Below are positions 1 through 64,000 of a DNA stretch of 64,000 bases, one piece after another. The DNA is from Cuniculiplasma divulgatum (GTDB lineage: Archaea; Thermoplasmatota; Thermoplasmata; Thermoplasmatales; Thermoplasmataceae), in contig CP133595.1 in the NCBI GenBank assembly GCA_031200235.1, forward strand, positions 372,001 to 436,000, given 5' to 3'. Position 1 is the first letter of the stretch; every line of letters begins with the position of its first letter. The position numbers were made by a program, and so were the translations under genes. The notes under the pieces are model-generated. The model was not told where the DNA came from. It saw only the letters and a program-made list of their open reading frames with translations, and did not search any database.

Positions 1-407
1 TTAAGGACAAAACCAAATTGTGCCGTACCCTGGTTCCAAAGGATGTCCCCATCTCCAGCTACATACAGAACGCCAGATTTGTGACTGAACTGATTGCAGG
101 CCTTATGGGAGGAGACCGGGAACTTGTTAAGAATGGAATGAATGATGTCATAGTTGAGGCCGCCAGGAAACCTCTCTATCCATTTTATGAAAAACTCAAG
201 ATCATGATGCTTGAAGCAGGTGCCGCAGGTGTCTGTATCAGCGGTGCCGGCCCCAGCGTAATTGCTGTTGTTGACAGCCTCACCGAAATAGAAAAGATAA
301 GATCAGGAACTGAGCAAATCCTTTCCCGGATGAAGATCGGTTACAGCATTGTTGAATCTAAAATTGCAGGAGGTACAAGAATTGAAAGAAATCCGGCAGG
401 GAGTTAA
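1..407 (+). CDS. thrB: Homoserine kinase, C-terminal part (5' end outside window)
   Basis: This is the C-terminal ~135 residues of a GHMP-family kinase; the frame is open to the window edge, so the start is missing. Homoserine kinase phosphorylates L-homoserine with ATP to O-phosphohomoserine, the precursor of threonine. The visible part carries the late GHMP glycine motif ISGAGPS (near base 240) and the typical sequence around AARKPLYPFYEKL. The next gene, for a cystathionine gamma-synthase-type enzyme, begins inside its last codons, so the two are probably translationally coupled. The family assignment rests on the C-terminal half only; other GHMP kinases are possible but less likely given the neighbour. 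Confidence 0.8.
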   Translation, partial: KDKTKLCRTLVPKDVPISSYIQNARFVTELIAGLMGGDRELVKNGMNDVIVEAARKPLYPFYEKLKIMMLEAGAAGVCISGAGPSVIAVVDSLTEIEKIRSGTEQILSRMKIGYSIVESKIAGGTRIERNPAGS

Positions 408-1503
408 GGAGAGCATCGATCCGGTCACAGGTTCACTGACATATCCCATTTACCAGACAAGCGCATACAGGATGCCAGATGGCGAGAAGTACCGCTACTC
501 AAGGGAATCCAACCCAACAGTGGAAGAGCTGGGAAGGATTATATCCGTGCTTGAAAACACCAGTTCAAGCACCGCGTTTTCATCGGGAATGGGGGCAATC
601 ACCACCACGCTTCTGAAGCTGCTCAGGCCGGGAATGAGGCTCCTTGTTACCAGGGACTGTTTTGCAAGGACCTTCAGGTTTGCCACTGAGTTCCTCAGGC
701 AGTACGGCATAACTGTAAATGTATCTGAACCGGGAAATGAAAATGTCATGGATCTGGCACCGGATGCGGATATAGTTTTTCTTGAGAGCATATCGAACCC
801 CGTGTTGCGGGTATATGATATTCCTGCAATTTCCCGAATTGTATCTGAGCATGGAGGAAAACTGGTGGTGGATTCGACCCTTGCCACACCTGTCAACCAG
901 AAGCCGCACGGTCAGGGCGCGGCAGTTGTTATTCACAGCCTTTCAAAATTCATGTCGGGGCACAATGACATAATTGGTGGTTCAGCCTCCGGAGATCCTG
1001 ATTCAATCAGCTCCATAGATTCATTCCGGAGAACTCTTGGCACATCAATGGATCCGAATACGGCGTATCTGACCATAAGGGGCCTGAAAACTCTTGGGGT
1101 CCGCATGAAGAGAATCAATGATACCGCAATGGAGCTTGCAGAGGAATTTCAGGATAATCCTTCCTTCGGGACCATCAGGTACCCCGGACTGGAATCACAT
1201 CCTGACAGCAGCGTGGCCAGGAAACTGCTCAATGGCTTCGGGGGCATAATAAGCTTTGACATTCATAAAGGCATGAGCAGCCCCAAAGAATTCATGTCAA
1301 GACTCCGGATCATAGAGCCTGCCAATACACTTGGCGGTGTCAACACCACCATTTCTCATCCAGCCACAATGTCCCACAGATCCCTTTCACCAGATGAGAG
1401 GAAGAAGGTTGGCTTCTCTGAATCCACGTTCCGGCTCTCCGTTGGACTTGAGGATCCGGCTGTGATTCTTGATGACATCACCAGTGCCCTGGGTATACCC
1501 TGA
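382..1503 (+). CDS. Cys/Met metabolism PLP enzyme, cystathionine gamma-synthase/lyase type
   Basis: A ~373-residue fold-type I PLP enzyme of the Cys/Met metabolism family, which covers cystathionine gamma-synthase, gamma-lyase and related sulfhydrylases. The PLP lysine sits in HSLSKFMSGH; the early PYPIYQTSAY-like segment (TYPIYQTSAY) and SSGMGAI are family hallmarks. I chose the TTG at 382 because a strong AGGAGG lies at about 369-374; an upstream TTG at 349 would lengthen the protein by 11 residues. It overlaps the end of homoserine kinase. Being coupled to a kinase that makes O-phosphohomoserine suggests, as inference, that it might use that ester to make cystathionine, as plants do. It ends four bases before the convergent MMPL gene. 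Confidence 0.85.
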   Translation: MKEIRQGVKESIDPVTGSLTYPIYQTSAYRMPDGEKYRYSRESNPTVEELGRIISVLENTSSSTAFSSGMGAITTTLLKLLRPGMRLLVTRDCFARTFRFATEFLRQYGITVNVSEPGNENVMDLAPDADIVFLESISNPVLRVYDIPAISRIVSEHGGKLVVDSTLATPVNQKPHGQGAAVVIHSLSKFMSGHNDIIGGSASGDPDSISSIDSFRRTLGTSMDPNTAYLTIRGLKTLGVRMKRINDTAMELAEEFQDNPSFGTIRYPGLESHPDSSVARKLLNGFGGIISFDIHKGMSSPKEFMSRLRIIEPANTLGGVNTTISHPATMSHRSLSPDERKKVGFSESTFRLSVGLEDPAVILDDITSALGIP

Positions 1504-1507
1504 ACAT

Positions 1508-4174
1508 TCACATCTTCTCCTCCAGCACAATCTCTTCCTTTCTCATGTGAAATATTGAAAGCATTGAGGGAAAGCACAGGGCCCTGATTATGAAGGTGTC
1601 AATGAGCAGTGAGATTATGAAGGAAATACCAAGCTGCTCCAGGAACCCATCCGGTATGAATGCCAGGGATCCAAGGGATGCCGCAAGTATCAGTCCAAGA
1701 GATGTAACCACCTTTCCGGAGCTTGCCATACCCCGTGGCATACCATCCCTGAAACCCATCTTACCGCTGTATTCACGAACACTTGAGACTATGAATACCG
1801 TGTAGTCATTTCCAAGGGACATCAGGATTATGAACAGTATGATGGGGATCAGGTATATGAGCGCCTGATGCAGTATGTAAGTGGAAATGAAGTACAGGAT
1901 GGCTGTTGTCCATGATATGCTGATAAACACTCCGGAAATTGATATTATGGGATACCTCAGGGACCTGAAAGAGACCGTCAGCACGGCAAATATCACTGCA
2001 ACAATGAGAATCTCCAGTTCGCCGTATGTGACGGCATTTTCTGCTTTCTGGTCTATTACACTGGAAGTAATGCCGCCCACTATGATTGATTTGTCCTCCC
2101 TGAGATGCGCAACCTGCTGTAATGCCTGTGCGGAATATGGTGAATAATCACTGTATACCAGGTAATAAACATACCTGCCGCCGTCCAGAGTGAATGAAGA
2201 TGGCGAAATGCTGCTGTTCAGGGATGTCCCGTTGCTGTACGGTCCAACCACTTTATGCACTCCTGTGAAATCCAGAAGCATCTGGGTGGTGGATAGTATG
2301 GTGGTATTGGTTCCAGTGGCATTAGTCCAGTTGGTGCCTGCCATTGGCAGAATCACCTCAATGGGGTAGATCAGGTTTGATCCGAACTTAGTTTCAAGAG
2401 TGTTCAATGCCTTCACCGCAGGCAAACCGGCCGGCACACCTGTATTGAAATTATATGTTGTTGGCACTGTGAAGAAGAAGTAACCTGCGGGTATTCCAAG
2501 CAGAAGTATTACCGCAACAACTGCAACCCTCCTGCGTGAGGCCAGTCTGGCAGCCCTGTGGAATACTGACTTTGTATGGTATCCCTCCTGAACCCTTGAT
2601 ATGGATTTCCTGGTGAAGAAACCCGGACCAAAGAGTGCAAGTATGGCAGGAAACAGTGTTGCAACGAGTGCCACAATCATGAGTATTGCCATGAATAGCA
2701 CCAGTCCCCAGCTCCTGAAGCCGGGAATGAATGAGAATGTGAGGAGGCTCAGGCTGACTGTTACGCCGCTGATTACAACTGCCCTGCCGGCCCTTGATAC
2801 TGCGGTGCTCAGGGCATCCTGGTTGTTTGCGCCTTCCCTTATTTCCTGCCTGTACCTGGATGCTATATAGATGAGGTAATCGGTGGATACCCCCACTGCA
2901 ACAGCCGTCAGGGTATAGTTTACTATGTAGTTCACCCCGTACAGGATTATTCCTGTTATGAAGATTGAGACATAGCCAAGTGCTGTTGCCAGTGATACAA
3001 ATATCAGCGCCACCAGGGCAGACTTCCATGATACAAGGGTTATTGCAACAGCTATTGCCAGGATCACGAACAGCACGCCGAATATGAATGCCGACCTGGC
3101 AGTGACCTGCTGTATCTGCTGGTTTATGGCACCATTTCCAGTTACCATTCCGGAGTTTCCAAAGTAGTTGGAGATTATCTTCTCCACAGCAGGAGTTGCA
3201 TTTGCAGATGGCTCAAAATCACCTTTCCCCACGTAACCGGAGGGCACAGAGAATATTACACTGACAATGAATGCCGACCTGTCACTGCTCACATACTGAT
3301 CAGTGAGGTACTGTGGGGCTCCTGCAAGTCCATACATCCGGACGTAGTTTATTCCAACGTTTCCGCCTGATATGGTTGCATTCACAAGGTCAGGTGTGGC
3401 TGGAAAGTACTGCCTGAGATAGCCTGCCACGGCCACAGAGACTGAATCTGAGTAATTGTTCAGCCCAAGGTAATGGTATGAAATATAGCTTCCAGGAGAA
3501 TATTCACCTATTTGATACTGGGGATAACTTTCGTTATAAGCAATAAGGATTGCCGACATTACGGCCTGAAGCGGCTGTGAAACGGATTCACTTCCAGATA
3601 CGTTGTTGGCTCCCGCAGTCCTGTTCAGTTCCGAAATGAATGCTGCTTCGTATGGCATGGAGGAATTGAACCCTGCATCAAGGGCGGAAGCCATTATTGA
3701 ATCATATGTATAAGAATGACTGGACCAGCTTGAATAGAAAGCAGAAGGGAATGAATACATGGTAGTTGCGTTTATCCTGGTCTCATTGTACAGCCAGGCT
3801 ATGAGAGTTGCATTCCTGCCTATGGCTGTATTGATGAATGATGCATAAGCGGAGAAGGGTGAGGTTGTTGATGCCAGATCCCTTATGCCCAAACTCTGCA
3901 GTGCTGTCTGCATGGATAAAGTCCTGGCTGCAGTTGAATTGTTCAGGAATGGATTCTGCAGCACGAGAATCACAAGCGAGGAATTTGTTGTGTGGGATTT
4001 TTCAAGTATTTGAGAGGCTATCTGAGATTCGCTGCTGGGATTGACTGCGCCAGAACTGGAATATGTTATGTAGTGAGAATATCCCAGGAGTGCAGGGGTT
4101 GAGGCCAGAATGATAACTGCCCAGAGGATTACAATGGTTTTCCTGTGCCTGATTATGAAGCTGCTTAATTTCAC
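1508..4174 (-). CDS. MMPL/RND superfamily membrane transporter
   Basis: An 888-residue MMPL-type protein of the RND superfamily, which uses the proton gradient to move lipids or other hydrophobic substrates across the membrane. It has the two-fold repeat expected: a first membrane segment at about 13-33, a large Asn/Ser/Thr-rich outer domain to about 355, a block of five or so membrane helices, then the same plan again. Both repeats carry the family Asp in a helix followed by Tyr: VGVSTDYLIY in the first and LGNDYTVF in the second. The outer loops are rich in NxS/T sequons, as in glycosylated surface proteins of acidophilic archaea. The substrate cannot be told from sequence. The C-terminus is basic and cytoplasmic. 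Confidence 0.85.
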   Translation of the reverse strand: MKLSSFIIRHRKTIVILWAVIILASTPALLGYSHYITYSSSGAVNPSSESQIASQILEKSHTTNSSLVILVLQNPFLNNSTAARTLSMQTALQSLGIRDLASTTSPFSAYASFINTAIGRNATLIAWLYNETRINATTMYSFPSAFYSSWSSHSYTYDSIMASALDAGFNSSMPYEAAFISELNRTAGANNVSGSESVSQPLQAVMSAILIAYNESYPQYQIGEYSPGSYISYHYLGLNNYSDSVSVAVAGYLRQYFPATPDLVNATISGGNVGINYVRMYGLAGAPQYLTDQYVSSDRSAFIVSVIFSVPSGYVGKGDFEPSANATPAVEKIISNYFGNSGMVTGNGAINQQIQQVTARSAFIFGVLFVILAIAVAITLVSWKSALVALIFVSLATALGYVSIFITGIILYGVNYIVNYTLTAVAVGVSTDYLIYIASRYRQEIREGANNQDALSTAVSRAGRAVVISGVTVSLSLLTFSFIPGFRSWGLVLFMAILMIVALVATLFPAILALFGPGFFTRKSISRVQEGYHTKSVFHRAARLASRRRVAVVAVILLLGIPAGYFFFTVPTTYNFNTGVPAGLPAVKALNTLETKFGSNLIYPIEVILPMAGTNWTNATGTNTTILSTTQMLLDFTGVHKVVGPYSNGTSLNSSISPSSFTLDGGRYVYYLVYSDYSPYSAQALQQVAHLREDKSIIVGGITSSVIDQKAENAVTYGELEILIVAVIFAVLTVSFRSLRYPIISISGVFISISWTTAILYFISTYILHQALIYLIPIILFIILMSLGNDYTVFIVSSVREYSGKMGFRDGMPRGMASSGKVVTSLGLILAASLGSLAFIPDGFLEQLGISFIISLLIDTFIIRALCFPSMLSIFHMRKEEIVLEEKM

Positions 4175-4282
4175 ATCATTGTATTGTGTGATAGTTTATG
4201 GCTTCTGATCAAAAAAAATTTTACGGTTTTACAGGTTATGAATCCTTCATCTCCAGATGGGGAGAAGGGGGCAGCCTCACGC

Positions 4283-5626
4283 CTATTCAAGCTTCCCGGA
4301 AAGAACGTCTGCTGCCACAAGGATGGGCTCCCACGTAGGTGCAAATGGTGGGGAATATGAATAGTCCACTCCAAGCATGTCATCAACCGTGAGCTTTGAA
4401 TAGATTGCGGTAGCTACCACATCAATTCTCTTTGCCACACCCTCACGCCCAATGATCTCAGCCCCCAGAACCCTCCTGCTCTTCTTGTCTGCTGTCATCT
4501 TAATGGTGAGCGGCGTCGATCCTGGATAATATGAGGATCGGGATGTAGACGTTATTGTTGAGGATACGGCATCAAATCCTTCAGATACTGCTGCATCATG
4601 ATCCAGGCCGGTCTTCCCCACCTCAAGCGAGAATACCTTCACAACCTCAGTTCCAGCTATTCCAGCGAACTTTGATCTGCCTCCGGCCGCGTTTTCCCCA
4701 GCGATTCTCCCTGATTTGTTTGAACCGGTCGCCAGGGGCATATACACCTCCTTCCCTGTTATCATGTTAAAGGAACTGGCAACATCTCCTGCGGCGAAGA
4801 TCAGGGGATCGCTGGTTTCCATGTATTCATTCACCTTGATGGTGCCGGAAACACCGATTTCAAGTCCTGCATCCTTTGCCATATCACTGTTTGGCCTGAC
4901 TCCCGTCGCTACCACAATCATTTCTGTGTTCAATGATTGCCCATTGCCCAGGCCAATTCTCAGGCTGTCACCGGATTGCTCCACCTGAGTGATTTCGGTG
5001 CTCATCAGCATCTGTACATTATTTGCAAGAACCTCGTCCATTATAGCACCGGAGAGCTGTTTGTCGAAACCCCTGAGGATTCTGCCGGAGTGCTGTATAA
5101 TTCTCACAGTCTTCCCCCTGCTTCTCATGGATTCTGCAAGCTCAAGTCCAATGTAGCCCGCACCAACAATTGTCACGTCATGCACCCTGTCAAGGGCGGA
5201 TTCAAATCCCTGAAGATCATTCAGTGTTCTCAGGGTATACACATTCGGAACTCCCTGAAGATTCTCAGGAACTCTGGCGCTGGCGCCGGTGGCGATTACA
5301 AGACGGTCATAATTATCCCTCCCTGTTGTGCCCTGTGATTTGAAAGTTATTTCCCTGTTTTTTCTGTCTATGGCAGTTACACGAACACCAAGCCTCACAT
5401 CAATGTTTCTTTCCTTGCGGAATTTTTCCACCGGATAGTGCACAAGGCTGTTGAAATCCTTCACAACTCCTCCAATGTGAAAGGGCATTCCACAGGCCGA
5501 ATATGACACATACTGGCCTGCTTCATAAACAATTACATCGGATTCCGGCCTCCTCTTCCTGATCCTTGATGCGGCGCTCATGCCTGCGGCGTCCCCGCCA
5601 ATAACTATGAATCTCTCCTTCTCCAT
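4283..5626 (-). CDS. CoA-disulfide reductase-like FAD/NAD(P)H oxidoreductase
   Basis: A 447-residue flavoprotein of the pyridine nucleotide-disulfide reductase class. It has an N-terminal FAD-binding motif (VIGGDAAGMSAA, residues 8-19), a single redox cysteine at residue 45 in SYSACGMPFHIGG, an NAD(P)-binding motif near residue 150 (IVGAGYIGLELAE), the ATG motif, and the second FAD motif FAAGDVA. The C-terminal dimerisation domain carries YSYSPPFAPTW. One active Cys at this place is the signature of CoA-disulfide reductase and NADH oxidase/peroxidase relatives. Members reduce CoA disulfide, polysulfide or O2, so the precise role (thiol redox balance or sulfur reduction) remains open. Transcribed alone; no operon partner is obvious. 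Confidence 0.85.
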   Translation of the reverse strand: MEKERFIVIGGDAAGMSAASRIRKRRPESDVIVYEAGQYVSYSACGMPFHIGGVVKDFNSLVHYPVEKFRKERNIDVRLGVRVTAIDRKNREITFKSQGTTGRDNYDRLVIATGASARVPENLQGVPNVYTLRTLNDLQGFESALDRVHDVTIVGAGYIGLELAESMRSRGKTVRIIQHSGRILRGFDKQLSGAIMDEVLANNVQMLMSTEITQVEQSGDSLRIGLGNGQSLNTEMIVVATGVRPNSDMAKDAGLEIGVSGTIKVNEYMETSDPLIFAAGDVASSFNMITGKEVYMPLATGSNKSGRIAGENAAGGRSKFAGIAGTEVVKVFSLEVGKTGLDHDAAVSEGFDAVSSTITSTSRSSYYPGSTPLTIKMTADKKSRRVLGAEIIGREGVAKRIDVVATAIYSKLTVDDMLGVDYSYSPPFAPTWEPILVAADVLSGKLE

Positions 5627-5701
5627 AAATCCCTAAACCCTTACAATAGCATATTGGTTTTGGTGCAAAAGTATCTGGAAAATTAATGAAAAAAATGGGT
5701 T

Positions 5702-7654
5702 TTATGAGCTGCCTGTCTCGCTTGAAAATACTTCTATTGCAGCCTTTATTTCATCCACGGATGCTGAATTCTCAAGGGTGCTTATGTCCCCGGGAAGCTG
5801 ATTCAGTGCTACGGCCTTCACCACACGCCGCATTATTTTTCCGCTTCTTGTTTTGGGGAGAGACTTCACAATGTGGATTTCCTCAGGGACATATATTGGA
5901 CCAAGATCCTCCCTTATTCGCTTTCTGAGTTTCTGGACTATTTCGCCGTCATCCTGATACTGATCCTTCAGCACAACGAAGGCCACTATAACCTCACCCT
6001 TAACGTTGTCAGGCTTTCCGAATACTGCGCTTTCAGCAACCTCCTTGGAACTTATGAGAGCGTCTTCAACTTCTATGGTTCCCAGCCTGTGCCCCGACAC
6101 GTTCAGAACCTCGTCGGATCTGCCAAGGAGCCAGAAGTACCCATCCTTATCCTTTATTGCGTAGTCTCCGCAGAAATAGAAACCGGGATACTTTTCAAAG
6201 TACACTTTCTTGTAACGTTCCGGATCGTTGTTCAGCGTGAGAAACATGCCAGGCCACGGTTTCTTATAGGCAATGTATCCCTTCTGTTCTTCCTTGAGCT
6301 CATTTCCCTTATCGTCCAGTATCACCGGTTCGACTCCAGGCATGGGGAAAGTTGCTGACCCTGGCTTAAGTGGGGGGAGGCCCAGACCAAGAGCTGGCGC
6401 AATCATGAAACCTCCGGTCTCAGTCTGCCAGTATGTGTCGATTATGGGCGAGTTTGAGTGACCTATGTGTTCATAATACCATTTCCACGCTGCGGGGTTG
6501 ATTGGCTCTCCCACAGTGCCCAGAACCCTAAGTGACGATAGGTCATGCATTGCAGGGTATTTCTCCCCGAATCTCATCAGAGTTCTTATGGCAGTTGGAG
6601 ATGTGTAAAGGAGGTTCACACGGTATCTCTCTATGATCTCCCACATCCTGTCGGGAGCCGGATACGTTATGGCACCCTCGAACATTATGGATGTCAGGCC
6701 AAGGAAAAGCGGGGCAAACACTATGTAGCTGTGGCCGGTAACCCATCCGATATCTGCAGCACACCACCATCTGTCATCCTCCTTGGGATCAAATGCCCAC
6801 CTGAGTGTGCTTGATACCCATACAGCATAACCTCCATTGCCGTGAACAGCTCCCTTTGGTTTTCCTGTCGTTCCGGAAGTATACAGAATATACAGGGGAT
6901 CGTTTGAGTCCATCCATTCTGGTTCAACGTAAGTGGAGGCATCCTTGGTGACATCGTGCCACCACACATCCCTTTCCTCATCCATCTGTATCTCTGTGCC
7001 TGTTCTTTTCACAACAACTATGGTGCTGACTGATGAGGTCATCTCAACTGCTTCGTCAACGATCTTCTTCAGTTCAACTACCTTTCCTCCCCTGAATGCC
7101 CCATCGGCCGTGATCACCATCCTGGCCTTTGAATCATTTATCCTGTCTGCCAGGGCCCCTGCACCAAAGCCCGCAAAAACGAATGAGAAAACTGCTCCGA
7201 TTCTGGCGGCAGCAAGCATTGCAACTGGCGCTTCAAGAATCATGGGCAGATAGATAATTATCTTGTCACCCTTCTTTATCCCCAGGTCCAGAAGTGCTTT
7301 TGCAAAATTATTTACTCTTCTATACAGCCCGTCGTACGTTACTATCTTCTCATCGCCATTTTCTGCTATCCATATGTATGCCGCCTTGTTCCTCTTACCA
7401 TGCATAACATGCCTGTCAAGGGCATTGTAGGATGCGTTGAGTTTCCCGTTCACAAACCATCTGTAAAACGGAGGATTTGAATCATCCAGCACCTTGTCCC
7501 ATCTCTTATGCCAGTCAAGAATGCCCGCCTGTTTGCTCCAAAAATCATCCCTGTTCTCCACAGATTCCCTGTACACCTGTTGATAGCTTCCTATGCCGGG
7601 ATGAAATACCTCTGATGTTGGCAGAACATCTTTCTGAGATTCCGATTTTGCCAT
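5702..7654 (-). CDS. acs: Acetyl-CoA synthetase (AMP-forming)
   Basis: A 650-residue acyl-CoA synthetase that activates acetate with ATP and CoA, releasing AMP and PPi. The phosphate-binding motif YTSGTTGKPKG lies near residue 260, the YWQTETGG adenylation motif follows, and the hinge region ends with the conserved KTRSGKIMRR, whose lysine is the acetylation-controlled residue in the family. The N-terminal domain (HPGIGSYQQVY through FWSKQAGILDWHKRWDKVL) is typical of Acs rather than of medium-chain synthetases. It lies just downstream of an acetate transporter and probably uses the acetate that protein imports. A TATA-like box about 26 bases before the ATG suggests its own leaderless transcript. 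Propionate use cannot be excluded. Confidence 0.92.
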   Translation of the reverse strand: MAKSESQKDVLPTSEVFHPGIGSYQQVYRESVENRDDFWSKQAGILDWHKRWDKVLDDSNPPFYRWFVNGKLNASYNALDRHVMHGKRNKAAYIWIAENGDEKIVTYDGLYRRVNNFAKALLDLGIKKGDKIIIYLPMILEAPVAMLAAARIGAVFSFVFAGFGAGALADRINDSKARMVITADGAFRGGKVVELKKIVDEAVEMTSSVSTIVVVKRTGTEIQMDEERDVWWHDVTKDASTYVEPEWMDSNDPLYILYTSGTTGKPKGAVHGNGGYAVWVSSTLRWAFDPKEDDRWWCAADIGWVTGHSYIVFAPLFLGLTSIMFEGAITYPAPDRMWEIIERYRVNLLYTSPTAIRTLMRFGEKYPAMHDLSSLRVLGTVGEPINPAAWKWYYEHIGHSNSPIIDTYWQTETGGFMIAPALGLGLPPLKPGSATFPMPGVEPVILDDKGNELKEEQKGYIAYKKPWPGMFLTLNNDPERYKKVYFEKYPGFYFCGDYAIKDKDGYFWLLGRSDEVLNVSGHRLGTIEVEDALISSKEVAESAVFGKPDNVKGEVIVAFVVLKDQYQDDGEIVQKLRKRIREDLGPIYVPEEIHIVKSLPKTRSGKIMRRVVKAVALNQLPGDISTLENSASVDEIKAAIEVFSSETGSS

Positions 7655-7675
7655 AGGAGAAAAACAACAACATAA

Positions 7676-7683
7676 TATTTATA
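7676..7683 (-). promoter_or_regulatory. TATA box of acs
   Basis: TATAAATA on the minus strand, centred about 26 bases before the acs ATG, the spacing expected for a leaderless archaeal transcript. Confidence 0.55.
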
Positions 7684-7733
7684 CTTTTGTAATAAAATGT
7701 TTTGGTTTAAAAATTTATAGGATAGAAATCCTG

Positions 7734-8351
7734 TTAAGATTTCTTACCCACAGCCGGCCCCAGCGGGATTGTGCTTGGCCTCATGGAGTTTATGATAATG
7801 GCAAAGCTGGTGTAAGCGGCGAAGAATGCAGCCAGTATACCGAAATAGCCTCCAACATGCGTAAGGGTCGCATTGCTGTAAATGGCGCCTGCACCAAGGG
7901 CAAAGAACGCTATGAACAGAGTAAGGAATGTCAGATTCAGTGAAAGGTTCGCCATCATTGCGCCGCCCCACATGTAAAGCGTGAAGATACCCCACAGAAC
8001 AAGTGCCCAACCTACGCCTTCAGCCGGCAGGCTTGATATGATATGCATGTCAGCAAGCAGGACCATTATGGCGTAAAATTCCCAGAAAGCCCCGTAGCTG
8101 GTGAATGCAGTGAAACCGAATGTATTCCCTCTCCGCATTTCCCAGGAACCTGCAATCAGCTGTCCGAGACCACCATAGGCAATGGCTAGTGGCACAACCA
8201 CATTAGCAGCAGATGATGTAATGAGGCCCGCATTCACGAAGCTCAGCAGGAATGTCGTAAAGGCGAAACCCGCGAGCCCCAGCGGTGCCGGATCGGCAGC
8301 GAGCGCTTTTCCAAATGGATTTAAACTGTCTTCAACCATTTTATCCTCCAT
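7734..8351 (-). CDS. Acetate uptake transporter, GPR1/FUN34/YaaH (AceTr) family
   Basis: A 205-residue integral membrane protein with six predicted helices. The N-terminal signature NPFGKALAADPAPLGLAGFA matches the family motif NPAPLGLxxF that defines the acetate/succinate transporters SatP/YaaH, Ato and Gpr1. The family moves acetate, and sometimes other monocarboxylates, with protons. It lies upstream of acetyl-CoA synthetase on the same strand with a gap of about 80 bases, so import and activation of acetate are encoded together. In an acidophile such a protein could also help manage acetic acid, which is toxic at low pH; that is inference. Confidence 0.88.
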   Translation of the reverse strand: MEDKMVEDSLNPFGKALAADPAPLGLAGFAFTTFLLSFVNAGLITSSAANVVVPLAIAYGGLGQLIAGSWEMRRGNTFGFTAFTSYGAFWEFYAIMVLLADMHIISSLPAEGVGWALVLWGIFTLYMWGGAMMANLSLNLTFLTLFIAFFALGAGAIYSNATLTHVGGYFGILAAFFAAYTSFAIIINSMRPSTIPLGPAVGKKS

Positions 8352-8564
8352 AAGTCAACTATTCAGATGACCAGCATGACAATGTGGTATCTACTATATA
8401 AATTATATCTTCAGAAATATCTAAATAGTATAAGTATTAATACTACTAACATGGAATTTTTAAAAATTTACTCAGCTGTAGCACCGCATCTGGCTCTTGG
8501 GGCCAGAATCCGTTCATTTCTGGCATCTGCAGTCTTGACCTTTCTGCATTTCTATGGGTGAAAA

Positions 8565-9488
8565 CTATTCGGTGATTGGATTCTTTTCCCTGATGAATGT
8601 GTTGTTCTGAAGATCCTGCAGTGCCTGGTTGATCTCCTCACGGGTGTTCATGACCATGGGGCCATACCAGAATATTGGCTCTCTGATGGGCTTTCCTGCA
8701 AGAAGTATGAATCTTGCTGGACGATCCCCTGTTTTAACTGTTATGGTATCATTTTCCTGGCTGAAGACCACTGCGGACCTTGGATGAATAACAGTGCTTT
8801 CTCTTCCTGTTCTTATGTCCCCGGAAAGAGTGTTGATTATGCTGTTATGCCCATTTTCAACAGTGTACCTGAACTCTGATTCCGGAGGCATCTTCACCTC
8901 AAGATATACCGGATCTATTTCAGGCCTGCCCATGAGGTATCCCTGGTCTCTGAGATATTTTCCTGCAACTATCCTGATTCTATTTCCACTGTCATCCTCT
9001 ACAACTGGGGTGATTTTGCCTGTGATTCCACGGTATGTTGGAGTGGTCATTTTGTACTTGCTTGGAAGGTTTATCCAGAGCTGAAGACCAACCACGGATG
9101 TTGACATACCAGTGCTCCGCATGATTTCAGATGGATCCCTGTCGTCTAAAGCATGTGGCATTTCCTGGTGAAAAATGCCGCTCCCTGCCGTCATCCACTG
9201 TATATCATTGGGGTATATTGTTCCCCTGTGGCCCTCGCTGTCCTGATGCTCCACCTTGCCCTCCATAAGAAAGGTGACAGTTTCAATGCCCCTGTGTGGA
9301 TGCCATGGAAAGCCTGCCATATATTCTGCTGGATCGCTGGAACCGAAATGATCCAGAAGCAGGAACGGATCAGTGAGATATGCTGTGTTATGCCCGCCAA
9401 ACATTCTCCTAAGCCTGACGCCAGCTCCGTCTACAGTATCGTTACCCCTGAAAACCTGTATTATGCTTTTTTCCTTTCCTTCTGCCAT
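8565..9488 (-). CDS. Pirin family protein
   Basis: A 307-residue bicupin of the pirin family. The N-terminal cupin carries the metal ligands: FPWHPHRGIETVT gives two His, and IFHQEMP further on gives His and Glu. The GxxxxYPNDIQWMTAGSGI stretch is typical of pirins. Pirins are iron-binding proteins; some are quercetin dioxygenases and others regulators, so the function here is not known. The ATG at 9488 follows a GGAG about 13 bases upstream and a TATA-like box at 9515-9523. It is not tightly linked to neighbours on either side. Confidence 0.9.
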   Translation of the reverse strand: MAEGKEKSIIQVFRGNDTVDGAGVRLRRMFGGHNTAYLTDPFLLLDHFGSSDPAEYMAGFPWHPHRGIETVTFLMEGKVEHQDSEGHRGTIYPNDIQWMTAGSGIFHQEMPHALDDRDPSEIMRSTGMSTSVVGLQLWINLPSKYKMTTPTYRGITGKITPVVEDDSGNRIRIVAGKYLRDQGYLMGRPEIDPVYLEVKMPPESEFRYTVENGHNSIINTLSGDIRTGRESTVIHPRSAVVFSQENDTITVKTGDRPARFILLAGKPIREPIFWYGPMVMNTREEINQALQDLQNNTFIREKNPITE

Positions 9489-9514
9489 ATGTTATCAACT
9501 CCAAGTTAAATGTA

Positions 9515-9523
9515 TATTTTATA
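9515..9523 (-). promoter_or_regulatory. TATA box of the pirin gene
   Basis: TATAAAATA on the minus strand about 30 bases before the start codon. Confidence 0.45.
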
Positions 9524-9696
9524 CTTAGTTACATATTACCATCTACTATTTAAAATAGACCAAGTCATTTATATGACATTGCACCAGTGCTAAAGTTGCG
9601 CTAGTGAACCAATTGAATAACTTGAAAATGCCAGAATAAGTTCCGCCGTTTATAAGAGTTATCAAAATTGATGTGTTGTGGACTTTATGAGTCCAC

Positions 9697-10851
9697 CTAT
9701 CTTGCAGTTATGGGGGTGAAGTCCCTGAGCCCTTTTCCGACGTATACTGCCCTGGGCCTGATGAGCCTTTCCTCCTCCTCGTCGTACTCAATGAAGTGAG
9801 CAGTCCAGCCGGTTATCCTGGAAAGGGCGAACAGAGCTGTGTATATATTGTTCTGAAGAGGGAATCCCATAGACAGGTAAACGATGCCAGAGAAGTAATC
9901 AGTATTGGGGAATATCTTCTTCGCTCCGTACTTTTCTATGCCCAGTTCCTCCAGAGCAGTGGCAACCTTGAATAGCTTTTCTGCTTCCCTGCTGTTCTTC
10001 ACCAGCGACTCTGCGTATTTCTTGAATATCCTGGCCCTTGGGTCATATGTCTTGTACACCCTGTGGCCAAAACCCATCAGCCTCTTGTTCCCGGTTGTTA
10101 TGTTTTTGTCGAACCAGTTCCTGACATTCTTCTCGTCGCCTATCTCCTTGAACTGTGCAATTGAAGCTTCCGCTGCTCCCCCATGTAGTGGACCCTTAAG
10201 TGCTGCAAGTGCAGCTGTCACTCCTGAATACATGTCAGAAAGCGTGGACACTGCAACAAGACCTGCGGTTGTTGAAGCGGGAACCTCATGATCTGTATAC
10301 AGTATGAGTGCAGAATTCATTGCGTCTATTTCTTCCCTGGAGAGTTCCTTGCCGAATGTGGCTTTCAGGAAACTTTCAACAAAGCTGCCAGATGGCTTTG
10401 GATTTGCAGGCGGCAGTCCCATTATGTGGCGGTAGACATTCGCAGTAACTGCAGACATCCTTCCAATTACATTCGCAGCCACTACCTTATCCGTTTCCTT
10501 GTTCCACTTGAAGCTTACTTCTGCTGCGGCCATGGATGCAAATGCAGCCATCTGCATGGCAACGGCATCGGATTCTCTAGGCAGTTTCCTTATTATGTCT
10601 ATCACATAGTCAGGCAGCTTATAGCCTGCTTCCACATCATGCCTGAATGCCTGAAGCTGGTTCTGAGTTGGTAATTCACCATACAGGAAAAGATACTGTA
10701 TCTCTTCCACAGATGCCTTGTGTGCTATAATGTCATCAATGGAGTATCCTCCATACATCAGAATGCCTTTCTCCCCGTCAATTGTAGTCAGTTTTGTCCA
10801 CTCTATTTCTGCATTTTCCAGCCCCTTATCGATAGTTTTTATGTCTTCCAT
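9697..10851 (-). CDS. gltA: Citrate synthase
   Basis: A 384-residue citrate synthase that condenses acetyl-CoA and oxaloacetate. Active-site regions are visible: GPLHGGAAEASI (catalytic His), GFGHRVYKTYDPRA (second His and substrate arginine) and NTDYFSG (catalytic Asp). The length is that of the short archaeal and Gram-positive form. A longer frame starts at 10899, but its first 16 residues are hydrophobic and unlike the family. I chose the ATG at 10851, which has GGAG about 8 bases before it and begins MEDIKTIDKG. A methylcitrate synthase role is possible because the two activities share this fold. Together with malate dehydrogenase at 17915-18889 it belongs to the citric acid cycle. Confidence 0.92.
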   Translation of the reverse strand: MEDIKTIDKGLENAEIEWTKLTTIDGEKGILMYGGYSIDDIIAHKASVEEIQYLFLYGELPTQNQLQAFRHDVEAGYKLPDYVIDIIRKLPRESDAVAMQMAAFASMAAAEVSFKWNKETDKVVAANVIGRMSAVTANVYRHIMGLPPANPKPSGSFVESFLKATFGKELSREEIDAMNSALILYTDHEVPASTTAGLVAVSTLSDMYSGVTAALAALKGPLHGGAAEASIAQFKEIGDEKNVRNWFDKNITTGNKRLMGFGHRVYKTYDPRARIFKKYAESLVKNSREAEKLFKVATALEELGIEKYGAKKIFPNTDYFSGIVYLSMGFPLQNNIYTALFALSRITGWTAHFIEYDEEEERLIRPRAVYVGKGLRDFTPITAR

Positions 10852-11192
10852 ACAGACCACTCCAATAACTAAGACTGTGCTGAAAATAAGGTCAATCACT
10901 AATATATTAAGGAATAATTTTTCCCCAAAACACGGGGCCTGCGTATCACATATGCCTGCAATGGCATAAAACCCTTAAAGTGCTTAGATCTGTGAAAATT
11001 AAAGCCATGTGATTTCTAAAATGATATACATGGATATTTTCCACATTTTATCTGCAAGTATTCCTTCAACTTCCAGATAACAGGTCAATTGACGGGGGTT
11101 ACCTTGATGCATCTGATTCATCGTAAATGTTATCAATAGTTTAGCCTGTTTCAGCTTGGAAACATTAAATTTGCATGCCATGATTTCTGAAT
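10852..11192. other. Intergenic region between divergent gltA and DHA2 transporter genes
   Basis: About 340 bases with no supportable gene. It is AT-rich and holds the promoters of the two divergent genes. For the transporter a TATA-like box is at 11164-11171. Nothing else stands out. Confidence 0.6.
11164..11171 (+). promoter_or_regulatory. TATA box of the DHA2 transporter
   Basis: ATTAAATT centred 26 bases before the ATG at 11193; no Shine-Dalgarno precedes that ATG, so a leaderless transcript is likely. Confidence 0.5.
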
Positions 11193-12890
11193 ATGGTGGA
11201 ACAGAAGTGGATCGCCCTTTCAAACACCACCCTGGGGCAGCTTGTTGCCACCATAAACACCAGCGTAATAATTGTTGCTCTCCCGCCAATATTCGAAGGC
11301 ATCGGGCTGAATCCGCTTTCCCCCGGCTCCTTTTCCTATCTGCTCTGGGTGATAATGAGCTACATGATCGTAATATCCGTACTCCTGGTCACCGTGGGCA
11401 AACTCTCAGACATGTTTGGCCGTGTCCGGCTTTTTAATATGGGTTTCCTCATATTCACTGTTGCATCCGTTCTCCTTTATCTCACTCCGGGGCGCAGCGA
11501 TACGGGTGCCCTTGAAATCATCATATTCAGGATAATACAGGCTGTTGGAGGGTCTTTCATAATGGCAAATAGTTTTGCCATAATATCGGACAATTTCAAT
11601 CCTAACCAGAGGGGCTTCGCCATATCAATCAACAGCGTTGCCTCAGTTTCGGGAGTGAGCATAGGGATTGTTCTGGGAGGTATTCTTTCGGTTATATACT
11701 GGAGGGATGTTTTTCTCCTTAGCGTTCCACTGGGCATCTTTGGGACAGTATGGTCCTACCTCAAGCTGAAAGAGACATCGCCAAGAAAGAAACAGACCAT
11801 TGACGTTGCCGGAAATGTGTTGTTTGGCTCAGGACTGGTTGTTTTCCTTCTGGGTGTGACCTACGGTATCACACCATATAGAAACAGCCCAATGGGATGG
11901 GAAAATCCGCTGGTTATACTGGCGCTTGCAGCAGGAGCCGTCTTACTTGTGCTCTTTGTTGTGTGGGAAATGAGATCAGAATATCCAATGTTCAACCTTA
12001 AGCTCTTCAGGTCCAGGGGGTTCTCCATCGGCAGCTTAACTGGATTTATTTCAGCCATGGGAATGATGGGGCTGCTTTACATGCTTACTCTTCTTTTCCA
12101 GGGAGTGTGGCTTCCATTACACGGTGTGCCATATTCCATTACCCCCCTATGGGCTGGAATTTATATGCTTCCCATGACGGTGAGTATGGGGTTGTTTGGG
12201 ATTCTGGCGGGCAGGATTTCTGACAGATATGGGCAACGCATGCTTACAGTAATCGGTTTGCTCATATCGGCCCTCTCTCTGCTGGGGTTAACCTTCCTGT
12301 CCTACAATTTTTCCTATGTAAAAATGGGGATTCTGATTACCATATTCGGAGCGGGTTATGGATTATTCAACTCCCCCAATATCTCTGCAGTCATGAATTC
12401 TGTACCCGCCTCTGACAGAGGCTCCGCCTCCGGAATGCTCAATAACATGCGCAACACGGGCTACGTTGCCAGCATGGGCGTTTTCTTCAGCATACTTATT
12501 GCCGGCCTGGCTACAAGCTTACCGCTGCACATTACCTCTGCTCTTAACTCTGCTGGCGCAACATCGCTGGTTCCCTATCTCTCCAGCATGCCACCAACTG
12601 AGGCTATATTTGGTGCGTTTCTTGGCATAAATCCTGTCGGGGCAATTATGGCTGCTATTCCACGTCTTCCCGCTGCAATCCCTGCCTCAACAGTCAAACT
12701 GCTGGAAGGAAACAGTTGGTTCCCGGGAGTTCTCGCCCCATCTTTCATGAAATCTCTTGATACAGTTTTCTATGTCATTTCAGTCATTACCATATTTGGC
12801 TCCATTCTATCTTTCTTCAGAAATGAGAGGAAACGGATCAAATCGGAGGACTTGGAGAAAAATCCGGATGGCAGTCTCTCCGTCAAATGA
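11193..12890 (+). CDS. MFS drug/solute efflux transporter, DHA2 (14-TMS) family
   Basis: A 565-residue major facilitator with about 14 hydrophobic helices, as in the DHA2 (EmrB/QacA) drug:proton antiporters. The motif A region after helix 2 reads VGKLSDMFGRVRLFNMG. Helix 4-5 features such as FRIIQAVGGSFIMANS and the motif C-like VSIGIVLGG fit an antiporter. The C-terminus is charged and cytoplasmic. The gene stands alone. A clear paralogue lies at 62400-64000; the pair match closely over GTVWSYLKLK and neighbouring stretches. Substrate unknown; efflux of toxic organics or metabolites is the family expectation. Confidence 0.88.
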   Translation: MVEQKWIALSNTTLGQLVATINTSVIIVALPPIFEGIGLNPLSPGSFSYLLWVIMSYMIVISVLLVTVGKLSDMFGRVRLFNMGFLIFTVASVLLYLTPGRSDTGALEIIIFRIIQAVGGSFIMANSFAIISDNFNPNQRGFAISINSVASVSGVSIGIVLGGILSVIYWRDVFLLSVPLGIFGTVWSYLKLKETSPRKKQTIDVAGNVLFGSGLVVFLLGVTYGITPYRNSPMGWENPLVILALAAGAVLLVLFVVWEMRSEYPMFNLKLFRSRGFSIGSLTGFISAMGMMGLLYMLTLLFQGVWLPLHGVPYSITPLWAGIYMLPMTVSMGLFGILAGRISDRYGQRMLTVIGLLISALSLLGLTFLSYNFSYVKMGILITIFGAGYGLFNSPNISAVMNSVPASDRGSASGMLNNMRNTGYVASMGVFFSILIAGLATSLPLHITSALNSAGATSLVPYLSSMPPTEAIFGAFLGINPVGAIMAAIPRLPAAIPASTVKLLEGNSWFPGVLAPSFMKSLDTVFYVISVITIFGSILSFFRNERKRIKSEDLEKNPDGSLSVK

Positions 12891-13084
12891 GACTTTTATA
12901 ACCATTCTTAGCACCAAGGGTTTTCACTTGGAACTGAGAATAAACAGTTAATTTGTGCTGATTCTTCCTCCCATTGATTTTTGAGCAGATATAATTGCAT
13001 TATCCGTCCCATGCCACTTAGAATGGTATCAATGATTCACTGATTGAATAACAATGAAACAGATACACGATCAGCCAAATAATA

Positions 13085-13156
13085 TGCGGATGCCGGGATT
13101 CGAACCCGGGTCTAGAGCTTGGGAAGCTCCAGTGATAACCACTACACTACACCCGC
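13085..13156 (-). tRNA. tRNA-Gly (anticodon CCC)
   Basis: A complete 72-base cloverleaf on the minus strand: acceptor GCGGGTG pairs with CATCCGC, discriminator A. The anticodon stem GGAGC/GCTCT encloses the loop TTCCCAA, giving anticodon CCC for GGG codons. The T arm is CCGGG TTCGAAT CCCGG. No intron and no encoded CCA. Confidence 0.95.
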
Positions 13157-13202
13157 CTTAACTGGTAAAAATAGAGAGATATAAAAAATGTTTGAGGTGG
13201 GT

Positions 13203-14453
13203 TTACACCCAGCCCCTCATCTTCATGGCATCCGCCACTCTCTTTACGGATACCGTGTACGCTGCAGTCCTTGGATCTACGTTGTATTTCTTGGCCGCGT
13301 CAAGAACCGCATGGGTTGCCTCTGTCATCTTCTGGTCAAGGCGTTCGTACACTTCTTTCTCAGTCCAGTAGTATCCTGCCTGGTTCTGCACCCACTCAAA
13401 ATAGGATACAGTTACTCCCCCGGCGTTGGACAGGAAGTCTGGCAGTACCAGTACCTTCCTTTTGAAGAATATCTCGTCTGCCTCAGGAGTTGTGGGTCCA
13501 TTTGCAAGTTCCAAGATTACCTTCGCCCTTACCTTGTTGGCATTGTCTGCCCTGAGCTGGTTCTCAATTGCTGCAGGTATGAGCACATCAACATCAAGTT
13601 CCAGAAGTTCCTCATTTGTTATGTTCTTTGTACCGGGCAAATTCTGAACAGTGCCAGTCTTCTTCTTGTGTTCCATCAGCTTGTCAAAGTCCAGGCCCTT
13701 CTCAGAGTATATTCCACCCTTTGTGTCAGATATGGCAACTACATTTGAGTGGAACATCTCCTTCACGAGCTTGAGTGCGAATTGCCCGGCATTGCCAAAT
13801 CCCTGAATTGCCACCTTTGCCTTTGAAAGGTCCATTCCCAGAGTTTTAGCAGCTTCTCTCAGAACATACATTCCACCCTTTGCAGTTGCGTCACCACGGC
13901 CCAGTGAACCCCAGACCTCCAGTGGCTTTCCTGTTATGACTCCAGGAGCGGAATGTCTGACTATATTCTCGTATTCGTCCATCATCCATGCCATGATCTG
14001 CGGAGTAGTATAGACATCAGGTGCAGGAACATCTATCTCTGGCCCTATGAATTCTCCTATGGCCCTAACGTATCCCCTGCTTAGTCTCTCCAGCTCACCC
14101 GCGCTCATGCTCTTTGGATCGCATATAACTCCACCCTTTGCACCGCCAAGTGGAAGGTTCGTTATGGCAGTCTTCCATGTCATCCATGCAGAGAGAGCTT
14201 TTACGGTTGAAAGGGTCTCTTCAGGATGGAACCTTATACCGCCCTTCACCGGTCCCCTTGCATTGTTATAGTGAACTCTGAAGCCAGTGAAAACCTTTGT
14301 TTCCCCATTGTCCATCTTAACAGGTATACTTACCTGAAGAATTGCCATAGGGTGGCTAAGCACCTCAAAGGTCTGCTTGTCCAGTTTCATTACGTCTGCT
14401 GCTTTTTTCAGCTGTTTCACAGCTATATCAAATGGGTCCAAATCTTCTGGCAT
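13203..14453 (-). CDS. gdhA: Glutamate dehydrogenase
   Basis: A 416-residue glutamate dehydrogenase that interconverts glutamate and 2-oxoglutarate plus ammonia. It shows the catalytic region [12 protein letters not shown] followed by PLGGAKGGV, the conserved DVPAPDVYT, and the nucleotide-binding motif [11 protein letters not shown]. The length is that of the hexameric archaeal enzymes. The ATG is preceded by AGGTGA at a good distance. Cofactor choice (NAD or NADP) cannot be settled by eye. It links amino acid breakdown to the citric acid cycle and is flanked by tRNA-Gly downstream. Confidence 0.95.
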
Positions 14454-14622
14454 ATTTTCACCTATTATCCTCTAGATGAGGACACATGGTAATCCCATGG
14501 ACATAATTTAAGCTTTCACGATACAATATGCCATGTGCCATACTGTCTATAATGAATTATGATCGAAATGTCTTCATGACTGCTTTGTTTTCGCCAGAGG
14601 ATGTAACGATACTGCCCCCCCG

Positions 14623-15204
14623 TCACTGACCACCCTCAGCCTGACCTTTACCCAGAAGCCAACCCCCGAAACCCATTCCCCAGAGGAGATCAGGATAAAC
14701 AATGAATCTCTCCATACCTCCAACACCAAGGCCAAGGTAATGCCCGGTGGCGTAGAGGATCAGGGAGACCAGGCCAATGGTACCAAGTATTGCCCATGCA
14801 ACTGAGAGGCTGTTCTTGAGCTTATAGATGATAATGTATGGCGCAATGGAGGCCATTAGGAACACCAGCAGTGAGGAGTAGACATGGATGCTGCCAGTGG
14901 TCTCCGGAAATATTCCAACACCCATGGCACCTATGCCCGCAAGAACGATTATGACTGAGAACACTCTGGAGAAACTTCGGGATATATAGGCCGCTGCAAT
15001 CAAAAGAATCCCCAGCAGTACAATTGAAACGTTGAAAATGTAAGCTGTCTTTCCAACCCCAAGATCGCTGATGTAGTTGTGCGACACACTATAATTAGGA
15101 TATATGGTTTCTGCCAGCAGCATCATAAGGAAGAACTGGGCAATCGACACAAAAAATAGCACTCCAGCCACGTTCATATCAAGATTTTTTTTCATAATTT
15201 TCAT
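14623..15204 (-). CDS. DUF998 family membrane protein
   Basis: About 193 residues with six predicted membrane helices. The segment NYSVSHNYISDLGVG and the later GIFPETTGSIH are typical of DUF998 proteins, whose function is unknown. A longer frame reaches 15351, but its first 49 residues are hydrophilic and unlike the family. A TATA-like sequence (CTTAAAA on the minus strand, 15225-15231) lies about 25 bases before the ATG at 15204, which supports that start. Monocistronic, divergent from pcn. Confidence 0.7.
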   Translation of the reverse strand: MKIMKKNLDMNVAGVLFFVSIAQFFLMMLLAETIYPNYSVSHNYISDLGVGKTAYIFNVSIVLLGILLIAAAYISRSFSRVFSVIIVLAGIGAMGVGIFPETTGSIHVYSSLLVFLMASIAPYIIIYKLKNSLSVAWAILGTIGLVSLILYATGHYLGLGVGGMERFIVYPDLLWGMGFGGWLLGKGQAEGGQ

Positions 15205-15445
15205 ATCTTCTACCCTGAATCCGCATTTTAAGTTTTGCGCATTCCATACTGTGAATGGTTGCAGTAACATGCCAGAAATCCACTCAGTTGTGCCGCCGTA
15301 CTTCTGGGAATCAAGTGATTTATTACGCGCGTGGCTTATTTTTTTCATCATGGTTGCGATTCATTCTCTGCAACCACCATAAGAAAAGTATTAATTATCA
15401 TCAATGGAATTATCTGGAGCTTGATACTAAGTTCTGGTGTTATAA

Positions 15446-16195
15446 ATGCTTAGACTCACAATTTCAGTAAAAAACTTGAAAGAGATTGCAGATCTGTTGA
15501 ATACGGTTGTCACAGAAGCTAAATTCAAAATAGATCAGACCGGCATATCGGTTAAGGTTGTTGATCCTGCCCACGTGGCAATGGTTTCCATTGATGTACC
15601 AAAGGAGGCTTTTGTGGAATACCAGATAGATGGTGAGGAAGAGATTTCAATAGACGTGGAAAGGATGAAATCTGTCATAAGACTGGCAAATTCCGGAGAT
15701 CAGGTAACCCTGACCAAGGAGAAGGAGAAACTTAAATTTGAGATCAACAACATCAGCAAAAGCATAGCACTTCTGGACAATAACACCGTCATGACACCCC
15801 GTGTCCCGGTCATTAGTTCAGATAATTATGTGGTTGTCAGCAAATCTGAGTTTGAAAGGGGACTCAGGGCTGCCGAGGATGTCTCAGATTCCATAAGGCT
15901 CACTCTGGGACCTGATGAGTTCAAGGCCAGATCTTCTTCCGACTCCGAGGAATCCGAGATGATCCTGACCAAGGACATGCTTAAGGAGCTGAAATGCTCG
16001 GCACCGATAAAGAGTTCATATCCTCTGGAGTACCTCCTCAAGCTGGTAAAGTCCCTTACAAGCTCAGACGAGATCAAGTTGAGTTTCAAAGATGACTACC
16101 CTTTGAATATAGAGTTCTCATTTGGCCAGTCAAAGGGTGGAGCAGAGAACCAGGCAAAGGGTTCATTCCTTCTTGCGCCGAGAATGGAACAGTAA
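15446..16195 (+). CDS. pcn: DNA polymerase sliding clamp (PCNA)
   Basis: A 249-residue archaeal PCNA, the homotrimeric ring that tethers DNA polymerase and other replication and repair proteins to DNA. The two-domain repeat is clear: the first domain includes ISVKVVDPAHVAMVSID, the interdomain connector surrounds NTVMTPRVPVI, and the second includes DEIKLSFKDDYPLNIEF before the C-terminal FLLAPR. Family length is matched exactly. Only this one clamp gene is in the window. The gene is alone between the DUF998 gene and a tRNA. Confidence 0.95.
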   Translation: MLRLTISVKNLKEIADLLNTVVTEAKFKIDQTGISVKVVDPAHVAMVSIDVPKEAFVEYQIDGEEEISIDVERMKSVIRLANSGDQVTLTKEKEKLKFEINNISKSIALLDNNTVMTPRVPVISSDNYVVVSKSEFERGLRAAEDVSDSIRLTLGPDEFKARSSSDSEESEMILTKDMLKELKCSAPIKSSYPLEYLLKLVKSLTSSDEIKLSFKDDYPLNIEFSFGQSKGGAENQAKGSFLLAPRMEQ

Positions 16196-16347
16196 TAAGA
16201 GAAACTCCTCTTTCATTTTTCAAAAGTCCACTTCGCTGTAACAATGTTTCGTACCGGGTCAAAACAAGCATACTCCTATCCACTAGGAAGTTACGCGTTA
16301 AAATATATCCGGAGATTTTCGGAAAAATAATGTTGAATGAAGTAAGA

Positions 16348-16422
16348 CGGGCGCGAGGGGATTCGGACCCCTGATCTGCAGCTTAGGAGGCTGCTGCCAT
16401 ATCCAGACTGGGCCACGCGCCC
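16348..16422 (-). tRNA. tRNA-Arg (anticodon CCT)
   Basis: A complete 75-base cloverleaf on the minus strand: acceptor GGGCGCG pairs with CGCGCCC, discriminator G. The anticodon stem GCAGC/GCTGC encloses CTCCTAA, giving anticodon CCT for AGG codons. The T loop is GTCCGAAT. A TATA-like GTATATAT at 16453-16460 is at the right distance to drive it leftwards. No intron and no encoded CCA. Confidence 0.93.
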
Positions 16423-16516
16423 TAACTTGGTGCTCAACATAATCACATACTTGTATATATTTCAAACTCAAGATCGTATCCCCCGGAGGTATTCATGAAG
16501 TCTCCATTTGCAAAAT

Positions 16517-16593
16517 GCCCTGCAACAGGATTCTGATTGCAGGGCTACGGATGCCCGTGTCCCCCCGGCATTCCTGATTAAAATTGCGATTTT
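16517..16593 (+). ncRNA. Candidate structured RNA (three consecutive hairpins)
   Basis: Three inverted repeats follow each other. GCCCTGCAA at 16517-16525 pairs perfectly with TTGCAGGGC at 16537-16545, and the loop adds CAG/CTG with one unpaired A. ATGCC at 16551-16555 pairs with GGCAT at 16567-16571. AAAAT at 16580-16584 pairs with ATTTT at 16589-16593. The third could be a terminator-like element. The segment ends upstream of the likely queD promoter, so it would be a separate transcript. Strand and boundaries are uncertain. Confidence 0.3.
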
Positions 16594-16710
16594 ATTTCGA
16601 AGTATTTTACTCCCGGAGGTCAGCTGCAACCATAACATCAGAAAGTGTGTTCCACAGAGATGGCCCCTGGCTTCTCACATGATTGATCCAGTCCACTGGA
16701 AATGATGATC

Positions 16711-16719
16711 AAAAATTAA
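16711..16719 (+). promoter_or_regulatory. TATA box of queD-queC
   Basis: AAAAATTAA centred about 28 bases before the queD ATG, with no Shine-Dalgarno in between. Confidence 0.4.
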
Positions 16720-16743
16720 GAATAATGTCACTATGCAGTAAAT

Positions 16744-17214
16744 ATGAAACTTATGATTGATGGTTCACTTGGCCACATGGATTTTTCCGCAGCGCATTTC
16801 ATACCAACAATAGAAAAGTGTGCCCACCTCCATGGACACAACTACTACGTAAATGTGGAGGTTGAGGGTGACCCTGAGGAAGGCGTGCTTATGGACTACG
16901 GAATACTGAAGTCCCTCATGAGGAAAGCCATTGAACCGCTTGACCATAGAATACTTGTCCCGGAACATTCCGGCTTCTCCACATGCAAAATTGATGGAGA
17001 AGTGTGCCTTGTGGCATATGCGGGAAAGAAATTCCAGTTTCCCGTCAGCGATGTGTACCTGCTTGACAGGGAAATGAGCTCGAGTGAGCTGCTTTCCAGA
17101 AGCATCCTTGAAAAAACAGAGAAGGAGATATTCCGTCATGGAAATATCAGAAGGTTTGAAGTCTGCGTTTACGAGAGCCCGGGTCAGGGTGCGTGCTCGG
17201 AAGTGTCCCGATGA
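16744..17214 (+). CDS. queD: 6-pyruvoyltetrahydropterin synthase/QueD family protein
   Basis: A 156-residue T-fold enzyme of the PTPS/QueD family. It has the zinc and catalytic residues expected: an early His in FSAAHFI, then CAHLHGHNYYV with the nucleophilic Cys and two zinc His, and a late ExxxxE-like region in CVYESPGQGA. QueD converts 7,8-dihydroneopterin triphosphate to 6-carboxy-tetrahydropterin, the second step towards preQ0. Its stop overlaps the start of queC by four bases (ATGA), so the pair supplies preQ0, in archaea used for archaeosine in tRNA. A second in-frame ATG at 16753 is possible as the start. A role in a folate-like pterin pathway is less likely given queC. Confidence 0.88.
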   Translation: MKLMIDGSLGHMDFSAAHFIPTIEKCAHLHGHNYYVNVEVEGDPEEGVLMDYGILKSLMRKAIEPLDHRILVPEHSGFSTCKIDGEVCLVAYAGKKFQFPVSDVYLLDREMSSSELLSRSILEKTEKEIFRHGNIRRFEVCVYESPGQGACSEVSR

Positions 17215-17918
17215 TTGGTAAGGCAGTATGTCTGCTGTCCGGAGGGATCGATTCCACTACAGTACTGGCAATCGCCCTCAGCAAGGGGTATGATTGCACG
17301 GCCATAAGCTTTGATTATGGCCAGAGACATAGCAGGGAACTTGAAGCATCTGCCAGGGTGGCGGATCATTTCCACGTGCAAAGGCATGTAGTCAGGATGA
17401 ATCTGAATGAGGTTACAATCAGTGCCCTGACCGGCCAGAAGGATGTGGAGACCAGGTCACTGGATCATATAGAGGAGAGCATTCCCAATACTTATGTGCC
17501 ATCAAGAAACATCATATTCCTTTCCATAGCTGCATCAATGGCAGAATCCATAGGCGCAAATCATATCTTCATCGGTGCCAATGCAGTTGATTTCTCAGGA
17601 TATCCAGACTGCAGGCCAGCCTTCTATAACGCTTTCGAAGATGCGCTGAACCTGGGAACAGTGGCCGGATCTGAACACCCCTTCAGAATAAATGTTCCAC
17701 TGCAATACCTTACCAAGGGAGAGATAATAAAAACAGGAAGGTCACTGAATGTGCCCTATGATCTGACAACCTCCTGTTATCTTGGCAGGGAGAAGGCATG
17801 TGGAAAATGTGATTCCTGCCTCCTGAGGCTGAAAGGGTTCATGGAGGCCGGCATCCCCGATCCGATCCCTTACGAATCTTATCCGGAATTTTATAGAAAA
17901 TTTCTTGAAAAAAATTAG
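17211..17918 (+). CDS. queC: 7-cyano-7-deazaguanine synthase
   Basis: A 235-residue QueC, which turns 7-carboxy-7-deazaguanine into preQ0 with ATP and ammonia. The PP-loop motif SGGIDSTTV is near the N-terminus, and the C-terminal zinc site CYLGREKACGKCDSC supplies four cysteines. I chose the ATG at 17211, which overlaps the queD stop; a GTG/TTG 18 bases further upstream would add six residues. queE is not in this window. The stop codon region TTAG (17915-17918) is shared with the stop of the convergent malate dehydrogenase gene. Confidence 0.93.
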   Translation: MIGKAVCLLSGGIDSTTVLAIALSKGYDCTAISFDYGQRHSRELEASARVADHFHVQRHVVRMNLNEVTISALTGQKDVETRSLDHIEESIPNTYVPSRNIIFLSIAASMAESIGANHIFIGANAVDFSGYPDCRPAFYNAFEDALNLGTVAGSEHPFRINVPLQYLTKGEIIKTGRSLNVPYDLTTSCYLGREKACGKCDSCLLRLKGFMEAGIPDPIPYESYPEFYRKFLEKN

Positions 17919-18889
17919 TTTTTGGATTTCAGGAAGTCGTCAACCTTCTTGCAGTTCTCCTGAACTCCCTTAACTGTTTTCTCCCAGAGGGCCTTCTCCT
18001 CGGCAGTGAAATCCATATCGTATATTCTCTCAACACCGTTTGAGCCTATGCTTATGGGAACACCGATGAATATGCCGGATGCGCCGTAATGCTTTGCATG
18101 GTCCCCTTCCAGGTAGGCTGCGCATGGGATGACTCTGTGCTTATCCTTTATTATTGATTCTACCATCGCAGTGATGGAGATACCTGGCGCGTAATACGCA
18201 CTTCCAGTCTTCAGGTAGTTCACTATTTCCCCACCGCCGAATCTTGTTCTCTTTACGATCTCTTCAATCTTCTCCTTTGAAAGAAGGTTGCTGATTGGGA
18301 TGCCTGAGACGTTTGAGTATCTTATGAAAGGCACCATGTCATCACCGTGTCCACCAATGACGAATGCATTGACATCCTCAACTGATACGTTAAGCTCCAT
18401 TGCAAGAAAAGTCCTGAATCTTGAACTGTCCAGTGACCCTCCAAGTCCCATTATGTATTCCGGCTTCACTCCTGAAACCTTCTGGAAAGCGTATGCCATG
18501 ATATCAGCAGGATTTGAGACCACCACAACCTTTGAATTTGGGGAATATTTCTTGACATTCCTGGCAACATCAGACATTATCTCAACGTTCTTGTTCAGAA
18601 GATCGTCACGGCTCATGCCTGGCTTTCTTGCAAGCCCAGCTGTTATAACTATGACGTCTGAGTTCTCCATATTCCTGTACGCCTCTGGATTTGTTGTTGT
18701 GAATCCTCTCACATCAACATCTGTGCCCCAGTGCGGGCTCCCTTCCATAATATCCAGGCCCTTCCCTTCAGGAATACCGTCCACCACATCGAATAAATAA
18801 ACATCGCCTAGTTCCTTCAGTGCTACAAACTGAGCCACAGTAGCCCCTACGTTTCCGGCTCCTATTACTGAAATCTTTTTTCTTACCAT
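17915..18889 (-). CDS. mdh: Malate dehydrogenase (LDH-like type)
   Basis: A 324-residue NAD-dependent dehydrogenase of the lactate/malate family. The Rossmann motif VIGAGNVGATVA opens the protein, and an Asp after strand 2 (LFDVVDG) indicates NAD. The mobile loop reads GLARKPGMSRDDL, with the Arg typical of malate rather than lactate dehydrogenases, and the catalytic His is in VIGGHGDDMVPF. It oxidises malate to oxaloacetate in the citric acid cycle. A TATA-like box lies about 27 bases before the ATG, so the transcript is likely leaderless. It overlaps the convergent queC gene by four bases at the stops. Confidence 0.93.
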   Translation of the reverse strand: MVRKKISVIGAGNVGATVAQFVALKELGDVYLFDVVDGIPEGKGLDIMEGSPHWGTDVDVRGFTTTNPEAYRNMENSDVIVITAGLARKPGMSRDDLLNKNVEIMSDVARNVKKYSPNSKVVVVSNPADIMAYAFQKVSGVKPEYIMGLGGSLDSSRFRTFLAMELNVSVEDVNAFVIGGHGDDMVPFIRYSNVSGIPISNLLSKEKIEEIVKRTRFGGGEIVNYLKTGSAYYAPGISITAMVESIIKDKHRVIPCAAYLEGDHAKHYGASGIFIGVPISIGSNGVERIYDMDFTAEEKALWEKTVKGVQENCKKVDDFLKSKN

Positions 18890-18911
18890 GACAGAAAATC
18901 ACTTATTCAAT

Positions 18912-18919
18912 CTTAAAGT
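18912..18919 (-). promoter_or_regulatory. TATA box of mdh
   Basis: CTTTAAGA on the minus strand about 27 bases before the mdh ATG. Confidence 0.45.
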
Positions 18920-19070
18920 TGTGCCTGAGTGTTCGATTGGTGCGGACCACTGGTGCAGCGAGGCATGATTATTATTTATGTTCCTATGCACATTTCTGTT
19001 TAAGATGTTAGAAATAGTAGTAATTCAGAGAAAATTTCATGAGAAAACTGGCTCGACACAATGGCAAAAA

Positions 19071-19078
19071 TTAAATAA
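19071..19078 (+). promoter_or_regulatory. TATA box of the DUF835/GvpD-like pair
   Basis: TTAAATAA centred 27 bases before the ATG at 19102. It supports that ATG rather than the upstream TTG at 19081. Confidence 0.5.
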
Positions 19079-19101
19079 TCTTGAACTTTAAATCAGAGAC
19101 A

Positions 19102-19968
19102 ATGATTCTTGTATATGATGGGTCTGGCAGTGAAGAGGAAATGCTCAGGGAGCTTATGGTTCCCACTGGCATGGAATTCAAGCTGCTGAAGAAACTGAGC
19201 GTCCGAGTTCTGGAGGAGGCCAGTCCCACCACTTTAATATATTTCGTAGATGGAGAAATGCCCAGTGAGGATGAAAAGTTATTCCTCACTGAAAGAAGAG
19301 AATTCCTCCTCATACTCATGTACAGGTCCGTTCCCGAAGTGAATGAGCGGATAAAGTACTCATCGGAGCTTGTGCCAGTAGATCCTGACAACATTGATGA
19401 AACCAGGGATCGCCTTCGGAAAGCTCTTTCCAGCCATACGGTCAGGAAGCTAAGGACAATAAATGATACCACCATATACCTGGCCAAGAACGGACTTTAT
19501 CCTGGAAACACATATTTCACTAATCCAGATAACACTGGCCTTTTCACATCCATGCTCATCTCAAAGCATATTGACAGGGACAGATCACTTGTTGTTTCAC
19601 GGTTCAACCTGAGAATGGAGATGCCGGAAATTCTCAATGACAGAAACTTCATCTGGGTGACTGATTCAATCGGGGCTCAACGAAACCGGCCGGTGAATCT
19701 CACATTCATTGTGGATACAATAATTAAGAGGATAAATGAGGGTTCAACTTACCTGATTTTTATTGACATATTTGACCTGATGATAGTTTACCATTCCTTC
19801 TATGACGTGGCGCGTTCCTTTGAATTGATAAAGAGCGCGGCCATGGAAAAGGAAGTGTACCTGATACTTGTCCTGGGTGAGGAATCCATGGACCACATCC
19901 AGTTTGGACAGATCACAAGATACTGCTATGAATGGAGCCCCAGAAAGATAAACGAACTGGAGAGATGA
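19102..19968 (+). CDS. DUF835-like protein, possibly with an N-terminal receiver-like domain
   Basis: About 288 residues. The C-terminal ~150 residues follow the pattern of DUF835, a domain known mainly from Euryarchaeota: a surface-exposed start (NTYFTNPDN), SLVVSRFNLR, the tryptophan strand NFIWVTDSIGA, TYLIFIDIFDLMI, and a final EVYLILVLGEESM. The N-terminal ~110 residues (MILVYDGSGSEEEML, then alternating strands and helices) may be a degenerate receiver-like domain, but I see no clear phospho-acceptor Asp pattern. The next gene, a GvpD/RecA-like ATPase, starts eight bases after the stop, so the two are almost certainly co-transcribed. DUF835 has a fold reminiscent of P-loop ATPases without their motifs; function unknown. 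Confidence 0.6.
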   Translation: MILVYDGSGSEEEMLRELMVPTGMEFKLLKKLSVRVLEEASPTTLIYFVDGEMPSEDEKLFLTERREFLLILMYRSVPEVNERIKYSSELVPVDPDNIDETRDRLRKALSSHTVRKLRTINDTTIYLAKNGLYPGNTYFTNPDNTGLFTSMLISKHIDRDRSLVVSRFNLRMEMPEILNDRNFIWVTDSIGAQRNRPVNLTFIVDTIIKRINEGSTYLIFIDIFDLMIVYHSFYDVARSFELIKSAAMEKEVYLILVLGEESMDHIQFGQITRYCYEWSPRKINELER

Positions 19969-19975
19969 TGCATTC

Positions 19976-21421
19976 TTGAAAGCTAGGGAAGGACTTATTG
20001 GATTACTTGACAATTTCTTCAGCCAGAAATTCGGAAAATCACTGGTGATCAAGGGGAAACCGGGTGCAGGTAAGACAACTTTTGCACTTGGATATCTTGA
20101 GGGTATCCTTGGAAACACTCCCGTATGCTACCTTTCGTCCAGGTTTTCCGATGATTCTCTTTTTGAATCCTTTCCCTGGCTCAAGGATGTGTCCATAAAG
20201 AACAGGGAAGGAGGTACACAGTCAGACCTCACGTCGGTCAGCACAGATTCCCTGCAGAAGCTTGAGAGAATGATAGAAGAAGGTCAGATTTCCAGTTCAC
20301 TCAATAAGGGCCTGATCCTCAATATAGCCGATCTCCTGCCCGATATAAGATCCATATATGAGTTCGTGGATGCAAATTACGGGAATAATCCACTGATAGT
20401 TATAGATTCAATGGAAGCCCTGTCAGAGAAGTACGACATGAGCAGTTTGACGCTCTTTTCTGTCTTACATTCAGATCTTGTGGAAAAATCCAGAGCAAAT
20501 ATCATTGCAATCCTTGAAGCCAACGAGAACCAGAAGCTGGAGTACTTTTCGGATGGCGTTGTATCAATGGACTACTATGTTGATGCAGATTTCCTTGTAA
20601 GGCGGGCCACTGTGGAGAAGCTCAGGGGAGTATCACTGGGATCCACGCCGGTCTACCTGTACACACTCAAGGATGGCAGGTTTGATCCTTTCAAGCAAAA
20701 CCTCATAATATACCCTGAAACCCGTATTACCGTTGAGGCTGGAAAACCCCACGAGGAATTTGAAGTGCCCCTTGATTCATCCGACCTCCCCAAGCTTACT
20801 CCAACCGGAGCGAAATCAATTCCCCTTGGATCTGTAATAATGTTTCACAGGAAGGATAATTCAAACGTGGTCAACGATGTTGTCAACCTTGTGAAGAACA
20901 ATCTCATTAAAAATGCGATTTCTGTGGGTCGTGGTGTAATTGATGCCACGTCCAGCAGCTATGAGACTTCAAGGATACTTGTGAACGTTATGGATCCTGA
21001 AACCATGAAACATTACATAACGGCCGAGAAGTCCAAGAGGGCCAACTCGTTTGTCATAAATCTTGAGGGGAAGAGCATTGTGGAGGATTTCCCCAACGAC
21101 GTCATAGATTTCTTCATGTCATCATCATCCAGGCCAAACCTCTATTTCTTTTCCACGGATTTCCTGATGTTTACGTACGGCCCAGACTTCTTCGGCGACC
21201 TGGTGAACCTCATAAACGGCATAAGACCCACCGGAGCAACCATAATAATAGCAGATGACGAGTATTACGGAAAAATTAGCCATTACTCAAATCTTGCCAT
21301 CCATTTCAAGGAAGTCAGTGGCTACGCGTTGATGAATTCTGCCCCCAGGATATCTTACGCTGCCATTCCTGAATATGACAAATCGCACTGGCCGGACATT
21401 AAACTTTTTGACATTGTGTGA
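19976..21421 (+). CDS. GvpD/KaiC-like P-loop ATPase
   Basis: A 481-residue protein with an N-terminal RecA/KaiC-type ATPase domain: Walker A GKPGAGKTT near residue 26-34, then CYLSSRFSDDSL, and Walker B as NPLIVIDSMEAL near residue 140. The remaining half has no obvious catalytic motif. Length and layout match the GvpD family, named for a regulator of gas vesicle genes in haloarchaea but found in many archaea without gas vesicles. The start is a TTG at 19976 behind GGAG at about 19958; no ATG is available in frame nearby. It is the second gene of a pair with the DUF835-like protein. No gvpA or other vesicle gene is present, so a gas vesicle role is unlikely; regulation or signalling is a guess. 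Confidence 0.6.
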   Translation: MKAREGLIGLLDNFFSQKFGKSLVIKGKPGAGKTTFALGYLEGILGNTPVCYLSSRFSDDSLFESFPWLKDVSIKNREGGTQSDLTSVSTDSLQKLERMIEEGQISSSLNKGLILNIADLLPDIRSIYEFVDANYGNNPLIVIDSMEALSEKYDMSSLTLFSVLHSDLVEKSRANIIAILEANENQKLEYFSDGVVSMDYYVDADFLVRRATVEKLRGVSLGSTPVYLYTLKDGRFDPFKQNLIIYPETRITVEAGKPHEEFEVPLDSSDLPKLTPTGAKSIPLGSVIMFHRKDNSNVVNDVVNLVKNNLIKNAISVGRGVIDATSSSYETSRILVNVMDPETMKHYITAEKSKRANSFVINLEGKSIVEDFPNDVIDFFMSSSSRPNLYFFSTDFLMFTYGPDFFGDLVNLINGIRPTGATIIIADDEYYGKISHYSNLAIHFKEVSGYALMNSAPRISYAAIPEYDKSHWPDIKLFDIV

Positions 21422-21443
21422 AGGCAAAGGGAGAACGTTTTTC

Positions 21444-21836
21444 CTATTCTTCCCGTATGGCAGTGATTGCTATTTCCCTGATTTCAACATAATGCTTTGA
21501 AACATCGAATGAAGCATCGTCCAGCGTGCATATTGCAAGATCTCTCAGAACTGAGTACGAAATGTCCAGGAGCCTTCTTATTGATTCGTGCAGGAATTCT
21601 GTTTTAGCCTTTGCTATTACTGCAATCCGGTTTCCACTAATCTCGAAGCTTATTGTTGGTTCCCCGGAGAAGCAGACATTTTCTTTTGATGAGAGAGCCT
21701 GAAGCCGGACCATGGCAAAGCAGTCGTTTTCTTTCCCAGCACCTTCTATGAGCTTGCCAACCTTCTCGGACGGCAGCACAAGAGTTCCCGATGACTGTAA
21801 CTGATACAATGATCTCAATAGGATAACGTTATGCAT
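21444..21836 (-). CDS. Small protein of unknown function (weakly Pcc1-like)
   Basis: A 130-residue protein I do not recognise with confidence. The segment ISFEISGNRIAVIAKAK followed by a helix ESIRRLLDISYSVLRDL recalls the beta-beta-alpha ending of Pcc1, the small dimerising subunit of the KEOPS complex that makes t6A in tRNA. Pcc1 proteins are usually 80-90 residues and this one is longer. Three cysteines (residues 39, 54 and about 102) are scattered and suggest no metal site. It ends about 20 bases from the convergent ATPase gene. Codon use looks like that of the neighbours, so I regard it as a real gene. Confidence 0.6.
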   Translation of the reverse strand: MHNVILLRSLYQLQSSGTLVLPSEKVGKLIEGAGKENDCFAMVRLQALSSKENVCFSGEPTISFEISGNRIAVIAKAKTEFLHESIRRLLDISYSVLRDLAICTLDDASFDVSKHYVEIREIAITAIREE

Positions 21837-22155
21837 ATCAAAAATCTGTTTGATCCCTCAGGCAAACTCTTGGTATTAAACAGTTAAAAGAAGGCCATAC
21901 TTTGGAAATGATTCGGAACCTTATTCCAGCAGGAGTATTCCTGTTGACTCTGTCTCAATACATCCGCATGCGCTTCCAACCATGTGGCGAAGACTTCACG
22001 GGCCTGAGTTTCCCCATGGGATGCCCACCATGGGTCAGTATGCTGGCCGGGCAATGTGCGGATTGCCACCTAAACAGAGGACTCTTTTCCATGTCATCCC
22101 TTGGGAGGTGAATGCGTGCTCACAGAGGTTAAATCTCAGCCTGCAATGACCATCC
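21837..22155. other. Gene-free region upstream of hemB with two hairpins
   Basis: About 320 bases without a convincing gene. CCCATGG at 22013-22019 pairs with CCATGGG at 22028-22034, and GGCAAT at 22050-22055 pairs with ATTGCC at 22062-22067. The hemB promoter follows. A GTG-started 61-codon frame on the minus strand (21884-22069) lacks a ribosome site and is not accepted. Confidence 0.45.
22129..22135 (+). promoter_or_regulatory. TATA box of hemB
   Basis: TTAAATC centred about 25 bases before the hemB ATG, with no Shine-Dalgarno in between. Confidence 0.45.
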
Positions 22156-23115
22156 ATGTTTCCTGTATCAAGACCCAGAAGATTGCGATCTTCGCAGAAT
22201 ATACGTGATCTCGTTGCAGAGAGTGCCATCAAGCCTGAAAAACTCATAATGCCTGTATTTGTGGATGAGGGGGCAAAGAAAGCAGTTCCCATCAGGTCCA
22301 TGCCAGGCATATACCGCTACCCACTGTCAGAACTTGAAGACCACCTGATCTCCCTTCAGAGTTCCGGAGTCAGGAGCATACTGCTCTTTGGAATTCCAGT
22401 AAACAAGGATGATGTGGGCAGTTCTGCTTATGATGAGAACGGCATTGTCCAGAAAGCCATAGGCATCAGCAAGGAAAGAACTGATCTAATCACCATTGCC
22501 GATCTGTGCATGTGTGAATACACCAGTCATGGTCATTGCGGAATACTCAGAGGCGATTATGTGGACAATGATGCCACATTGGATTCCTATGGCAAAATAG
22601 CAAAGACCTATGCCGAGGCTGGTGTCGACCTCATAGCACCAAGCGGCATGATGGATGGCCAGGTAGGCAGGATAAGAAAGACTCTGGATGATGCCGGATA
22701 CTCGAAAATCCCAATAATGGCATACAGCGCAAAATATGCCTCGTCTCTCTACGGGCCATTTCGTGAGGCTGCGGAATCGACCCCCAGCTTCGGTGACCGC
22801 AGGAGCTACCAGATGGATCCCCGGAACTCAAGGGAGGCAATGAGGGAGATTGATCTGGATGTGAAGGAGGGCGCCGACATAATCATGGTTAAACCTGCCC
22901 TCTTCTACCTTGATGTAATAAGAGGCGTGAGGCGAAAATATTCACTGCCCCTGGCTGCATACAGTGTCAGCGGCGAATACACAATGATCAGGAATGCGGT
23001 GGATGCAGGTTATCTCTCTGCAAATGCCATAGAAGAGGCCGTAGGATCCATCTTTAGGGCAGGAGCCGACATGGTCATAACATACTTTGCACAGTATCTG
23101 ACGGAAAAATTGTGA
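22156..23115 (+). CDS. hemB: Porphobilinogen synthase (delta-aminolevulinic acid dehydratase)
   Basis: A 319-residue HemB, which joins two 5-aminolevulinate molecules into porphobilinogen in tetrapyrrole synthesis. The cysteine-rich zinc site is intact (DLCMCEYTSHGHCG), as are the two active-site lysines in AYSAKYASS and IIMVKPAL. The motif FREAAESTP-F-DR is normal. So this is the zinc-dependent type. No other heme or siroheme gene is adjacent, and the gene appears to have its own leaderless promoter. Confidence 0.96.
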   Translation: MFPVSRPRRLRSSQNIRDLVAESAIKPEKLIMPVFVDEGAKKAVPIRSMPGIYRYPLSELEDHLISLQSSGVRSILLFGIPVNKDDVGSSAYDENGIVQKAIGISKERTDLITIADLCMCEYTSHGHCGILRGDYVDNDATLDSYGKIAKTYAEAGVDLIAPSGMMDGQVGRIRKTLDDAGYSKIPIMAYSAKYASSLYGPFREAAESTPSFGDRRSYQMDPRNSREAMREIDLDVKEGADIIMVKPALFYLDVIRGVRRKYSLPLAAYSVSGEYTMIRNAVDAGYLSANAIEEAVGSIFRAGADMVITYFAQYLTEKL

Positions 23116-23174
23116 GATTGCACCAGTCGCCGATTTAATATATCAAAAAACAATAACTATTTGGTGATAAAAAA

Positions 23175-23789
23175 ATGGCAGTAACATTAGGACAGAAAGC
23201 ACCGGATTTCACAGTAAACTCAACGCAGGGTCCAATAACCCTATCAAATTTCAAGGGAAAATGGGTATTGCTTTTCTCGCATCCTGCAGACTTCACGCCT
23301 GTATGCACAACAGAATTCATGGCATTTTCAGAATCCTATGACGAGTTCAAGAAACTTGGAGTGGAACTCATAGGGCTCAGTGTGGACAGCATATATTCCC
23401 ATATAGCCTGGCTCAAGGATATAAAGGACAGGTATGGGATTGAAGTTCCGTTCCCTGTTCTTGCAGATCTTGAGAGAGAGGTTGCAACCCAGTATAATCT
23501 GCTCGACCCTAAGGTGGGCACAACAGTAAGGGGAGTTTTCATAATAGATCCCAACCAGACTGTAAGGTGGATGATATACTATCCTGCTGAAACCGGAAGG
23601 AATATCAGAGAAATCATACGTGTCATAAAAGCCCTTCAGTTCAACTGGGACAAGAAACTGGCCACGCCTGCCAACTGGGAACCAGGCAAAGAGGGGATTG
23701 CCTCAGCTCCAAGCACACTCAAGGATGCTCTTGCAAGAGAAAAGGAAGAGGGTGCAGAACGCTGGTACCTTAAGAGAGTCAAAGCGTGA
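23175..23789 (+). CDS. 1-Cys peroxiredoxin (Prx6 type)
   Basis: A 204-residue peroxiredoxin that reduces hydrogen peroxide and organic peroxides. The peroxidatic cysteine is Cys44 in the motif DFTPVCTTE. It is the only cysteine in the protein, so this is a 1-Cys enzyme that must use an external thiol partner. The long C-terminal arm with NWDKKLATPANWEPG is typical of the Prx6 group. The ATG at 23175 follows GGTGAT at a spacing of about seven bases. A small unknown gene follows after 19 bases on the same strand. Confidence 0.93.
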   Translation: MAVTLGQKAPDFTVNSTQGPITLSNFKGKWVLLFSHPADFTPVCTTEFMAFSESYDEFKKLGVELIGLSVDSIYSHIAWLKDIKDRYGIEVPFPVLADLEREVATQYNLLDPKVGTTVRGVFIIDPNQTVRWMIYYPAETGRNIREIIRVIKALQFNWDKKLATPANWEPGKEGIASAPSTLKDALAREKEEGAERWYLKRVKA

Positions 23790-23808
23790 TATTTTGACTC
23801 TATGTGCC

Positions 23809-24132
23809 ATGTACAACATTACCGTGGGGGACAGGCACCCCGCAGTAATTTGTGTTGATCTCTCAAATGTCAGACAATCACTTCTTGCCCTTGCAGATGT
23901 GCTCTCCAGTGATTATGTGGAGGAAGGCCTGCAGGAGTTCATTGAGGAATTCTCCAGAACGGATGAGGTCATGCCGGAGGACAAGACAGTGGGCTTTGTG
24001 GTTGTTAACTCCACGAAACGGGTCCTGTCATTGTCCTTTGCTTCCATTCCAGAGGATCTCGCGCATAATCTAAAGGCAGATGCCGATTCCTTCAGGAAAA
24101 TAGGCTACGATGTCCAGCTGGACATTGAATGA
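23809..24132 (+). CDS. Small conserved-looking protein of unknown function
   Basis: About 107 residues from the ATG at 23809; a TTG at 23794 would add five. I do not recognise the family. The sequence has a beta-alpha pattern with a strand (HPAVICVDLS), a long acidic helix (EEGLQEFIEEFSRTDEV) and a second strand (GFVVVNSTKRVLSLSF). It has one cysteine and no metal motif. It lies 19 bases after the peroxiredoxin gene and just before the tatA promoter, so it may be co-transcribed with the peroxiredoxin. Confidence 0.55.
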   Translation: MYNITVGDRHPAVICVDLSNVRQSLLALADVLSSDYVEEGLQEFIEEFSRTDEVMPEDKTVGFVVVNSTKRVLSLSFASIPEDLAHNLKADADSFRKIGYDVQLDIE

Positions 24133-24172
24133 GAGCTACCTGCGCACCTGTCCCACTTTCTTCCATAAAAGG

Positions 24173-24179
24173 TTAAATA
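24173..24179 (+). promoter_or_regulatory. TATA box of tatA-tatC
   Basis: TTAAATA centred 25 bases before the ATG at 24201; it decides for that start over the TTG at 24186. Confidence 0.5.
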
Positions 24180-24200
24180 AGCAGGTTGAATTACATTTGT

Positions 24201-24506
24201 ATGTTTGATTCACCCATAGAGTGGTTGATCGTTGTGGCGGTTATACTCCTGCTTTTTGGTAGCACTAAGAAGATCCCGGAATTCGCCAGGAACCTTGGAA
24301 AAGCGACAGGCGAATTCAAGCGCGGGCAGATGGAGCTTGAGAATGAAATCAAGAAAGCCATGAATCCGGCGCCGGCAGCTGCTGATGCCAACAAAGCCAT
24401 AGATTATACCGAGATAGCACGCAACCTTGGAATCGATCCTGCAAACAAGACCCACGAACAGCTCACAAAGGAAATCGCTGAGAAACTGAAGCTCAATGAT
24501 CAATGA
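24201..24506 (+). CDS. tatA: Twin-arginine translocation protein TatA
   Basis: A 101-residue TatA: a short N-terminal membrane helix (WLIVVAVILLLFG), the hinge after FG, an amphipathic helix (KKIPEFARNLGKATGEFKR) and a charged tail. TatA oligomers form the pore through which folded proteins with twin-arginine signals are exported. The start at 24201 is supported by a TATA-like box. Its final codons overlap the tatC start (ATGA). There is no separate tatB, as is usual in archaea. The last 25 residues (AARNLGIDPANKTHEQL-like) form an extra helix of unknown role. Confidence 0.92.
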   Translation: MFDSPIEWLIVVAVILLLFGSTKKIPEFARNLGKATGEFKRGQMELENEIKKAMNPAPAAADANKAIDYTEIARNLGIDPANKTHEQLTKEIAEKLKLNDQ

Positions 24507-25330
24507 CAGACGAAGAATTCCTGCCAATTATCTTTAAGAATATAGATGAGTTGCGTTTTCGCCTAGTCCGTATTCTTGAAGTGTTTGGATTCTTCTTCAT
24601 ATTCTTCCTGATTTTTTCCATAACCAGGGTGACACTATTTGGTGTGTCATTCCCATTCATCACGTTCGATGTTTACCATAATATTCCTGCCCAGTTCCTG
24701 AAACTTCTGGAAGCACACATAATACCCAGCGGGACCCAGCTGCTTGTATTGAAGCCGACAGACGGGGTCTCAGCAAACATATACACAGCGCTGTTCCTTT
24801 CCCTCATATTCGCCATGCCCAATATCGTATATCAGATAGGCAAGTTCATCGGCCCTGCACTTAAGAAGAGCGAGAAGGAACTCATAAGAGTCATAACTGT
24901 GCCAGCAAGCCTTCTATTTGCAGCAGGCGCATTCATGGGCCTCTGGTTCGTGGCTCCGGAACTCTTCACCATATTTCACAATTTCAATATTGGTCTTGGA
25001 GCCGAATCCACCATGGGAGTAATGAGCTTCGTATCTTTCCTTCTTCTGTATGTGGTGAGCTTTGGGGTAGCGTTTGAGATTCCAGTGTTCATGTATGGGC
25101 TTACAAGATCAGGCATGGTTCAGGCCGAAACCTGGTACAAGTACTGGAGGTACGCAATCGTTGGATCATTGATTTTCGGAATGATCTTCTCCCCTGGTGT
25201 GCTTGGGTTCACAATGATGGTGATGTCACTTCCCATGATTGCACTGTATTTTGCAGGTGCCTATTTCGCCATGAGGTACCAGAAAAAATACGGCCAGAAG
25301 GAATCAAATACTGTTACGGAAGCGCTCTAA
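24503..25330 (+). CDS. tatC: Twin-arginine translocase subunit TatC
   Basis: A 275-residue TatC with six membrane helices; it recognises the twin-arginine signal and recruits TatA. The conserved start ELRFRLVRIL follows a short acidic N-terminus, and the loop after helix 2 (PNIVYQIGKFIGPALKKSEKE) is the typical TatC sequence. It overlaps tatA by four bases. Its last 27 bases overlap the end of the convergent crotonase gene. Confidence 0.94.
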   Translation: MTDEEFLPIIFKNIDELRFRLVRILEVFGFFFIFFLIFSITRVTLFGVSFPFITFDVYHNIPAQFLKLLEAHIIPSGTQLLVLKPTDGVSANIYTALFLSLIFAMPNIVYQIGKFIGPALKKSEKELIRVITVPASLLFAAGAFMGLWFVAPELFTIFHNFNIGLGAESTMGVMSFVSFLLLYVVSFGVAFEIPVFMYGLTRSGMVQAETWYKYWRYAIVGSLIFGMIFSPGVLGFTMMVMSLPMIALYFAGAYFAMRYQKKYGQKESNTVTEAL

Positions 25331-26041
25331 TTCAGTCATGGTCAGGCAGCTGGGTGAATAGATCCTGAAGAATAGTGAATCTATTGCTTGCCTGTACTGG
25401 CCTACGCGCTCCGCTGGCTTAAGCATGCTCACAAGCCTTGTCTCCATCTTCCTGCAGTAATTTTCTGCATCTCTGATGAAATTCCTGGAATCTAAGATTG
25501 CTGTTATCATTCCGAACGACTGAGCCTCCTGGATTCCAAATATTGCTCCTGATTTAACTGCGGCAAAGAGCCCCCCGGGATACTTGTCAGGTATTTCAGG
25601 AACAAAACCCGTGAGCGAAGGGATTCCGAACTTAATTTCTGGCATTCCGAAGTGCGATCTCCCGGTGCTGATTATAAAATCAGAACACAATGCGATCTCC
25701 AGCCCCAGGCCAAGAGCGTAGCCGTTTATGGCGGATATGACAGGCCGATCATTCCTCAGTATTATCCTTGCGATTGAAGTTCCAAGTGAATAGGCTTCCT
25801 CCAGATGCATCTTATCGGAGATCTTGGTGCAGGATGCTGAATAGCCAACAGAAAATGCCCTTTCACCACTTCCTGTGATCATTATGGGATTGCTGTTTCC
25901 TGAAAGTGCTTCGGTCAGCGCCATCAGCATATCCCTGAGACCTTCGTTGGTGAGGCTGTTGTTCACCCCGTTTGAAATTGTGACAACATTGAGATCATCC
26001 TCCTTCTTCAAATTCACAAGTGGGACTCTCTCCAGAGACAT
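25304..26041 (-). CDS. Enoyl-CoA hydratase/isomerase family protein (crotonase fold)
   Basis: A 245-residue crotonase. The oxyanion-hole region is recognisable in SGERAFSVGYS and in NGYALGLGLEIALCSD. Both glutamates used by classical enoyl-CoA hydratases appear to be present: LEIALCSD and MPEIKFGIPS. The protein is at the short end for the family, and the N-terminal region (VVTISNGVNNSLTNEGL) departs from the common pattern. Substrate unknown; fatty or amino acid acyl-CoA breakdown is plausible because an acyl-CoA dehydrogenase is encoded at 40415-41557, but the two genes are not linked. Confidence 0.8.
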   Translation of the reverse strand: MSLERVPLVNLKKEDDLNVVTISNGVNNSLTNEGLRDMLMALTEALSGNSNPIMITGSGERAFSVGYSASCTKISDKMHLEEAYSLGTSIARIILRNDRPVISAINGYALGLGLEIALCSDFIISTGRSHFGMPEIKFGIPSLTGFVPEIPDKYPGGLFAAVKSGAIFGIQEAQSFGMITAILDSRNFIRDAENYCRKMETRLVSMLKPAERVGQYRQAIDSLFFRIYSPSCLTMTELERFRNSI

Positions 26042-26098
26042 GAATGCAAATATGCAGGACTTGATTTAAAAATTGACCTCACATGTAGCGAAATTTCT

Positions 26099-26353
26099 TC
26101 AATACATTGTGAGATTATACTTCCTGTCCATAGCCTGGTAATCTTCCAGGGATTTGATTTTCAGAAGATCTGTGAGTGTTTGCATGGCCCTGGAGTAACT
26201 GTCGTCGTAAATCTCCCTTCCAAGGATCAGGCGTTTCTGCGCTGGATCATACATGACCTGTTCACCGTGCTTCTTAAGGCAGTGGATGCATTCCGCTGCA
26301 GACTCCTCGTTCTCCTCAATGTGGGAAAAGCAATCGTCAAACCTTGCAGTCAT
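26099..26353 (-). CDS. Unidentified 84-residue protein at the end of the complex I operon
   Basis: I do not recognise this family. It has three cysteines and several histidines in the first 30 residues (C8, H11, C22, H24, C25, H29), arranged as CxxH and CIHC, which could hold a metal; the rest is helical. The start overlaps the stop of the preceding 121-residue gene by four bases (ATGA), so the two are translationally coupled. Both trail the nuo genes with almost no gap. Position suggests an assembly, stability or electron-entry role for complex I, but that is inference only. Confidence 0.6.
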   Translation of the reverse strand: MTARFDDCFSHIEENEESAAECIHCLKKHGEQVMYDPAQKRLILGREIYDDSYSRAMQTLTDLLKIKSLEDYQAMDRKYNLTMY

Positions 26354-26715
26354 AGATCATCGCACCTCTTCATGTCAAATTCGGGATACCTTACATTGTA
26401 CCGATCAATGGAAAGCTGCAGCAGGTAGAACAGCGAAGGCAGATAACCATGTTCACCTGTGTGCCTTTCCAGAAGGTTTTCAAGGCCATGGATTCCTCCG
26501 CTAATGGATTTGAACTGCTCCAATGTTATACGGGATCTGAGGAGGCTGTCAAGAGCATTCAGAAACTCCAGGTATTCCTGCAGTTCCGGTCTGCTTCTCC
26601 GCTTCAGGATAATTCCAAGATTCTTTATGCGCCTCTGGATCACCTTCTCCGCATCTCCGATATCTCCGTATATTATTGCACTCTTGATTATTTCCATATC
26701 GCTGTCTATGGACAT
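26350..26715 (-). CDS. Unidentified 121-residue helical protein following nuoN
   Basis: A helical, charged protein of unknown family with two cysteines at most and no membrane segment. I set the start at the ATG at 26715, which lies five bases after the nuoN stop and behind a GGTGA; the frame could extend to 26766 inside nuoN, but that part overlaps nuoN coding sequence. A heptad-like run of Ile/Leu (KVIQRRIKNLGIILKR) hints at a coiled coil. It is coupled to the next gene by an ATGA overlap. It is the first of two genes added to the end of the complex I operon. Confidence 0.6.
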   Translation of the reverse strand: MSIDSDMEIIKSAIIYGDIGDAEKVIQRRIKNLGIILKRRSRPELQEYLEFLNALDSLLRSRITLEQFKSISGGIHGLENLLERHTGEHGYLPSLFYLLQLSIDRYNVRYPEFDMKRCDDL

Positions 26716-26720
26716 TTTAA

Positions 26721-28169
26721 TCACCCGAACAATCCGTTTGCCATGCTTATGAGGGATGGCCACCATATGACCACCACTGAAAGGGCCACTGTTATGAATG
26801 CAGAAGCATATATTGGTACCCTGGTTGAAGTCGACATATCAAATGACTCTCCGGGAATGGGATCCTTCCCAAACATATACAGAATGATCCTGAAATAATA
26901 GAAAACAGAAATTGCGCTGTTCAGTATGGCGATTATGGCAAGCCACCAGAGATTTCCCTCTATGAGTGACAGGAAAAGGAGATACTTGGCAAAGAACCCT
27001 CCAGTTATTGGGACTCCTGCCAGTGCAAGGAGCATCACTGCGAAACTCACAGCAGTTGCAGGTGATTTCTTGGCCAGGCCAGAAACGTCGCTGATCATAA
27101 CATTGTCTTTCTTGATCAGATTCAGTGTTATGAAAGCTCCACCCTTCATGAACACGTAAACTAGAGCATAGAACATCCCTGCCGCAACTGCCACATCAAC
27201 AACTGCAGAATTTGTGTTTCCTACAAAGCCCACCACTGCAAGCACAAGTATCAGATACCCTGCCTGCGCTATGCTGGAATATGCCAGGAGCCTTTTCAGG
27301 TTGTTCTGTGAGAGGGCTGCAACGTTGCCGTATGTCATTGTCAGTATGGAAAGTATGATGAAGAGATATGAAACATCCCTGAAATCCGAGGAGAAACCCA
27401 CAAGGAAAATCTTCAGTATTACCAGAAAAGCCAGGACCTTGCTTCCAGCAGCAAGATACGCAGAGATGGAATTTTCTGTGCCATCATAGGCATCAAGTGC
27501 CCACTGATGCATGGGAAATATTGCCAGCTTAAATCCGAACCCGATTATGAGGAACACAAGTGAAATGAGGAGTTCCGGCGAAGGTGAAGCTGATTTCAGT
27601 ACCTGGAGATTAAATGTTCCGGTCTGAAGAAAGAAGAATGAAGCACCGAAAAGTATGAATGCAGTTGCGATTGTTCCAGTGAAGAAGTACTTGATTGTGC
27701 CTTCCAGGTTACGCCTGGATTTGCCAAAGCTTGCCAGAACATACGTTCCTATACTGACTGATTCGAATGCCACGAAAAGCGTGATTATGTTATAGCTGAA
27801 CGCAGCAAATATCATGCCAACTGAAACAAAGAGCAGGGTTGCGTAGAATACTTCACTCTTTGATTTAATTGACCTTGTTGCCGGATATGAAATGAGCATT
27901 CCAGAAAGCAGCATGACTATGGCGAAGTATATGCCGAAGTCTGAGTACTGGAAAGTGCCATTAAAGAGGGATTTTCCAACAGGTGAAAGGAAAAATACCA
28001 TGATTGCGGATATTCCCAGGGCTCCGAATGAGATCCATGAGATTATACGCTTCTCGATTCTGAATGTTCCAAGGGCAAGGATTATGAAGCCCACAAGCCC
28101 AAGGAATATCTCAGGCGTGAATGTTACAAGAGCCTGTGCTCCACTCAGTGAAATTATTGCAGCTGTCAT
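26721..28169 (-). CDS. nuoN: NADH-quinone oxidoreductase-like complex I subunit N
   Basis: A 482-residue antiporter-like membrane subunit with about 14 helices, one of the three proton-pumping modules of complex I. Conserved features include an early membrane Glu in FVAFESVSIGTYVLASFG, a lysine in FKLAIFPMHQWALDAYDG and the later KRLLAYSSIAQAGY. It is the last recognisable nuo gene in the operon, sharing one base with nuoM. The subunit sits next to nuoM in the membrane arm. Confidence 0.93.
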   Translation of the reverse strand: MTAAIISLSGAQALVTFTPEIFLGLVGFIILALGTFRIEKRIISWISFGALGISAIMVFFLSPVGKSLFNGTFQYSDFGIYFAIVMLLSGMLISYPATRSIKSKSEVFYATLLFVSVGMIFAAFSYNIITLFVAFESVSIGTYVLASFGKSRRNLEGTIKYFFTGTIATAFILFGASFFFLQTGTFNLQVLKSASPSPELLISLVFLIIGFGFKLAIFPMHQWALDAYDGTENSISAYLAAGSKVLAFLVILKIFLVGFSSDFRDVSYLFIILSILTMTYGNVAALSQNNLKRLLAYSSIAQAGYLILVLAVVGFVGNTNSAVVDVAVAAGMFYALVYVFMKGGAFITLNLIKKDNVMISDVSGLAKKSPATAVSFAVMLLALAGVPITGGFFAKYLLFLSLIEGNLWWLAIIAILNSAISVFYYFRIILYMFGKDPIPGESFDMSTSTRVPIYASAFITVALSVVVIWWPSLISMANGLFG

Positions 28170-29650
28170 TAGATTATTCCTCCAACATAGGATACTAGTA
28201 TGCCATAGATCAGATTCGGAACTATTCCAAGAATGAATATGGCTGCGAACGTCCCAATAAGTATGGCAAATCTTGATGGCGTCAAGTCGGCGATCTTGCC
28301 GAGATTCTCATTATAGGGTCCGTAAAGCGATCTCTGCGCTGCCCATATGTGATAGGATGCAGTAACTATCATTCCAAGTATCACCAGCAGTATGAGCCAG
28401 CCGATTGCTGCAAAAGACCCCACAAGAATTGAGAACTCACCGATAAATCCTGCCAATCCTGGAAGGCCAAGGGATGCAAGCAGTCCAGCAAGAAGGAATG
28501 TGCTGAGCATTGGCACTTCACGGTAAATGCCACCAAGACCGTAGGTTGTTTCCTTTCCTGTACTGATCTTTATGAAATACAGCGCCGTGAATATCATGGC
28601 CATGATGAGCCCATGAGCCACTATCTGGAACATGCCACCAGCCAGCTCAAGGCTGGCGGTATATTTTGTGCCCTCCAGAAGGCCTGCTCCGAATGAAAGT
28701 GTGACAAAGCCCATTGCTCCCGCACTGGCGAATGCCATCATGCGCTTGAGGTTCTTCTGGATCAGCGCTGTGAATGAGAAATAAAGGAGGCTGATGATGC
28801 CCAGGGCAACCAGAAGCTGCAGTATACCGGTTCCAAGTGAGCTGTATATTGGCATGAGTATCCCGAACAGCCCGTAACCACCCATCAGGGATAAACCACC
28901 TGCAAGTATAACTGTGCCCGGATACGGGGATGTCTCATACGTATCAGGAAGCCAGGAGTGAAGAGGGAAAGATGGCATCTTCACCAGAAATGCGAAGAGG
29001 AAACCGAAAAATGCGAAATACCTGAGAGCAGTTGGAATCATGTCAATGTACTTCGACTGCATTAGCGCGCCTATCTCGAAGGTGAACACTCCCGTTGCAT
29101 CATAGTGATATGCGTATACTGTGAATATGGCAAGGAGAAGAAACACTGAACCTATGTGTGTATACACGAAGAACTTCAGTGAAACATGATCCTTGTTTCT
29201 TCCCCCGTATTGCGCAACCATGAAGTATACAGGTATGAGCACGACTTCCCAGAATATATAGAAAAACAGGAAGTCTCTGGAAATAAGTATTCCGTAGAGC
29301 CCAACCTCGGTTATCATGATGTATGAATACATTGTCTGGGTGAATTCATGCTTCCCTGCTATGAAAGCCGCGATGAATATGACAATTCCGGAAAGTATGA
29401 GCAGAGCATCGGCAAAGCCACTCACTCCAATGGAGAACGCAATACCGATGGAAGGTGCAAGATTGTAAACACTCTCTGAACGGAATCCTCCAGACCCGTA
29501 ACCCGTGCTGAATCTCAGTGTGCTGTATACTATTGTGGCAATAAGGAATATGGCAGTGGCGATGAGGGCATATTCACGCCTGCGATCCGTAAAGGCGAAT
29601 GAAAACAATGAGGCAAGTACCATTATTATGAATAGTATGAGAATGAACAA
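28169..29650 (-). CDS. nuoM: Complex I subunit M
   Basis: A 493-residue antiporter-like membrane subunit of complex I, about 14 helices. Hallmarks are the functional Glu in FFYIFWEVVLIPVYFMV, the lysine region VKMPSFPLHSWLPDTYETSP and KRMMAFASAGAMGFV. It lies between nuoL and nuoN with one-base junctions, so the three pump modules are translated from one message. Confidence 0.94.
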   Translation of the reverse strand: MFILILFIIMVLASLFSFAFTDRRREYALIATAIFLIATIVYSTLRFSTGYGSGGFRSESVYNLAPSIGIAFSIGVSGFADALLILSGIVIFIAAFIAGKHEFTQTMYSYIMITEVGLYGILISRDFLFFYIFWEVVLIPVYFMVAQYGGRNKDHVSLKFFVYTHIGSVFLLLAIFTVYAYHYDATGVFTFEIGALMQSKYIDMIPTALRYFAFFGFLFAFLVKMPSFPLHSWLPDTYETSPYPGTVILAGGLSLMGGYGLFGILMPIYSSLGTGILQLLVALGIISLLYFSFTALIQKNLKRMMAFASAGAMGFVTLSFGAGLLEGTKYTASLELAGGMFQIVAHGLIMAMIFTALYFIKISTGKETTYGLGGIYREVPMLSTFLLAGLLASLGLPGLAGFIGEFSILVGSFAAIGWLILLVILGMIVTASYHIWAAQRSLYGPYNENLGKIADLTPSRFAILIGTFAAIFILGIVPNLIYGILVSYVGGII

Positions 29651-29651
29651 G

Positions 29652-31589
29652 TTACATCAACCCCGCCAGAAGCATTATGATAAAAACAATGGAAATGCCT
29701 ATTATCAGAACAACAAAGTAGTTCTCCACAACTCCGTCCTGCAGCTTCCTGAAGAATGACCCAAGACTCAATGTTCCTGCCCCTGTCCTGTCCACTGCGT
29801 TGTTGTACGCATTCTCAAATGTGGCAATTCCTCCTGATACAGGTGTTATGACTCTCTCGGCAATTATGTTGGTGAAAAGAGTGTCAAGGTAGAACTTGTT
29901 CTTCGCAAGCCTGTAAAGCCTGTTCTTGCTGAAATCCATGTGTCTCCACCTGTCTGTGCCGTAAAGAACATATGTCACGATAAGGCCTATGGCCAGGAGC
30001 GTGATGGGTATGGCTTCAATGTAAATTGGAACAGACGGAACAAAAGCTTCCGGAGTGATGAATTTATAGAAAGGAGTCTGTATGAGGCCAAGTAAAAGTG
30101 CCCCTGCGGCAAGGATGAACAGTGGTATGAGCGCCCAGACAGAGGGGTCCTTTGCATGCTCAGCCAGGTGTGACCTGGGCTTTCCCAGCGAGACACGGAA
30201 GAACATCCTGAACGTGTAAAGTGTGGTGAGAAGCGAGCCGGTAGCAAGGAATATCCATGGGATAAAACTCCAGGCTGTGCCATAATGCGCATAATAAAGC
30301 CAGGAGGCTGAAATTATAGAATCCTTGGAGAAGTAGCCAGCAGTTCCAGGAAATGCTATGAGTGCCAGCGACCCTATGAAGAGAAGGGTGACTGTCATGG
30401 GCATCTTTCTCCACAGACCTCCCATGTCCCTTGTGTCCCTGAGATCCATAAGGGCTATGAGTATGGCACCTGCTGCCATGAACAGAAGTGCCTTAAACAC
30501 TGCGTGGACAACCAGATGGAACATTCCCAGAGGTACAGCAGCATAACCGAACAGTCCGCCAAGACCTATGGCTGCAAACATGTATCCTATCTGACTTATT
30601 GTTGAATATGCCAGGATACGTTTTATGTCATTTACAAATATTCCGATTATTCCAGCAAACACAGCAGTAAAGGCTCCAAGTATGGCCACTGAATAGAGTG
30701 CGAATGGTGCAGCTGCGTAAAATATGTTGAAGACCCTGGCAACAAGATAGACTCCGGCAGTAACCATTGTTGCTGCATGGATAAGAGCGGAAACCGTAGT
30801 TGGGCCTTCCATTGCATCCGGTATCCATACGTGAAGCGGGAACTGTGCGGATTTACCTGCTGCTCCTGCCAGAAACAGTACTGCAACAATACCAAGAGTG
30901 TTCTTTCCTATATAGGAAGCAATCAGACTGGCATTGTTGATAAGGAACGGTATGCTGAGAGGGCTGTTGCTGCCAAGACCTGGAAAACCAACCAGAGAAT
31001 CGTAAAGAATTGCCATTCCAACAAGGAATAGCAGATCACCAACTCTTGTCACTATGAATGCCTTCTTGGCAGCAGCTGTGGCATTTGGCTTGAAAAACCA
31101 GAAGCCTATGAGAAGGTATGAACACAGTCCCACCAGTTCCCAGAACAGGAAGAATACAACCAGGTTAGAAGCCACCACAAGCCCCAGCATTCCCGCTGTG
31201 AACAGGGAAGTTTCCGCAAAATACACATGCTTATTGGGATCATTCTTCATGTAATACAGGGCAAATAGATGTATCATCAATGACACAAATGATACCATAA
31301 GTGCCATCATTATGGAGAGCCTGTCAATGAATATGCCAATGTCTATGTTGAAGAACCACAGGTAATGGTTGTATGCGTATTGCCCGGTAATAACATAAAG
31401 TTTTGAGCTGTTTGACACAACCGTTCCGGCATCAACGTAGAAAAATGTTATTATTGAGGCAACCAGTGCTCCGCCAACAGCAAGAGATGCTATGATCCCT
31501 GCCAGCGATTTATAACGCTTCCCAACTGCGAGAGCTATTGGGGCACCAATGAGAGGACTTAGAAATATGAACCAACCAGGCCAATACAT
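29652..31589 (-). CDS. nuoL: Complex I subunit L
   Basis: A 645-residue subunit, the distal proton-pumping module of complex I. It shows [20 protein letters not shown] with the key Glu, [30 protein letters not shown] (with TTVSAL here), and [20 protein letters not shown]. The extra C-terminal part contains the long lateral helix and a last anchoring membrane helix ([16 protein letters not shown]). Length is typical. It is followed by nuoM and preceded by nuoK. Confidence 0.95.
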   Translation of the reverse strand: [645 protein letters not shown]

Positions 31590-31590
31590 G

Positions 31591-31890
31591 TTACCACTTT
31601 ATCTCCTTCAGCAGGGAAATGGCAATCCTGCCGACCTTTTTATATGTGGCTGTGAGCAGACTGAGGCCCACAACTGATTCCACTGCGCCTATTGCAATGC
31701 CAAACAGCGCCATTATTAATGGATCAACTGATCCGTAGGCTATTGCTACGGCAACGAGATTGAGAATTGCAGAGTTAATGATTATCTCAAGGGAGATCAG
31801 CATCTTAATGCCGATGTTGGACGTCATCACCCCATAGAGGCCAATGACAAAGAGGATCAGGGAAAGCATGCTCACAAGAAGTATCTGCAT
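31591..31890 (-). CDS. nuoK: Complex I subunit K
   Basis: A 99-residue three-helix subunit homologous to the Mrp C subunit. The membrane glutamates in helix 2 (LISLEIIINSAILNL) and helix 3 region (FGIAIGAVESVVGLSLL) are kept; they form part of the charged axis of the membrane arm. It shares one base with the second nuoJ piece. Confidence 0.93.
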   Translation of the reverse strand: MQILLVSMLSLILFVIGLYGVMTSNIGIKMLISLEIIINSAILNLVAVAIAYGSVDPLIMALFGIAIGAVESVVGLSLLTATYKKVGRIAISLLKEIKW

Positions 31891-32108
31891 TAATCTTCCC
31901 TCCCTGCTATATAGAACATGCCTATGATTCCGGCCACCAGAATGAGCGAAAGCAGTTCAAATGGTATAAGGTATTTTCCGAACAGCGTGGTTCCGATCTG
32001 GGCAATGTTCTGTGAAGATGGGGTGAAGTTGTACCTTATCCTTGCCACTTCAATTCCGAATACAACAAGGAACAGGGCAGCCGCAACTGCTGATAATTTG
32101 TTATTCAA
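31890..32108 (-). CDS. nuoJ2: Complex I subunit J, C-terminal piece
   Basis: A 72-residue, two-helix protein that corresponds to the C-terminal part of NuoJ: an N-terminal helix, a hydrophilic loop (NFTPSSQNIAQIGTTLFGKY) and FELLSLILVAGIIGMFYIAGR, the conserved last helix with its Glu. It overlaps the N-terminal piece by eight bases in another frame. Both pieces have their own start and stop and flow into the operon, so this is a split gene rather than an error. Split nuoJ genes are known in haloarchaea. Confidence 0.85.
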   Translation of the reverse strand: MNNKLSAVAAALFLVVFGIEVARIRYNFTPSSQNIAQIGTTLFGKYLIPFELLSLILVAGIIGMFYIAGRED

Positions 32109-32349
32109 GTTCCTTACCTCCGCTGAGCATCAGTGTAAATACGAGCAGTGTTACTACTGCGCCCACAAAGACTAGAAGCTCCACGGCCCCTATGATTGAT
32201 CCACCAAGGAATATGAAGAGTGCGGAGAGCATTACCAGGAAGACCATCAGATAAACCGCAGAATGCGTAAGGTTCTTTTCTGCAACGGTCTTGAGCGCAA
32301 GTGGTATCAGGATAATGGCGAACAGTATGAGGACAATGGTGTAGATCAC
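32101..32349 (-). CDS. nuoJ1: Complex I subunit J, N-terminal piece
   Basis: An 82-residue, three-helix protein matching the N-terminal part of NuoJ. It includes the conserved stretch NLTHSAVYLMVFLVMLSALF and the pi-bulge helix GAVELLVFVGAVVTLLVFTLML. The ATG overlaps the nuoI stop by four bases. The stop falls at the point where bacterial NuoJ passes from helix 3 to its loop, with the second piece starting eight bases before it. Confidence 0.87.
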   Translation of the reverse strand: MIYTIVLILFAIILIPLALKTVAEKNLTHSAVYLMVFLVMLSALFIFLGGSIIGAVELLVFVGAVVTLLVFTLMLSGGKELE

Positions 32350-32780
32350 TTTATCACCTCGTCCTCGGGCAGTGAGAGCTCTTCAGGGGAATAAGTGAAA
32401 CTGTTTCTTGTCCTGGCGAGTTCGAACGTATGCGTAAGGTAAATGGCATCAGTAGGACAGATCTCCTCACAATTGCGGCATACTGTGCAGGTGCCGAAGT
32501 TAACATCAGGATATATGTGCCTCTTGTTTCTTGGGTTATCACGGTTCACCTTCTGCATGGTTATGCTCTTGTTTGGACAGACCTGCTCGCAGAGGGTACA
32601 CCCAACACAGTCATCAAGGCTCAGGAATATCCTGAACCTGAACCTGTCGGGGTAATCCGGCTTCTCTTCAGGATACTGCACCGTTACCGGCTTCTGGAAA
32701 ACGTGTTTGCCCACAGTTACAACTGCCTTTATTGTGCCTATCAGCGGTATTTCCTTCTTTGGTTCTTTAACTTCTATCAT
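32346..32780 (-). CDS. nuoI: Complex I subunit I, 2x[4Fe-4S] protein
   Basis: A 144-residue iron-sulfur subunit. Two [4Fe-4S] motifs are complete: CVGCTLCEQVCPNKSI and CTVCRNCEEICPTDAI. The subunit relays electrons from the input module to NuoB. Because no nuoE, nuoF or nuoG gene accompanies it, NuoI is a candidate docking point for ferredoxin or another donor. It overlaps nuoH and nuoJ1 by four bases each. Confidence 0.95.
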   Translation of the reverse strand: MIEVKEPKKEIPLIGTIKAVVTVGKHVFQKPVTVQYPEEKPDYPDRFRFRIFLSLDDCVGCTLCEQVCPNKSITMQKVNRDNPRNKRHIYPDVNFGTCTVCRNCEEICPTDAIYLTHTFELARTRNSFTYSPEELSLPEDEVIK

Positions 32781-33817
32781 AGCGACAACCCCAGAGTTAA
32801 TATTCCTGCAATTACCAGGTTAATTATAGCTGCCGGCAACAGATACTTCCATCCCATATTGACAAACCTGTCTATCCTTATCCTTGGAACTGACAGCCAG
32901 ATTGTGAATGAAAGTATGACCAAGACCATTGCCTTGATGAAGAGATATATGAATCCAGCATCGCCTGAAAATGGGCCATTGTATGCACCAAGATAAAGGA
33001 GGGACACTATCATTGAACCCAGGAAGATGCTTCCGAACATTCCCATGTAGAACATGCCGAACCTCATGCCGGAATACTCAATGGAATGGCCTGAGACAAG
33101 CTCACTGTCACTTTCACTCATATCAAAAGGAGAATAAGCTGCCCTTGCAATCATTGCAATGAAGAAAACACCAAGGCCGATCACCTGTGGTATACCATAT
33201 GGAATGGACTGAACGGAAATAAGGTTCACCAGGTCGAGCGGCTGATTTGTCCTGGCTGATGCCATCATCACCAGGGCAAGCACAGAGATCATCATTGGAA
33301 TTTCAAAGGATATATCCTTGGCAACCCCCCTCAGGGCTCCCAGCACGGCATATTTGTTCTTGGAACTCACGCCTGCCAGAACTTCCCCTACAGGCATAAT
33401 GGCCAGTGCCGCGAAGAGAAGCAGGAGGGAAACATCGGAATGTGTAATGGTGAGTGACCCGATGTAATAGAAATCTCCATATGGAATGATGGCAAACGCC
33501 ATTATGAGACCGAGGAAAACAACTATTGGTGCAATCTTGTAGGGCAGATCATCACGCCTGCTTGGGAGTATGCTTTCCTTTCCAACGAGCTTCAGGGCAT
33601 CAGCTATGAGCTGCAGTGTGCCAGCTTTACCCACTCTGTTGGGACCTATCCTCAGCTGCACACGGGCCATGTATTTACGGAAGAGGTATATCATGACTAT
33701 GAGCATGACCACTACGAAAATCAGCATGAACAGTGTTTCGAAGAAATAAGCCAGAATATAAGCAGGGTAATGCCCCAGTATTCCAAAGAATGCCGCCAAC
33801 CTTTCCAGGACACTCAT
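32777..33817 (-). CDS. nuoH: Complex I subunit H
   Basis: A 346-residue membrane subunit with about eight helices that forms the quinone-binding tunnel with NuoB and NuoD. Conserved sequences include RVQLRIGPNRVGKAG-LQLIADALKL near the start and the loop RAAYSPFDMSESDSELVSGHSIEYSGM. It overlaps nuoD by four bases. Confidence 0.95.
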   Translation of the reverse strand: MSVLERLAAFFGILGHYPAYILAYFFETLFMLIFVVVMLIVMIYLFRKYMARVQLRIGPNRVGKAGTLQLIADALKLVGKESILPSRRDDLPYKIAPIVVFLGLIMAFAIIPYGDFYYIGSLTITHSDVSLLLLFAALAIMPVGEVLAGVSSKNKYAVLGALRGVAKDISFEIPMMISVLALVMMASARTNQPLDLVNLISVQSIPYGIPQVIGLGVFFIAMIARAAYSPFDMSESDSELVSGHSIEYSGMRFGMFYMGMFGSIFLGSMIVSLLYLGAYNGPFSGDAGFIYLFIKAMVLVILSFTIWLSVPRIRIDRFVNMGWKYLLPAAIINLVIAGILTLGLSL

Positions 33818-34953
33818 CTGTCCACCTCGCCGAACACGAGGTCAGTGGTACCTGAAATTGAGAAAAGATCAGCTATCATGACATCCTTGGCCAGATATGG
33901 AAGAACACTGAGATTCCTCATGGCAGGGCTCCTCACGTGGACCCTGTAGGGCTTGACACTTCCATCTGCTACAATATAGACGCCAAATTCACCCTTGGAG
34001 GATTCTGTCCTTGCATATGCCTCCCCCTCTCCCCTCAGCCTTATCATCAGGGATTTCTTTGCTTTGGGATTGAAATATGGGCCATCAGGTATCTTCTTGA
34101 TGGCCTGCTTGATTATTCTTATGGACTGGCGCATCTCCTCAAACCTTACCAGAAATCTGGCAAGATTGTCTTTCTTGTATGATACCGGTATGTCAAAGTT
34201 CAGCTTATCGTAAACAAGGTATGGCTCAGCCTTCCTTACGTCATAATCCACGCCAGATGCCCTTAGCATTGGACCGGTCACCCCGTATTCTATTGCAACC
34301 TCAGGCTCAAGAATGCCCACTCCCTTGTTTCTTGATATGAATATGTCATTCTTCACGAATGTGCTGAAAATTTCCTCGAGCTTCTTGGGGAACTCCTCGG
34401 TGAACTGATCTATGTCGTAAATAATCTGGTCATCAATATCCTGGTAAACTCCACCAATGCTCATGTAATTTGTCTGCTGCCTTGAGCCGCTTACTGCGGT
34501 AAAAATTCTCAGTATCTTTTCCCGCTCTATGAAGCAGTAGAAGAATGGGGTTAGCATACCAAGGTCAAGGCCAAAAGCTCCAGCCCACACAAGATGGGCT
34601 GCGATCCTGTTGAGCTCTGCCATTATGACTCTTATCCACTGTGCCCTTTCAGGAGGCGGAATTCCAAGAACTTTCTCAGCAGCTTCCAGATAACCAAGCT
34701 CCATGTTCATTGCGCCAACATAATCCATCCTGTCAAAGTAAATTAGGGAATCGCAGTAATAATCCATCTCACAGAGTTTTTCAGCATTTCTGTGGAGATA
34801 TCCTATAATGGGCTCAACGTCCTTGACTGTTTCTCCGTCAAGCTTTACTCTCAGCCTCAGTACACCATGAGTGGATGGATGCTGCGGACCGATGTTGAGC
34901 TCAACCCACTCCCTGGACTGATCTATCTTCTCCCCTTCAACAACCATTACCAA
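33814..34953 (-). CDS. nuoD: Complex I 49-kDa-type subunit D
   Basis: A 379-residue NuoD, which lines the quinone site. The conserved start ELNIGPQHPSTHGVLRL carries the quinone-binding His, and the closing TTDLVFGEVDR is the family ending. The nickel-binding cysteines of the related hydrogenases are absent, as expected for complex I. It overlaps nuoC by seven bases; internal ATG starts a few codons on would avoid that. Confidence 0.95.
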   Translation of the reverse strand: MVMVVEGEKIDQSREWVELNIGPQHPSTHGVLRLRVKLDGETVKDVEPIIGYLHRNAEKLCEMDYYCDSLIYFDRMDYVGAMNMELGYLEAAEKVLGIPPPERAQWIRVIMAELNRIAAHLVWAGAFGLDLGMLTPFFYCFIEREKILRIFTAVSGSRQQTNYMSIGGVYQDIDDQIIYDIDQFTEEFPKKLEEIFSTFVKNDIFISRNKGVGILEPEVAIEYGVTGPMLRASGVDYDVRKAEPYLVYDKLNFDIPVSYKKDNLARFLVRFEEMRQSIRIIKQAIKKIPDGPYFNPKAKKSLMIRLRGEGEAYARTESSKGEFGVYIVADGSVKPYRVHVRSPAMRNLSVLPYLAKDVMIADLFSISGTTDLVFGEVDR

Positions 34954-35408
34954 CCATCTCCGGGATCAAAGGTTGCGTAATCATTGCCGTCTTCGTCCAT
35001 GTTTATGTACTGTACCTTTGACAGGTCATAGTTCTTCCTGAGTGGGTGGCCAACCCAGGATTCTGGCAGGAACAGGCGCTTAAGGTTTGGATGGCCTTCA
35101 AAGACTATACCCAGCATGTCATACTGTTCACGCTCTTCCCAGTTGGCCGAAGCATACAGGGATGAAATACTGGGCATTCTTTCATCCGTAGTCTCTGTTC
35201 TGACAACTACGTACTCATTTTCCTTCATGTTGTGAAGGTGATAAACCACTTCCAGCCTGTCCTTGCGGTCAATGCCGGTAATCAGGGAAAGATGGTCGTA
35301 GCCCTTGCTCTTCAGGTCCTTTATCAGTTCAACAAGATTTTCCTTGGCGACCTTGAGATTTCTCCTTCCATCCTTTCCCCTGGTCTCCTCGATAATTTCA
35401 ACCAACAA
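34947..35408 (-). CDS. nuoC: Complex I 30-kDa-type subunit C
   Basis: A 153-residue NuoC. The signature NWEEREQYDMLGIVFEGHPNLKRLFLPESW is clear, with GHPLRKNYDL after it. NuoC and NuoD are separate here, unlike the fused form of Escherichia coli. A three-base gap separates it from nuoB. Confidence 0.94.
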   Translation of the reverse strand: MLVEIIEETRGKDGRRNLKVAKENLVELIKDLKSKGYDHLSLITGIDRKDRLEVVYHLHNMKENEYVVVRTETTDERMPSISSLYASANWEEREQYDMLGIVFEGHPNLKRLFLPESWVGHPLRKNYDLSKVQYINMDEDGNDYATFDPGDGW

Positions 35409-35411
35409 TCA

Positions 35412-35885
35412 TCACCTCTCCGCTTCGTTCCGTATCTTTTTCTGAAGCAGCATTATGCCGTATGTCAGCGCCTCAGGAGTTGGCGGGCATCCTGGAACAT
35501 ATACGTCAACTGGAACCACCCTGTCAACACCCAGGACCACGGAATATCCAAGATGATATGGCCCTCCCTGGATGACGCAGACTCCCATTGCTATAACGTA
35601 CTTGGGGTAAGGCATCTCATCATAGATTCTCCTTAGCCTTGGCGCCATCTTTTTCGTGACAGTGCCTGATACTATCATCAGATCAGACTGCCGGGGTGAG
35701 TTTCTGAAAATTTCACTCCCAAACCTTGAAATATCCAGATTGGAAGCCTGTATTGCCATCATCTCTATGGCGCAGCATGCCAGTCCAAAAGTCAACGGCC
35801 AGAGCGAGTTGCTTCTGGCCCATTCCATGGCCTGATCAACTGTTGTTGTAAGTGCACCGCCTTCTCCACTCTTCACTTCTGCCAC
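35412..35885 (-). CDS. nuoB: Complex I subunit B, N2 cluster protein
   Basis: A 157-residue NuoB that holds the terminal [4Fe-4S] cluster N2. The tandem cysteines are in [13 protein letters not shown], the third in [12 protein letters not shown] and the fourth in [13 protein letters not shown]. Its start overlaps nuoA by 13 bases. Confidence 0.95.
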
Positions 35886-36331
35886 CTCATATATCCTTCC
35901 CTGAAAGCATAATAGACCACAAACAGTGGCATGGCCAGGAACAGGATTGTCTCAAGGAACGGGAATATTCCCAGTGCTTTGAAATCAAATGCCCACGGGA
36001 AAAGAAGGACCATATCCACATCAAAAAGTATGAAAAGAAGAATTATAACGTAATACTGAACGGTAACGAATTTGCCTATTTCTCCCCGGGCAACCTCGCC
36101 GGTTTCATACGGCTCCAGGTATGACCCATCTTTGGCGGGGGGTGAACGTTCAAGAACCAGATTCTGAATAATATCGTCCGGTTTCATGCTAAACTTCTTA
36201 TTTGGCCTGTACCGGCTTTCCCCAAGTGTGGGAAGAAGCATAAACAGTCCGATCATCCCGAGAACCATTAGAACCAGGGTGATTAGCAATGGGATGTATC
36301 CGTCCAACATCCACTGAGTATCGTTAGACAT
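35873..36331 (-). CDS. nuoA: Complex I subunit A
   Basis: A NuoA of up to 152 residues with three membrane helices. Family features are [20 protein letters not shown] in the first loop and [27 protein letters not shown] with its conserved acidic residues. It is the first gene of the operon. The annotated start is the ATG at 36331, but a TATA-like box sits only a few bases before it. The ATG at 36310 (residue 8, MLDGYIPLL) lies about 26 bases from that box and may be the true leaderless start. Confidence 0.92.
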
Positions 36332-36339
36332 TATTTAAG
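36332..36339 (-). promoter_or_regulatory. Putative TATA box of the nuo operon
   Basis: CTTAAATA on the minus strand. Its centre is about 26 bases from the ATG at 36310 but only about five from the longer-frame ATG at 36331. Confidence 0.4.
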
Positions 36340-36406
36340 AATTGTTTAGCAGATCGAATTTCGGCTTATTTTACAAGGTGTACCGTCAATATTTTAATTT
36401 TTATAT

Positions 36407-38215
36407 TTAATTTTGCTTCCCGGAAATATCCTTGAATATCCGGAAGGCAGTGGAAGGATCAAAAATCCCTTTGATGGTAGCCCTGAGACGGGGTATGAGA
36501 TTCTTCTCGTTTATGTTATCTCCCTCAAGGAGTGCCACAATAACTTTCCGCAGTTCGCCATCGTCCAAGACTTTCATCTCTGGAGAAACCAGTATGGAGT
36601 CAATGTGCATGGATTGCACTATGAGGAGATCCAGGGCACGCTCATATTCCTCCTTCATGGCATTTCTTCCAGCAAGGGCAGTGAGCAGCTTCCTAACGTC
36701 TGCCATGTTAATATCTTTGCTTGCCTTCTTCTCAAGATCAGGTATAACCTGAAGGAGCAGCCTTGCAGCCAGTTTTCCGTTGTTAAGAACAGAGGCGTAG
36801 TCCTCAATCACGCCGGAAAGATTGTTCACTATTATTGATGAGGCTTCCTGCCTGGATATTCCATATTTCCTGCAAAATTCGGCAATAAGCTCCTCCCTGG
36901 TCTTTGGAACAATCTCCCGCGATCGCCTGACCAGTTCCTGTGTTATTGGATAATTGGGGATATCTGTTTCCGGATACATCCTTTCACCGCCAGGAAGCGG
37001 CCTGAGGTAATGCGTTTCGCCCTGGGCATCCGCATATCTGGTCTCCGACAGATCAAGCCTGAGTATTTTTGAAATCCGCGAATTCATTTCCCTTCCTATG
37101 ATGCCCATATGAGCCTCATCCGATACTATGATGAAAAAACCGTCAGCTGCCCGGGGTTTAAGCATATCTTTCAATGACTTCACTTCATCCTTAACCCCGT
37201 AGCCGGGAAGCTCGTCGGAGTGCATTATACCGCCAGAACCGTATAGCTTTGCAACATCGGCAAGTTCTCTTCCCAGTCTGTATGCGCCATTCTTGAGATA
37301 GCCATTCAGTCCGGGAAGCAGGGAGGCATAAACCTTCATTCCAGCATCAAGGGATTTCCTTATGACCTTGGATCCGGTTTCAGCAAACAGATGGGTAACA
37401 TCCGTGAACTCGATCCCATTTTCCCAGTTGTTTCCCAGTCTGTCTGCGATCTCCTTCAGTGACGCCTGTCTCTCCTTTTCATAGAGAAGGCAATCCCTTA
37501 TTACTGAAAGCTTAGGCACGCCCTTTATTTCAACCCGCCCGTAACCCATGGAGAAATTCACGTCCTGCCTTATTGATTCAGGAGCCCTGCGCGACCATCC
37601 TGAGAGGAGTATGATGTCACCAATCTGCTTTGCTACCTCAACGGCGTGTTCACCGTCCACGATATCAGGTTCAGTGGCAATCTCCAGCAATGGAATTCCA
37701 AGCCTGTCAAGTGAGTAAGATACCTCAGCCGATGCGTCTGAAATCTTTCTTGCTGAATCCTCCTCCAGGCATATTGTGCTGATCCGTACTCTTCCACGTG
37801 TTGTGTCGACCCAGCCTCCGAAAGATATTATGGCTGTTCTCTGGAAGCCGGACGTGTTGGAACCGTCAACAACGATCTTTCTCATGTACTCAAGCACATC
37901 CACAGTCCTGCAGTTGAGTGCGTGTGAAACTGCCAGGCCTTTCAGAAGAGCCTCCGAGTTAACATCGTGCGGAGGTTCCTCATCATATTCAACCAGGCAA
38001 CTGTTGTCAGATATCTCATACTCAAATACTCTGCTGCGGCCTTTCTCATATACTGCAGCCGGGTCATAATTCCCCATTTCCCCAGTGGAGAGGGATAGCT
38101 TCCTGTAAATTGACCCGTAACTGGTCCCATCACTTTCTGTGGGGCATTCACAGAAGAGTTTCCGGCCCCCGAGCTGCACATGAATCTCCAGGCCTATCTT
38201 CACCGGTGCGGTCAT
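36407..38215 (-). CDS. gatE: Glutamyl-tRNA(Gln) amidotransferase subunit E
   Basis: A 602-residue GatE, the tRNA-binding and kinase subunit of the archaeal enzyme that converts Glu-tRNA(Gln) to Gln-tRNA(Gln). The start KIGLEIHVQL, the region LVEYDEEPPHDVN and DRLGIPLLEIATEPDI are characteristic of the GatB/E family; the GatE-specific insertion in the middle (about residues 270-410) and a C-terminal YqeY-like tail explain the length. It overlaps gatD by four bases, forming the two-gene archaeal unit. Confidence 0.95.
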   Translation of the reverse strand: MTAPVKIGLEIHVQLGGRKLFCECPTESDGTSYGSIYRKLSLSTGEMGNYDPAAVYEKGRSRVFEYEISDNSCLVEYDEEPPHDVNSEALLKGLAVSHALNCRTVDVLEYMRKIVVDGSNTSGFQRTAIISFGGWVDTTRGRVRISTICLEEDSARKISDASAEVSYSLDRLGIPLLEIATEPDIVDGEHAVEVAKQIGDIILLSGWSRRAPESIRQDVNFSMGYGRVEIKGVPKLSVIRDCLLYEKERQASLKEIADRLGNNWENGIEFTDVTHLFAETGSKVIRKSLDAGMKVYASLLPGLNGYLKNGAYRLGRELADVAKLYGSGGIMHSDELPGYGVKDEVKSLKDMLKPRAADGFFIIVSDEAHMGIIGREMNSRISKILRLDLSETRYADAQGETHYLRPLPGGERMYPETDIPNYPITQELVRRSREIVPKTREELIAEFCRKYGISRQEASSIIVNNLSGVIEDYASVLNNGKLAARLLLQVIPDLEKKASKDINMADVRKLLTALAGRNAMKEEYERALDLLIVQSMHIDSILVSPEMKVLDDGELRKVIVALLEGDNINEKNLIPRLRATIKGIFDPSTAFRIFKDISGKQN

Positions 38216-39477
38216 ATGGGCTCATCCCCCAGTCCATCCCTCAAATTGAACTCCCCGCGCATGTTCTGAAGGAATAGACCCGTGAAATCTTCCTCTGGAT
38301 AATTGCCAAGAAGGTGCATGCTCTTCACCATGGCCACCTCAGGAAGCATTGACCCGGCAGGGATTACCCCAATGGACTGAAGTTCCCTTCCAGTTGAGTA
38401 GACATTCATGTCAACCATTCCGTTTATGCACTGTGATGTCATTATGACCTTAACTCCGCTATTCACTGCATCTTTAATTATGCCGTAGAACCTGCTTCCC
38501 ACATGGCCAAGCCCTGTTCCCATTATTACTGCTGCCCGCCTGCCATTTAGAATCTGTCCCAGATCGTCCGGTTCCAGAGACGGGTGGAAATACACCATGG
38601 AAACTTTACGCTCAAGTTTGTCCATCAGTACGTTCCCTTCTGATGCTGGTCTCGGGGTCTCGTTGAATCTGGCGGTCCCAGATGAATAAACTGCCATGGG
38701 TCTCCCCCCAAGGGTACGAAAAGCGTCCCTTCTTGAGGTATGCATCTTCCTGACCCTGACTGCCCGATGCAGTGCAGCTTCATGATCCGAGATGTTTCTG
38801 TGCATCACAACGCCCACTTCTCCCATTGGGGCTCTTGAGAACTCAAGTGCAGCCTCGAGGTTTAGAAATGCATCGCTGCTTGGCCGGTCTGAGCTCCTCT
38901 GGGATCCCACGAAAAGGATGGGTCCGGTCTGCTCCTGAAACATGAAAGACAGGGCTGATGCAGTATACGACATTGTGTCTGTGCCATGCAGCACTATGGT
39001 GCGTCCATTCCTTTCAAGAAGTTTCAGTGACCTGTGAGCAATTTCCACCCAGTCAGATGGTGTAAGATTCTCACTCAGGACCGGATCCATGAGATCCATA
39101 TCCAGCGAAAACTCCCTGATATTTGACACACTGTCCTCCAGAAATTCAGGATCCAGCACTGGCTTTACTGCGCCCGTCACGTAGTCCACCCTGCTTGCTA
39201 TTGTGCCACCTGTCGCAAGAAAGCCGACTTTTTTGCCACCATCAGGTTTCCCCTTTCGTGTTTCTGTGGTCATGATTTTTCTTGTTCCCCTCAATTCAAC
39301 ATCGCCCATTGAATCGACCGGAATTGTCATGTTGTAGCCACTGCTGAGTTTCACGTTCACCAGACCGTTACTGTAACTTATCACAATCCCATCAAACTGG
39401 GTTTGCTTGTACTTGAACCGTAAAATTGTTCCCTCAACAAGATCCTTCAATGTGCTGCATCCCTTGCTTAGTATCAT
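38212..39477 (-). CDS. gatD: Glutamyl-tRNA(Gln) amidotransferase subunit D
   Basis: A 421-residue GatD, the asparaginase-like subunit that releases ammonia from amide donors for GatE. A short N-terminal beta domain (about 1-80) precedes the asparaginase core. The core has the nucleophile region LATGGTIASR and the second motif LHGTDTMSYTA. The ATG at 39477 is the first gene of the gatD-gatE unit. Neither gatA, gatB nor gatC is present, as expected in archaea that use GatDE. Confidence 0.95.
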   Translation of the reverse strand: MILSKGCSTLKDLVEGTILRFKYKQTQFDGIVISYSNGLVNVKLSSGYNMTIPVDSMGDVELRGTRKIMTTETRKGKPDGGKKVGFLATGGTIASRVDYVTGAVKPVLDPEFLEDSVSNIREFSLDMDLMDPVLSENLTPSDWVEIAHRSLKLLERNGRTIVLHGTDTMSYTASALSFMFQEQTGPILFVGSQRSSDRPSSDAFLNLEAALEFSRAPMGEVGVVMHRNISDHEAALHRAVRVRKMHTSRRDAFRTLGGRPMAVYSSGTARFNETPRPASEGNVLMDKLERKVSMVYFHPSLEPDDLGQILNGRRAAVIMGTGLGHVGSRFYGIIKDAVNSGVKVIMTSQCINGMVDMNVYSTGRELQSIGVIPAGSMLPEVAMVKSMHLLGNYPEEDFTGLFLQNMRGEFNLRDGLGDEPI

Positions 39478-39595
39478 GATCTGTGCTTAAAACTTTTAAT
39501 TCAGTTGAGAAAAGGTGATGTGCCATATTCGGTTATGCTTATTCCGCTCTGCTTCAATTTCTGCTTGAATATCATTGGTTCTGCATTCATATCTG

Positions 39596-40414
39596 CTAAA
39601 AGAGCTGCATCTGGTGTCCTCCGGACTCCGCCCCCATGATTGCTGCGAAGTCCATTGCATTCCGTGGTGCATTGCCTGCAGGGTGGTTGTTGAAATATAC
39701 GAAAACCTCGTCACCCAGATCCATGCTCTTCTTTACGAAGCTGGAGAGATGCCTGAGTTCCTCCAGGCTGTAAGTATATCTGTATCTGGCTGAAGGGTCC
39801 TGGCTCCTGGAAAACCATGATTCGGCATTTCTTCCGTGGAACCTGAAGTAGGAAATTCCATGACCGTAATCAGCATAATTCTCCAACCTTGCAGCAGGGC
39901 TATCCGTATTTGCAGGAGTGTACCCGGTTCCATTGTATATCTTCCGGATAGCCGGGCTGTTTGTAAGTGATTCGCTCCTGAATTCCAGCACTCCTCTGAA
40001 CCCATGGATGCCCACGGCTGATAGGAGAACATCCAGGTTCTCTGCATGGGATTCCTTGAAGAAAGGTGGAAGCTGTACCAGCAGGGCCCCGGATAGATGT
40101 GCCCGGGACAATAGCTTCAGGATGCTGTCCGAAAATTTCTCCATTTCCGCCACTGCCGATTTAACATCTCGCAATAACAGATCGTGCGTGATGGTCCCGG
40201 GCGCCTTGATGGAAAATCGGAATCTGGACAGCTTTTCTGCAGTCTTTATCCAGCTGATGATGGTATCATCCGCAACCTGCCTGTAGAAGGTTACGTTCAC
40301 CTCAACGGAGTTGAAAAACCTGCCATAATAGCTGAGACTGCCTGACATTCCACGGGGATAGAACACCCCGTTCCAGTCACTGTATGCCCAGCCTGAGCAG
40401 CCCAGCCAGATCAT
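39596..40414 (-). CDS. DUF72 family protein
   Basis: A 272-residue DUF72 protein, a TIM-barrel-like family of unknown function present in bacteria and archaea. The N-terminal CSGWAYSDWNGVFYP and FFNSVEVNVTFYR motifs, the middle FRFSIKAPGTITHD and the later VYFNNHPAGNAPRNAMDF are diagnostic. Its ATG begins at the base next to the stop codon of the acyl-CoA dehydrogenase gene, so the two are co-transcribed. Confidence 0.9.
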   Translation of the reverse strand: MIWLGCSGWAYSDWNGVFYPRGMSGSLSYYGRFFNSVEVNVTFYRQVADDTIISWIKTAEKLSRFRFSIKAPGTITHDLLLRDVKSAVAEMEKFSDSILKLLSRAHLSGALLVQLPPFFKESHAENLDVLLSAVGIHGFRGVLEFRSESLTNSPAIRKIYNGTGYTPANTDSPAARLENYADYGHGISYFRFHGRNAESWFSRSQDPSARYRYTYSLEELRHLSSFVKKSMDLGDEVFVYFNNHPAGNAPRNAMDFAAIMGAESGGHQMQLF

Positions 40415-41557
40415 TTACTGTCTTAGAAGATCTCTGGCTATTATAACTCTCTGAATCTGGTTTGTTCCTTCATAGATCTGGGTTATCTTTGCATCCCTCA
40501 TGTGCCGTTCTGCATCCAGGTCTGTTGTGTATCCGTATCCGCCGAACAGCTGAAGGCAGTCAGTTGTGATGCTCATTGCAGCATCAGATGCGAAGAGTTT
40601 GGCCTGTGATGAAATCTTCACTGCATTCTCATGCCTGTCCCACATCTCGGCTGCCTTGTATGTGAGAAGCCTGGCAGCATCCAGTTTCGTGGACATGTCG
40701 GCAAGCATGAACTGTATTCCCTGGAAATCGCCTATGGCCTGGCCAAACTGTTTCCTCTGCCTGACATAATCCACCGCTTCGTCCAGGGCTGTCTGGGCTA
40801 TTCCCAGCGCCTGTGCCGCTATGCCTATGCGCCCGGAATCCAGGGTCTCCATTACAACCCTGAATCCCCTGTTGACCTCACCTACAACATTCTCATCCGG
40901 GACAAACACATCCTGGAACTCCAGCTCCACTGTGCTGCTCCCGCGTATGCCAAGCTTCTCTATGTCCCTGCTGACCCTGAACCCAGGTGAATCAGCGTCC
41001 ACAACAAATGTTGTTATGCCCCTGTGGCCCTTTGATGGATCAGTGACTGCGTCCACAACAAAGAACTTGGCGATACGCCCGTTTGAGATGAACATCTTGC
41101 TTCCATTGATGATATAACCGTTCCCTTTCCTGACTGCAGAGGTCTTAATGGCGGCGGCGTCGCTTCCAGCATTCGCTTCAGTAAGCGCTAGCCCTCCCAC
41201 AGCGCCAGATGCGACCTTCGTGAGATATCTCTTCTTCAGATCCTCGCTTCCAAACATGATGAGCGGATCGGCAAAAAGAGTCAGCGCGCCGTCCAGAACA
41301 AGTGCAGTGCTTGGACATGCCATGGAAAGCTCCTCTATGACTCTCACAAGAAAACTGAAGCTGAGCCCTGCTCCGCCGTATTCCTTGGGGATGTAGCTTG
41401 AAAAGAGCCCCAGTTCATTCATCCTGTCTATGATTTTCTGCGGGACGGACTTGGTCCTGTCTATCTCTCTTGCAAGAGGCTTGACCTCTTTCTGGGCAAA
41501 TTGCCTTACATACTTCAGAACTTCCTTTTCGTCCTGCGTTATGGTGGCTTCTATCAT
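40415..41557 (-). CDS. Acyl-CoA dehydrogenase
   Basis: A 380-residue FAD-dependent acyl-CoA dehydrogenase that introduces the alpha-beta double bond in acyl-CoA. It has the N-terminal helical domain, the middle flavin-contact motif GLALTEANAGSDAAAI, ISNGRIAKFFVVDAV, and the C-terminal catalytic base in IYEGTNQIQRVIIARDLL. Its position matches the short/medium-chain and isovaleryl group; chain length preference is unknown. It precedes the DUF72 gene directly. No electron-transfer flavoprotein gene is in the window. Confidence 0.93.
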   Translation of the reverse strand: MIEATITQDEKEVLKYVRQFAQKEVKPLAREIDRTKSVPQKIIDRMNELGLFSSYIPKEYGGAGLSFSFLVRVIEELSMACPSTALVLDGALTLFADPLIMFGSEDLKKRYLTKVASGAVGGLALTEANAGSDAAAIKTSAVRKGNGYIINGSKMFISNGRIAKFFVVDAVTDPSKGHRGITTFVVDADSPGFRVSRDIEKLGIRGSSTVELEFQDVFVPDENVVGEVNRGFRVVMETLDSGRIGIAAQALGIAQTALDEAVDYVRQRKQFGQAIGDFQGIQFMLADMSTKLDAARLLTYKAAEMWDRHENAVKISSQAKLFASDAAMSITTDCLQLFGGYGYTTDLDAERHMRDAKITQIYEGTNQIQRVIIARDLLRQ

Positions 41558-41617
41558 GAATCTGGAATGGGTATAAAAATAATAAATTGTCTGTTCTGAA
41601 GAGGGTTTGGATTATAG

Positions 41618-42190
41618 TTAAACTGTAAGTTCGCTCTTCAGTTGCTGCAGCAGTGGCCCGGATATCTTTCCGGCCTCGGAATAGCCCGGCTTCCTTGTTT
41701 CGATGTATACATTCTCCGCTGACCTGAACTGGTCCGCAAGAACCCTGTTGAAGTGGAATTTCAAGTACTGAAGGGTGGATTCAAGGACTTCAGTTGACCG
41801 GCCCTCCTCCGGGGTAGCCTTCAATTCATGCCCGTCAAATGAAAGATAAACTGTATTCTCAATGCCTGTCAGTTTGGGCATCTCAGCCGCCATCTGCCTC
41901 TCATCCCTGAACTCTATGAACATGGATACGCTAAAAGTATCTGGCCGGGGAAGCAGATCACTGTATACATCTATGAGTCTCCTTATTTCCTCAGGATCCT
42001 TGACTTTCTCTATGAAAACCATCTCATTGATCTGATTCATCACTGTGTCCCTTGATTCAAAGAGAAAGCTGAATGTCTTCGTCTCCACTCTTCTGGTTTT
42101 CTTGATTTCTATGATCTTTCTTGTGGCTTCCTCACGCTGTTTCTCAAAATTTTCAGGAGGAATTATCTCCTCCGATCTTATCTCCTGCAT
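41618..42190 (-). CDS. DUF3501 family protein
   Basis: A 190-residue protein of family DUF3501, function unknown. The hallmark is the basic stretch and RR followed by TFSFLFESRDTVMNQINEMVFIEKVKD. DUF3501 genes commonly lie next to rubrerythrin genes in other genomes, as here, where it follows rubrerythrin by eleven bases on the same strand. That suggests a shared role in oxidative stress or iron handling, but no mechanism is known to me. Confidence 0.85.
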   Translation of the reverse strand: MQEIRSEEIIPPENFEKQREEATRKIIEIKKTRRVETKTFSFLFESRDTVMNQINEMVFIEKVKDPEEIRRLIDVYSDLLPRPDTFSVSMFIEFRDERQMAAEMPKLTGIENTVYLSFDGHELKATPEEGRSTEVLESTLQYLKFHFNRVLADQFRSAENVYIETRKPGYSEAGKISGPLLQQLKSELTV

Positions 42191-42201
42191 ATCAACCCAC
42201 C

Positions 42202-42621
42202 TTACTTGGGCAGCTTAGCAAGAGTGTCTTCGTATTTCTTTGCGTGTGATTTTTCCGCCTTTGAAAGTATCTCAAACCAGTGAGCTATATCGTCAAAGTG
42301 CTCGTCCCTTGCAACCTTTGCGAATCCGGGGTACATCTGGCTGTACTCGTATGTTTCTCCTGCAATGGCCGATTTCAGGTTCTGCTCAGTTGACCCTATG
42401 GGCTCGCCCGTGACAGGGTCTCCAACCTGCGCAAGATATTTGAGATGGCCGAATGCATGTGCTGTTTCACCGTCAGCTGTTGACCTGAATATGGATGCAA
42501 CTTCCTGGTATCCCTCCTCATCTGCCTTCTGCGCGAAATAAAGATAGCGCCTGTTGGCCTGGCTCTCACCGGCGAAACCGGCTTTCAGATTTTCCAGCGT
42601 CTTACTGTTTTTCAGTTCCAT
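42202..42621 (-). CDS. Rubrerythrin, diiron domain only
   Basis: A 139-residue rubrerythrin-type protein that reduces peroxide at a diiron site. The four-helix ferritin-like domain has both iron-binding segments: FAGESQANRRY followed by DGETAHAFGH, and AGETYEYSQMYPGF followed by KAEKSHAKKYE. The C-terminal rubredoxin domain of classical rubrerythrins is missing, so electrons must come from a separate partner. The ATG follows GGTG with a TATA-like GTTAATATATA further up. DUF3501 follows in the same operon. Confidence 0.92.
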   Translation of the reverse strand: MELKNSKTLENLKAGFAGESQANRRYLYFAQKADEEGYQEVASIFRSTADGETAHAFGHLKYLAQVGDPVTGEPIGSTEQNLKSAIAGETYEYSQMYPGFAKVARDEHFDDIAHWFEILSKAEKSHAKKYEDTLAKLPK

Positions 42622-42686
42622 TTTAACACCACATGTTTATGTAGCAACTATATATTAACTTTATGATAGTTATTCTAAGTTAATAA

Positions 42687-43883
42687 TTATAAAAATTTAC
42701 CATAACGTGAAGCGACTGCATAGACTGCCGCGGCCCCCGGTAACTGGGTCTCGCCAGGAACAAGGTTGAAATCCTCTCCTGCAATGCTTATTCTGAGTGG
42801 GCGCTGAATATGAACTTTCGCCGGGCGCGCATTGAATCCTGCATATACCGCATCGCGGAGAGGATCGAATGAGTCAAAATCTTCAACAGGTATATGCTTC
42901 ACAATAAACCCGGTCTTTCCGTGAAGGCTTCCTGGAGTTCTTATGAGCCGGTGCACGTCAGTGGTCACCGGTTCGTCAATTTCACATGCATTGGCTTCCC
43001 TGACCTTACTGATTATGTGCGTGAGTATCTTCTCGTCATTGGCATCCATGTGCCTGTACTTCTCATTGCCCGGCTTCAGGAAAAGATCACGTTTCTTCAC
43101 GGGCACGCCGGAGCTGGTCTGTTTGGAGAGGTTGCGGATGTATGCCTCTGCACTTCTCCTGTTTCCCAGAACGCTGGAAAGTGTTTGGCTGCCGGATTCG
43201 TCTGCAACGTCAGCTAGGAATTCCACAAAAAGCCTGTCCACTTCAGATTTCCATCCACCCATGACAGTGGATGCTTCCTGCATTGACCTGCGGACATCGT
43301 ATGTGCTGAACCCCTCACCCCGTATGTAATTTGCAATTTCACGGCGGGAATCCGATCCAAGAGGATATATTGAATCCTCCACGACGTGGACATGGTAACC
43401 TCTTCCGCCGGAAAAGAATATTTTCAGGTCCTTTTCCCGAAATCCAAGATCATCCATAAGGAACTTGAAAATGAGGCGGTGAGTGTGCTTCTTGACCTCT
43501 GCCAGGATTTCAGTATAACTCATTTTTTCTGCACCCGGAATGTGATCCGCATCCAGATCAAATATGAGTTCGGCACCAAGCCATTCCTTGTCCTTCATGA
43601 CCTTTTCTTCGGGCTTCCTGTAATATGCGGTGGAATAATAGGTGTGGCGCGGAACAATGCGCCTCATCATGTCTGTCAGGGAGCTGAGGTTCAGAACTGC
43701 CCTGTGCCTTACCATGGTTCCGAAAAATGGGATGAAACCGATCTCTCTTGCGGAGACTATGTCAATGAGATCTGCCTTCCAGTTCCTGTAATAGTCATGG
43801 AAATATTCACGCAACACGTTTTCTGAAGTGTCTGTTTCGGGCAACGCCTGCCCATGACATGATATATTAATATGGTTTACCAT
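42687..43883 (-). CDS. priS: DNA primase small subunit
   Basis: The catalytic subunit of archaeal/eukaryotic-type primase, which starts DNA strands. The metal-binding motif DLDADH and the nucleotide motif FSGGRGYHVHV are intact. The ATG at 43883 gives about 398 residues; a longer frame begins at 43907. A shared, palindromic TATA-like element at 43862-43873 would lie inside this N-terminus, so the true start may be the GTG at 43817 or the TTG at 43814 (VLREYFHDYYRNW), giving about 376 residues. It is divergent from the S53 protease gene. priL is not in the window. Confidence 0.92.
   Translation of the reverse strand: MVNHINISCHGQALPETDTSENVLREYFHDYYRNWKADLIDIVSAREIGFIPFFGTMVRHRAVLNLSSLTDMMRRIVPRHTYYSTAYYRKPEEKVMKDKEWLGAELIFDLDADHIPGAEKMSYTEILAEVKKHTHRLIFKFLMDDLGFREKDLKIFFSGGRGYHVHVVEDSIYPLGSDSRREIANYIRGEGFSTYDVRRSMQEASTVMGGWKSEVDRLFVEFLADVADESGSQTLSSVLGNRRSAEAYIRNLSKQTSSGVPVKKRDLFLKPGNEKYRHMDANDEKILTHIISKVREANACEIDEPVTTDVHRLIRTPGSLHGKTGFIVKHIPVEDFDSFDPLRDAVYAGFNARPAKVHIQRPLRISIAGEDFNLVPGETQLPGAAAVYAVASRYGKFL
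43862..43873. promoter_or_regulatory. Palindromic TATA-like element between priS and the S53 protease gene
   Basis: ATATATTAATAT; the inner ten bases are a perfect palindrome. It is centred about 29 bases before the protease ATG at 43897 and could serve both directions. Confidence 0.45.
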
Positions 43884-43896
43884 TGAGTTGAGGCAG

Positions 43897-46800
43897 ATGC
43901 CTATCAATAAGTTCTACGCAGTGCTTGCAGTGTTGCTGATTGCAGCACCCATGGCGGCATTTATTCCAATGTGGCAGCCATATTCCACCCACAGTTACAT
44001 GGGAGCAGGCAACATTATCTCTTCCACAGGCAATGTAAGCCAGAGTAATGATCAGAATTATGTGGCCTACGCCTCCGGATCATATTCAGGGATAGTAGCC
44101 TCGGAGCTTGGAGCGCTGGGAGTAAGCTTTACGAATGCAGGTGGGCTCATGAACATATATCCCAGCCAGGCACAGCTTCCTTATGTATCAGAGATCCTGA
44201 AAAGTGCCAGCAGGGACTACGGCATACATTATGCCCTGGTCAACCGATCTGTAACTTCCACCCCTTATGATGCTGTATCGCAGGTGACCCCGGATCTTGT
44301 TATTCCGTATGCTTTTGTGCCCTCCCAGATCGCAAGCGCTTACAACTTCACATGGGAATACCGCTCCGGATATACCGGGTCAGGTATAACCATAGGGATA
44401 GTGGATGCGTATGGTGACCCGAATCTCGCCTATGATCTCAGGGCATTTGATGAATTAACGGGTCTTCCACCTGCCAATCTGAGCGTTTTTTATCCGGAGG
44501 GGCAGCCTGGAAACGGGACCTATAATGCGTCATGGGCACTGGAGACTGCAACGGATGTTGAGTGGGCACATGCCATGGCTCCAAATGCAACCATACTTCT
44601 TTACATTGCCCCTTCTGCCATTACCCAGATGCTTCAGTTTGCTGTAAGCGATATGATCAACAGCAGTTCCGTCAACATCATTTCCCTGAGCTGGGGCAAT
44701 CCCGAGATCCAGTTAACGCAGAATGAGGTTAAAGTATATTCGCAGATCTACAGGGAGGCTTACCTTAGAGGCATAACTGTCGTTGCTGCAACGGGAGACT
44801 TCGGATCGGACTATTATGGCCCCAACGGAACAGGGGTACCCACTGTGAATTTCCCATCTTCGGATCCATATGTTACCGCTGTGGGAGGGACCACGCTCAG
44901 CCTTTTTGACGGAAAGTACTCCCAGACTGCATGGGGAGGAATCTATGAAAGCCAGAGCTTCGGAAGCGGAGGAGGTTACAGCAAATTCTTTTCCAGACCG
45001 TACTGGCAGTCCGCACCAGGTTTCAACAGCACTGAAAGAGGAACACCTGATGTATCGCTGGACGCTGACCAGTACACTGGAATGATCGTGGTAGTCAGGG
45101 GCAAGCAGTATGAGGCTGGTGGCACGAGCATCGCCACCCCCATCTGGGCGGCTGCAGCAGCCATAATGGATCAGGCCACACACCGGCATCTGGGATTCCT
45201 CAATCCCCTCCTGTATCAGATCTCAAGAACTCCATTGTACAATTCATCATTTGAACAGATAACGGCAGGAACAAACGGAGCATACCGTGCCGCACCGGGC
45301 TGGAATCCTGTGACTGGACTGGGGACACCAAGCGTGTCAGACCTGGTGAATGCTACTGAAAAAATAACTGCTGGGTTCGGGGGGCAGATTCTTCTCCAGG
45401 GCAACGCCACATATGCAAACACGGTCTATTCAGTACTGAATCTTTCCGTAAACACATCAAACCTGAGACTGAACGGAACAGGTTTCTATTATGTGGGATT
45501 ATATAACAACCCAATAAATTATATTGAATTTGGCGTGAACGTTTCATCCACAACTGCCAGTTATCTCATGAGGATAGATCAGTCCGGATACATCAGGACC
45601 TTCACTAACCCGCATGTTTATGGATTTTCAGGGTCATCCAATTACGTCTCAAACCTCTCTCTCACCTATAAAGCAGGAATGATATCCGCAGCATCTGACG
45701 GCTCAATTGTAATCAGTGTCCCTGTGCCTGTCTTCCTCAGTTATGCCGGCAATTCAACTCCGGTTGCTGGAGGAATGAGCATTGGCTCATATGACAATAT
45801 GACTGATCTGGGGAATTTCACCTTCAGCAACCTGACTGGAGCTTACAATGGCACACAATTGAATTCCACCGGATTATATTTACAGAAGTTTTCTGGAATT
45901 GGAACTCAAAGCTATTCATCACTGAATGCTATAATAAACGTGACAGAGGTTGAATTCTCTCAGTATATCAACAGGAGCTCTTCTGACATTCCATCTCTTC
46001 CCACACCGCCTCTGATCTCATATATGCTTAATTTCAGTTTGCCTGTGCACGGGGCATTTCACCTGTCCAACTCCACAGGATCCGTTGTGTGGAAGGTGAA
46101 TGGAACCTCCATTGCTGGGGACAACTATTCATTTCCGAGAGCCGGATATTACAATGTCACCGCCTCAGTGGACAGGGGCAGGGTGAATGAATCCCGCATA
46201 ATTTACATACCGGACATTGTGATCCAGAACGTGAGTGTTCACTCCAACGTGAAGTATGACCTGAATCCGCCTTCGTCTCTTATTGTGGATTATTTCCTCA
46301 GATACGGCATCAATAATGCATCAGCCATACCTGTGATTTCCGGCACGAACAATTTCAGTGTTTCGTCTCCGGGGTTCCATCCTGAATCACGAACCAGCAA
46401 ATCAACCGGCAACCTCAGCTTCAAGCTTTCCGCAATGCCTGTATCCGTTACTGTGTTTGTATTTCAGGGCAATGCAACCGTGAGAATACAGAACGTTACT
46501 GTTGCAGGAGACAATGGAACATTTTCCGGATCTCCAATGCCGGGTGCTGTGTGGATCAATGTAACCGCCCCTGGTTTCAACCCTGTTAACATGTCAACGG
46601 CCATAATGCCCGGAGGTACATACCGAACCCAGATCTCGCTTCAGCCCATATCCACCAGCATGGTGCTCATACAGGGCACAGTGAGTGATGCTGTTTATGC
46701 GTTCCCTGTGCCTGGGGCCGTCATTTCCGTTTCCAACCAGTCATATTCATACACAAATTCAACCGGATATTATCGACTTTACGAGGACCCGGGCACTCTC

Positions 46801-47307
46801 AATATATCAGCATCCGCAAATCTCTATGAATCCCAGTACAAACAACTGGTTCTGAAATTTGCTCCGCTGGACCTCAATTTCTCCATGAAACCCCTGGACA
46901 TAAACATCAGCTCCATGCCTTTCATAACAATAACCAGGTATTTCCCACTATTCTTCTTCATGGGAGTTGTCACATGGTCAGGCTACAGCGGAAAGATATT
47001 CTCGCAGTATCAGTTATACATTTCCCAGAATCCCAGCTTCTTCAATCCAAGGGTTATCACCTTCACCTCCCCATCAAGCACCTCCACCGTGATCTCCGGC
47101 ATATATCCGGGGCACACCTATTATGCAACAATAGTGTTGAGGCTCTCCGATGGGGAAGTCTATCAGTCGTCGGTGGTGAAGATAACCTACACCAATCCAG
47201 TATATCTGGGAATGAACATTGCCATAGTGGGAGGCATTGCTGTCTATCTGGCCTTCATGGGGGCATATTTAAGGAAGAGATGGAAGAAGACCCCAGTCTA
47301 TCCCTAA
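43897..47307 (+). CDS. Surface-anchored S53 (sedolisin) family protease
   Basis: An exported acid protease of about 1136 residues. A signal peptide opens it (YAVLAVLLIAAPMAAFI). A pro-region follows, then the sedolisin domain: SGITIGIVDAYGDPN, the catalytic Glu and Asp in ALETATDVEWAHAMAP (about residues 216 and 220), the oxyanion Asp in AATGDFGSD and the catalytic Ser in GGTSIATPIWAA (about 411). The remaining ~650 residues are Asn/Ser/Thr-rich beta domains, including a carboxypeptidase-regulatory-like repeat (VPGAVISVSNQSYSYTN), a fibronectin-like stretch, and a final membrane helix with a basic tail. It should act outside the cell at low pH to feed on peptides. Its end overlaps porB by four bases. 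Confidence 0.9.
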   Translation: MPINKFYAVLAVLLIAAPMAAFIPMWQPYSTHSYMGAGNIISSTGNVSQSNDQNYVAYASGSYSGIVASELGALGVSFTNAGGLMNIYPSQAQLPYVSEILKSASRDYGIHYALVNRSVTSTPYDAVSQVTPDLVIPYAFVPSQIASAYNFTWEYRSGYTGSGITIGIVDAYGDPNLAYDLRAFDELTGLPPANLSVFYPEGQPGNGTYNASWALETATDVEWAHAMAPNATILLYIAPSAITQMLQFAVSDMINSSSVNIISLSWGNPEIQLTQNEVKVYSQIYREAYLRGITVVAATGDFGSDYYGPNGTGVPTVNFPSSDPYVTAVGGTTLSLFDGKYSQTAWGGIYESQSFGSGGGYSKFFSRPYWQSAPGFNSTERGTPDVSLDADQYTGMIVVVRGKQYEAGGTSIATPIWAAAAAIMDQATHRHLGFLNPLLYQISRTPLYNSSFEQITAGTNGAYRAAPGWNPVTGLGTPSVSDLVNATEKITAGFGGQILLQGNATYANTVYSVLNLSVNTSNLRLNGTGFYYVGLYNNPINYIEFGVNVSSTTASYLMRIDQSGYIRTFTNPHVYGFSGSSNYVSNLSLTYKAGMISAASDGSIVISVPVPVFLSYAGNSTPVAGGMSIGSYDNMTDLGNFTFSNLTGAYNGTQLNSTGLYLQKFSGIGTQSYSSLNAIINVTEVEFSQYINRSSSDIPSLPTPPLISYMLNFSLPVHGAFHLSNSTGSVVWKVNGTSIAGDNYSFPRAGYYNVTASVDRGRVNESRIIYIPDIVIQNVSVHSNVKYDLNPPSSLIVDYFLRYGINNASAIPVISGTNNFSVSSPGFHPESRTSKSTGNLSFKLSAMPVSVTVFVFQGNATVRIQNVTVAGDNGTFSGSPMPGAVWINVTAPGFNPVNMSTAIMPGGTYRTQISLQPISTSMVLIQGTVSDAVYAFPVPGAVISVSNQSYSYTNSTGYYRLYEDPGTLNISASANLYESQYKQLVLKFAPLDLNFSMKPLDINISSMPFITITRYFPLFFFMGVVTWSGYSGKIFSQYQLYISQNPSFFNPRVITFTSPSSTSTVISGIYPGHTYYATIVLRLSDGEVYQSSVVKITYTNPVYLGMNIAIVGGIAVYLAFMGAYLRKRWKKTPVYP

Positions 47308-48188
47308 TGCGTCTCTTTTTCAAGCAGACTTTCCCATCTTCTGTCTACTTCTTCCTGCAGTATCCTGATTTCATCCTCATCCATATGGGAAAATCTCTTC
47401 TGGGACTGTATGTATTCCTTGACGGTAACAGGTTTGCTGGGTCTGGTGAGCCGGAATGTGCCCATTGAGTATTCGTACAGCGGAAACATCCTTGACTGCA
47501 CTGCCATCCGTGACACCTCGATGGTCTTCTCTGGTGGATAGTACCAGCCCGTGGGGCACGGAGCAAGGATCTGTATGAACTTGGGGCCATTGATCTTCCT
47601 TGCATTCTGCACCTTCCGGATGAGGTCTTCAGGATATGCAATGGTGGCTGTTGCCACATATGGAACTCCCTGGGCCATCATTATATCTGCCACGACCTTC
47701 TTCTGCTGTTTCTTGAAATTTTTATCCAGTCCGACTGGAGTTGTCGTGGTTTCAGCACCGTAAGGCGTGCTTCCGGATCTCTGGACACCTGTGTTCATGT
47801 AGCCCTCATTGTCGTACATGATGTAGAAGACGTTGTGTCCCCTTTCCATGGCCCCCGATAGTGACTGGAGACCTATGTCTGCTGTCCCTCCATCACCGGC
47901 AAATCCAACAACGTTGTAATCACTGTCGCCCCTTATATCCAGTGCTTCCCGCAGGCCGCTTATTGAAGCGCCGGTGGCCGCAAATGGAGTGTAAACCATT
48001 GGTATGTCCAGCGTCCTGTTTGGCATGGCACCTGGAATTACCGCCCAGCAGGAAGCTGGCACAGAGACCACGGTCTTCTTGCCAAGCGCCTTCAGAACAT
48101 ATCTCATTGCCAGTGTTGCACCGCAACCCTGGCAGGCTGTGTGCCCAGGTTCCATAAGTTCCTGTTCAGGAATAGATGTGGGCATCAC
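47304..48188 (-). CDS. porB: Pyruvate:ferredoxin oxidoreductase, beta subunit
   Basis: A 294-residue thiamine diphosphate-binding subunit. The N-terminal HTACQGCGATLAMRYVLKAL holds two cluster cysteines, the TPP motif is GDGGTADIGLQSLSGAMERG, and DNEGYMNTGVQRSGSTPYGA is the pyruvate/2-oxoacid signature. It is the last gene of the porGDAB operon and overlaps porA by four bases. With the others it oxidises pyruvate to acetyl-CoA and CO2 and reduces ferredoxin. Related 2-oxoacids as substrates remain possible. Confidence 0.94.
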   Translation of the reverse strand: MMPTSIPEQELMEPGHTACQGCGATLAMRYVLKALGKKTVVSVPASCWAVIPGAMPNRTLDIPMVYTPFAATGASISGLREALDIRGDSDYNVVGFAGDGGTADIGLQSLSGAMERGHNVFYIMYDNEGYMNTGVQRSGSTPYGAETTTTPVGLDKNFKKQQKKVVADIMMAQGVPYVATATIAYPEDLIRKVQNARKINGPKFIQILAPCPTGWYYPPEKTIEVSRMAVQSRMFPLYEYSMGTFRLTRPSKPVTVKEYIQSQKRFSHMDEDEIRILQEEVDRRWESLLEKETH

Positions 48189-49372
48189 TGATCACCCCTT
48201 GTGTTTATGAAAACAGTACCTTCTTTCCCAGCCGCCATGATATTTATCATTTCTTCTATGTCCTCCTCCTTCACATCACGGCCTCCAATCCCAGCCACAA
48301 ATCCTGTTACGGGTATGTCTGATCTGCCATACAGTGCTGCCTTGATTTCGTTGAACATGGTTCCTCCGGACCCAAATGAAACTGATCTGTCGATAACGCC
48401 TATGTGAGCAGCTTCCTTTGTGGCACGCACAATATCCTCGGCCGGGAATGGCCTGAAATACCTTATCCTGATTATCCCAACTTTCCTGCCGTCCGCCCTC
48501 AGCTTCCCTGCAACATATTTTGCAGTGGATGCCACAGTGCCTGAGGCTATGAGTATGTACTCTGCACCCTCCGTCATGTATTCCTCAATCAGGCCGCCGT
48601 AGTCACGGCCGAAGATCTCGGAGAATTCCCTGGTGACCTTCCTGATGGTGTTTGCAGATTTCCACATGCTCTCCATCATGTCCTTCTTCAGTTCCATGAA
48701 TGGCCCGTCAGGGGTAGAATATGAGCCGTAGCCCATGGGGCGGTTCGAATCAACCTTGAAATCCAGGCGGAATTCAGGAAGGAATTCGTCCACAAGCTCC
48801 TGGTCCGGTATCACAACCTGCTCCGAAGTATGTGATAGTATGAAGGCATCCTCCATGCTCATGAATGGAAGCATAACGCCTGAATCCTCCCCAATACGGT
48901 AACCCATGATGAGGGTATCCATGGCTTCCTGATTGGATTCGCTGTAGACCTGAATCCATCCTGTATCCTTCTGGTTCATGCTGTCGGACTGGTCAGACCA
49001 TATATTCCACGGAGGACCAATAGCCCTGTTGACCACACTCATGACAATTGGAAGGCGCTGGCCTGCAACCCAGTGCAGCATCTCATGCATGTAGAGAAGA
49101 CCCTGTGAGCTTGTTGCAGTGTAAGACCTCACGCCGGCAATTTCACTTGCAAATACAGCTGCCATTGCACTGTGTTCGCTCTCCACCTCAATGTACCTGG
49201 CGCTGATCTCCCTGTTTGCAACCATTTCGGCCAGTTTTTCCACTATTGTAGTCTGCGGGGTGATGGGGTAAGCTGAGATGAAGCCAACTTTTGAAAGACG
49301 AACGCCCTCTGCGACGGCCTCATTGCCGGTCATAATTGATGTTTTTGATGCTATTTCCCTCATTCCAGTCAT
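48185..49372 (-). CDS. porA: Pyruvate:ferredoxin oxidoreductase, alpha subunit
   Basis: A 395-residue alpha subunit. It has the conserved GNEAVAEGVRLSKVGFISAYPITPQT near the N-terminus, EVESEHSAMAAVFASEIAGVR and TATSSQGLLYMHEML, which bind and orient the thiamine diphosphate and substrate, and GPPWNIWSDQSDSM. It sits between porD and porB with four-base overlaps on both sides. Confidence 0.94.
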   Translation of the reverse strand: MTGMREIASKTSIMTGNEAVAEGVRLSKVGFISAYPITPQTTIVEKLAEMVANREISARYIEVESEHSAMAAVFASEIAGVRSYTATSSQGLLYMHEMLHWVAGQRLPIVMSVVNRAIGPPWNIWSDQSDSMNQKDTGWIQVYSESNQEAMDTLIMGYRIGEDSGVMLPFMSMEDAFILSHTSEQVVIPDQELVDEFLPEFRLDFKVDSNRPMGYGSYSTPDGPFMELKKDMMESMWKSANTIRKVTREFSEIFGRDYGGLIEEYMTEGAEYILIASGTVASTAKYVAGKLRADGRKVGIIRIRYFRPFPAEDIVRATKEAAHIGVIDRSVSFGSGGTMFNEIKAALYGRSDIPVTGFVAGIGGRDVKEEDIEEMINIMAAGKEGTVFINTRGDQ

Positions 49373-49668
49373 TCCTCCTCAAATTTCATTTCTATACATT
49401 TTTCCGGGCATTCGTTTGCACATATTCCGCATCCCTTGCAATAATCGTAGTCTATAACCGGAATGCTGAAGGCAGTAACCTTCTGGTTTGGTGCTGGAGT
49501 ACTGCGCCCATCCTCGAGATTTATAGCATTGTCAGGGCAGAATTTCCAGCATATCTCGCACCTTATGCAGCTTGAATAGTCTATTACGGGCTTCAGTGTC
49601 CTCAACAGCCCTGTATGGTTTGCCCTTGAACTGGTCTCAGCCAGTGGAACCAGCACCAACTTTACCAC
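49369..49668 (-). CDS. porD: Pyruvate:ferredoxin oxidoreductase, delta (ferredoxin) subunit
   Basis: A 99-residue 2x[4Fe-4S] subunit with CIRCEICWKFCPDNAI and CKGCGICANECPEKCIEM. It carries electrons from the alpha/beta core to free ferredoxin. It overlaps porG by seven and porA by four bases. Confidence 0.94.
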   Translation of the reverse strand: MVKLVLVPLAETSSRANHTGLLRTLKPVIDYSSCIRCEICWKFCPDNAINLEDGRSTPAPNQKVTAFSIPVIDYDYCKGCGICANECPEKCIEMKFEEE

Positions 49669-50210
49669 CCTATCCTTACGGAACTGTATGCCTTCTCAGC
49701 TGCGGTGACATTCACCTCAGCCTTGGAGGGGGACATTTCTGATATTGCCTCACGAACCTGCGTCATGTCAACAAGGCCTGTGCTCTTTGAGAAGGCACCC
49801 AGCATTGCTGTGTTAATTATGGGGTTCGTCCTGTTGCCCAGTCCGAGGTCGGTGGCAATCCTGGTTGCATCCACTGTTGCCACATGGTAAGGAAGGCCAA
49901 GATCTTCAGGAGCTTCAGGTGAATTGAGTATGAGCGACGATCCGGGCTTCATCCCTGCAGTCACATCAACGGTCTCCATGACCTTGCTGTCCAGAACCAC
50001 AACAACGTCAGGATTGTAAACCTGTGTCTTAAGCAGTATGGGCGTGGTGTCAATCCGCGTGAACGCAGTCACGGGTGCCCCCCTTCGCTCCGTCCCGAAA
50101 AATGGAAATGATATTACATACTCACCGGACAGGAAGGACGCCAGAGCCAGCATCTTTGAAGCCGTTACTGCACCCTGTCCCCCTCTTCCATGAAACCTGA
50201 CTTCCAGCAT
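49662..50210 (-). CDS. porG: Pyruvate:ferredoxin oxidoreductase, gamma subunit
   Basis: A 182-residue gamma subunit, first gene of the operon. The motif RFHGRGGQGAVTASKMLA at the start, FPFFGTERRGAPVTAFTRI and NTAMLGAFSKSTGLV are characteristic. The order G-D-A-B is that of archaeal pyruvate oxidoreductases. Confidence 0.94.
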   Translation of the reverse strand: MLEVRFHGRGGQGAVTASKMLALASFLSGEYVISFPFFGTERRGAPVTAFTRIDTTPILLKTQVYNPDVVVVLDSKVMETVDVTAGMKPGSSLILNSPEAPEDLGLPYHVATVDATRIATDLGLGNRTNPIINTAMLGAFSKSTGLVDMTQVREAISEMSPSKAEVNVTAAEKAYSSVRIGW

Positions 50211-50321
50211 ATTGATCAGGATTACCTTTGCACCAAAATATAATAAGATGTGCCCTTACATATAATGGGGAAAATTATTTAGGGAGCAACTGAGGGGTTA
50301 AGAAAAAAAGTGTCGGAAATA

Positions 50322-51362
50322 TCAGAGTTCTTTCCTGACAGCCGCCGTGGCCAGAGCCATGTTCCTCAGCTTCTCAAAGCCGGTTTCCCTTGATCTTGTC
50401 CGAAGCCCGCAATCCGGATTTATCCTGACCAGCGATGGATCTCCGATGATGTCCAGGGCTGTTTCAATCCGATCCTTTATGAGTTCCACACTCTCAATGT
50501 CATCAATGTGCACATCCGTAACACCAAGGCCCATGAATTTCTTCCTTGACAGGGTTTCATTCATTGCGGCATACTCCTTGAGATCCGCATACCCGGGCCT
50601 GTGATCCAGACCCTTTCCCTGTGTCAGGGGATCCCTGTTGGCGAATTCCAGGTTCAGGCCATGCACCTTCAGATCAGCAATGGTGTTGTAGAGATATGCA
50701 TAATCGATACTGTAGCAGACGTGGATTGACGGTTCAATACCAGAAATTCCTTCGAAAGACCTGTTCACGGATTCAACAACTATGTCCATCTCGGATGGAT
50801 GTGTTGTGGCTGCCGGCTCATCTATCTGGACTTCGAAGATTTCACCTTTCCTGTGATGATCCCAGATTTCCTTGAGTTCCCTCAGTTCCTTGTTTATTGC
50901 GTCCGCGTATGCGTTTGCCAGTTCTCTCCTGTCCCTGTAGTATTCATTGAATGACCAGTCCATCATGGTGTATGGGCCGGTTATTGGTAGCTTGAGCCTG
51001 TCGTGCGTGTTTGCAAGGAGAAATTCCAGTTCGTCCCTGTGGAACGGATGTTTCCTGACCACGGGCCCTGTTACGCTGCCTTTCCTGTAGTACCTGTTGT
51101 CGAATGACCTGACCATACCATAAAATTCAAGGTTTCCAATGTTGTTTGCCAGAGCCTCATACATCTCCCACCGGAACATCTCCCCGCCTACTCCAAGGTT
51201 CTCAAGCCCGGACTTCCTGAACAGATCGAGAGTCTCAACTGTTGCTTTTCCAGCAAGCACATTGAACTCATCTGTTCCTTCCAGCTGGTGAAAATTCTTG
51301 CTCAGATACTCCGGTTTCCTGAAACTGCCTATCTCCTGTAAAATCAAATTTTTGTCCGCCAT
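50322..51362 (-). CDS. metE: Cobalamin-independent methionine synthase, catalytic (MetE C-terminal) protein
   Basis: A ~346-residue protein equivalent to the C-terminal catalytic half of MetE, which transfers a methyl group to homocysteine. Conserved sites include IGSFRKPEYL at the start, QIDEPAATTHPSE, HVCYSIDYAY with His and Cys for zinc, and RINPDCGLRTRSRE with the third zinc cysteine. I chose the ATG at 51362, preceded by GGTGAG; a TTG at 51374 would run into the gene before it. It directly follows a MetE N-terminal-like gene with a gap of one base. Archaeal enzymes of this type may use a methyl-corrinoid or other donor rather than methyl-folate. Confidence 0.92.
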   Translation of the reverse strand: MADKNLILQEIGSFRKPEYLSKNFHQLEGTDEFNVLAGKATVETLDLFRKSGLENLGVGGEMFRWEMYEALANNIGNLEFYGMVRSFDNRYYRKGSVTGPVVRKHPFHRDELEFLLANTHDRLKLPITGPYTMMDWSFNEYYRDRRELANAYADAINKELRELKEIWDHHRKGEIFEVQIDEPAATTHPSEMDIVVESVNRSFEGISGIEPSIHVCYSIDYAYLYNTIADLKVHGLNLEFANRDPLTQGKGLDHRPGYADLKEYAAMNETLSRKKFMGLGVTDVHIDDIESVELIKDRIETALDIIGDPSLVRINPDCGLRTRSRETGFEKLRNMALATAAVRKEL

Positions 51363-51363
51363 T

Positions 51364-52272
51364 TTACTCACCAAGCCCCGCCAGAAGCTTTACCTTCTGG
51401 TCTGCAATCTTTCTTGGAAGAAAGTCCAGATAATCAGAATTTGCCACAATCATACTTTCAATGTTCATTCCCATTGATAATTCCTCTGCCTTCTTTCTGA
51501 TCTCGTCAACTGATTCCATTCTGGTATTATGCCCGTCCACCAGTTTGATTCCTGGAACTTCAGAATGATCTCTGGCAACCTGCAGGTTTGATCTGTTCGG
51601 GCCTACGATTATGGAATAAAACTTGTGCTGGTTGCCGGAGAATGCGTTTCCCTCAAGGTTTCCAGTGGTGAACAATATAATTCCAGACGGATTCGTTATG
51701 CGAGAAATGGCCTCCAGGGCGATACCATCAACTTTGACCCGTTCCATTATGAAAGTCCTTGCAGGCTTCAGCTTTGACACTACGCCAGAATAAATCTGGC
51801 AGGCCGCCTCAAGGAAACTGCTCCTTTCCAGGTTGCCAGCATTCCTGGAAAACCTGAACAGAGTCTCGGGACCTGGCAGGAAAAGGACTGGATCTTTCCT
51901 TGAATGGTAGAGGGGAAGTGGCGGGTTCTCCGGAAGTTCGTAGAAAACATCCGGTGGAATCCTCAGGGATGGGAGCCCATGCAGCTGCGGAATCCTGTAG
52001 AAAGTGTTCGTTTCTTCGAATCTTGTCAGCGGTCCCAGATCCATGCCGCTTGACATCAGAACAATCGGCCTGAATATGTCGTACCAGTTAAACAGGGGAT
52101 CTGTGTGCAGAGCCTGCCCATCAAAAAGATCCTCGTAAATTGCAGTCTCATCCGCAATGAGATCGTTGAGTTCGCCCGCCGATAATGATCCTCTCTCCCA
52201 GCGTCCAATTCTCACCCGCAGTTTCTCGCTCTTTGGATAAATTCCATGTACAAATCCTTCCATTCTAACCAT
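51364..52272 (-). CDS. MetE N-terminal domain-like protein
   Basis: A 302-residue protein whose layout matches the N-terminal barrel of MetE or the archaeal core methionine synthase partner: GIYPKSEKLR near the start, a region LFNWYDIFRPIVLM and FYRIPQLHGLP. I see no zinc ligands, so it would be the non-catalytic half. It sits immediately before the catalytic metE with essentially no gap, which suggests that the two work together as a split methionine synthase. The ATG has GGAG at a spacing of about eight bases. The assignment rests mainly on context and general pattern. Confidence 0.65.
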   Translation of the reverse strand: MVRMEGFVHGIYPKSEKLRVRIGRWERGSLSAGELNDLIADETAIYEDLFDGQALHTDPLFNWYDIFRPIVLMSSGMDLGPLTRFEETNTFYRIPQLHGLPSLRIPPDVFYELPENPPLPLYHSRKDPVLFLPGPETLFRFSRNAGNLERSSFLEAACQIYSGVVSKLKPARTFIMERVKVDGIALEAISRITNPSGIILFTTGNLEGNAFSGNQHKFYSIIVGPNRSNLQVARDHSEVPGIKLVDGHNTRMESVDEIRKKAEELSMGMNIESMIVANSDYLDFLPRKIADQKVKLLAGLGE

Positions 52273-52635
52273 TTAAATACTCTCCAATATGTTGCTTGTA
52301 ACTTGTCTGCTCCACCAGGAAAATCTGAATCCTGCCCCAATTTCCACCTTCTCGGAGGATGCTGGATTGATGCCAGAATTTTGATGGTTCATATTTCCAG
52401 AAATTTCATAGCCACCATTTTTTACTCCGGCAGACATGCTGTTTGAGCCAGCCAGGCTTGTGGATTTATATGATAATGAGCCTTCATTCTGCTGCGTCCT
52501 ATATAGCCTATACCCCATAGCATTTCTACTGCAATTGCCGTGGTGCGGCCTGTAAAGTATGATGGCCATGGATTCAGCCGGCCTCAAGAAATAACTGGAA
52601 AACATCTCCCTGTGAGCTTTCAATTGTATGTTCAT
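52273..52635 (-). CDS. Questionable 120-residue gene or leader of the methionine synthase operon
   Basis: An open frame of 120 codons with a basic, Ser/Asn/Gly-rich product that resembles no family I know. Its ATG lies about 25 bases after a strong TATA-like sequence, which would suit a leaderless gene, and its stop codon touches the ATG of the MetE N-terminal-like gene. Against coding: the product has low-complexity composition and two Trp side by side, and the frame may be an accident in a long transcribed leader. If it is not a gene, then 52273-52714 is a 440-base leader region. Confidence 0.35.
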   Translation of the reverse strand: MNIQLKAHREMFSSYFLRPAESMAIILYRPHHGNCSRNAMGYRLYRTQQNEGSLSYKSTSLAGSNSMSAGVKNGGYEISGNMNHQNSGINPASSEKVEIGAGFRFSWWSRQVTSNILESI

Positions 52636-52652
52636 GAGATTGTGATGGTTGA

Positions 52653-52669
52653 TAATAATTAATTATTAA
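52653..52669 (-). promoter_or_regulatory. AT-rich promoter of the methionine synthase operon
   Basis: TTTAATAATTAATTATT on the minus strand, the most TATA-like stretch before the operon, centred about 25 bases from the ATG at 52635. Confidence 0.45.
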
Positions 52670-52714
52670 AAAATGATTGTGGGTAATCTGAGAAGTTGAG
52701 TTTATACCCGGCAT

Positions 52715-54268
52715 TCAAACTTCGAACCTGACGCCCTGGGCCAGTGGAAGATCCCGTCCGTAGTTTATTGTAACAGTCTGTCTCCTCATATACAGTTTCC
52801 AGGAATCGCTTCCACTTTCCCTGCCAGCTCCAGTCTCCTTCTCACCGCCGAACGCCCCACCTATTTCAGCACCGGCAGTACTGGTGTTCACGTTGGCCAG
52901 CCCACAGTCAGAACCTCGTGCAGACAGGAAATATTCCTCCTCACGCATATCTGTGGTGAATATGGCAGATGAAAGTCCCTGAGGGACTGCATTGTGAATC
53001 TCAATTGCCTCCTCAATGGTCCTGTACTTGAACACGTAGAGCAGAGGACCGAAGGTTTCCTGTTTTGTGATCTCCATCCCCGGGTTAGCCTCGATAATGG
53101 CGGGATTCACGTAAAAACCCTTTTCAAGCCCTGGGACCTTAATTCTCTTTCCCCCTGTGACCAGTTTTCCACCTTCCTTCACAGCTTCAGCTATTGCTTT
53201 CTCGTATGTTGATATTGCGCCGTCATCAATGAGCGGGCCAACAAGGACGCCATTGCTCCTGGGGTTTCCTATTTTCACATTTGCATATATATCCTTGAGC
53301 TTTGCCAGGAATTCATCATAGATCTTTTCATGAACAACAACGCGGCGTGTGCTTGTGCAGCGCTGCCCCGCTGTAGCCAGTGCGCCAAATGCAACGCCCT
53401 TCAATGCGAGCTTCATGTCTGCTCTGTCAGAAACTATGGAACAGTTGTTGCCGCCAAGTTCAAGTATTGCACGGCCAATTCTTCTGGCCACGTTTTCGTA
53501 TATGGTCCTGCCAGTTTTTGTTGAACCGGTGAATGATACCAGCTTGAGTCTCGGATCATTGGATATCCACTCTCCTCCTTCAGATCCTCTGCTTGCCACC
53601 AGTGAGAATATCTGCGGAGCTCCTTCTCTCTCCAGAACACCGGTGATGACCTTCATAACCCCCACTGCTGCAAGGGAGGCCTTGGTTGATGGTTTCCATA
53701 CCACAGTATCACCACAAACGGCAGCAACCATGGCGTTCCAAGACCACACTGAGGATGGAAAGTTGAACGCACTTATTACTGCAATGGGCCCCAGTGGCTG
53801 CCACTGCTCATACAGCCTGTGATCTGGCCTTTCGCTGGCCATGGTAAGCCCGTACAACTGTCTGGATAATCCTGCTGCAAAATACGCGACATCAATCATT
53901 TCCTGGATCTCGCCTTCGCCCTCACTTGTTGTCTTTCCGGCCTCAAGGGTTACCAGCGCACCAAGGTCCTTCTTCTTTTTTGCCAGTTCGTCACCGATTG
54001 CCTTTACGATTTCTCCTCGCTTGGGGGCAGGAATTTTACTCCACTCGTCAAATGCCTTCTGTGAATGCCTGACTGCCTCTTCGTACTGCTCCTTCGTGGC
54101 CAGGAATACGGTCGCATTGTGCTTCCCATCAACCGGGCTGATTGAATCATACCTGCTGTCTCCGGCTTTAGGATACCATTTGCCTGCAAAAACTCCTGAG
54201 TTCGTTTCATCAATTGCTACGCTCTTCAGTGTGTCTCTCCTGAATGCGTCAAAATCATTTTCCGGCAT
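52715..54268 (-). CDS. Aldehyde dehydrogenase, ALDH7-like
   Basis: A 517-residue NAD(P)-dependent aldehyde dehydrogenase. The catalytic cysteine is in GQRCTSTRR, the general base in ILELGGNN, and the cofactor motif is SFTGSTKTGR. NVNTSTAGAEIGGAFGGEKETGAGRESGSD near the end and the overall pattern recall the antiquitin/aminoadipate-semialdehyde group (ALDH7). The substrate is unknown; aminoadipate or glutarate semialdehyde would fit that group. The gene stands alone. Confidence 0.88.
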   Translation of the reverse strand: MPENDFDAFRRDTLKSVAIDETNSGVFAGKWYPKAGDSRYDSISPVDGKHNATVFLATKEQYEEAVRHSQKAFDEWSKIPAPKRGEIVKAIGDELAKKKKDLGALVTLEAGKTTSEGEGEIQEMIDVAYFAAGLSRQLYGLTMASERPDHRLYEQWQPLGPIAVISAFNFPSSVWSWNAMVAAVCGDTVVWKPSTKASLAAVGVMKVITGVLEREGAPQIFSLVASRGSEGGEWISNDPRLKLVSFTGSTKTGRTIYENVARRIGRAILELGGNNCSIVSDRADMKLALKGVAFGALATAGQRCTSTRRVVVHEKIYDEFLAKLKDIYANVKIGNPRSNGVLVGPLIDDGAISTYEKAIAEAVKEGGKLVTGGKRIKVPGLEKGFYVNPAIIEANPGMEITKQETFGPLLYVFKYRTIEEAIEIHNAVPQGLSSAIFTTDMREEEYFLSARGSDCGLANVNTSTAGAEIGGAFGGEKETGAGRESGSDSWKLYMRRQTVTINYGRDLPLAQGVRFEV

Positions 54269-54374
54269 ACTGGTTAATGGAAAAGCCCTGAATATTTTTT
54301 GCTATTCTCATAACAACAGCCATAAATACTGTTTGTTAAGCGTGAGCCCCAGGAACCTCTCTGCTGCCAGTTAT

Positions 54375-55358
54375 TCAGCTCAGTTCCTCAATCCTTTCCA
54401 CAACAATCATTGCAAGTTCCATCAGCAGATCCAGGTCGGGAGATCGCTCAGACATATGCAGTGCTTTCAGAGCTTTCTGCGAGTATGCCTTGGCTATTGA
54501 AAAAGAGTAATCTATTGCACCAGTCTTGACCATCAGGTCCTTGAACCGATCGTCAACAGAACGATCGTCTCCAACCCTCAGTGCGCTTAATATCTCATCC
54601 TTTGCGGATCTGTCTGCGTTCTTGAGCGTGTATATTATGGGTATTGTTATGGCATTGTGCTTAACATCTGCAAATACGGGCTTTCCAAGTTTGGACGAAT
54701 CCCCCACTATATCAAGAATATCGTCAGTCACCTGAAATGCCATGCCCAGATTGAAAGCAAACTCCTGAAGGCTCCTGGACACTTCTGGGGAAGCTTTTGC
54801 TGCAGTGGTGGCCCCCATGGCACATGCCTCAAAGAAATGGGCTGTTTTGTTGCTTATGATCTCAAGGTAGGTCTCCTCAGTCAGGTCCATATTGCCAAGG
54901 TTTATTGCTTCAAGCGTCTGCCCTTCCGCCAGTCTGCTTGAGGCGTCAGCCATTATTTTGGATACCACGGGGCCGTATCTGGAACCCATCTCGTAAGCCT
55001 TTGCAAACAGGTAGTCCCCCACAACAATGGCATGGTTCAGTCCATACACATTATTCAGTGTGGCCCTGCCTCTCCTGGTGGAGGAATCATCAATTATATC
55101 ATCATGAATAAGGCTGGCAGTGTGAATAAGCTCGTAGCCAGCTGCCAGATCCAGAATTTCAGAATATGGGTTGTCCGAGCTGACTTCGTAAGCGAGAATT
55201 GTCAGTAGAGGGCGAAATCTCTTTCCGCCGGCTTCAATGGTATACTTTGCCATCTCGTACAGGTTCTTCTGATCAGTTTTGATGATCTCCAGAAGCCTGA
55301 GATTAACCTCGTCCACTTTTCCATGAAGCCCAATTTCCCAGTCAACAAAGTTCTTCAT
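54375..55358 (-). CDS. Polyprenyl diphosphate synthase (geranylgeranyl type)
   Basis: A 327-residue trans-prenyltransferase that makes the C20 (or longer) chain of archaeal membrane lipids. The first Asp-rich motif is LIHDDIIDDSSTRRG, the second FQVTDDILDIVGD, and GGKRFRPLL is the substrate-phosphate region. Residues upstream of the first motif (AAGYELIHTAS) include no bulky aromatic at position -4/-5 other than Tyr at -9, compatible with a C20 or longer product. No adjacent lipid gene is seen. Confidence 0.92.
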   Translation of the reverse strand: MKNFVDWEIGLHGKVDEVNLRLLEIIKTDQKNLYEMAKYTIEAGGKRFRPLLTILAYEVSSDNPYSEILDLAAGYELIHTASLIHDDIIDDSSTRRGRATLNNVYGLNHAIVVGDYLFAKAYEMGSRYGPVVSKIMADASSRLAEGQTLEAINLGNMDLTEETYLEIISNKTAHFFEACAMGATTAAKASPEVSRSLQEFAFNLGMAFQVTDDILDIVGDSSKLGKPVFADVKHNAITIPIIYTLKNADRSAKDEILSALRVGDDRSVDDRFKDLMVKTGAIDYSFSIAKAYSQKALKALHMSERSPDLDLLMELAMIVVERIEELS

Positions 55359-55479
55359 ATACCCACTAAGCTTGTCCTTAATGCCAACTCAAAATTTAAT
55401 GGTTGTTAAGGATTTTTTTGATATTTTTATGAACAGGCAAAATAGCCGGAATTAAGAAAGGAGAAACTAAATTCTTTAC

Positions 55480-55749
55480 CTATCTTGTGAGGGTTATCTC
55501 AATGGACGAAACGTTTGATTCTCCCCTCTCTCCCTGGAGGACCTCTGTTTCTACCTTGATATTCCCGTATTTTGCGTCCTGAATGAACTTGTGCCTTGTG
55601 ATCTCTGCAATGTCAACGGCCTTGCTGATGGCCTTGCCTCTTGCCTTGATGGTGATGTGGTCGACATTGTTATTGAACTGCGTTACAACGGCAAGAACAT
55701 AGTTCATGGTTGGTTTCTTTCCGACAAAAATGATATTCTCTTCTGCCAT
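55480..55749 (-). CDS. albA: DNA/RNA-binding protein Alba
   Basis: An 89-residue Alba, the small basic archaeal chromatin protein. The start NIIFVGKKPTMNYVLAVVTQ contains the conserved lysine that in other species is acetylated, followed by ARGKAISKAVDIAEI. The ATG has AAGGAGG about eight bases ahead and a TATA-like TAATTATATATT upstream, both strong. Monocistronic, as expected for an abundant protein. Confidence 0.96.
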   Translation of the reverse strand: MAEENIIFVGKKPTMNYVLAVVTQFNNNVDHITIKARGKAISKAVDIAEITRHKFIQDAKYGNIKVETEVLQGERGESNVSSIEITLTR

Positions 55750-55814
55750 GATGTTGCCTCCTTGTTCTGATTAGACCTGAATATATAATTATATCGAAGA
55801 TAGGACCGTGATAC

Positions 55815-56207
55815 TCAGTGGAGCCTCACAAGAGTGTCGGTACTTTTGACGCCGTCCATTGACCTGACACCATCTACAAGCTTGTTGAGTTCATCCAGGG
55901 TTTTGCAGTATGCCCGGATAACAAGATCAAACCTTCCAGAAAATTCGAAAATCTCGTCGAATTTCTTTGATAGTGTGTTGTAAATTTCCATGGATTTCTT
56001 GGGTTCCGTCTTTATGAGAACGAGCCCCTCAACGCCTTCGCTTCTCAGCACAACCGTGAATCTTTTTATGACTCCGTCCTTGACTAGTTTTTCTATCCTC
56101 TTGCGTATTGTGCCTTCGGACACATTGAGCTTCCGGGCAATTTCCGAATTTGACCTCCGGGAGTCGGATTTCAGCAACTCCAGTATTGCCCAATCCTTGT
56201 CGTCCAC
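55815..56207 (-). CDS. Lrp/AsnC family transcriptional regulator
   Basis: A 130-residue regulator. The N-terminal helix-turn-helix reads RRSNSEIARKLNVSEGTIRKRIEKLVKDGVI, and the rest is the RAM ligand-binding ferredoxin-like domain. The start is a GTG at 56207; no ATG is suitable. Members respond to amino acids and regulate amino acid metabolism; the target here is unknown. It is close to but separate from the alba gene. Confidence 0.92.
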   Translation of the reverse strand: MDDKDWAILELLKSDSRRSNSEIARKLNVSEGTIRKRIEKLVKDGVIKRFTVVLRSEGVEGLVLIKTEPKKSMEIYNTLSKKFDEIFEFSGRFDLVIRAYCKTLDELNKLVDGVRSMDGVKSTDTLVRLH

Positions 56208-56302
56208 AATGACGTATAGTATCCGGAATATAATGTCTTTCCACGCCGTTATGACTACAGTTTTTTATATATCAAAATAAATATAGACGTATTAATTCAG
56301 AT

Positions 56303-56578
56303 TTATCGGTAAAGAGTCTGCCCACGGTTGTCGTCCTGTTTTTCCCCCTTCTTTATAAGGTCCCTGGGAACTTTCATCATCCTGATTATGTTTGTGGCCT
56401 GCACCATGTACATTGGAAGACCAGTATTCTGATCATTTCCATTTCTCATTATGGCCACGATCTCCATCTTAATCTGAATGACTGATCCGTCCTTTAGCTT
56501 CACTGTTATCCACTTGGGCTCCTCGTCGATTTCGAATTCAACAAGTTCCCCTCCCGGAGGAATATTGCCTGGCATCAT
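56303..56578 (-). CDS. Small protein of unknown function
   Basis: A 91-residue protein with an acidic N-terminus and a beta-rich middle (WITVKLKDGSVIQIKMEIVAIMR), ending in a basic tail (PRDLIKKGEKQDDNRGQ). I do not recognise the family. The TATA-like box at 56601-56608 lies about 26 bases before the first of two adjacent ATG codons, so the gene is likely expressed from a leaderless message. Codon use and composition are like the surrounding genes. Confidence 0.65.
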   Translation of the reverse strand: MMPGNIPPGGELVEFEIDEEPKWITVKLKDGSVIQIKMEIVAIMRNGNDQNTGLPMYMVQATNIIRMMKVPRDLIKKGEKQDDNRGQTLYR

Positions 56579-56600
56579 AATTGTGTAACTGATTAATACT

Positions 56601-56608
56601 TTTAAATC
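56601..56608 (-). promoter_or_regulatory. TATA box of the 91-residue gene
   Basis: GATTTAAA on the minus strand about 26 bases before the ATG at 56578. Confidence 0.4.
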
Positions 56609-56655
56609 TCTCTACCACAGAAAGTTCCCTTAGACTTATGGATATTATTTTACAC

Positions 56656-56979
56656 CTAGACAGATCTTGAGAGTTTTTGCTTCAAGATCATAGTAACCTC
56701 TTCACCTATCTTTCCATATGGACTTACTGCACATATAGCTGCTGGCAGAATCTCATCGGGCTTGAATTCCCCTCGGCCCGAAAGTACTCTGTCCCTCATG
56801 CTGAACCACCTGACTTTACTGATGCAGGCGTGCATGAAGCAATATGCAATACGACCACTTTCACTTCTGCCTGCCGGCGGTCAGGGATATCAAGTGTTTG
56901 TGGTACAGATAGGCCTGCTTTCATCCTCTCTTGCGAAAAGGGAATTCCCGCCCTCAAATGTAAAATCTGTTGCATAATT
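56656..56979 (-). pseudogene. Decayed coding sequence with in-frame stops
   Basis: One minus-strand frame reads protein-like over both ends: an upstream half (INFSENYATDFTFEGG, then NSLFAREDESRPIC) and a downstream half (RIAYCFMHACISKVRWFSM, then RDRVLSGRGEFKPDEILPA), separated by two TGA codons a few codons apart. The last part, from an ATG at 56799, is still an open 47-codon frame. A second frame (59 codons from about 56979) covers the gap, so a frameshift is also possible. The original family is not recognised. Confidence 0.35.
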
Positions 56980-57127
56980 TTCGGAGAAGTTGATCATAGA
57001 ATTGCATAAGATATATCACAATGATGAAAATGGATCAAATCAGAAGATTCATGACGTTGCGGGTAACTCCTGATTTCAATTTATTTTGAACACAAAATCG
57101 CGTGCCTTGACAGATCTTGCATGCTCT

Positions 57128-57340
57128 TCATCCTGAAGGATTGGATGCTCCCATTTTTCTTCTGTTTTTGATTTCATCCCTCACAGGTCTGGTGGTTTCT
57201 CGGAAACCAATTCCTATAATCTGACCACGGATCAGGTACATCTCCCGCCTGGTGTCGAAATCCTTCCAACTAATGATTGCGTGGAGAAGTTTCTCGCATG
57301 AAATTTCAAGCTTTAACGGTGTCTGAGATTCCTGTCATTC
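57128..57340 (-). pseudogene. Coding-like fragment without a start
   Basis: An open minus-strand stretch of about 68 codons reads LEISCEKLLHAIISWKDFD, then TRREMYLIRGQIIGIGFRE and TTRPVRDEIKNRRKMG. It lacks a plausible ribosome site except for an internal ATG at 57241. The amino acid composition looks like that of a protein, but I do not recognise it. Confidence 0.25.
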
Positions 57341-57440
57341 ATCCACGTCGCAGGATAAGGGGATTTCCTGTTATGATCATTGTAACAGGAACAGAATCTT
57401 GCATTTCGGATGTGAGGTTAGTCCAGGATTTACCAGCCAT

Positions 57441-58556
57441 CTAAATTCTGATTTCATTTTCATAAATTTCTGATACGTATTCTGCTATTGCAGGAGATGA
57501 GGTTAGTCCTGGTGACTCGATTCCAATGAGGTTTATGAATCCGAATAGATTTCGGTCTGCCGCATGCCTTATGATGAAATCTGCAAATCCTCCATGACCC
57601 CCATCGAGTTTTGGCCTTATGCCCGATGAATCAGGCTGTATGGTTCTGAGGGATATAGACGGTAGAAATCTCTGAACATCCTTTCGGAATTCCTCCTCAT
57701 TTGATTCGACCCGGTAATCTATCATTCTCACTGGGTAAGCATTTGGGCCCATTTTCACAGATCCTGCCATATCTGGAGTGAGGTGTATTCCCAGGCCTGC
57801 ACCCTTTGGAACAGGATAGACCAGCATTTTGACCGGTGGATTGCCTGTTATCCTGAAGTAATCACCCTTGTAGTAATGCTGCACGTAACCAAGCCTGTTC
57901 ACATCAAGGCCCACCATGGCGGCAACCTTGTCTGCATTAAGTCCGGAACAGTTTATCACCGTATCAGCCCTTATATGGAAAACTCTATTAGCGCTTATTC
58001 CAGAGATTTCATAGTCTGAGCCTGTACTTCTCAGACCCGTGACTTCGGTGTCCAGAGAGAGCGATGCCCCATTTTCAATGGCTTCACCCAGAAAATGCTG
58101 CATGAGATCGTCAGGTTCCAGTATACCGGTAGATGGGGTATAAAGCGCCCTTTCCGCCTGAATGTTTGGTTCCATCCTGGCCACTTCGTCACCGTCAAGC
58201 ATCCTGAGCCCCTCCACACCGTTGTCTTCTCCCATTTTCATCAGTCTTTCAAGTTCCCTGATCTCGGATTCGCCAGTGGCAACAGTCAACTTACCAAGAC
58301 GTTTGTATGGTATTCCATATTTTCTGCACATTTCATAGATCATGGAATTGCCCCTGACACAGAGCATTGCCTTAAGCGATCCTGTTGGATAGTGAATTCC
58401 GGAATGGATAACGCCGCTGTTGTGGCTGCTGGTTTCCTGACCATATTTCCTGTTTTTTTCAAGAACAATGACGCCATCGTTAAGTTCCGATAGCCTGGCT
58501 GCGATTGCAAGCCCAACAACACCCGCCCCTATGACCACAATTCTTGTTTTTTCCAT
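57441..58556 (-). CDS. lhgO: FAD-dependent L-2-hydroxyglutarate oxidase-like protein
   Basis: A 371-residue flavoprotein of the DAO family. The FAD motif VIGAGVVGLAIAARLSE opens the protein; SSHNSGVIHSGIHYPTGSLKA and the ending NLIGIESPGLTSSPAIAEYV are typical of LhgO, which oxidises L-2-hydroxyglutarate to 2-oxoglutarate and passes electrons to the membrane quinone pool. The ATG is preceded by GGAGG at a spacing of about six. Glycerol-3-phosphate or other 2-hydroxyacids are possible substrates. It lies between two stretches of decayed sequence. Confidence 0.85.
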   Translation of the reverse strand: MEKTRIVVIGAGVVGLAIAARLSELNDGVIVLEKNRKYGQETSSHNSGVIHSGIHYPTGSLKAMLCVRGNSMIYEMCRKYGIPYKRLGKLTVATGESEIRELERLMKMGEDNGVEGLRMLDGDEVARMEPNIQAERALYTPSTGILEPDDLMQHFLGEAIENGASLSLDTEVTGLRSTGSDYEISGISANRVFHIRADTVINCSGLNADKVAAMVGLDVNRLGYVQHYYKGDYFRITGNPPVKMLVYPVPKGAGLGIHLTPDMAGSVKMGPNAYPVRMIDYRVESNEEEFRKDVQRFLPSISLRTIQPDSSGIRPKLDGGHGGFADFIIRHAADRNLFGFINLIGIESPGLTSSPAIAEYVSEIYENEIRI

Positions 58557-58727
58557 TATCAGCCTCCATACGTAAGCTATGCTAGTGCCAAGATAGATGT
58601 TATATGCTTTAAAGAGCTTGAGTTTAAGACCTATTGTAACGGTCCTTTAATTTTATGGAAGCGATATCCCTCTATAGATTGACCATGTGCCCCGGTTAAC
58701 ACCATTTGATTATCCACTTGTGGTGTC

Positions 58728-59000
58728 TCAAGGCCATAATTCATCCTCCAATGAGTATTTTTTGGCTTCTCCAATTTCTGGAGCCTTGGCACCTTTCAAG
58801 GAGAGAATGCAGTCCCTGTGTTTTATTGCACTCTTCTCGAATGAGACTTTGTCAAGCTTTTTGGAAGGCTTCAGTGTAATTCCATCATTAATGCTCACTA
58901 TGATATAACAAAGATCGCATTCTCCCTCTCTCACGCTAGCAGCGTCATGAAAGCGTGGCCAGAAGAGCTTTTTTCATGAGATCAGCAATATTGATATTCA
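58728..59000 (-). pseudogene. Possible frameshifted small gene
   Basis: On the minus strand a short frame beginning at an ATG just above 58980 (MNINIADLMKKALLATLS) ends in a stop, while the next frame continues with KKLFWPRFHDAASVREGECD, then LCYIIVSINDGITLKPSKKL and a charged tail to 58728. Read with one frameshift this would be a ~95-residue protein with a CDLC pair. Alternatively the second frame alone, from a GTG at 58934, is a 68-residue gene. Family unknown. Confidence 0.3.
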
Positions 59001-59193
59001 TTTCATTTTTGCAGAATATGGCTATTATGCTGATTGCGTCAGTAATTAATCTTTTCTTGTTATTTCCAGTTTTCAGAAATGTACTGAAAAGCTAAGACAA
59101 ACAGGGAATCTATCCTGTCCGCTATAGATTTAAAAAATGAAATTGCACTTAGTTGGTATGGAAATCTGTATATGTTACATGAACTACATATTC

Positions 59194-59202
59194 CTTTAAA
59201 TA
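59194..59202 (+). promoter_or_regulatory. TATA box of the Fic gene
   Basis: CTTTAAATA centred about 30 bases before the ATG at 59228. Confidence 0.4.
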
Positions 59203-59227
59203 CGTAATATGCATAAACAAGAAACAC

Positions 59228-60130
59228 ATGGATAAACACATATTAAACAGACTAAGGGAGAAAATCCTGGATCGCGGTTCGATTAGAAACCTCCCCGATA
59301 GAACACTTCAAGAATCCTCTATTCTTAATACGTGGGGAACAAACGCAATAGAGGGGAATACCCTCACTTTAGATGAAGTAACGACAGTAATTGAAAGGGG
59401 TATGACTGTACCAAACAGGCCTGTCAGGGACCTCCTTGAGACCATTCAGCATCAATCTGCCTTCAGTGAAGTGGTGAAAGGGACAATTTCAGATGTGAAC
59501 ATGCAAAGTGCATTAACCTTACATAAGATTATTTTCAGCGGAATCCTTATTGATGCCGGAAAATGGCGAACAGTGAATGTAAGAATTACCGGTTCAAAAC
59601 ACGCCCCTCCTAGGGTGGAGAAACTCCTTTCTTTGCTCAGTGGGTGGGAAAATGAATACACTGCCATGGAAATGAACAGGATGGATGTTTTTTCTCAAGC
59701 AGCAAAAATGCATTATGGTTTTGAGTCTATACACCCGTTTTCAGATGGAAACGGGAGAGTTGGGAGATTGTTGCTCAATATACACTTCCTCAACCATAAC
59801 TGGCCATTCATCAACATCCTTCCTCAACATAGAAGAGATTACCTCAACGCACTTGAGAGGTCTGGATCTGAGGGTACAGCTGAACTAAAGGCTTTCCTGG
59901 AGATAAATATGGCAAGATCTATGATCTTTCTTCTAGATAAAGTGGGTTCCGAGGAAGATACGCTCCAGTCGCTGAATGAATTGAGAAAGACCTCTGGAAT
60001 AGATTACTCATCGAAGTATATTGCCCTCAGAATAACACAAGGAGAGATCCCTGGAATCCGCCTTAACAGGGAATGGAAGACCAGTGTAGCAGCAATCAAC
60101 CTTTATCGCGAGGCTAAAGAGAAGGAGTGA
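59228..60130 (+). CDS. Fic family protein (AMP-transferase fold) with C-terminal helix-turn-helix-like end
   Basis: A 300-residue Fic protein. The catalytic motif HPFSDGNGRVGR is complete (His and Asn-Gly-Arg), so transfer of AMP or a similar group from nucleotide to a protein hydroxyl is expected. An N-terminal inhibitory helix motif of the (S/T)xxxE(G/N) type is visible in TNAIEGN, which marks a self-inhibited class II Fic. The last ~35 residues (YIALRITQGEIPGIRLNREW) resemble the excisionase/MerR-like DNA-binding pattern, hinting at self-regulation or targeting. The gene stands alone next to tRNA-Leu in a region with decayed sequence, so recent transfer is possible. No separate antitoxin is seen. 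Confidence 0.88.
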   Translation: MDKHILNRLREKILDRGSIRNLPDRTLQESSILNTWGTNAIEGNTLTLDEVTTVIERGMTVPNRPVRDLLETIQHQSAFSEVVKGTISDVNMQSALTLHKIIFSGILIDAGKWRTVNVRITGSKHAPPRVEKLLSLLSGWENEYTAMEMNRMDVFSQAAKMHYGFESIHPFSDGNGRVGRLLLNIHFLNHNWPFINILPQHRRDYLNALERSGSEGTAELKAFLEINMARSMIFLLDKVGSEEDTLQSLNELRKTSGIDYSSKYIALRITQGEIPGIRLNREWKTSVAAINLYREAKEKE

Positions 60131-60246
60131 GCGCTTTCCTTTACCTCAAATTAATTCAAAACAGTGCAGTCTCCATTAAAACATAGTGTCCTGAATTCAA
60201 ATCTCAATACAAGATACATTCCTACTAATCATCAAATTTCAGCACT

Positions 60247-60257
60247 TTTAATATATT
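60247..60257 (+). promoter_or_regulatory. TATA box of tRNA-Leu
   Basis: TTTAATATATT centred about 29 bases before the tRNA 5' end. Confidence 0.5.
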
Positions 60258-60280
60258 CCCGGAGTATAAACCGATTGATT

Positions 60281-60365
60281 GCGAGGGTAACAAAGCCTGG
60301 CCAACTGTGCAGGACTTAAGATTCTGTCCCGTAGGGGTTCGTGGGTTCAAATCCCATCCCTCGCA
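60281..60365 (+). tRNA. tRNA-Leu (anticodon TAA)
   Basis: An 85-base class II tRNA. The acceptor GCGAGGG pairs with CCCTCGC, discriminator A. The anticodon stem CAGGA/TTCTG encloses CTTAAGA, giving anticodon TAA for TTA codons. A long variable arm (TCCCGTAGGGG) follows and the T arm is GTGGG TTCAAAT CCCAT. No encoded CCA and no intron. Confidence 0.93.
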
Positions 60366-60486
60366 TATATGGTCTCTTATGAGAAACAGTCAGTGCTGTG
60401 GAATGCTTTAATCCAATATCACATAGGCGCTGGAAAAGCTGTCATAAATTGTTGAGTCAGAAAAAAAGAAGAGGTTTATGTGAAAA

Positions 60487-61818
60487 TTAGAGTTTTATTT
60501 CCGAAAGATTTGCTCCCCGCGTCTCCCTGGACAGGAGTGCTGAAACAAGGATGAACAGCTCGCCAATAATCACAAAAATCCCCCACCATTCAAAAAAAGT
60601 GGCTGCAGCAAAACTGACTATGAGCAGCAGGAAGACTGTGCTCCAGTTTCCCAGGATGAAACCTCCATTGAAGCCAAGGCCAGTTCCTGTGCTTCTTACT
60701 TCAGTTGGATATTTTTCACTGAGGAAGGCTGGTATTACCCCATAAATCCCGGTGGTCAGGAATGCTATGACGCTGGCAAATATCAGTGATCCTGTAAAAC
60801 CCAGGTCATGCCTCATGATGAGGAATGTCATAGGTATCGCAGCAATTATGGCCAGCACCGAGAATATTATCATGATCATGCGCCGGCCAATGATGTCACT
60901 CAAATAACCTGACAGCACGTAACCTACCAGTGAAACCAGGATGGCTGTGATCACCACATATATGAAATACGGAAACTTCAGGAAGCCGTTAACGGAAAGC
61001 ACTGTGGGGAAGAATCCAAGCGTGAGGCCATAGACCCAGGCTATCCCGGTCATGGCAAGAATTCCCATGATAATCTCGTACACAAGCCTCTTGTTTTTGA
61101 ACAGAGTTCCCATGGAGACCTGCTTCGCCTTGTTCCTGGTATCAAGCCACATGGCTGATTCAGGCATTTTTAGACGGATTACAAGCCCTATGACTGCTGG
61201 CACTATGCCTATCCAGAACATCCAGCGCCATGCTGTAATAGTAAACCCGGTTCCGGGAAATACATAATGGAGGTACAGGAAAATGATTGCAGCAAGAGTA
61301 TATCCCAGGGGATATCCGCTCTGAATTGCAGCGCCCCAGATGCCGCGTTTCGCTCCTTTCACGGACTCCATCAAGATGGATGAACCATTTCCGTATTCTC
61401 CCCCTGCAAATATTCCCGTGATTATCCTGAAAAAGAAAAGCAACAGCGGGGCAGCTATTCCAACAATGGCATACACCGGCAGGAAACCAGTGGCAAATGT
61501 TATAAGACCAAGTCCAAGAAGCGTGATAGTCATTGTATTTTTGCGGCCTATTCGATCTCCAAGCCTTCCAAATATCAGGCCTCCCACTGGCCTGAAAATG
61601 AATGTTGTCGTGTAGATGCTCCACGTCCCTATTATTGCAAGCCCATCATTTGCAGGGAAGAACTGGTTTGCAATTACAGGTACCAGCAGGAACATCATGC
61701 TGAGATTGAATGCGTCCATTATCCAACCGGCTATGGCGCTGGGGTATACTGACCACGCGTTGACTCTTGTTGGCGATTGATTTGAAATTTCCATTGCCAG
61801 GGGAGCAATTCTGCGCAT
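60487..61818 (-). CDS. MFS transporter, metabolite:H+ symporter (MHS) type
   Basis: A 443-residue major facilitator with 12 helices. The motif after helix 2 is GGLIFGRLGDRIGRKN and the second-half copy is SGYLSDIIGRRMIM; GIFAGGEYGNGSSILMESV after helix 4 marks the metabolite:H+ symporter group that takes up carboxylates and similar solutes. The ATG at 61818 gives the full frame; an ATG at 61794 is also possible. Substrate unknown. The gene is alone. Confidence 0.87.
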   Translation of the reverse strand: MRRIAPLAMEISNQSPTRVNAWSVYPSAIAGWIMDAFNLSMMFLLVPVIANQFFPANDGLAIIGTWSIYTTTFIFRPVGGLIFGRLGDRIGRKNTMTITLLGLGLITFATGFLPVYAIVGIAAPLLLFFFRIITGIFAGGEYGNGSSILMESVKGAKRGIWGAAIQSGYPLGYTLAAIIFLYLHYVFPGTGFTITAWRWMFWIGIVPAVIGLVIRLKMPESAMWLDTRNKAKQVSMGTLFKNKRLVYEIIMGILAMTGIAWVYGLTLGFFPTVLSVNGFLKFPYFIYVVITAILVSLVGYVLSGYLSDIIGRRMIMIIFSVLAIIAAIPMTFLIMRHDLGFTGSLIFASVIAFLTTGIYGVIPAFLSEKYPTEVRSTGTGLGFNGGFILGNWSTVFLLLIVSFAAATFFEWWGIFVIIGELFILVSALLSRETRGANLSEIKL

Positions 61819-61942
61819 TAAAATCTGGTTGCATTTATCCTGCAGTTAGCCGCTTCATGATACTGCTGACTGCTACTGGAAAAGTATGTCAATGGGTAGG
61901 GTTTACCTGCATTTCTTTAATGCTTTGCCGAAATATTGAATC

Positions 61943-62407
61943 TTACCTGTCCGCCTGATCACTGAGCGCAATCTCTATCTTTGACAGTATTGACCTGAAT
62001 TCGGCAGATTCTTCCGGGGAAAGATTCCTTAAAACGAGCTCTATGAGCTTGTTGTATACCTTTATCCCCTGCGCAAGGGCCTCATTCCCATATTCAGTTA
62101 TTGAAACTTTGATTATTCTTCGATCTGTGGCACTCCTTACTTTTGTCACGTACCCTTTCTTTTCAAGCTCATCTACAACCCCGGTTATCCATGGCCCCGT
62201 AACATCATTCTCCGTGGCCAGCGAGTTCATGGTTGTGTCGTGATCCTTTGAGAGTGAAAAAAGTACCCTCAGTTCCGTGGGCTTTATGCCAATTTTCTCA
62301 AGCTCCCGCTCTATGAGCTTCTTTCCATTCCTGAAGACACGGGAAAATATGTGCCATAGATCGATTGTATCCAGATCGCAGGATGATTCCTTCTTTTCTT
62401 CAGTCAA
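61943..62407 (-). CDS. MarR family transcriptional regulator
   Basis: A 154-residue winged-helix regulator. The DNA-binding region is TTMNSLATENDVTGPWITGVVDELEKKGYVTKVRS, with DRRIIKVSIT in the wing, as in MarR. The start is a TTG at 62407 that overlaps the stop of the upstream transporter gene; no ATG fits. It follows a DHA2 efflux pump in the same operon, so it probably represses its own operon and responds to a compound the pump removes. Confidence 0.9.
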   Translation of the reverse strand: MTEEKKESSCDLDTIDLWHIFSRVFRNGKKLIERELEKIGIKPTELRVLFSLSKDHDTTMNSLATENDVTGPWITGVVDELEKKGYVTKVRSATDRRIIKVSITEYGNEALAQGIKVYNKLIELVLRNLSPEESAEFRSILSKIEIALSDQADR

Positions 62408-64000
62408 CTGATTCCTCCGCAGTGTTCAATCTTGCGTTATCCCTCTTATTTATAACATCATCTGCAGTTAAATCTTTCCCTGATGATTTGGCCTCTGGAT
62501 CGATATTGGCCTCCTGGGCCTTTGACATGCCAGGGCTGCTCAAGGGAGATTGTACTGCACTATCACTCTTTTCCTTCATTTCGGCAGTTGTTGATTCACC
62601 GTATATGTATCTTTTTCCTCTGAGCGCCGATAGAAGGGCTGCCATTGCGAATATTGCTGCACCTATGTAGAACGACATCCTCAGGGCCCCCATGAAGGCC
62701 CCGGCCAGGGCATGCGGGAACCAGGTCTTACCTTCAAGGTATGTCACAACACCTGGATTCAGAATGGAAGAGACCGATCCCTTTGGAAACAGTCCCAGTA
62801 TGGTGGCAACCGGGTTATATCCAAGGAAGGCTGAAAACAGTGCTGAAGTGGGTGGAATCTTTATGAAAAACGGGATGAGCTCAGGAGCTCCAGCCTGACC
62901 AAGTGCCACTGTAAATGCCGATGGGAGTTTTGATGTGAGCGATACGAGAACTATGGTGAAGAATATGCCCATGCTTGCAGTCTGGCCTGTGTTCTGCAGT
63001 GTGGCTCTCATGCCTGAAGCAACGCCACGAAGCTGCGGCTGAACTGAGTTCATAATTGCCGTTATATTTGGGGCCGCGAATAGACCCATCCCTGAACCCA
63101 TCATAAACAGCATTGCACCGAAAACAGGATATGAAAAATTATAGCTCAGGGTTGAAAGCAGTATGAAGGAGACGGCACTGATTGCCATTCCGATTGTGGA
63201 TATTGTCCTGGCACCTGCCCTGTCTGAGATAGCACCGCTGATTGGACCCAGAACAACGAAGCCTGCCATCATGGGTATCATGTATATGCCTGCCCAGAAA
63301 GGAACGCTTGTGTATGAGTACCCATGGAGAGGGAGCCAGACTCCCTGCAGAAGGATTATGATCATGAACATTGCCCCGCCCATGCCCATTGATTGCAGCA
63401 TCCCTGCAACGCTCCCTGTGGTGAACGCTCTGTTCTTGAAAAGTGAGAGGTTGAACATTGGCTGTGCTACAACCCTCTCAACAAGCACGAATGCCACAAC
63501 CATTGCAAACCCTGCAATTATGGATGTTATGACCCATGGGTTTCCCCAGCCCATTGATGACGTCCCGTAGGGCATCAGGCCGTATGTAATGCCCAAAAGG
63601 ATAAGTGTGAGTCCGCCAGCAAATGTAATATTTCCAGCAATGTCAATCTTCTGTTCCTTGTGCCTTATGGAGTGGTCTTTAAGTTTGAGGTATGACCACA
63701 CTGTTCCAAGTATGCCCACGGGCACACTCACCAGAAATACGTACCTCCAGTTAATTGTGGCAAGAAGACCCCCAAGAATCAGGCCCACCAGTGATCCGGC
63801 CAGAGCAGCTATCTGGTTTATGCCCATGGCCTTGCCACGTTCTGTTGGGCCAAAGCTGTCCGTTATTATTGCAGCTGAATTGGCGAAGAGGAATGATCCC
63901 CCTATTGCCTGTACCATACGGAATATTATGATCTCCTGGGCACCAAGGTCACCCTTGTTGGGTGTTATGAAAAGCAGTATTGATCCAACCGTGAAAATCA
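62400..64000 (-). CDS. MFS efflux transporter, DHA2 family (5' end outside window)
   Basis: The C-terminal ~533 residues of a 14-helix DHA2 drug:proton antiporter; the frame is open to the window edge. FRMVQAIGGSFLFANSAAII, GSLVGLILGGLLATINWRYVF and GTVWSYLKLKD match the family and the paralogue at 11193-12890. The C-terminal tail of about 60 residues is hydrophilic and longer than that of the paralogue. It is the first gene of an operon with MarR, whose start overlaps its stop. Substrate unknown; toxic organics are the usual targets. Confidence 0.88.
   Translation of the reverse strand, partial: IFTVGSILLFITPNKGDLGAQEIIIFRMVQAIGGSFLFANSAAIITDSFGPTERGKAMGINQIAALAGSLVGLILGGLLATINWRYVFLVSVPVGILGTVWSYLKLKDHSIRHKEQKIDIAGNITFAGGLTLILLGITYGLMPYGTSSMGWGNPWVITSIIAGFAMVVAFVLVERVVAQPMFNLSLFKNRAFTTGSVAGMLQSMGMGGAMFMIIILLQGVWLPLHGYSYTSVPFWAGIYMIPMMAGFVVLGPISGAISDRAGARTISTIGMAISAVSFILLSTLSYNFSYPVFGAMLFMMGSGMGLFAAPNITAIMNSVQPQLRGVASGMRATLQNTGQTASMGIFFTIVLVSLTSKLPSAFTVALGQAGAPELIPFFIKIPPTSALFSAFLGYNPVATILGLFPKGSVSSILNPGVVTYLEGKTWFPHALAGAFMGALRMSFYIGAAIFAMAALLSALRGKRYIYGESTTAEMKEKSDSAVQSPLSSPGMSKAQEANIDPEAKSSGKDLTADDVINKRDNARLNTAEESVD

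Follow-up and report, generated by a model that had tools for sequence, protein, structure and literature searches.

Archaeal-type complex I operons of the form nuoABCDHIJJKLMN have been reported for Cuniculiplasma and for the 'plasmas' of acid mine drainage (available portions of PMC5155288 and PMC3750248), and the entry of electrons into the complex I of Thermoplasmatales is posed as an open question in the former. In Campylobacter jejuni, Cj1574c and Cj1575c replace nuoE and nuoF and pass electrons from flavodoxin, according to the accessible part of PMC4178425; accessory subunits A9, A12, S4 and S6 on bacterial complex I are described in the available text of PMC12361115; and FpoO and FpoF are named for the Methanosarcina Fpo complex in the excerpted PMC4153887. 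Here we analyse a 64,000-nucleotide stretch of the Cuniculiplasma divulgatum genome (the window), which carries a nuo operon with the same gene content and order as that of Cuniculiplasma and the 'plasmas', a kind in which NuoEFG is mostly missing in the available portions of those accounts. Behind nuoN, where the nuo genes listed in the same portions of PMC5155288 and PMC3750248 end, the window carries two further short genes, here called X and Y.

The operon runs on the minus strand from 36331 to 26099 in the order nuoA B C D H I J J K L M N X Y. It comprises nuoA (35873..36331), nuoB (35412..35885), nuoC (34947..35408), nuoD (33814..34953), nuoH (32777..33817), nuoI (32346..32780; 144 aa with two 4Fe-4S motifs), nuoJ in a first piece of 82 aa (32101..32349) and a second of 72 aa (31890..32108), nuoK (31591..31890), nuoL (29652..31589), nuoM (28169..29650), nuoN (26721..28169), X (26350..26715; 121 aa) and Y (26099..26353; 84 aa), the two nuoJ pieces being assigned from their place in the operon and from the order nuoJJ given in the available text of PMC5155288. 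X begins 5 bases after nuoN and overlaps Y by 4 bases (ATGA), and the other joints of the operon are overlaps of 1–13 bases or gaps of 1–3 bases; 57 bases separate Y from an enoyl-CoA-hydratase-like gene downstream on the same strand. The initial annotation of this DNA had described two short genes after nuoN in an operon devoid of an NADH-input module, and the coordinates, sizes, gap and overlap that it gave are all correct, as is the absence of nuoE, nuoF and nuoG from 36331–26099. Downstream, at 23175–26041, the enoyl-CoA hydratase gene is followed by convergent genes for TatC, TatA, a 144-aa hypothetical protein and a peroxiredoxin; this block is kept in many loci with X and Y, and the 144-aa hypothetical recurs even in loci that lack the rest of it.

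The arrangement at the end of the operon is conserved. Across 69 distinct Y loci, with gene starts chosen by rule, nuoN, X and Y are consecutive on one strand in 67, with nuoN–X gaps of −4 to 31 bases and an X–Y gap of −4 in 53 of the 67 (−16 to 21 in the others); that the two genes follow nuoN, a point raised for checking in the initial annotation, holds in all but two of these loci, both with split operons. Compared with locus L104, X has a dN of 0.031 and a dS of 0.244 and Y a dN of 0.017 and a dS of 0.453, dS against L106 and L107 being near or at saturation; both genes are under purifying selection. Because homologues lie directly 3′ of nuoN in nearly all loci and selection preserves them, X and Y are not chance open reading frames.

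Neither protein resembles a described family. The window proteins have no credible match in Pfam or NCBIfam at E values up to 1, the sole Pfam match (Exo70_N) being taken as chance, and none at this threshold to NuoE, NuoF, NuoG or NADH input families. Pfam searches with 36 X and 38 Y homologues returned no credible family among the matches listed (24 of 24 families in one list, 25 of 36 in the other); these are scattered, concern one or two members each and are taken as chance, including DUF5674 (best at 3e-4 in one of 38 Y homologues) and RNA_binding (0.004 in one of 36 X homologues). A sequence search of the PDB gave nothing below E 0.15 for X or 0.33 for Y, and Foldseek against the PDB gave zero matches for either at E ≤ 0.001. 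With VIA-align, the best score for X was Z 8.3 to a designed protein, among common helical arrangements, and the comparison with 2cwy reached Z 7.2 (83 residues aligned at 3.1 Å), both in the range that the tool itself grades as uninformative; for Y there were two matches, with a highest Z of 2.6. On this sequence evidence, X and Y would constitute two new protein families.

The two families are distributed with complex I within a single archaeal order. In a near-relative sample of 61 genomes (the window's own and 60 relatives), Y occurs in 50, corresponding to 50 of 51 genomes with nuoA (recognized by PF00507) and 0 of 10 without. X was found in 47 by single-sequence search, and a profile search of the fetched loci added three genomes of family f3 (G051, G054 and G060), giving the same 50 genomes as Y. 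All ten genomes lacking nuoA (families f2, f5 and f6) are without X and Y, and in G025, the sole nuoA-positive genome of the 51 without them, the contig ends about 580 bases past nuoA. In a class-wide sample of 300 genomes, nuoA is present in 238, Y in 55 and X in 55 with strong and 4 with weak matches. Within the order, Y occurs in 55 of 56 nuoA-positive and 0 of 8 nuoA-negative genomes (f5), the exception being G311, an 83% complete genome in which neither X nor Y was found; every strong match falls in the order's families f1, f3 and f4, and Y is absent from the sample's 182 nuoA-positive genomes outside it. A phylum sample of 340 genomes gave 35 strong matches for each protein, all within the order, and a pattern search across 84,980 species genomes gave 42 loci, all in records of Thermoplasmata, Thermoplasmatota, Thermoplasma, Thermogymnomonas, Acidiplasma, Thermoplasmatales or uncultured archaeon; from these record titles we read the order as Thermoplasmatales. 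The suggestion that the proteins are lineage-specific is therefore borne out, strong matches being confined to one order in the sequence and profile searches of the class and phylum samples.

Weaker matches were discarded. Those to X in G050, G055 (within the order, f5), G081 and G164 have E values of 6e-4 to 9e-3, sit inside open frames of 252–1338 aa and are attributed to chance, as are the G050 match that reappeared in the phylum sample, second weak X matches in G141, G166 and G198, and weak Y matches at E about 1e-3 in the genomes G328 and G424; all of these are excluded from the strong counts. A match to X at G020:C1:1103531 (E 0.002, two internal stops) was dropped because the profile did not recover it. 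The window's own genome has one credible match each for X and Y. Genome G002 has two X/Y loci (G002:C10 and G002:C20; L002 and L086) with Y proteins 98% and 94% identical to that of the window and is probably a mixed bin, and in L114 (Thermogymnomonas acidicola JCM 13583) the matches to several nuo genes are broken into many pieces, which looks like assembly frameshifts.

The tight joints in the window, the conserved nuoN–X–Y order and the co-occurrence with nuoA uphold the earlier statement that the two proteins are made with complex I. Genes at the end of an operon can also show this pattern when they encode assembly factors or regulators. That X and Y are regulators or unrelated passengers, such as translation or redox sensors tuning the expression of the nuo genes, would suit small soluble proteins at the operon end, one of which has a Cys cluster common in f1; we nevertheless consider it very improbable, given that neither protein has a credible match to a nucleic-acid-binding or sensor family, that the two are present in every sampled nuoA-positive member of the order except two incomplete genomes, and that copies of X track copies of nuoM.

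This last relationship emerges from the two loci that break the rule. In L023 (genome G022) and L130 (G316), Y lies directly after nuoN with gaps of 10 and 9 bases. G022 carries nuoK–nuoN–Y at one place and nuoL–nuoM–X at two others (L081 and L082), and G316 carries nuoN–Y without X between them and two nuoM–X pairs elsewhere (L146 and L148), on short stretches in which nuoL falls outside the sequence covered. A search with NuoM found one nuoM in X-bearing relatives and two in G022, matching one X per nuoM; G026 has two NuoM matches, both fragmentary and located on a single contig, whereas G002 has two X and one NuoM match, its second X lying on a short contig whose first bases fall within nuoM. 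The core nuo operon of G022 has no nuoL or nuoM beside nuoN. The paired copies in G022 are 54% (NuoL), 48% (NuoM) and 28% (X) identical to each other, and the duplicate nuoLM–X sets are old; with the NuoM copies at 48% and the X copies at 28% identity, each pump pair has kept its own X. Since X follows nuoM when operons split and Y stays behind nuoN, X is associated with NuoL/NuoM and Y with NuoN and the core, and the location of X after nuoM points to the far membrane arm, away from the entry arm. As the Y proteins of G022 and G316 are alike, the two genomes are probably close relatives, and the rearrangement may therefore have happened only once; from an ancestral order L-M-N-X-Y, X would be the gene that moved, and its arrival behind nuoM could be partly chance.

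We find an even chance that X and Y are order-specific, non-redox, stoichiometric accessory subunits of complex I that stabilise the membrane arm and are docked by their C-terminal tails. Near-universal presence with complex I, one X per NuoM, invariant tails and the lack of a cofactor are best fitted by this explanation. The A9, A12, S4 and S6 subunits, as described in the available part of PMC12361115, offer a precedent for lineage-specific accessory subunits of prokaryotic complex I of the kind proposed for X and Y, which differ from them in forming separate families with no such Pfam match among the matches listed.

X and Y are small soluble proteins by sequence, and their structure models are good. 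Mean pLDDT is 80.6 for X (36 sequences) and 87.0 for Y (38 sequences), and neither protein has a long hydrophobic stretch (best 19-residue Kyte–Doolittle mean 0.56 for X and −0.12 for Y). The X model consists of six helices followed by a tail, with residues 108–117 at pLDDT below 50, and Y is modelled as a small alpha/beta protein with helices surrounding two short strands. Conservation is concentrated at the C-termini. The tail of X, RYNVRYPEFDMKRCDD, is nearly invariant, with a mean column entropy of 0.94 bits over the last 17 residues against 2.38 in the body, and the NLTMY tail of Y has a mean of 0.00 bits over the last 5 residues against 1.41 elsewhere. All 51 Y sequences from the three families of the order share R41, E47, M57, N80, T82 and Y84, and G17, R105, Y106, P111 and R117 of X are invariant in the 26 sequences aligned. 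A conserved tail predicted to be unstructured by itself would resemble a docking peptide.

The same tails could be client-binding peptides if X and Y were instead assembly factors, the main rival reading, in which X would chaperone the insertion or docking of NuoL/NuoM and Y would do so for NuoN or the core, both leaving the finished complex. Co-transcription and one X per nuoM fit this equally well, and the weak TPR-like and 14-3-3-like resemblances of the X model, among common helical folds, would lean towards it. We rate it as possible though doubtful: invariance of a tail to its last residue across an order would be expected more often of an element that stays buried in the complex, and X and Y stand at the operon end together with structural genes.

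The N-terminus of Y had drawn attention as Cys/His-rich. C8, H11, C22, C25 and H29 are all present in the window protein, along with H24, a residue left out of the original list of ligands. In 51 distinct Y sequences (37 from f1, 9 from f3 and 5 from f4), C8 and C25 each occur in 33 of 37 f1, 0 of 9 f3 and 5 of 5 f4 members, C22 in 26, 0 and 1 members of these families, respectively, and H29 in 14, 0 and 1; the Cys residues are also lost in genera g3 and g12 of f1. None of these four positions provides a universal ligand set, and an iron–sulphur or zinc site is thus not part of the common function of the family; a Cys/His electron carrier was rejected on this conservation pattern. X has one frequent cysteine, C118, which is replaced or missing in some homologues. 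FpoO is an iron–sulphur subunit whose gene lies in the Fpo operon; like X and Y, it is encoded by a short additional gene within an operon, there for a complex related to complex I, and Y differs in keeping no universal Cys. The Pfam FpoO family, which we take to be PF10621, is not among the matches to the window X and Y at E up to 1 or those listed for their homologues, a negative that leaves room for remote homology.

These results bear on the proposal that the two proteins form part of the electron entry site. X and/or Y could provide a docking face for a soluble donor, standing in for NuoEFG or for the ferredoxin-like extension that NuoI carries in sister lineages. The electron donor of the complex is left open in the accessible part of PMC5155288, and Cj1574c/Cj1575c, as portrayed in the available text of PMC4178425, are likewise two extra proteins in a nuo cluster without nuoE and nuoF. 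By description, however, X and Y are unlike that pair in following nuoN, in having no universal cofactor ligands and in siding with nuoM and nuoN. With no universal metal ligands in Y, C118 of X replaced or missing in some homologues, and X found after operon splitting behind nuoM rather than nuoB, C, D or I, the entry-site idea is weakened, the claim based on the Cys/His cluster is not supported, and we regard a replacement entry module as distinctly unlikely, though docking that involves no cofactor is conceivable.

The entry side of the complex does differ in this lineage. We compared 20 sets of nuo proteins from loci with X and Y (17 of the 42 scan loci, L163, L164 and the window itself) with 12 operons of other families of the class (L149–L151, L153, L154, L157–L162 and L165; nuoA found in 11), L152, L155 and L156 being omitted from the 15 fetched loci outside the order as their nuo matches are partial or rearranged. 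NuoI is 244–324 aa long in all 12 operons outside the order, with a C-terminal ferredoxin-like extension and extra 4Fe-4S motifs, and 135–184 aa without such an extension in all 20 X/Y-bearing sets, the window included. NuoC in the 20 sets has a conserved C-terminal tail, QY[IV]NMDE.GEDYATFDPGDGW, absent in 11 of 12 operons outside the order; NuoC of L151 has a tail, but one different from that of the order. The shorter NuoI and gained NuoC tail are points in favour of an entry module. The NuoA loop is also longer in the 20 sets, and 5 of 17 order-specific NuoM columns fall within the six-residue stretch 446–451 of the 443–451 loop, a clustering that 5 of 100000 random placements attained and that is a hint only because the columns are not independent. 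None of the 14 loci outside the order with a nuoN match has X or Y after nuoN; 11 of them (L149, L150, L153, L154, L157–L162 and L165) have a polyprenyl-synthase-like gene there, named by reading, often with an FAD-oxidoreductase-like gene, which by sequence suggests a link to lipid quinone synthesis. The absence of X and Y outside the order marks them as its own additions, beside other differences in the complex.

An input module was also sought elsewhere in the genome, where one NuoF homologue lies at G000:C1:1312569-1313084, 0.9 Mb from the nuo operon. This NuoF-like protein of 487 aa overlaps an 889-aa formate-dehydrogenase-like one (L167 7204-11324; named by reading), and the pair is likely, from its sequences, to be an NAD-linked formate dehydrogenase. 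Because it adjoins a formate-dehydrogenase-like gene, the NuoF homologue is not evidently the missing input module, and it was set aside as a candidate.

As accessory subunits, the helical protein X would sit on the membrane arm at NuoL/NuoM, and the alpha/beta protein Y would bind closer to NuoN and the core; both are small. Each would dock through its unstructured, nearly invariant C-terminal tail, which may become ordered once on the complex; they would carry no common cofactor and would serve as permanent stabilisers of the arm and not as transient builders. We infer physical binding, the binding sites, permanence in the finished complex and the function of X and Y from the patterns described above. 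To our knowledge, Thermoplasmatales include the most acidophilic organisms known. A more far-reaching scenario, which we think unlikely, is that the complex I of the order was remodelled as a whole, with the NuoI extension missing and the NuoC tail different: X would clamp NuoL and NuoM, possibly tuning pumping against extreme external acidity, Y and the NuoC tail would shape a donor docking face, and NuoLM pairs with their X would be modules open to duplication and exchange, as G022 and G316 illustrate.

We found no mention of X or Y in the literature listings and available portions of papers covered, including those for locus tags, which are approximate (Ta tags estimated, CSP5 tags counted on from the available part of PMC5155288). 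Two unnamed families accompany complex I nearly wherever it occurs in the order, and one of them follows the NuoL/NuoM pump pair. From the operons that are split and duplicated, the distal pump module together with X may be an exchangeable unit, and X and Y provide named targets for testing how the complex I of Thermoplasmatales is built and run.
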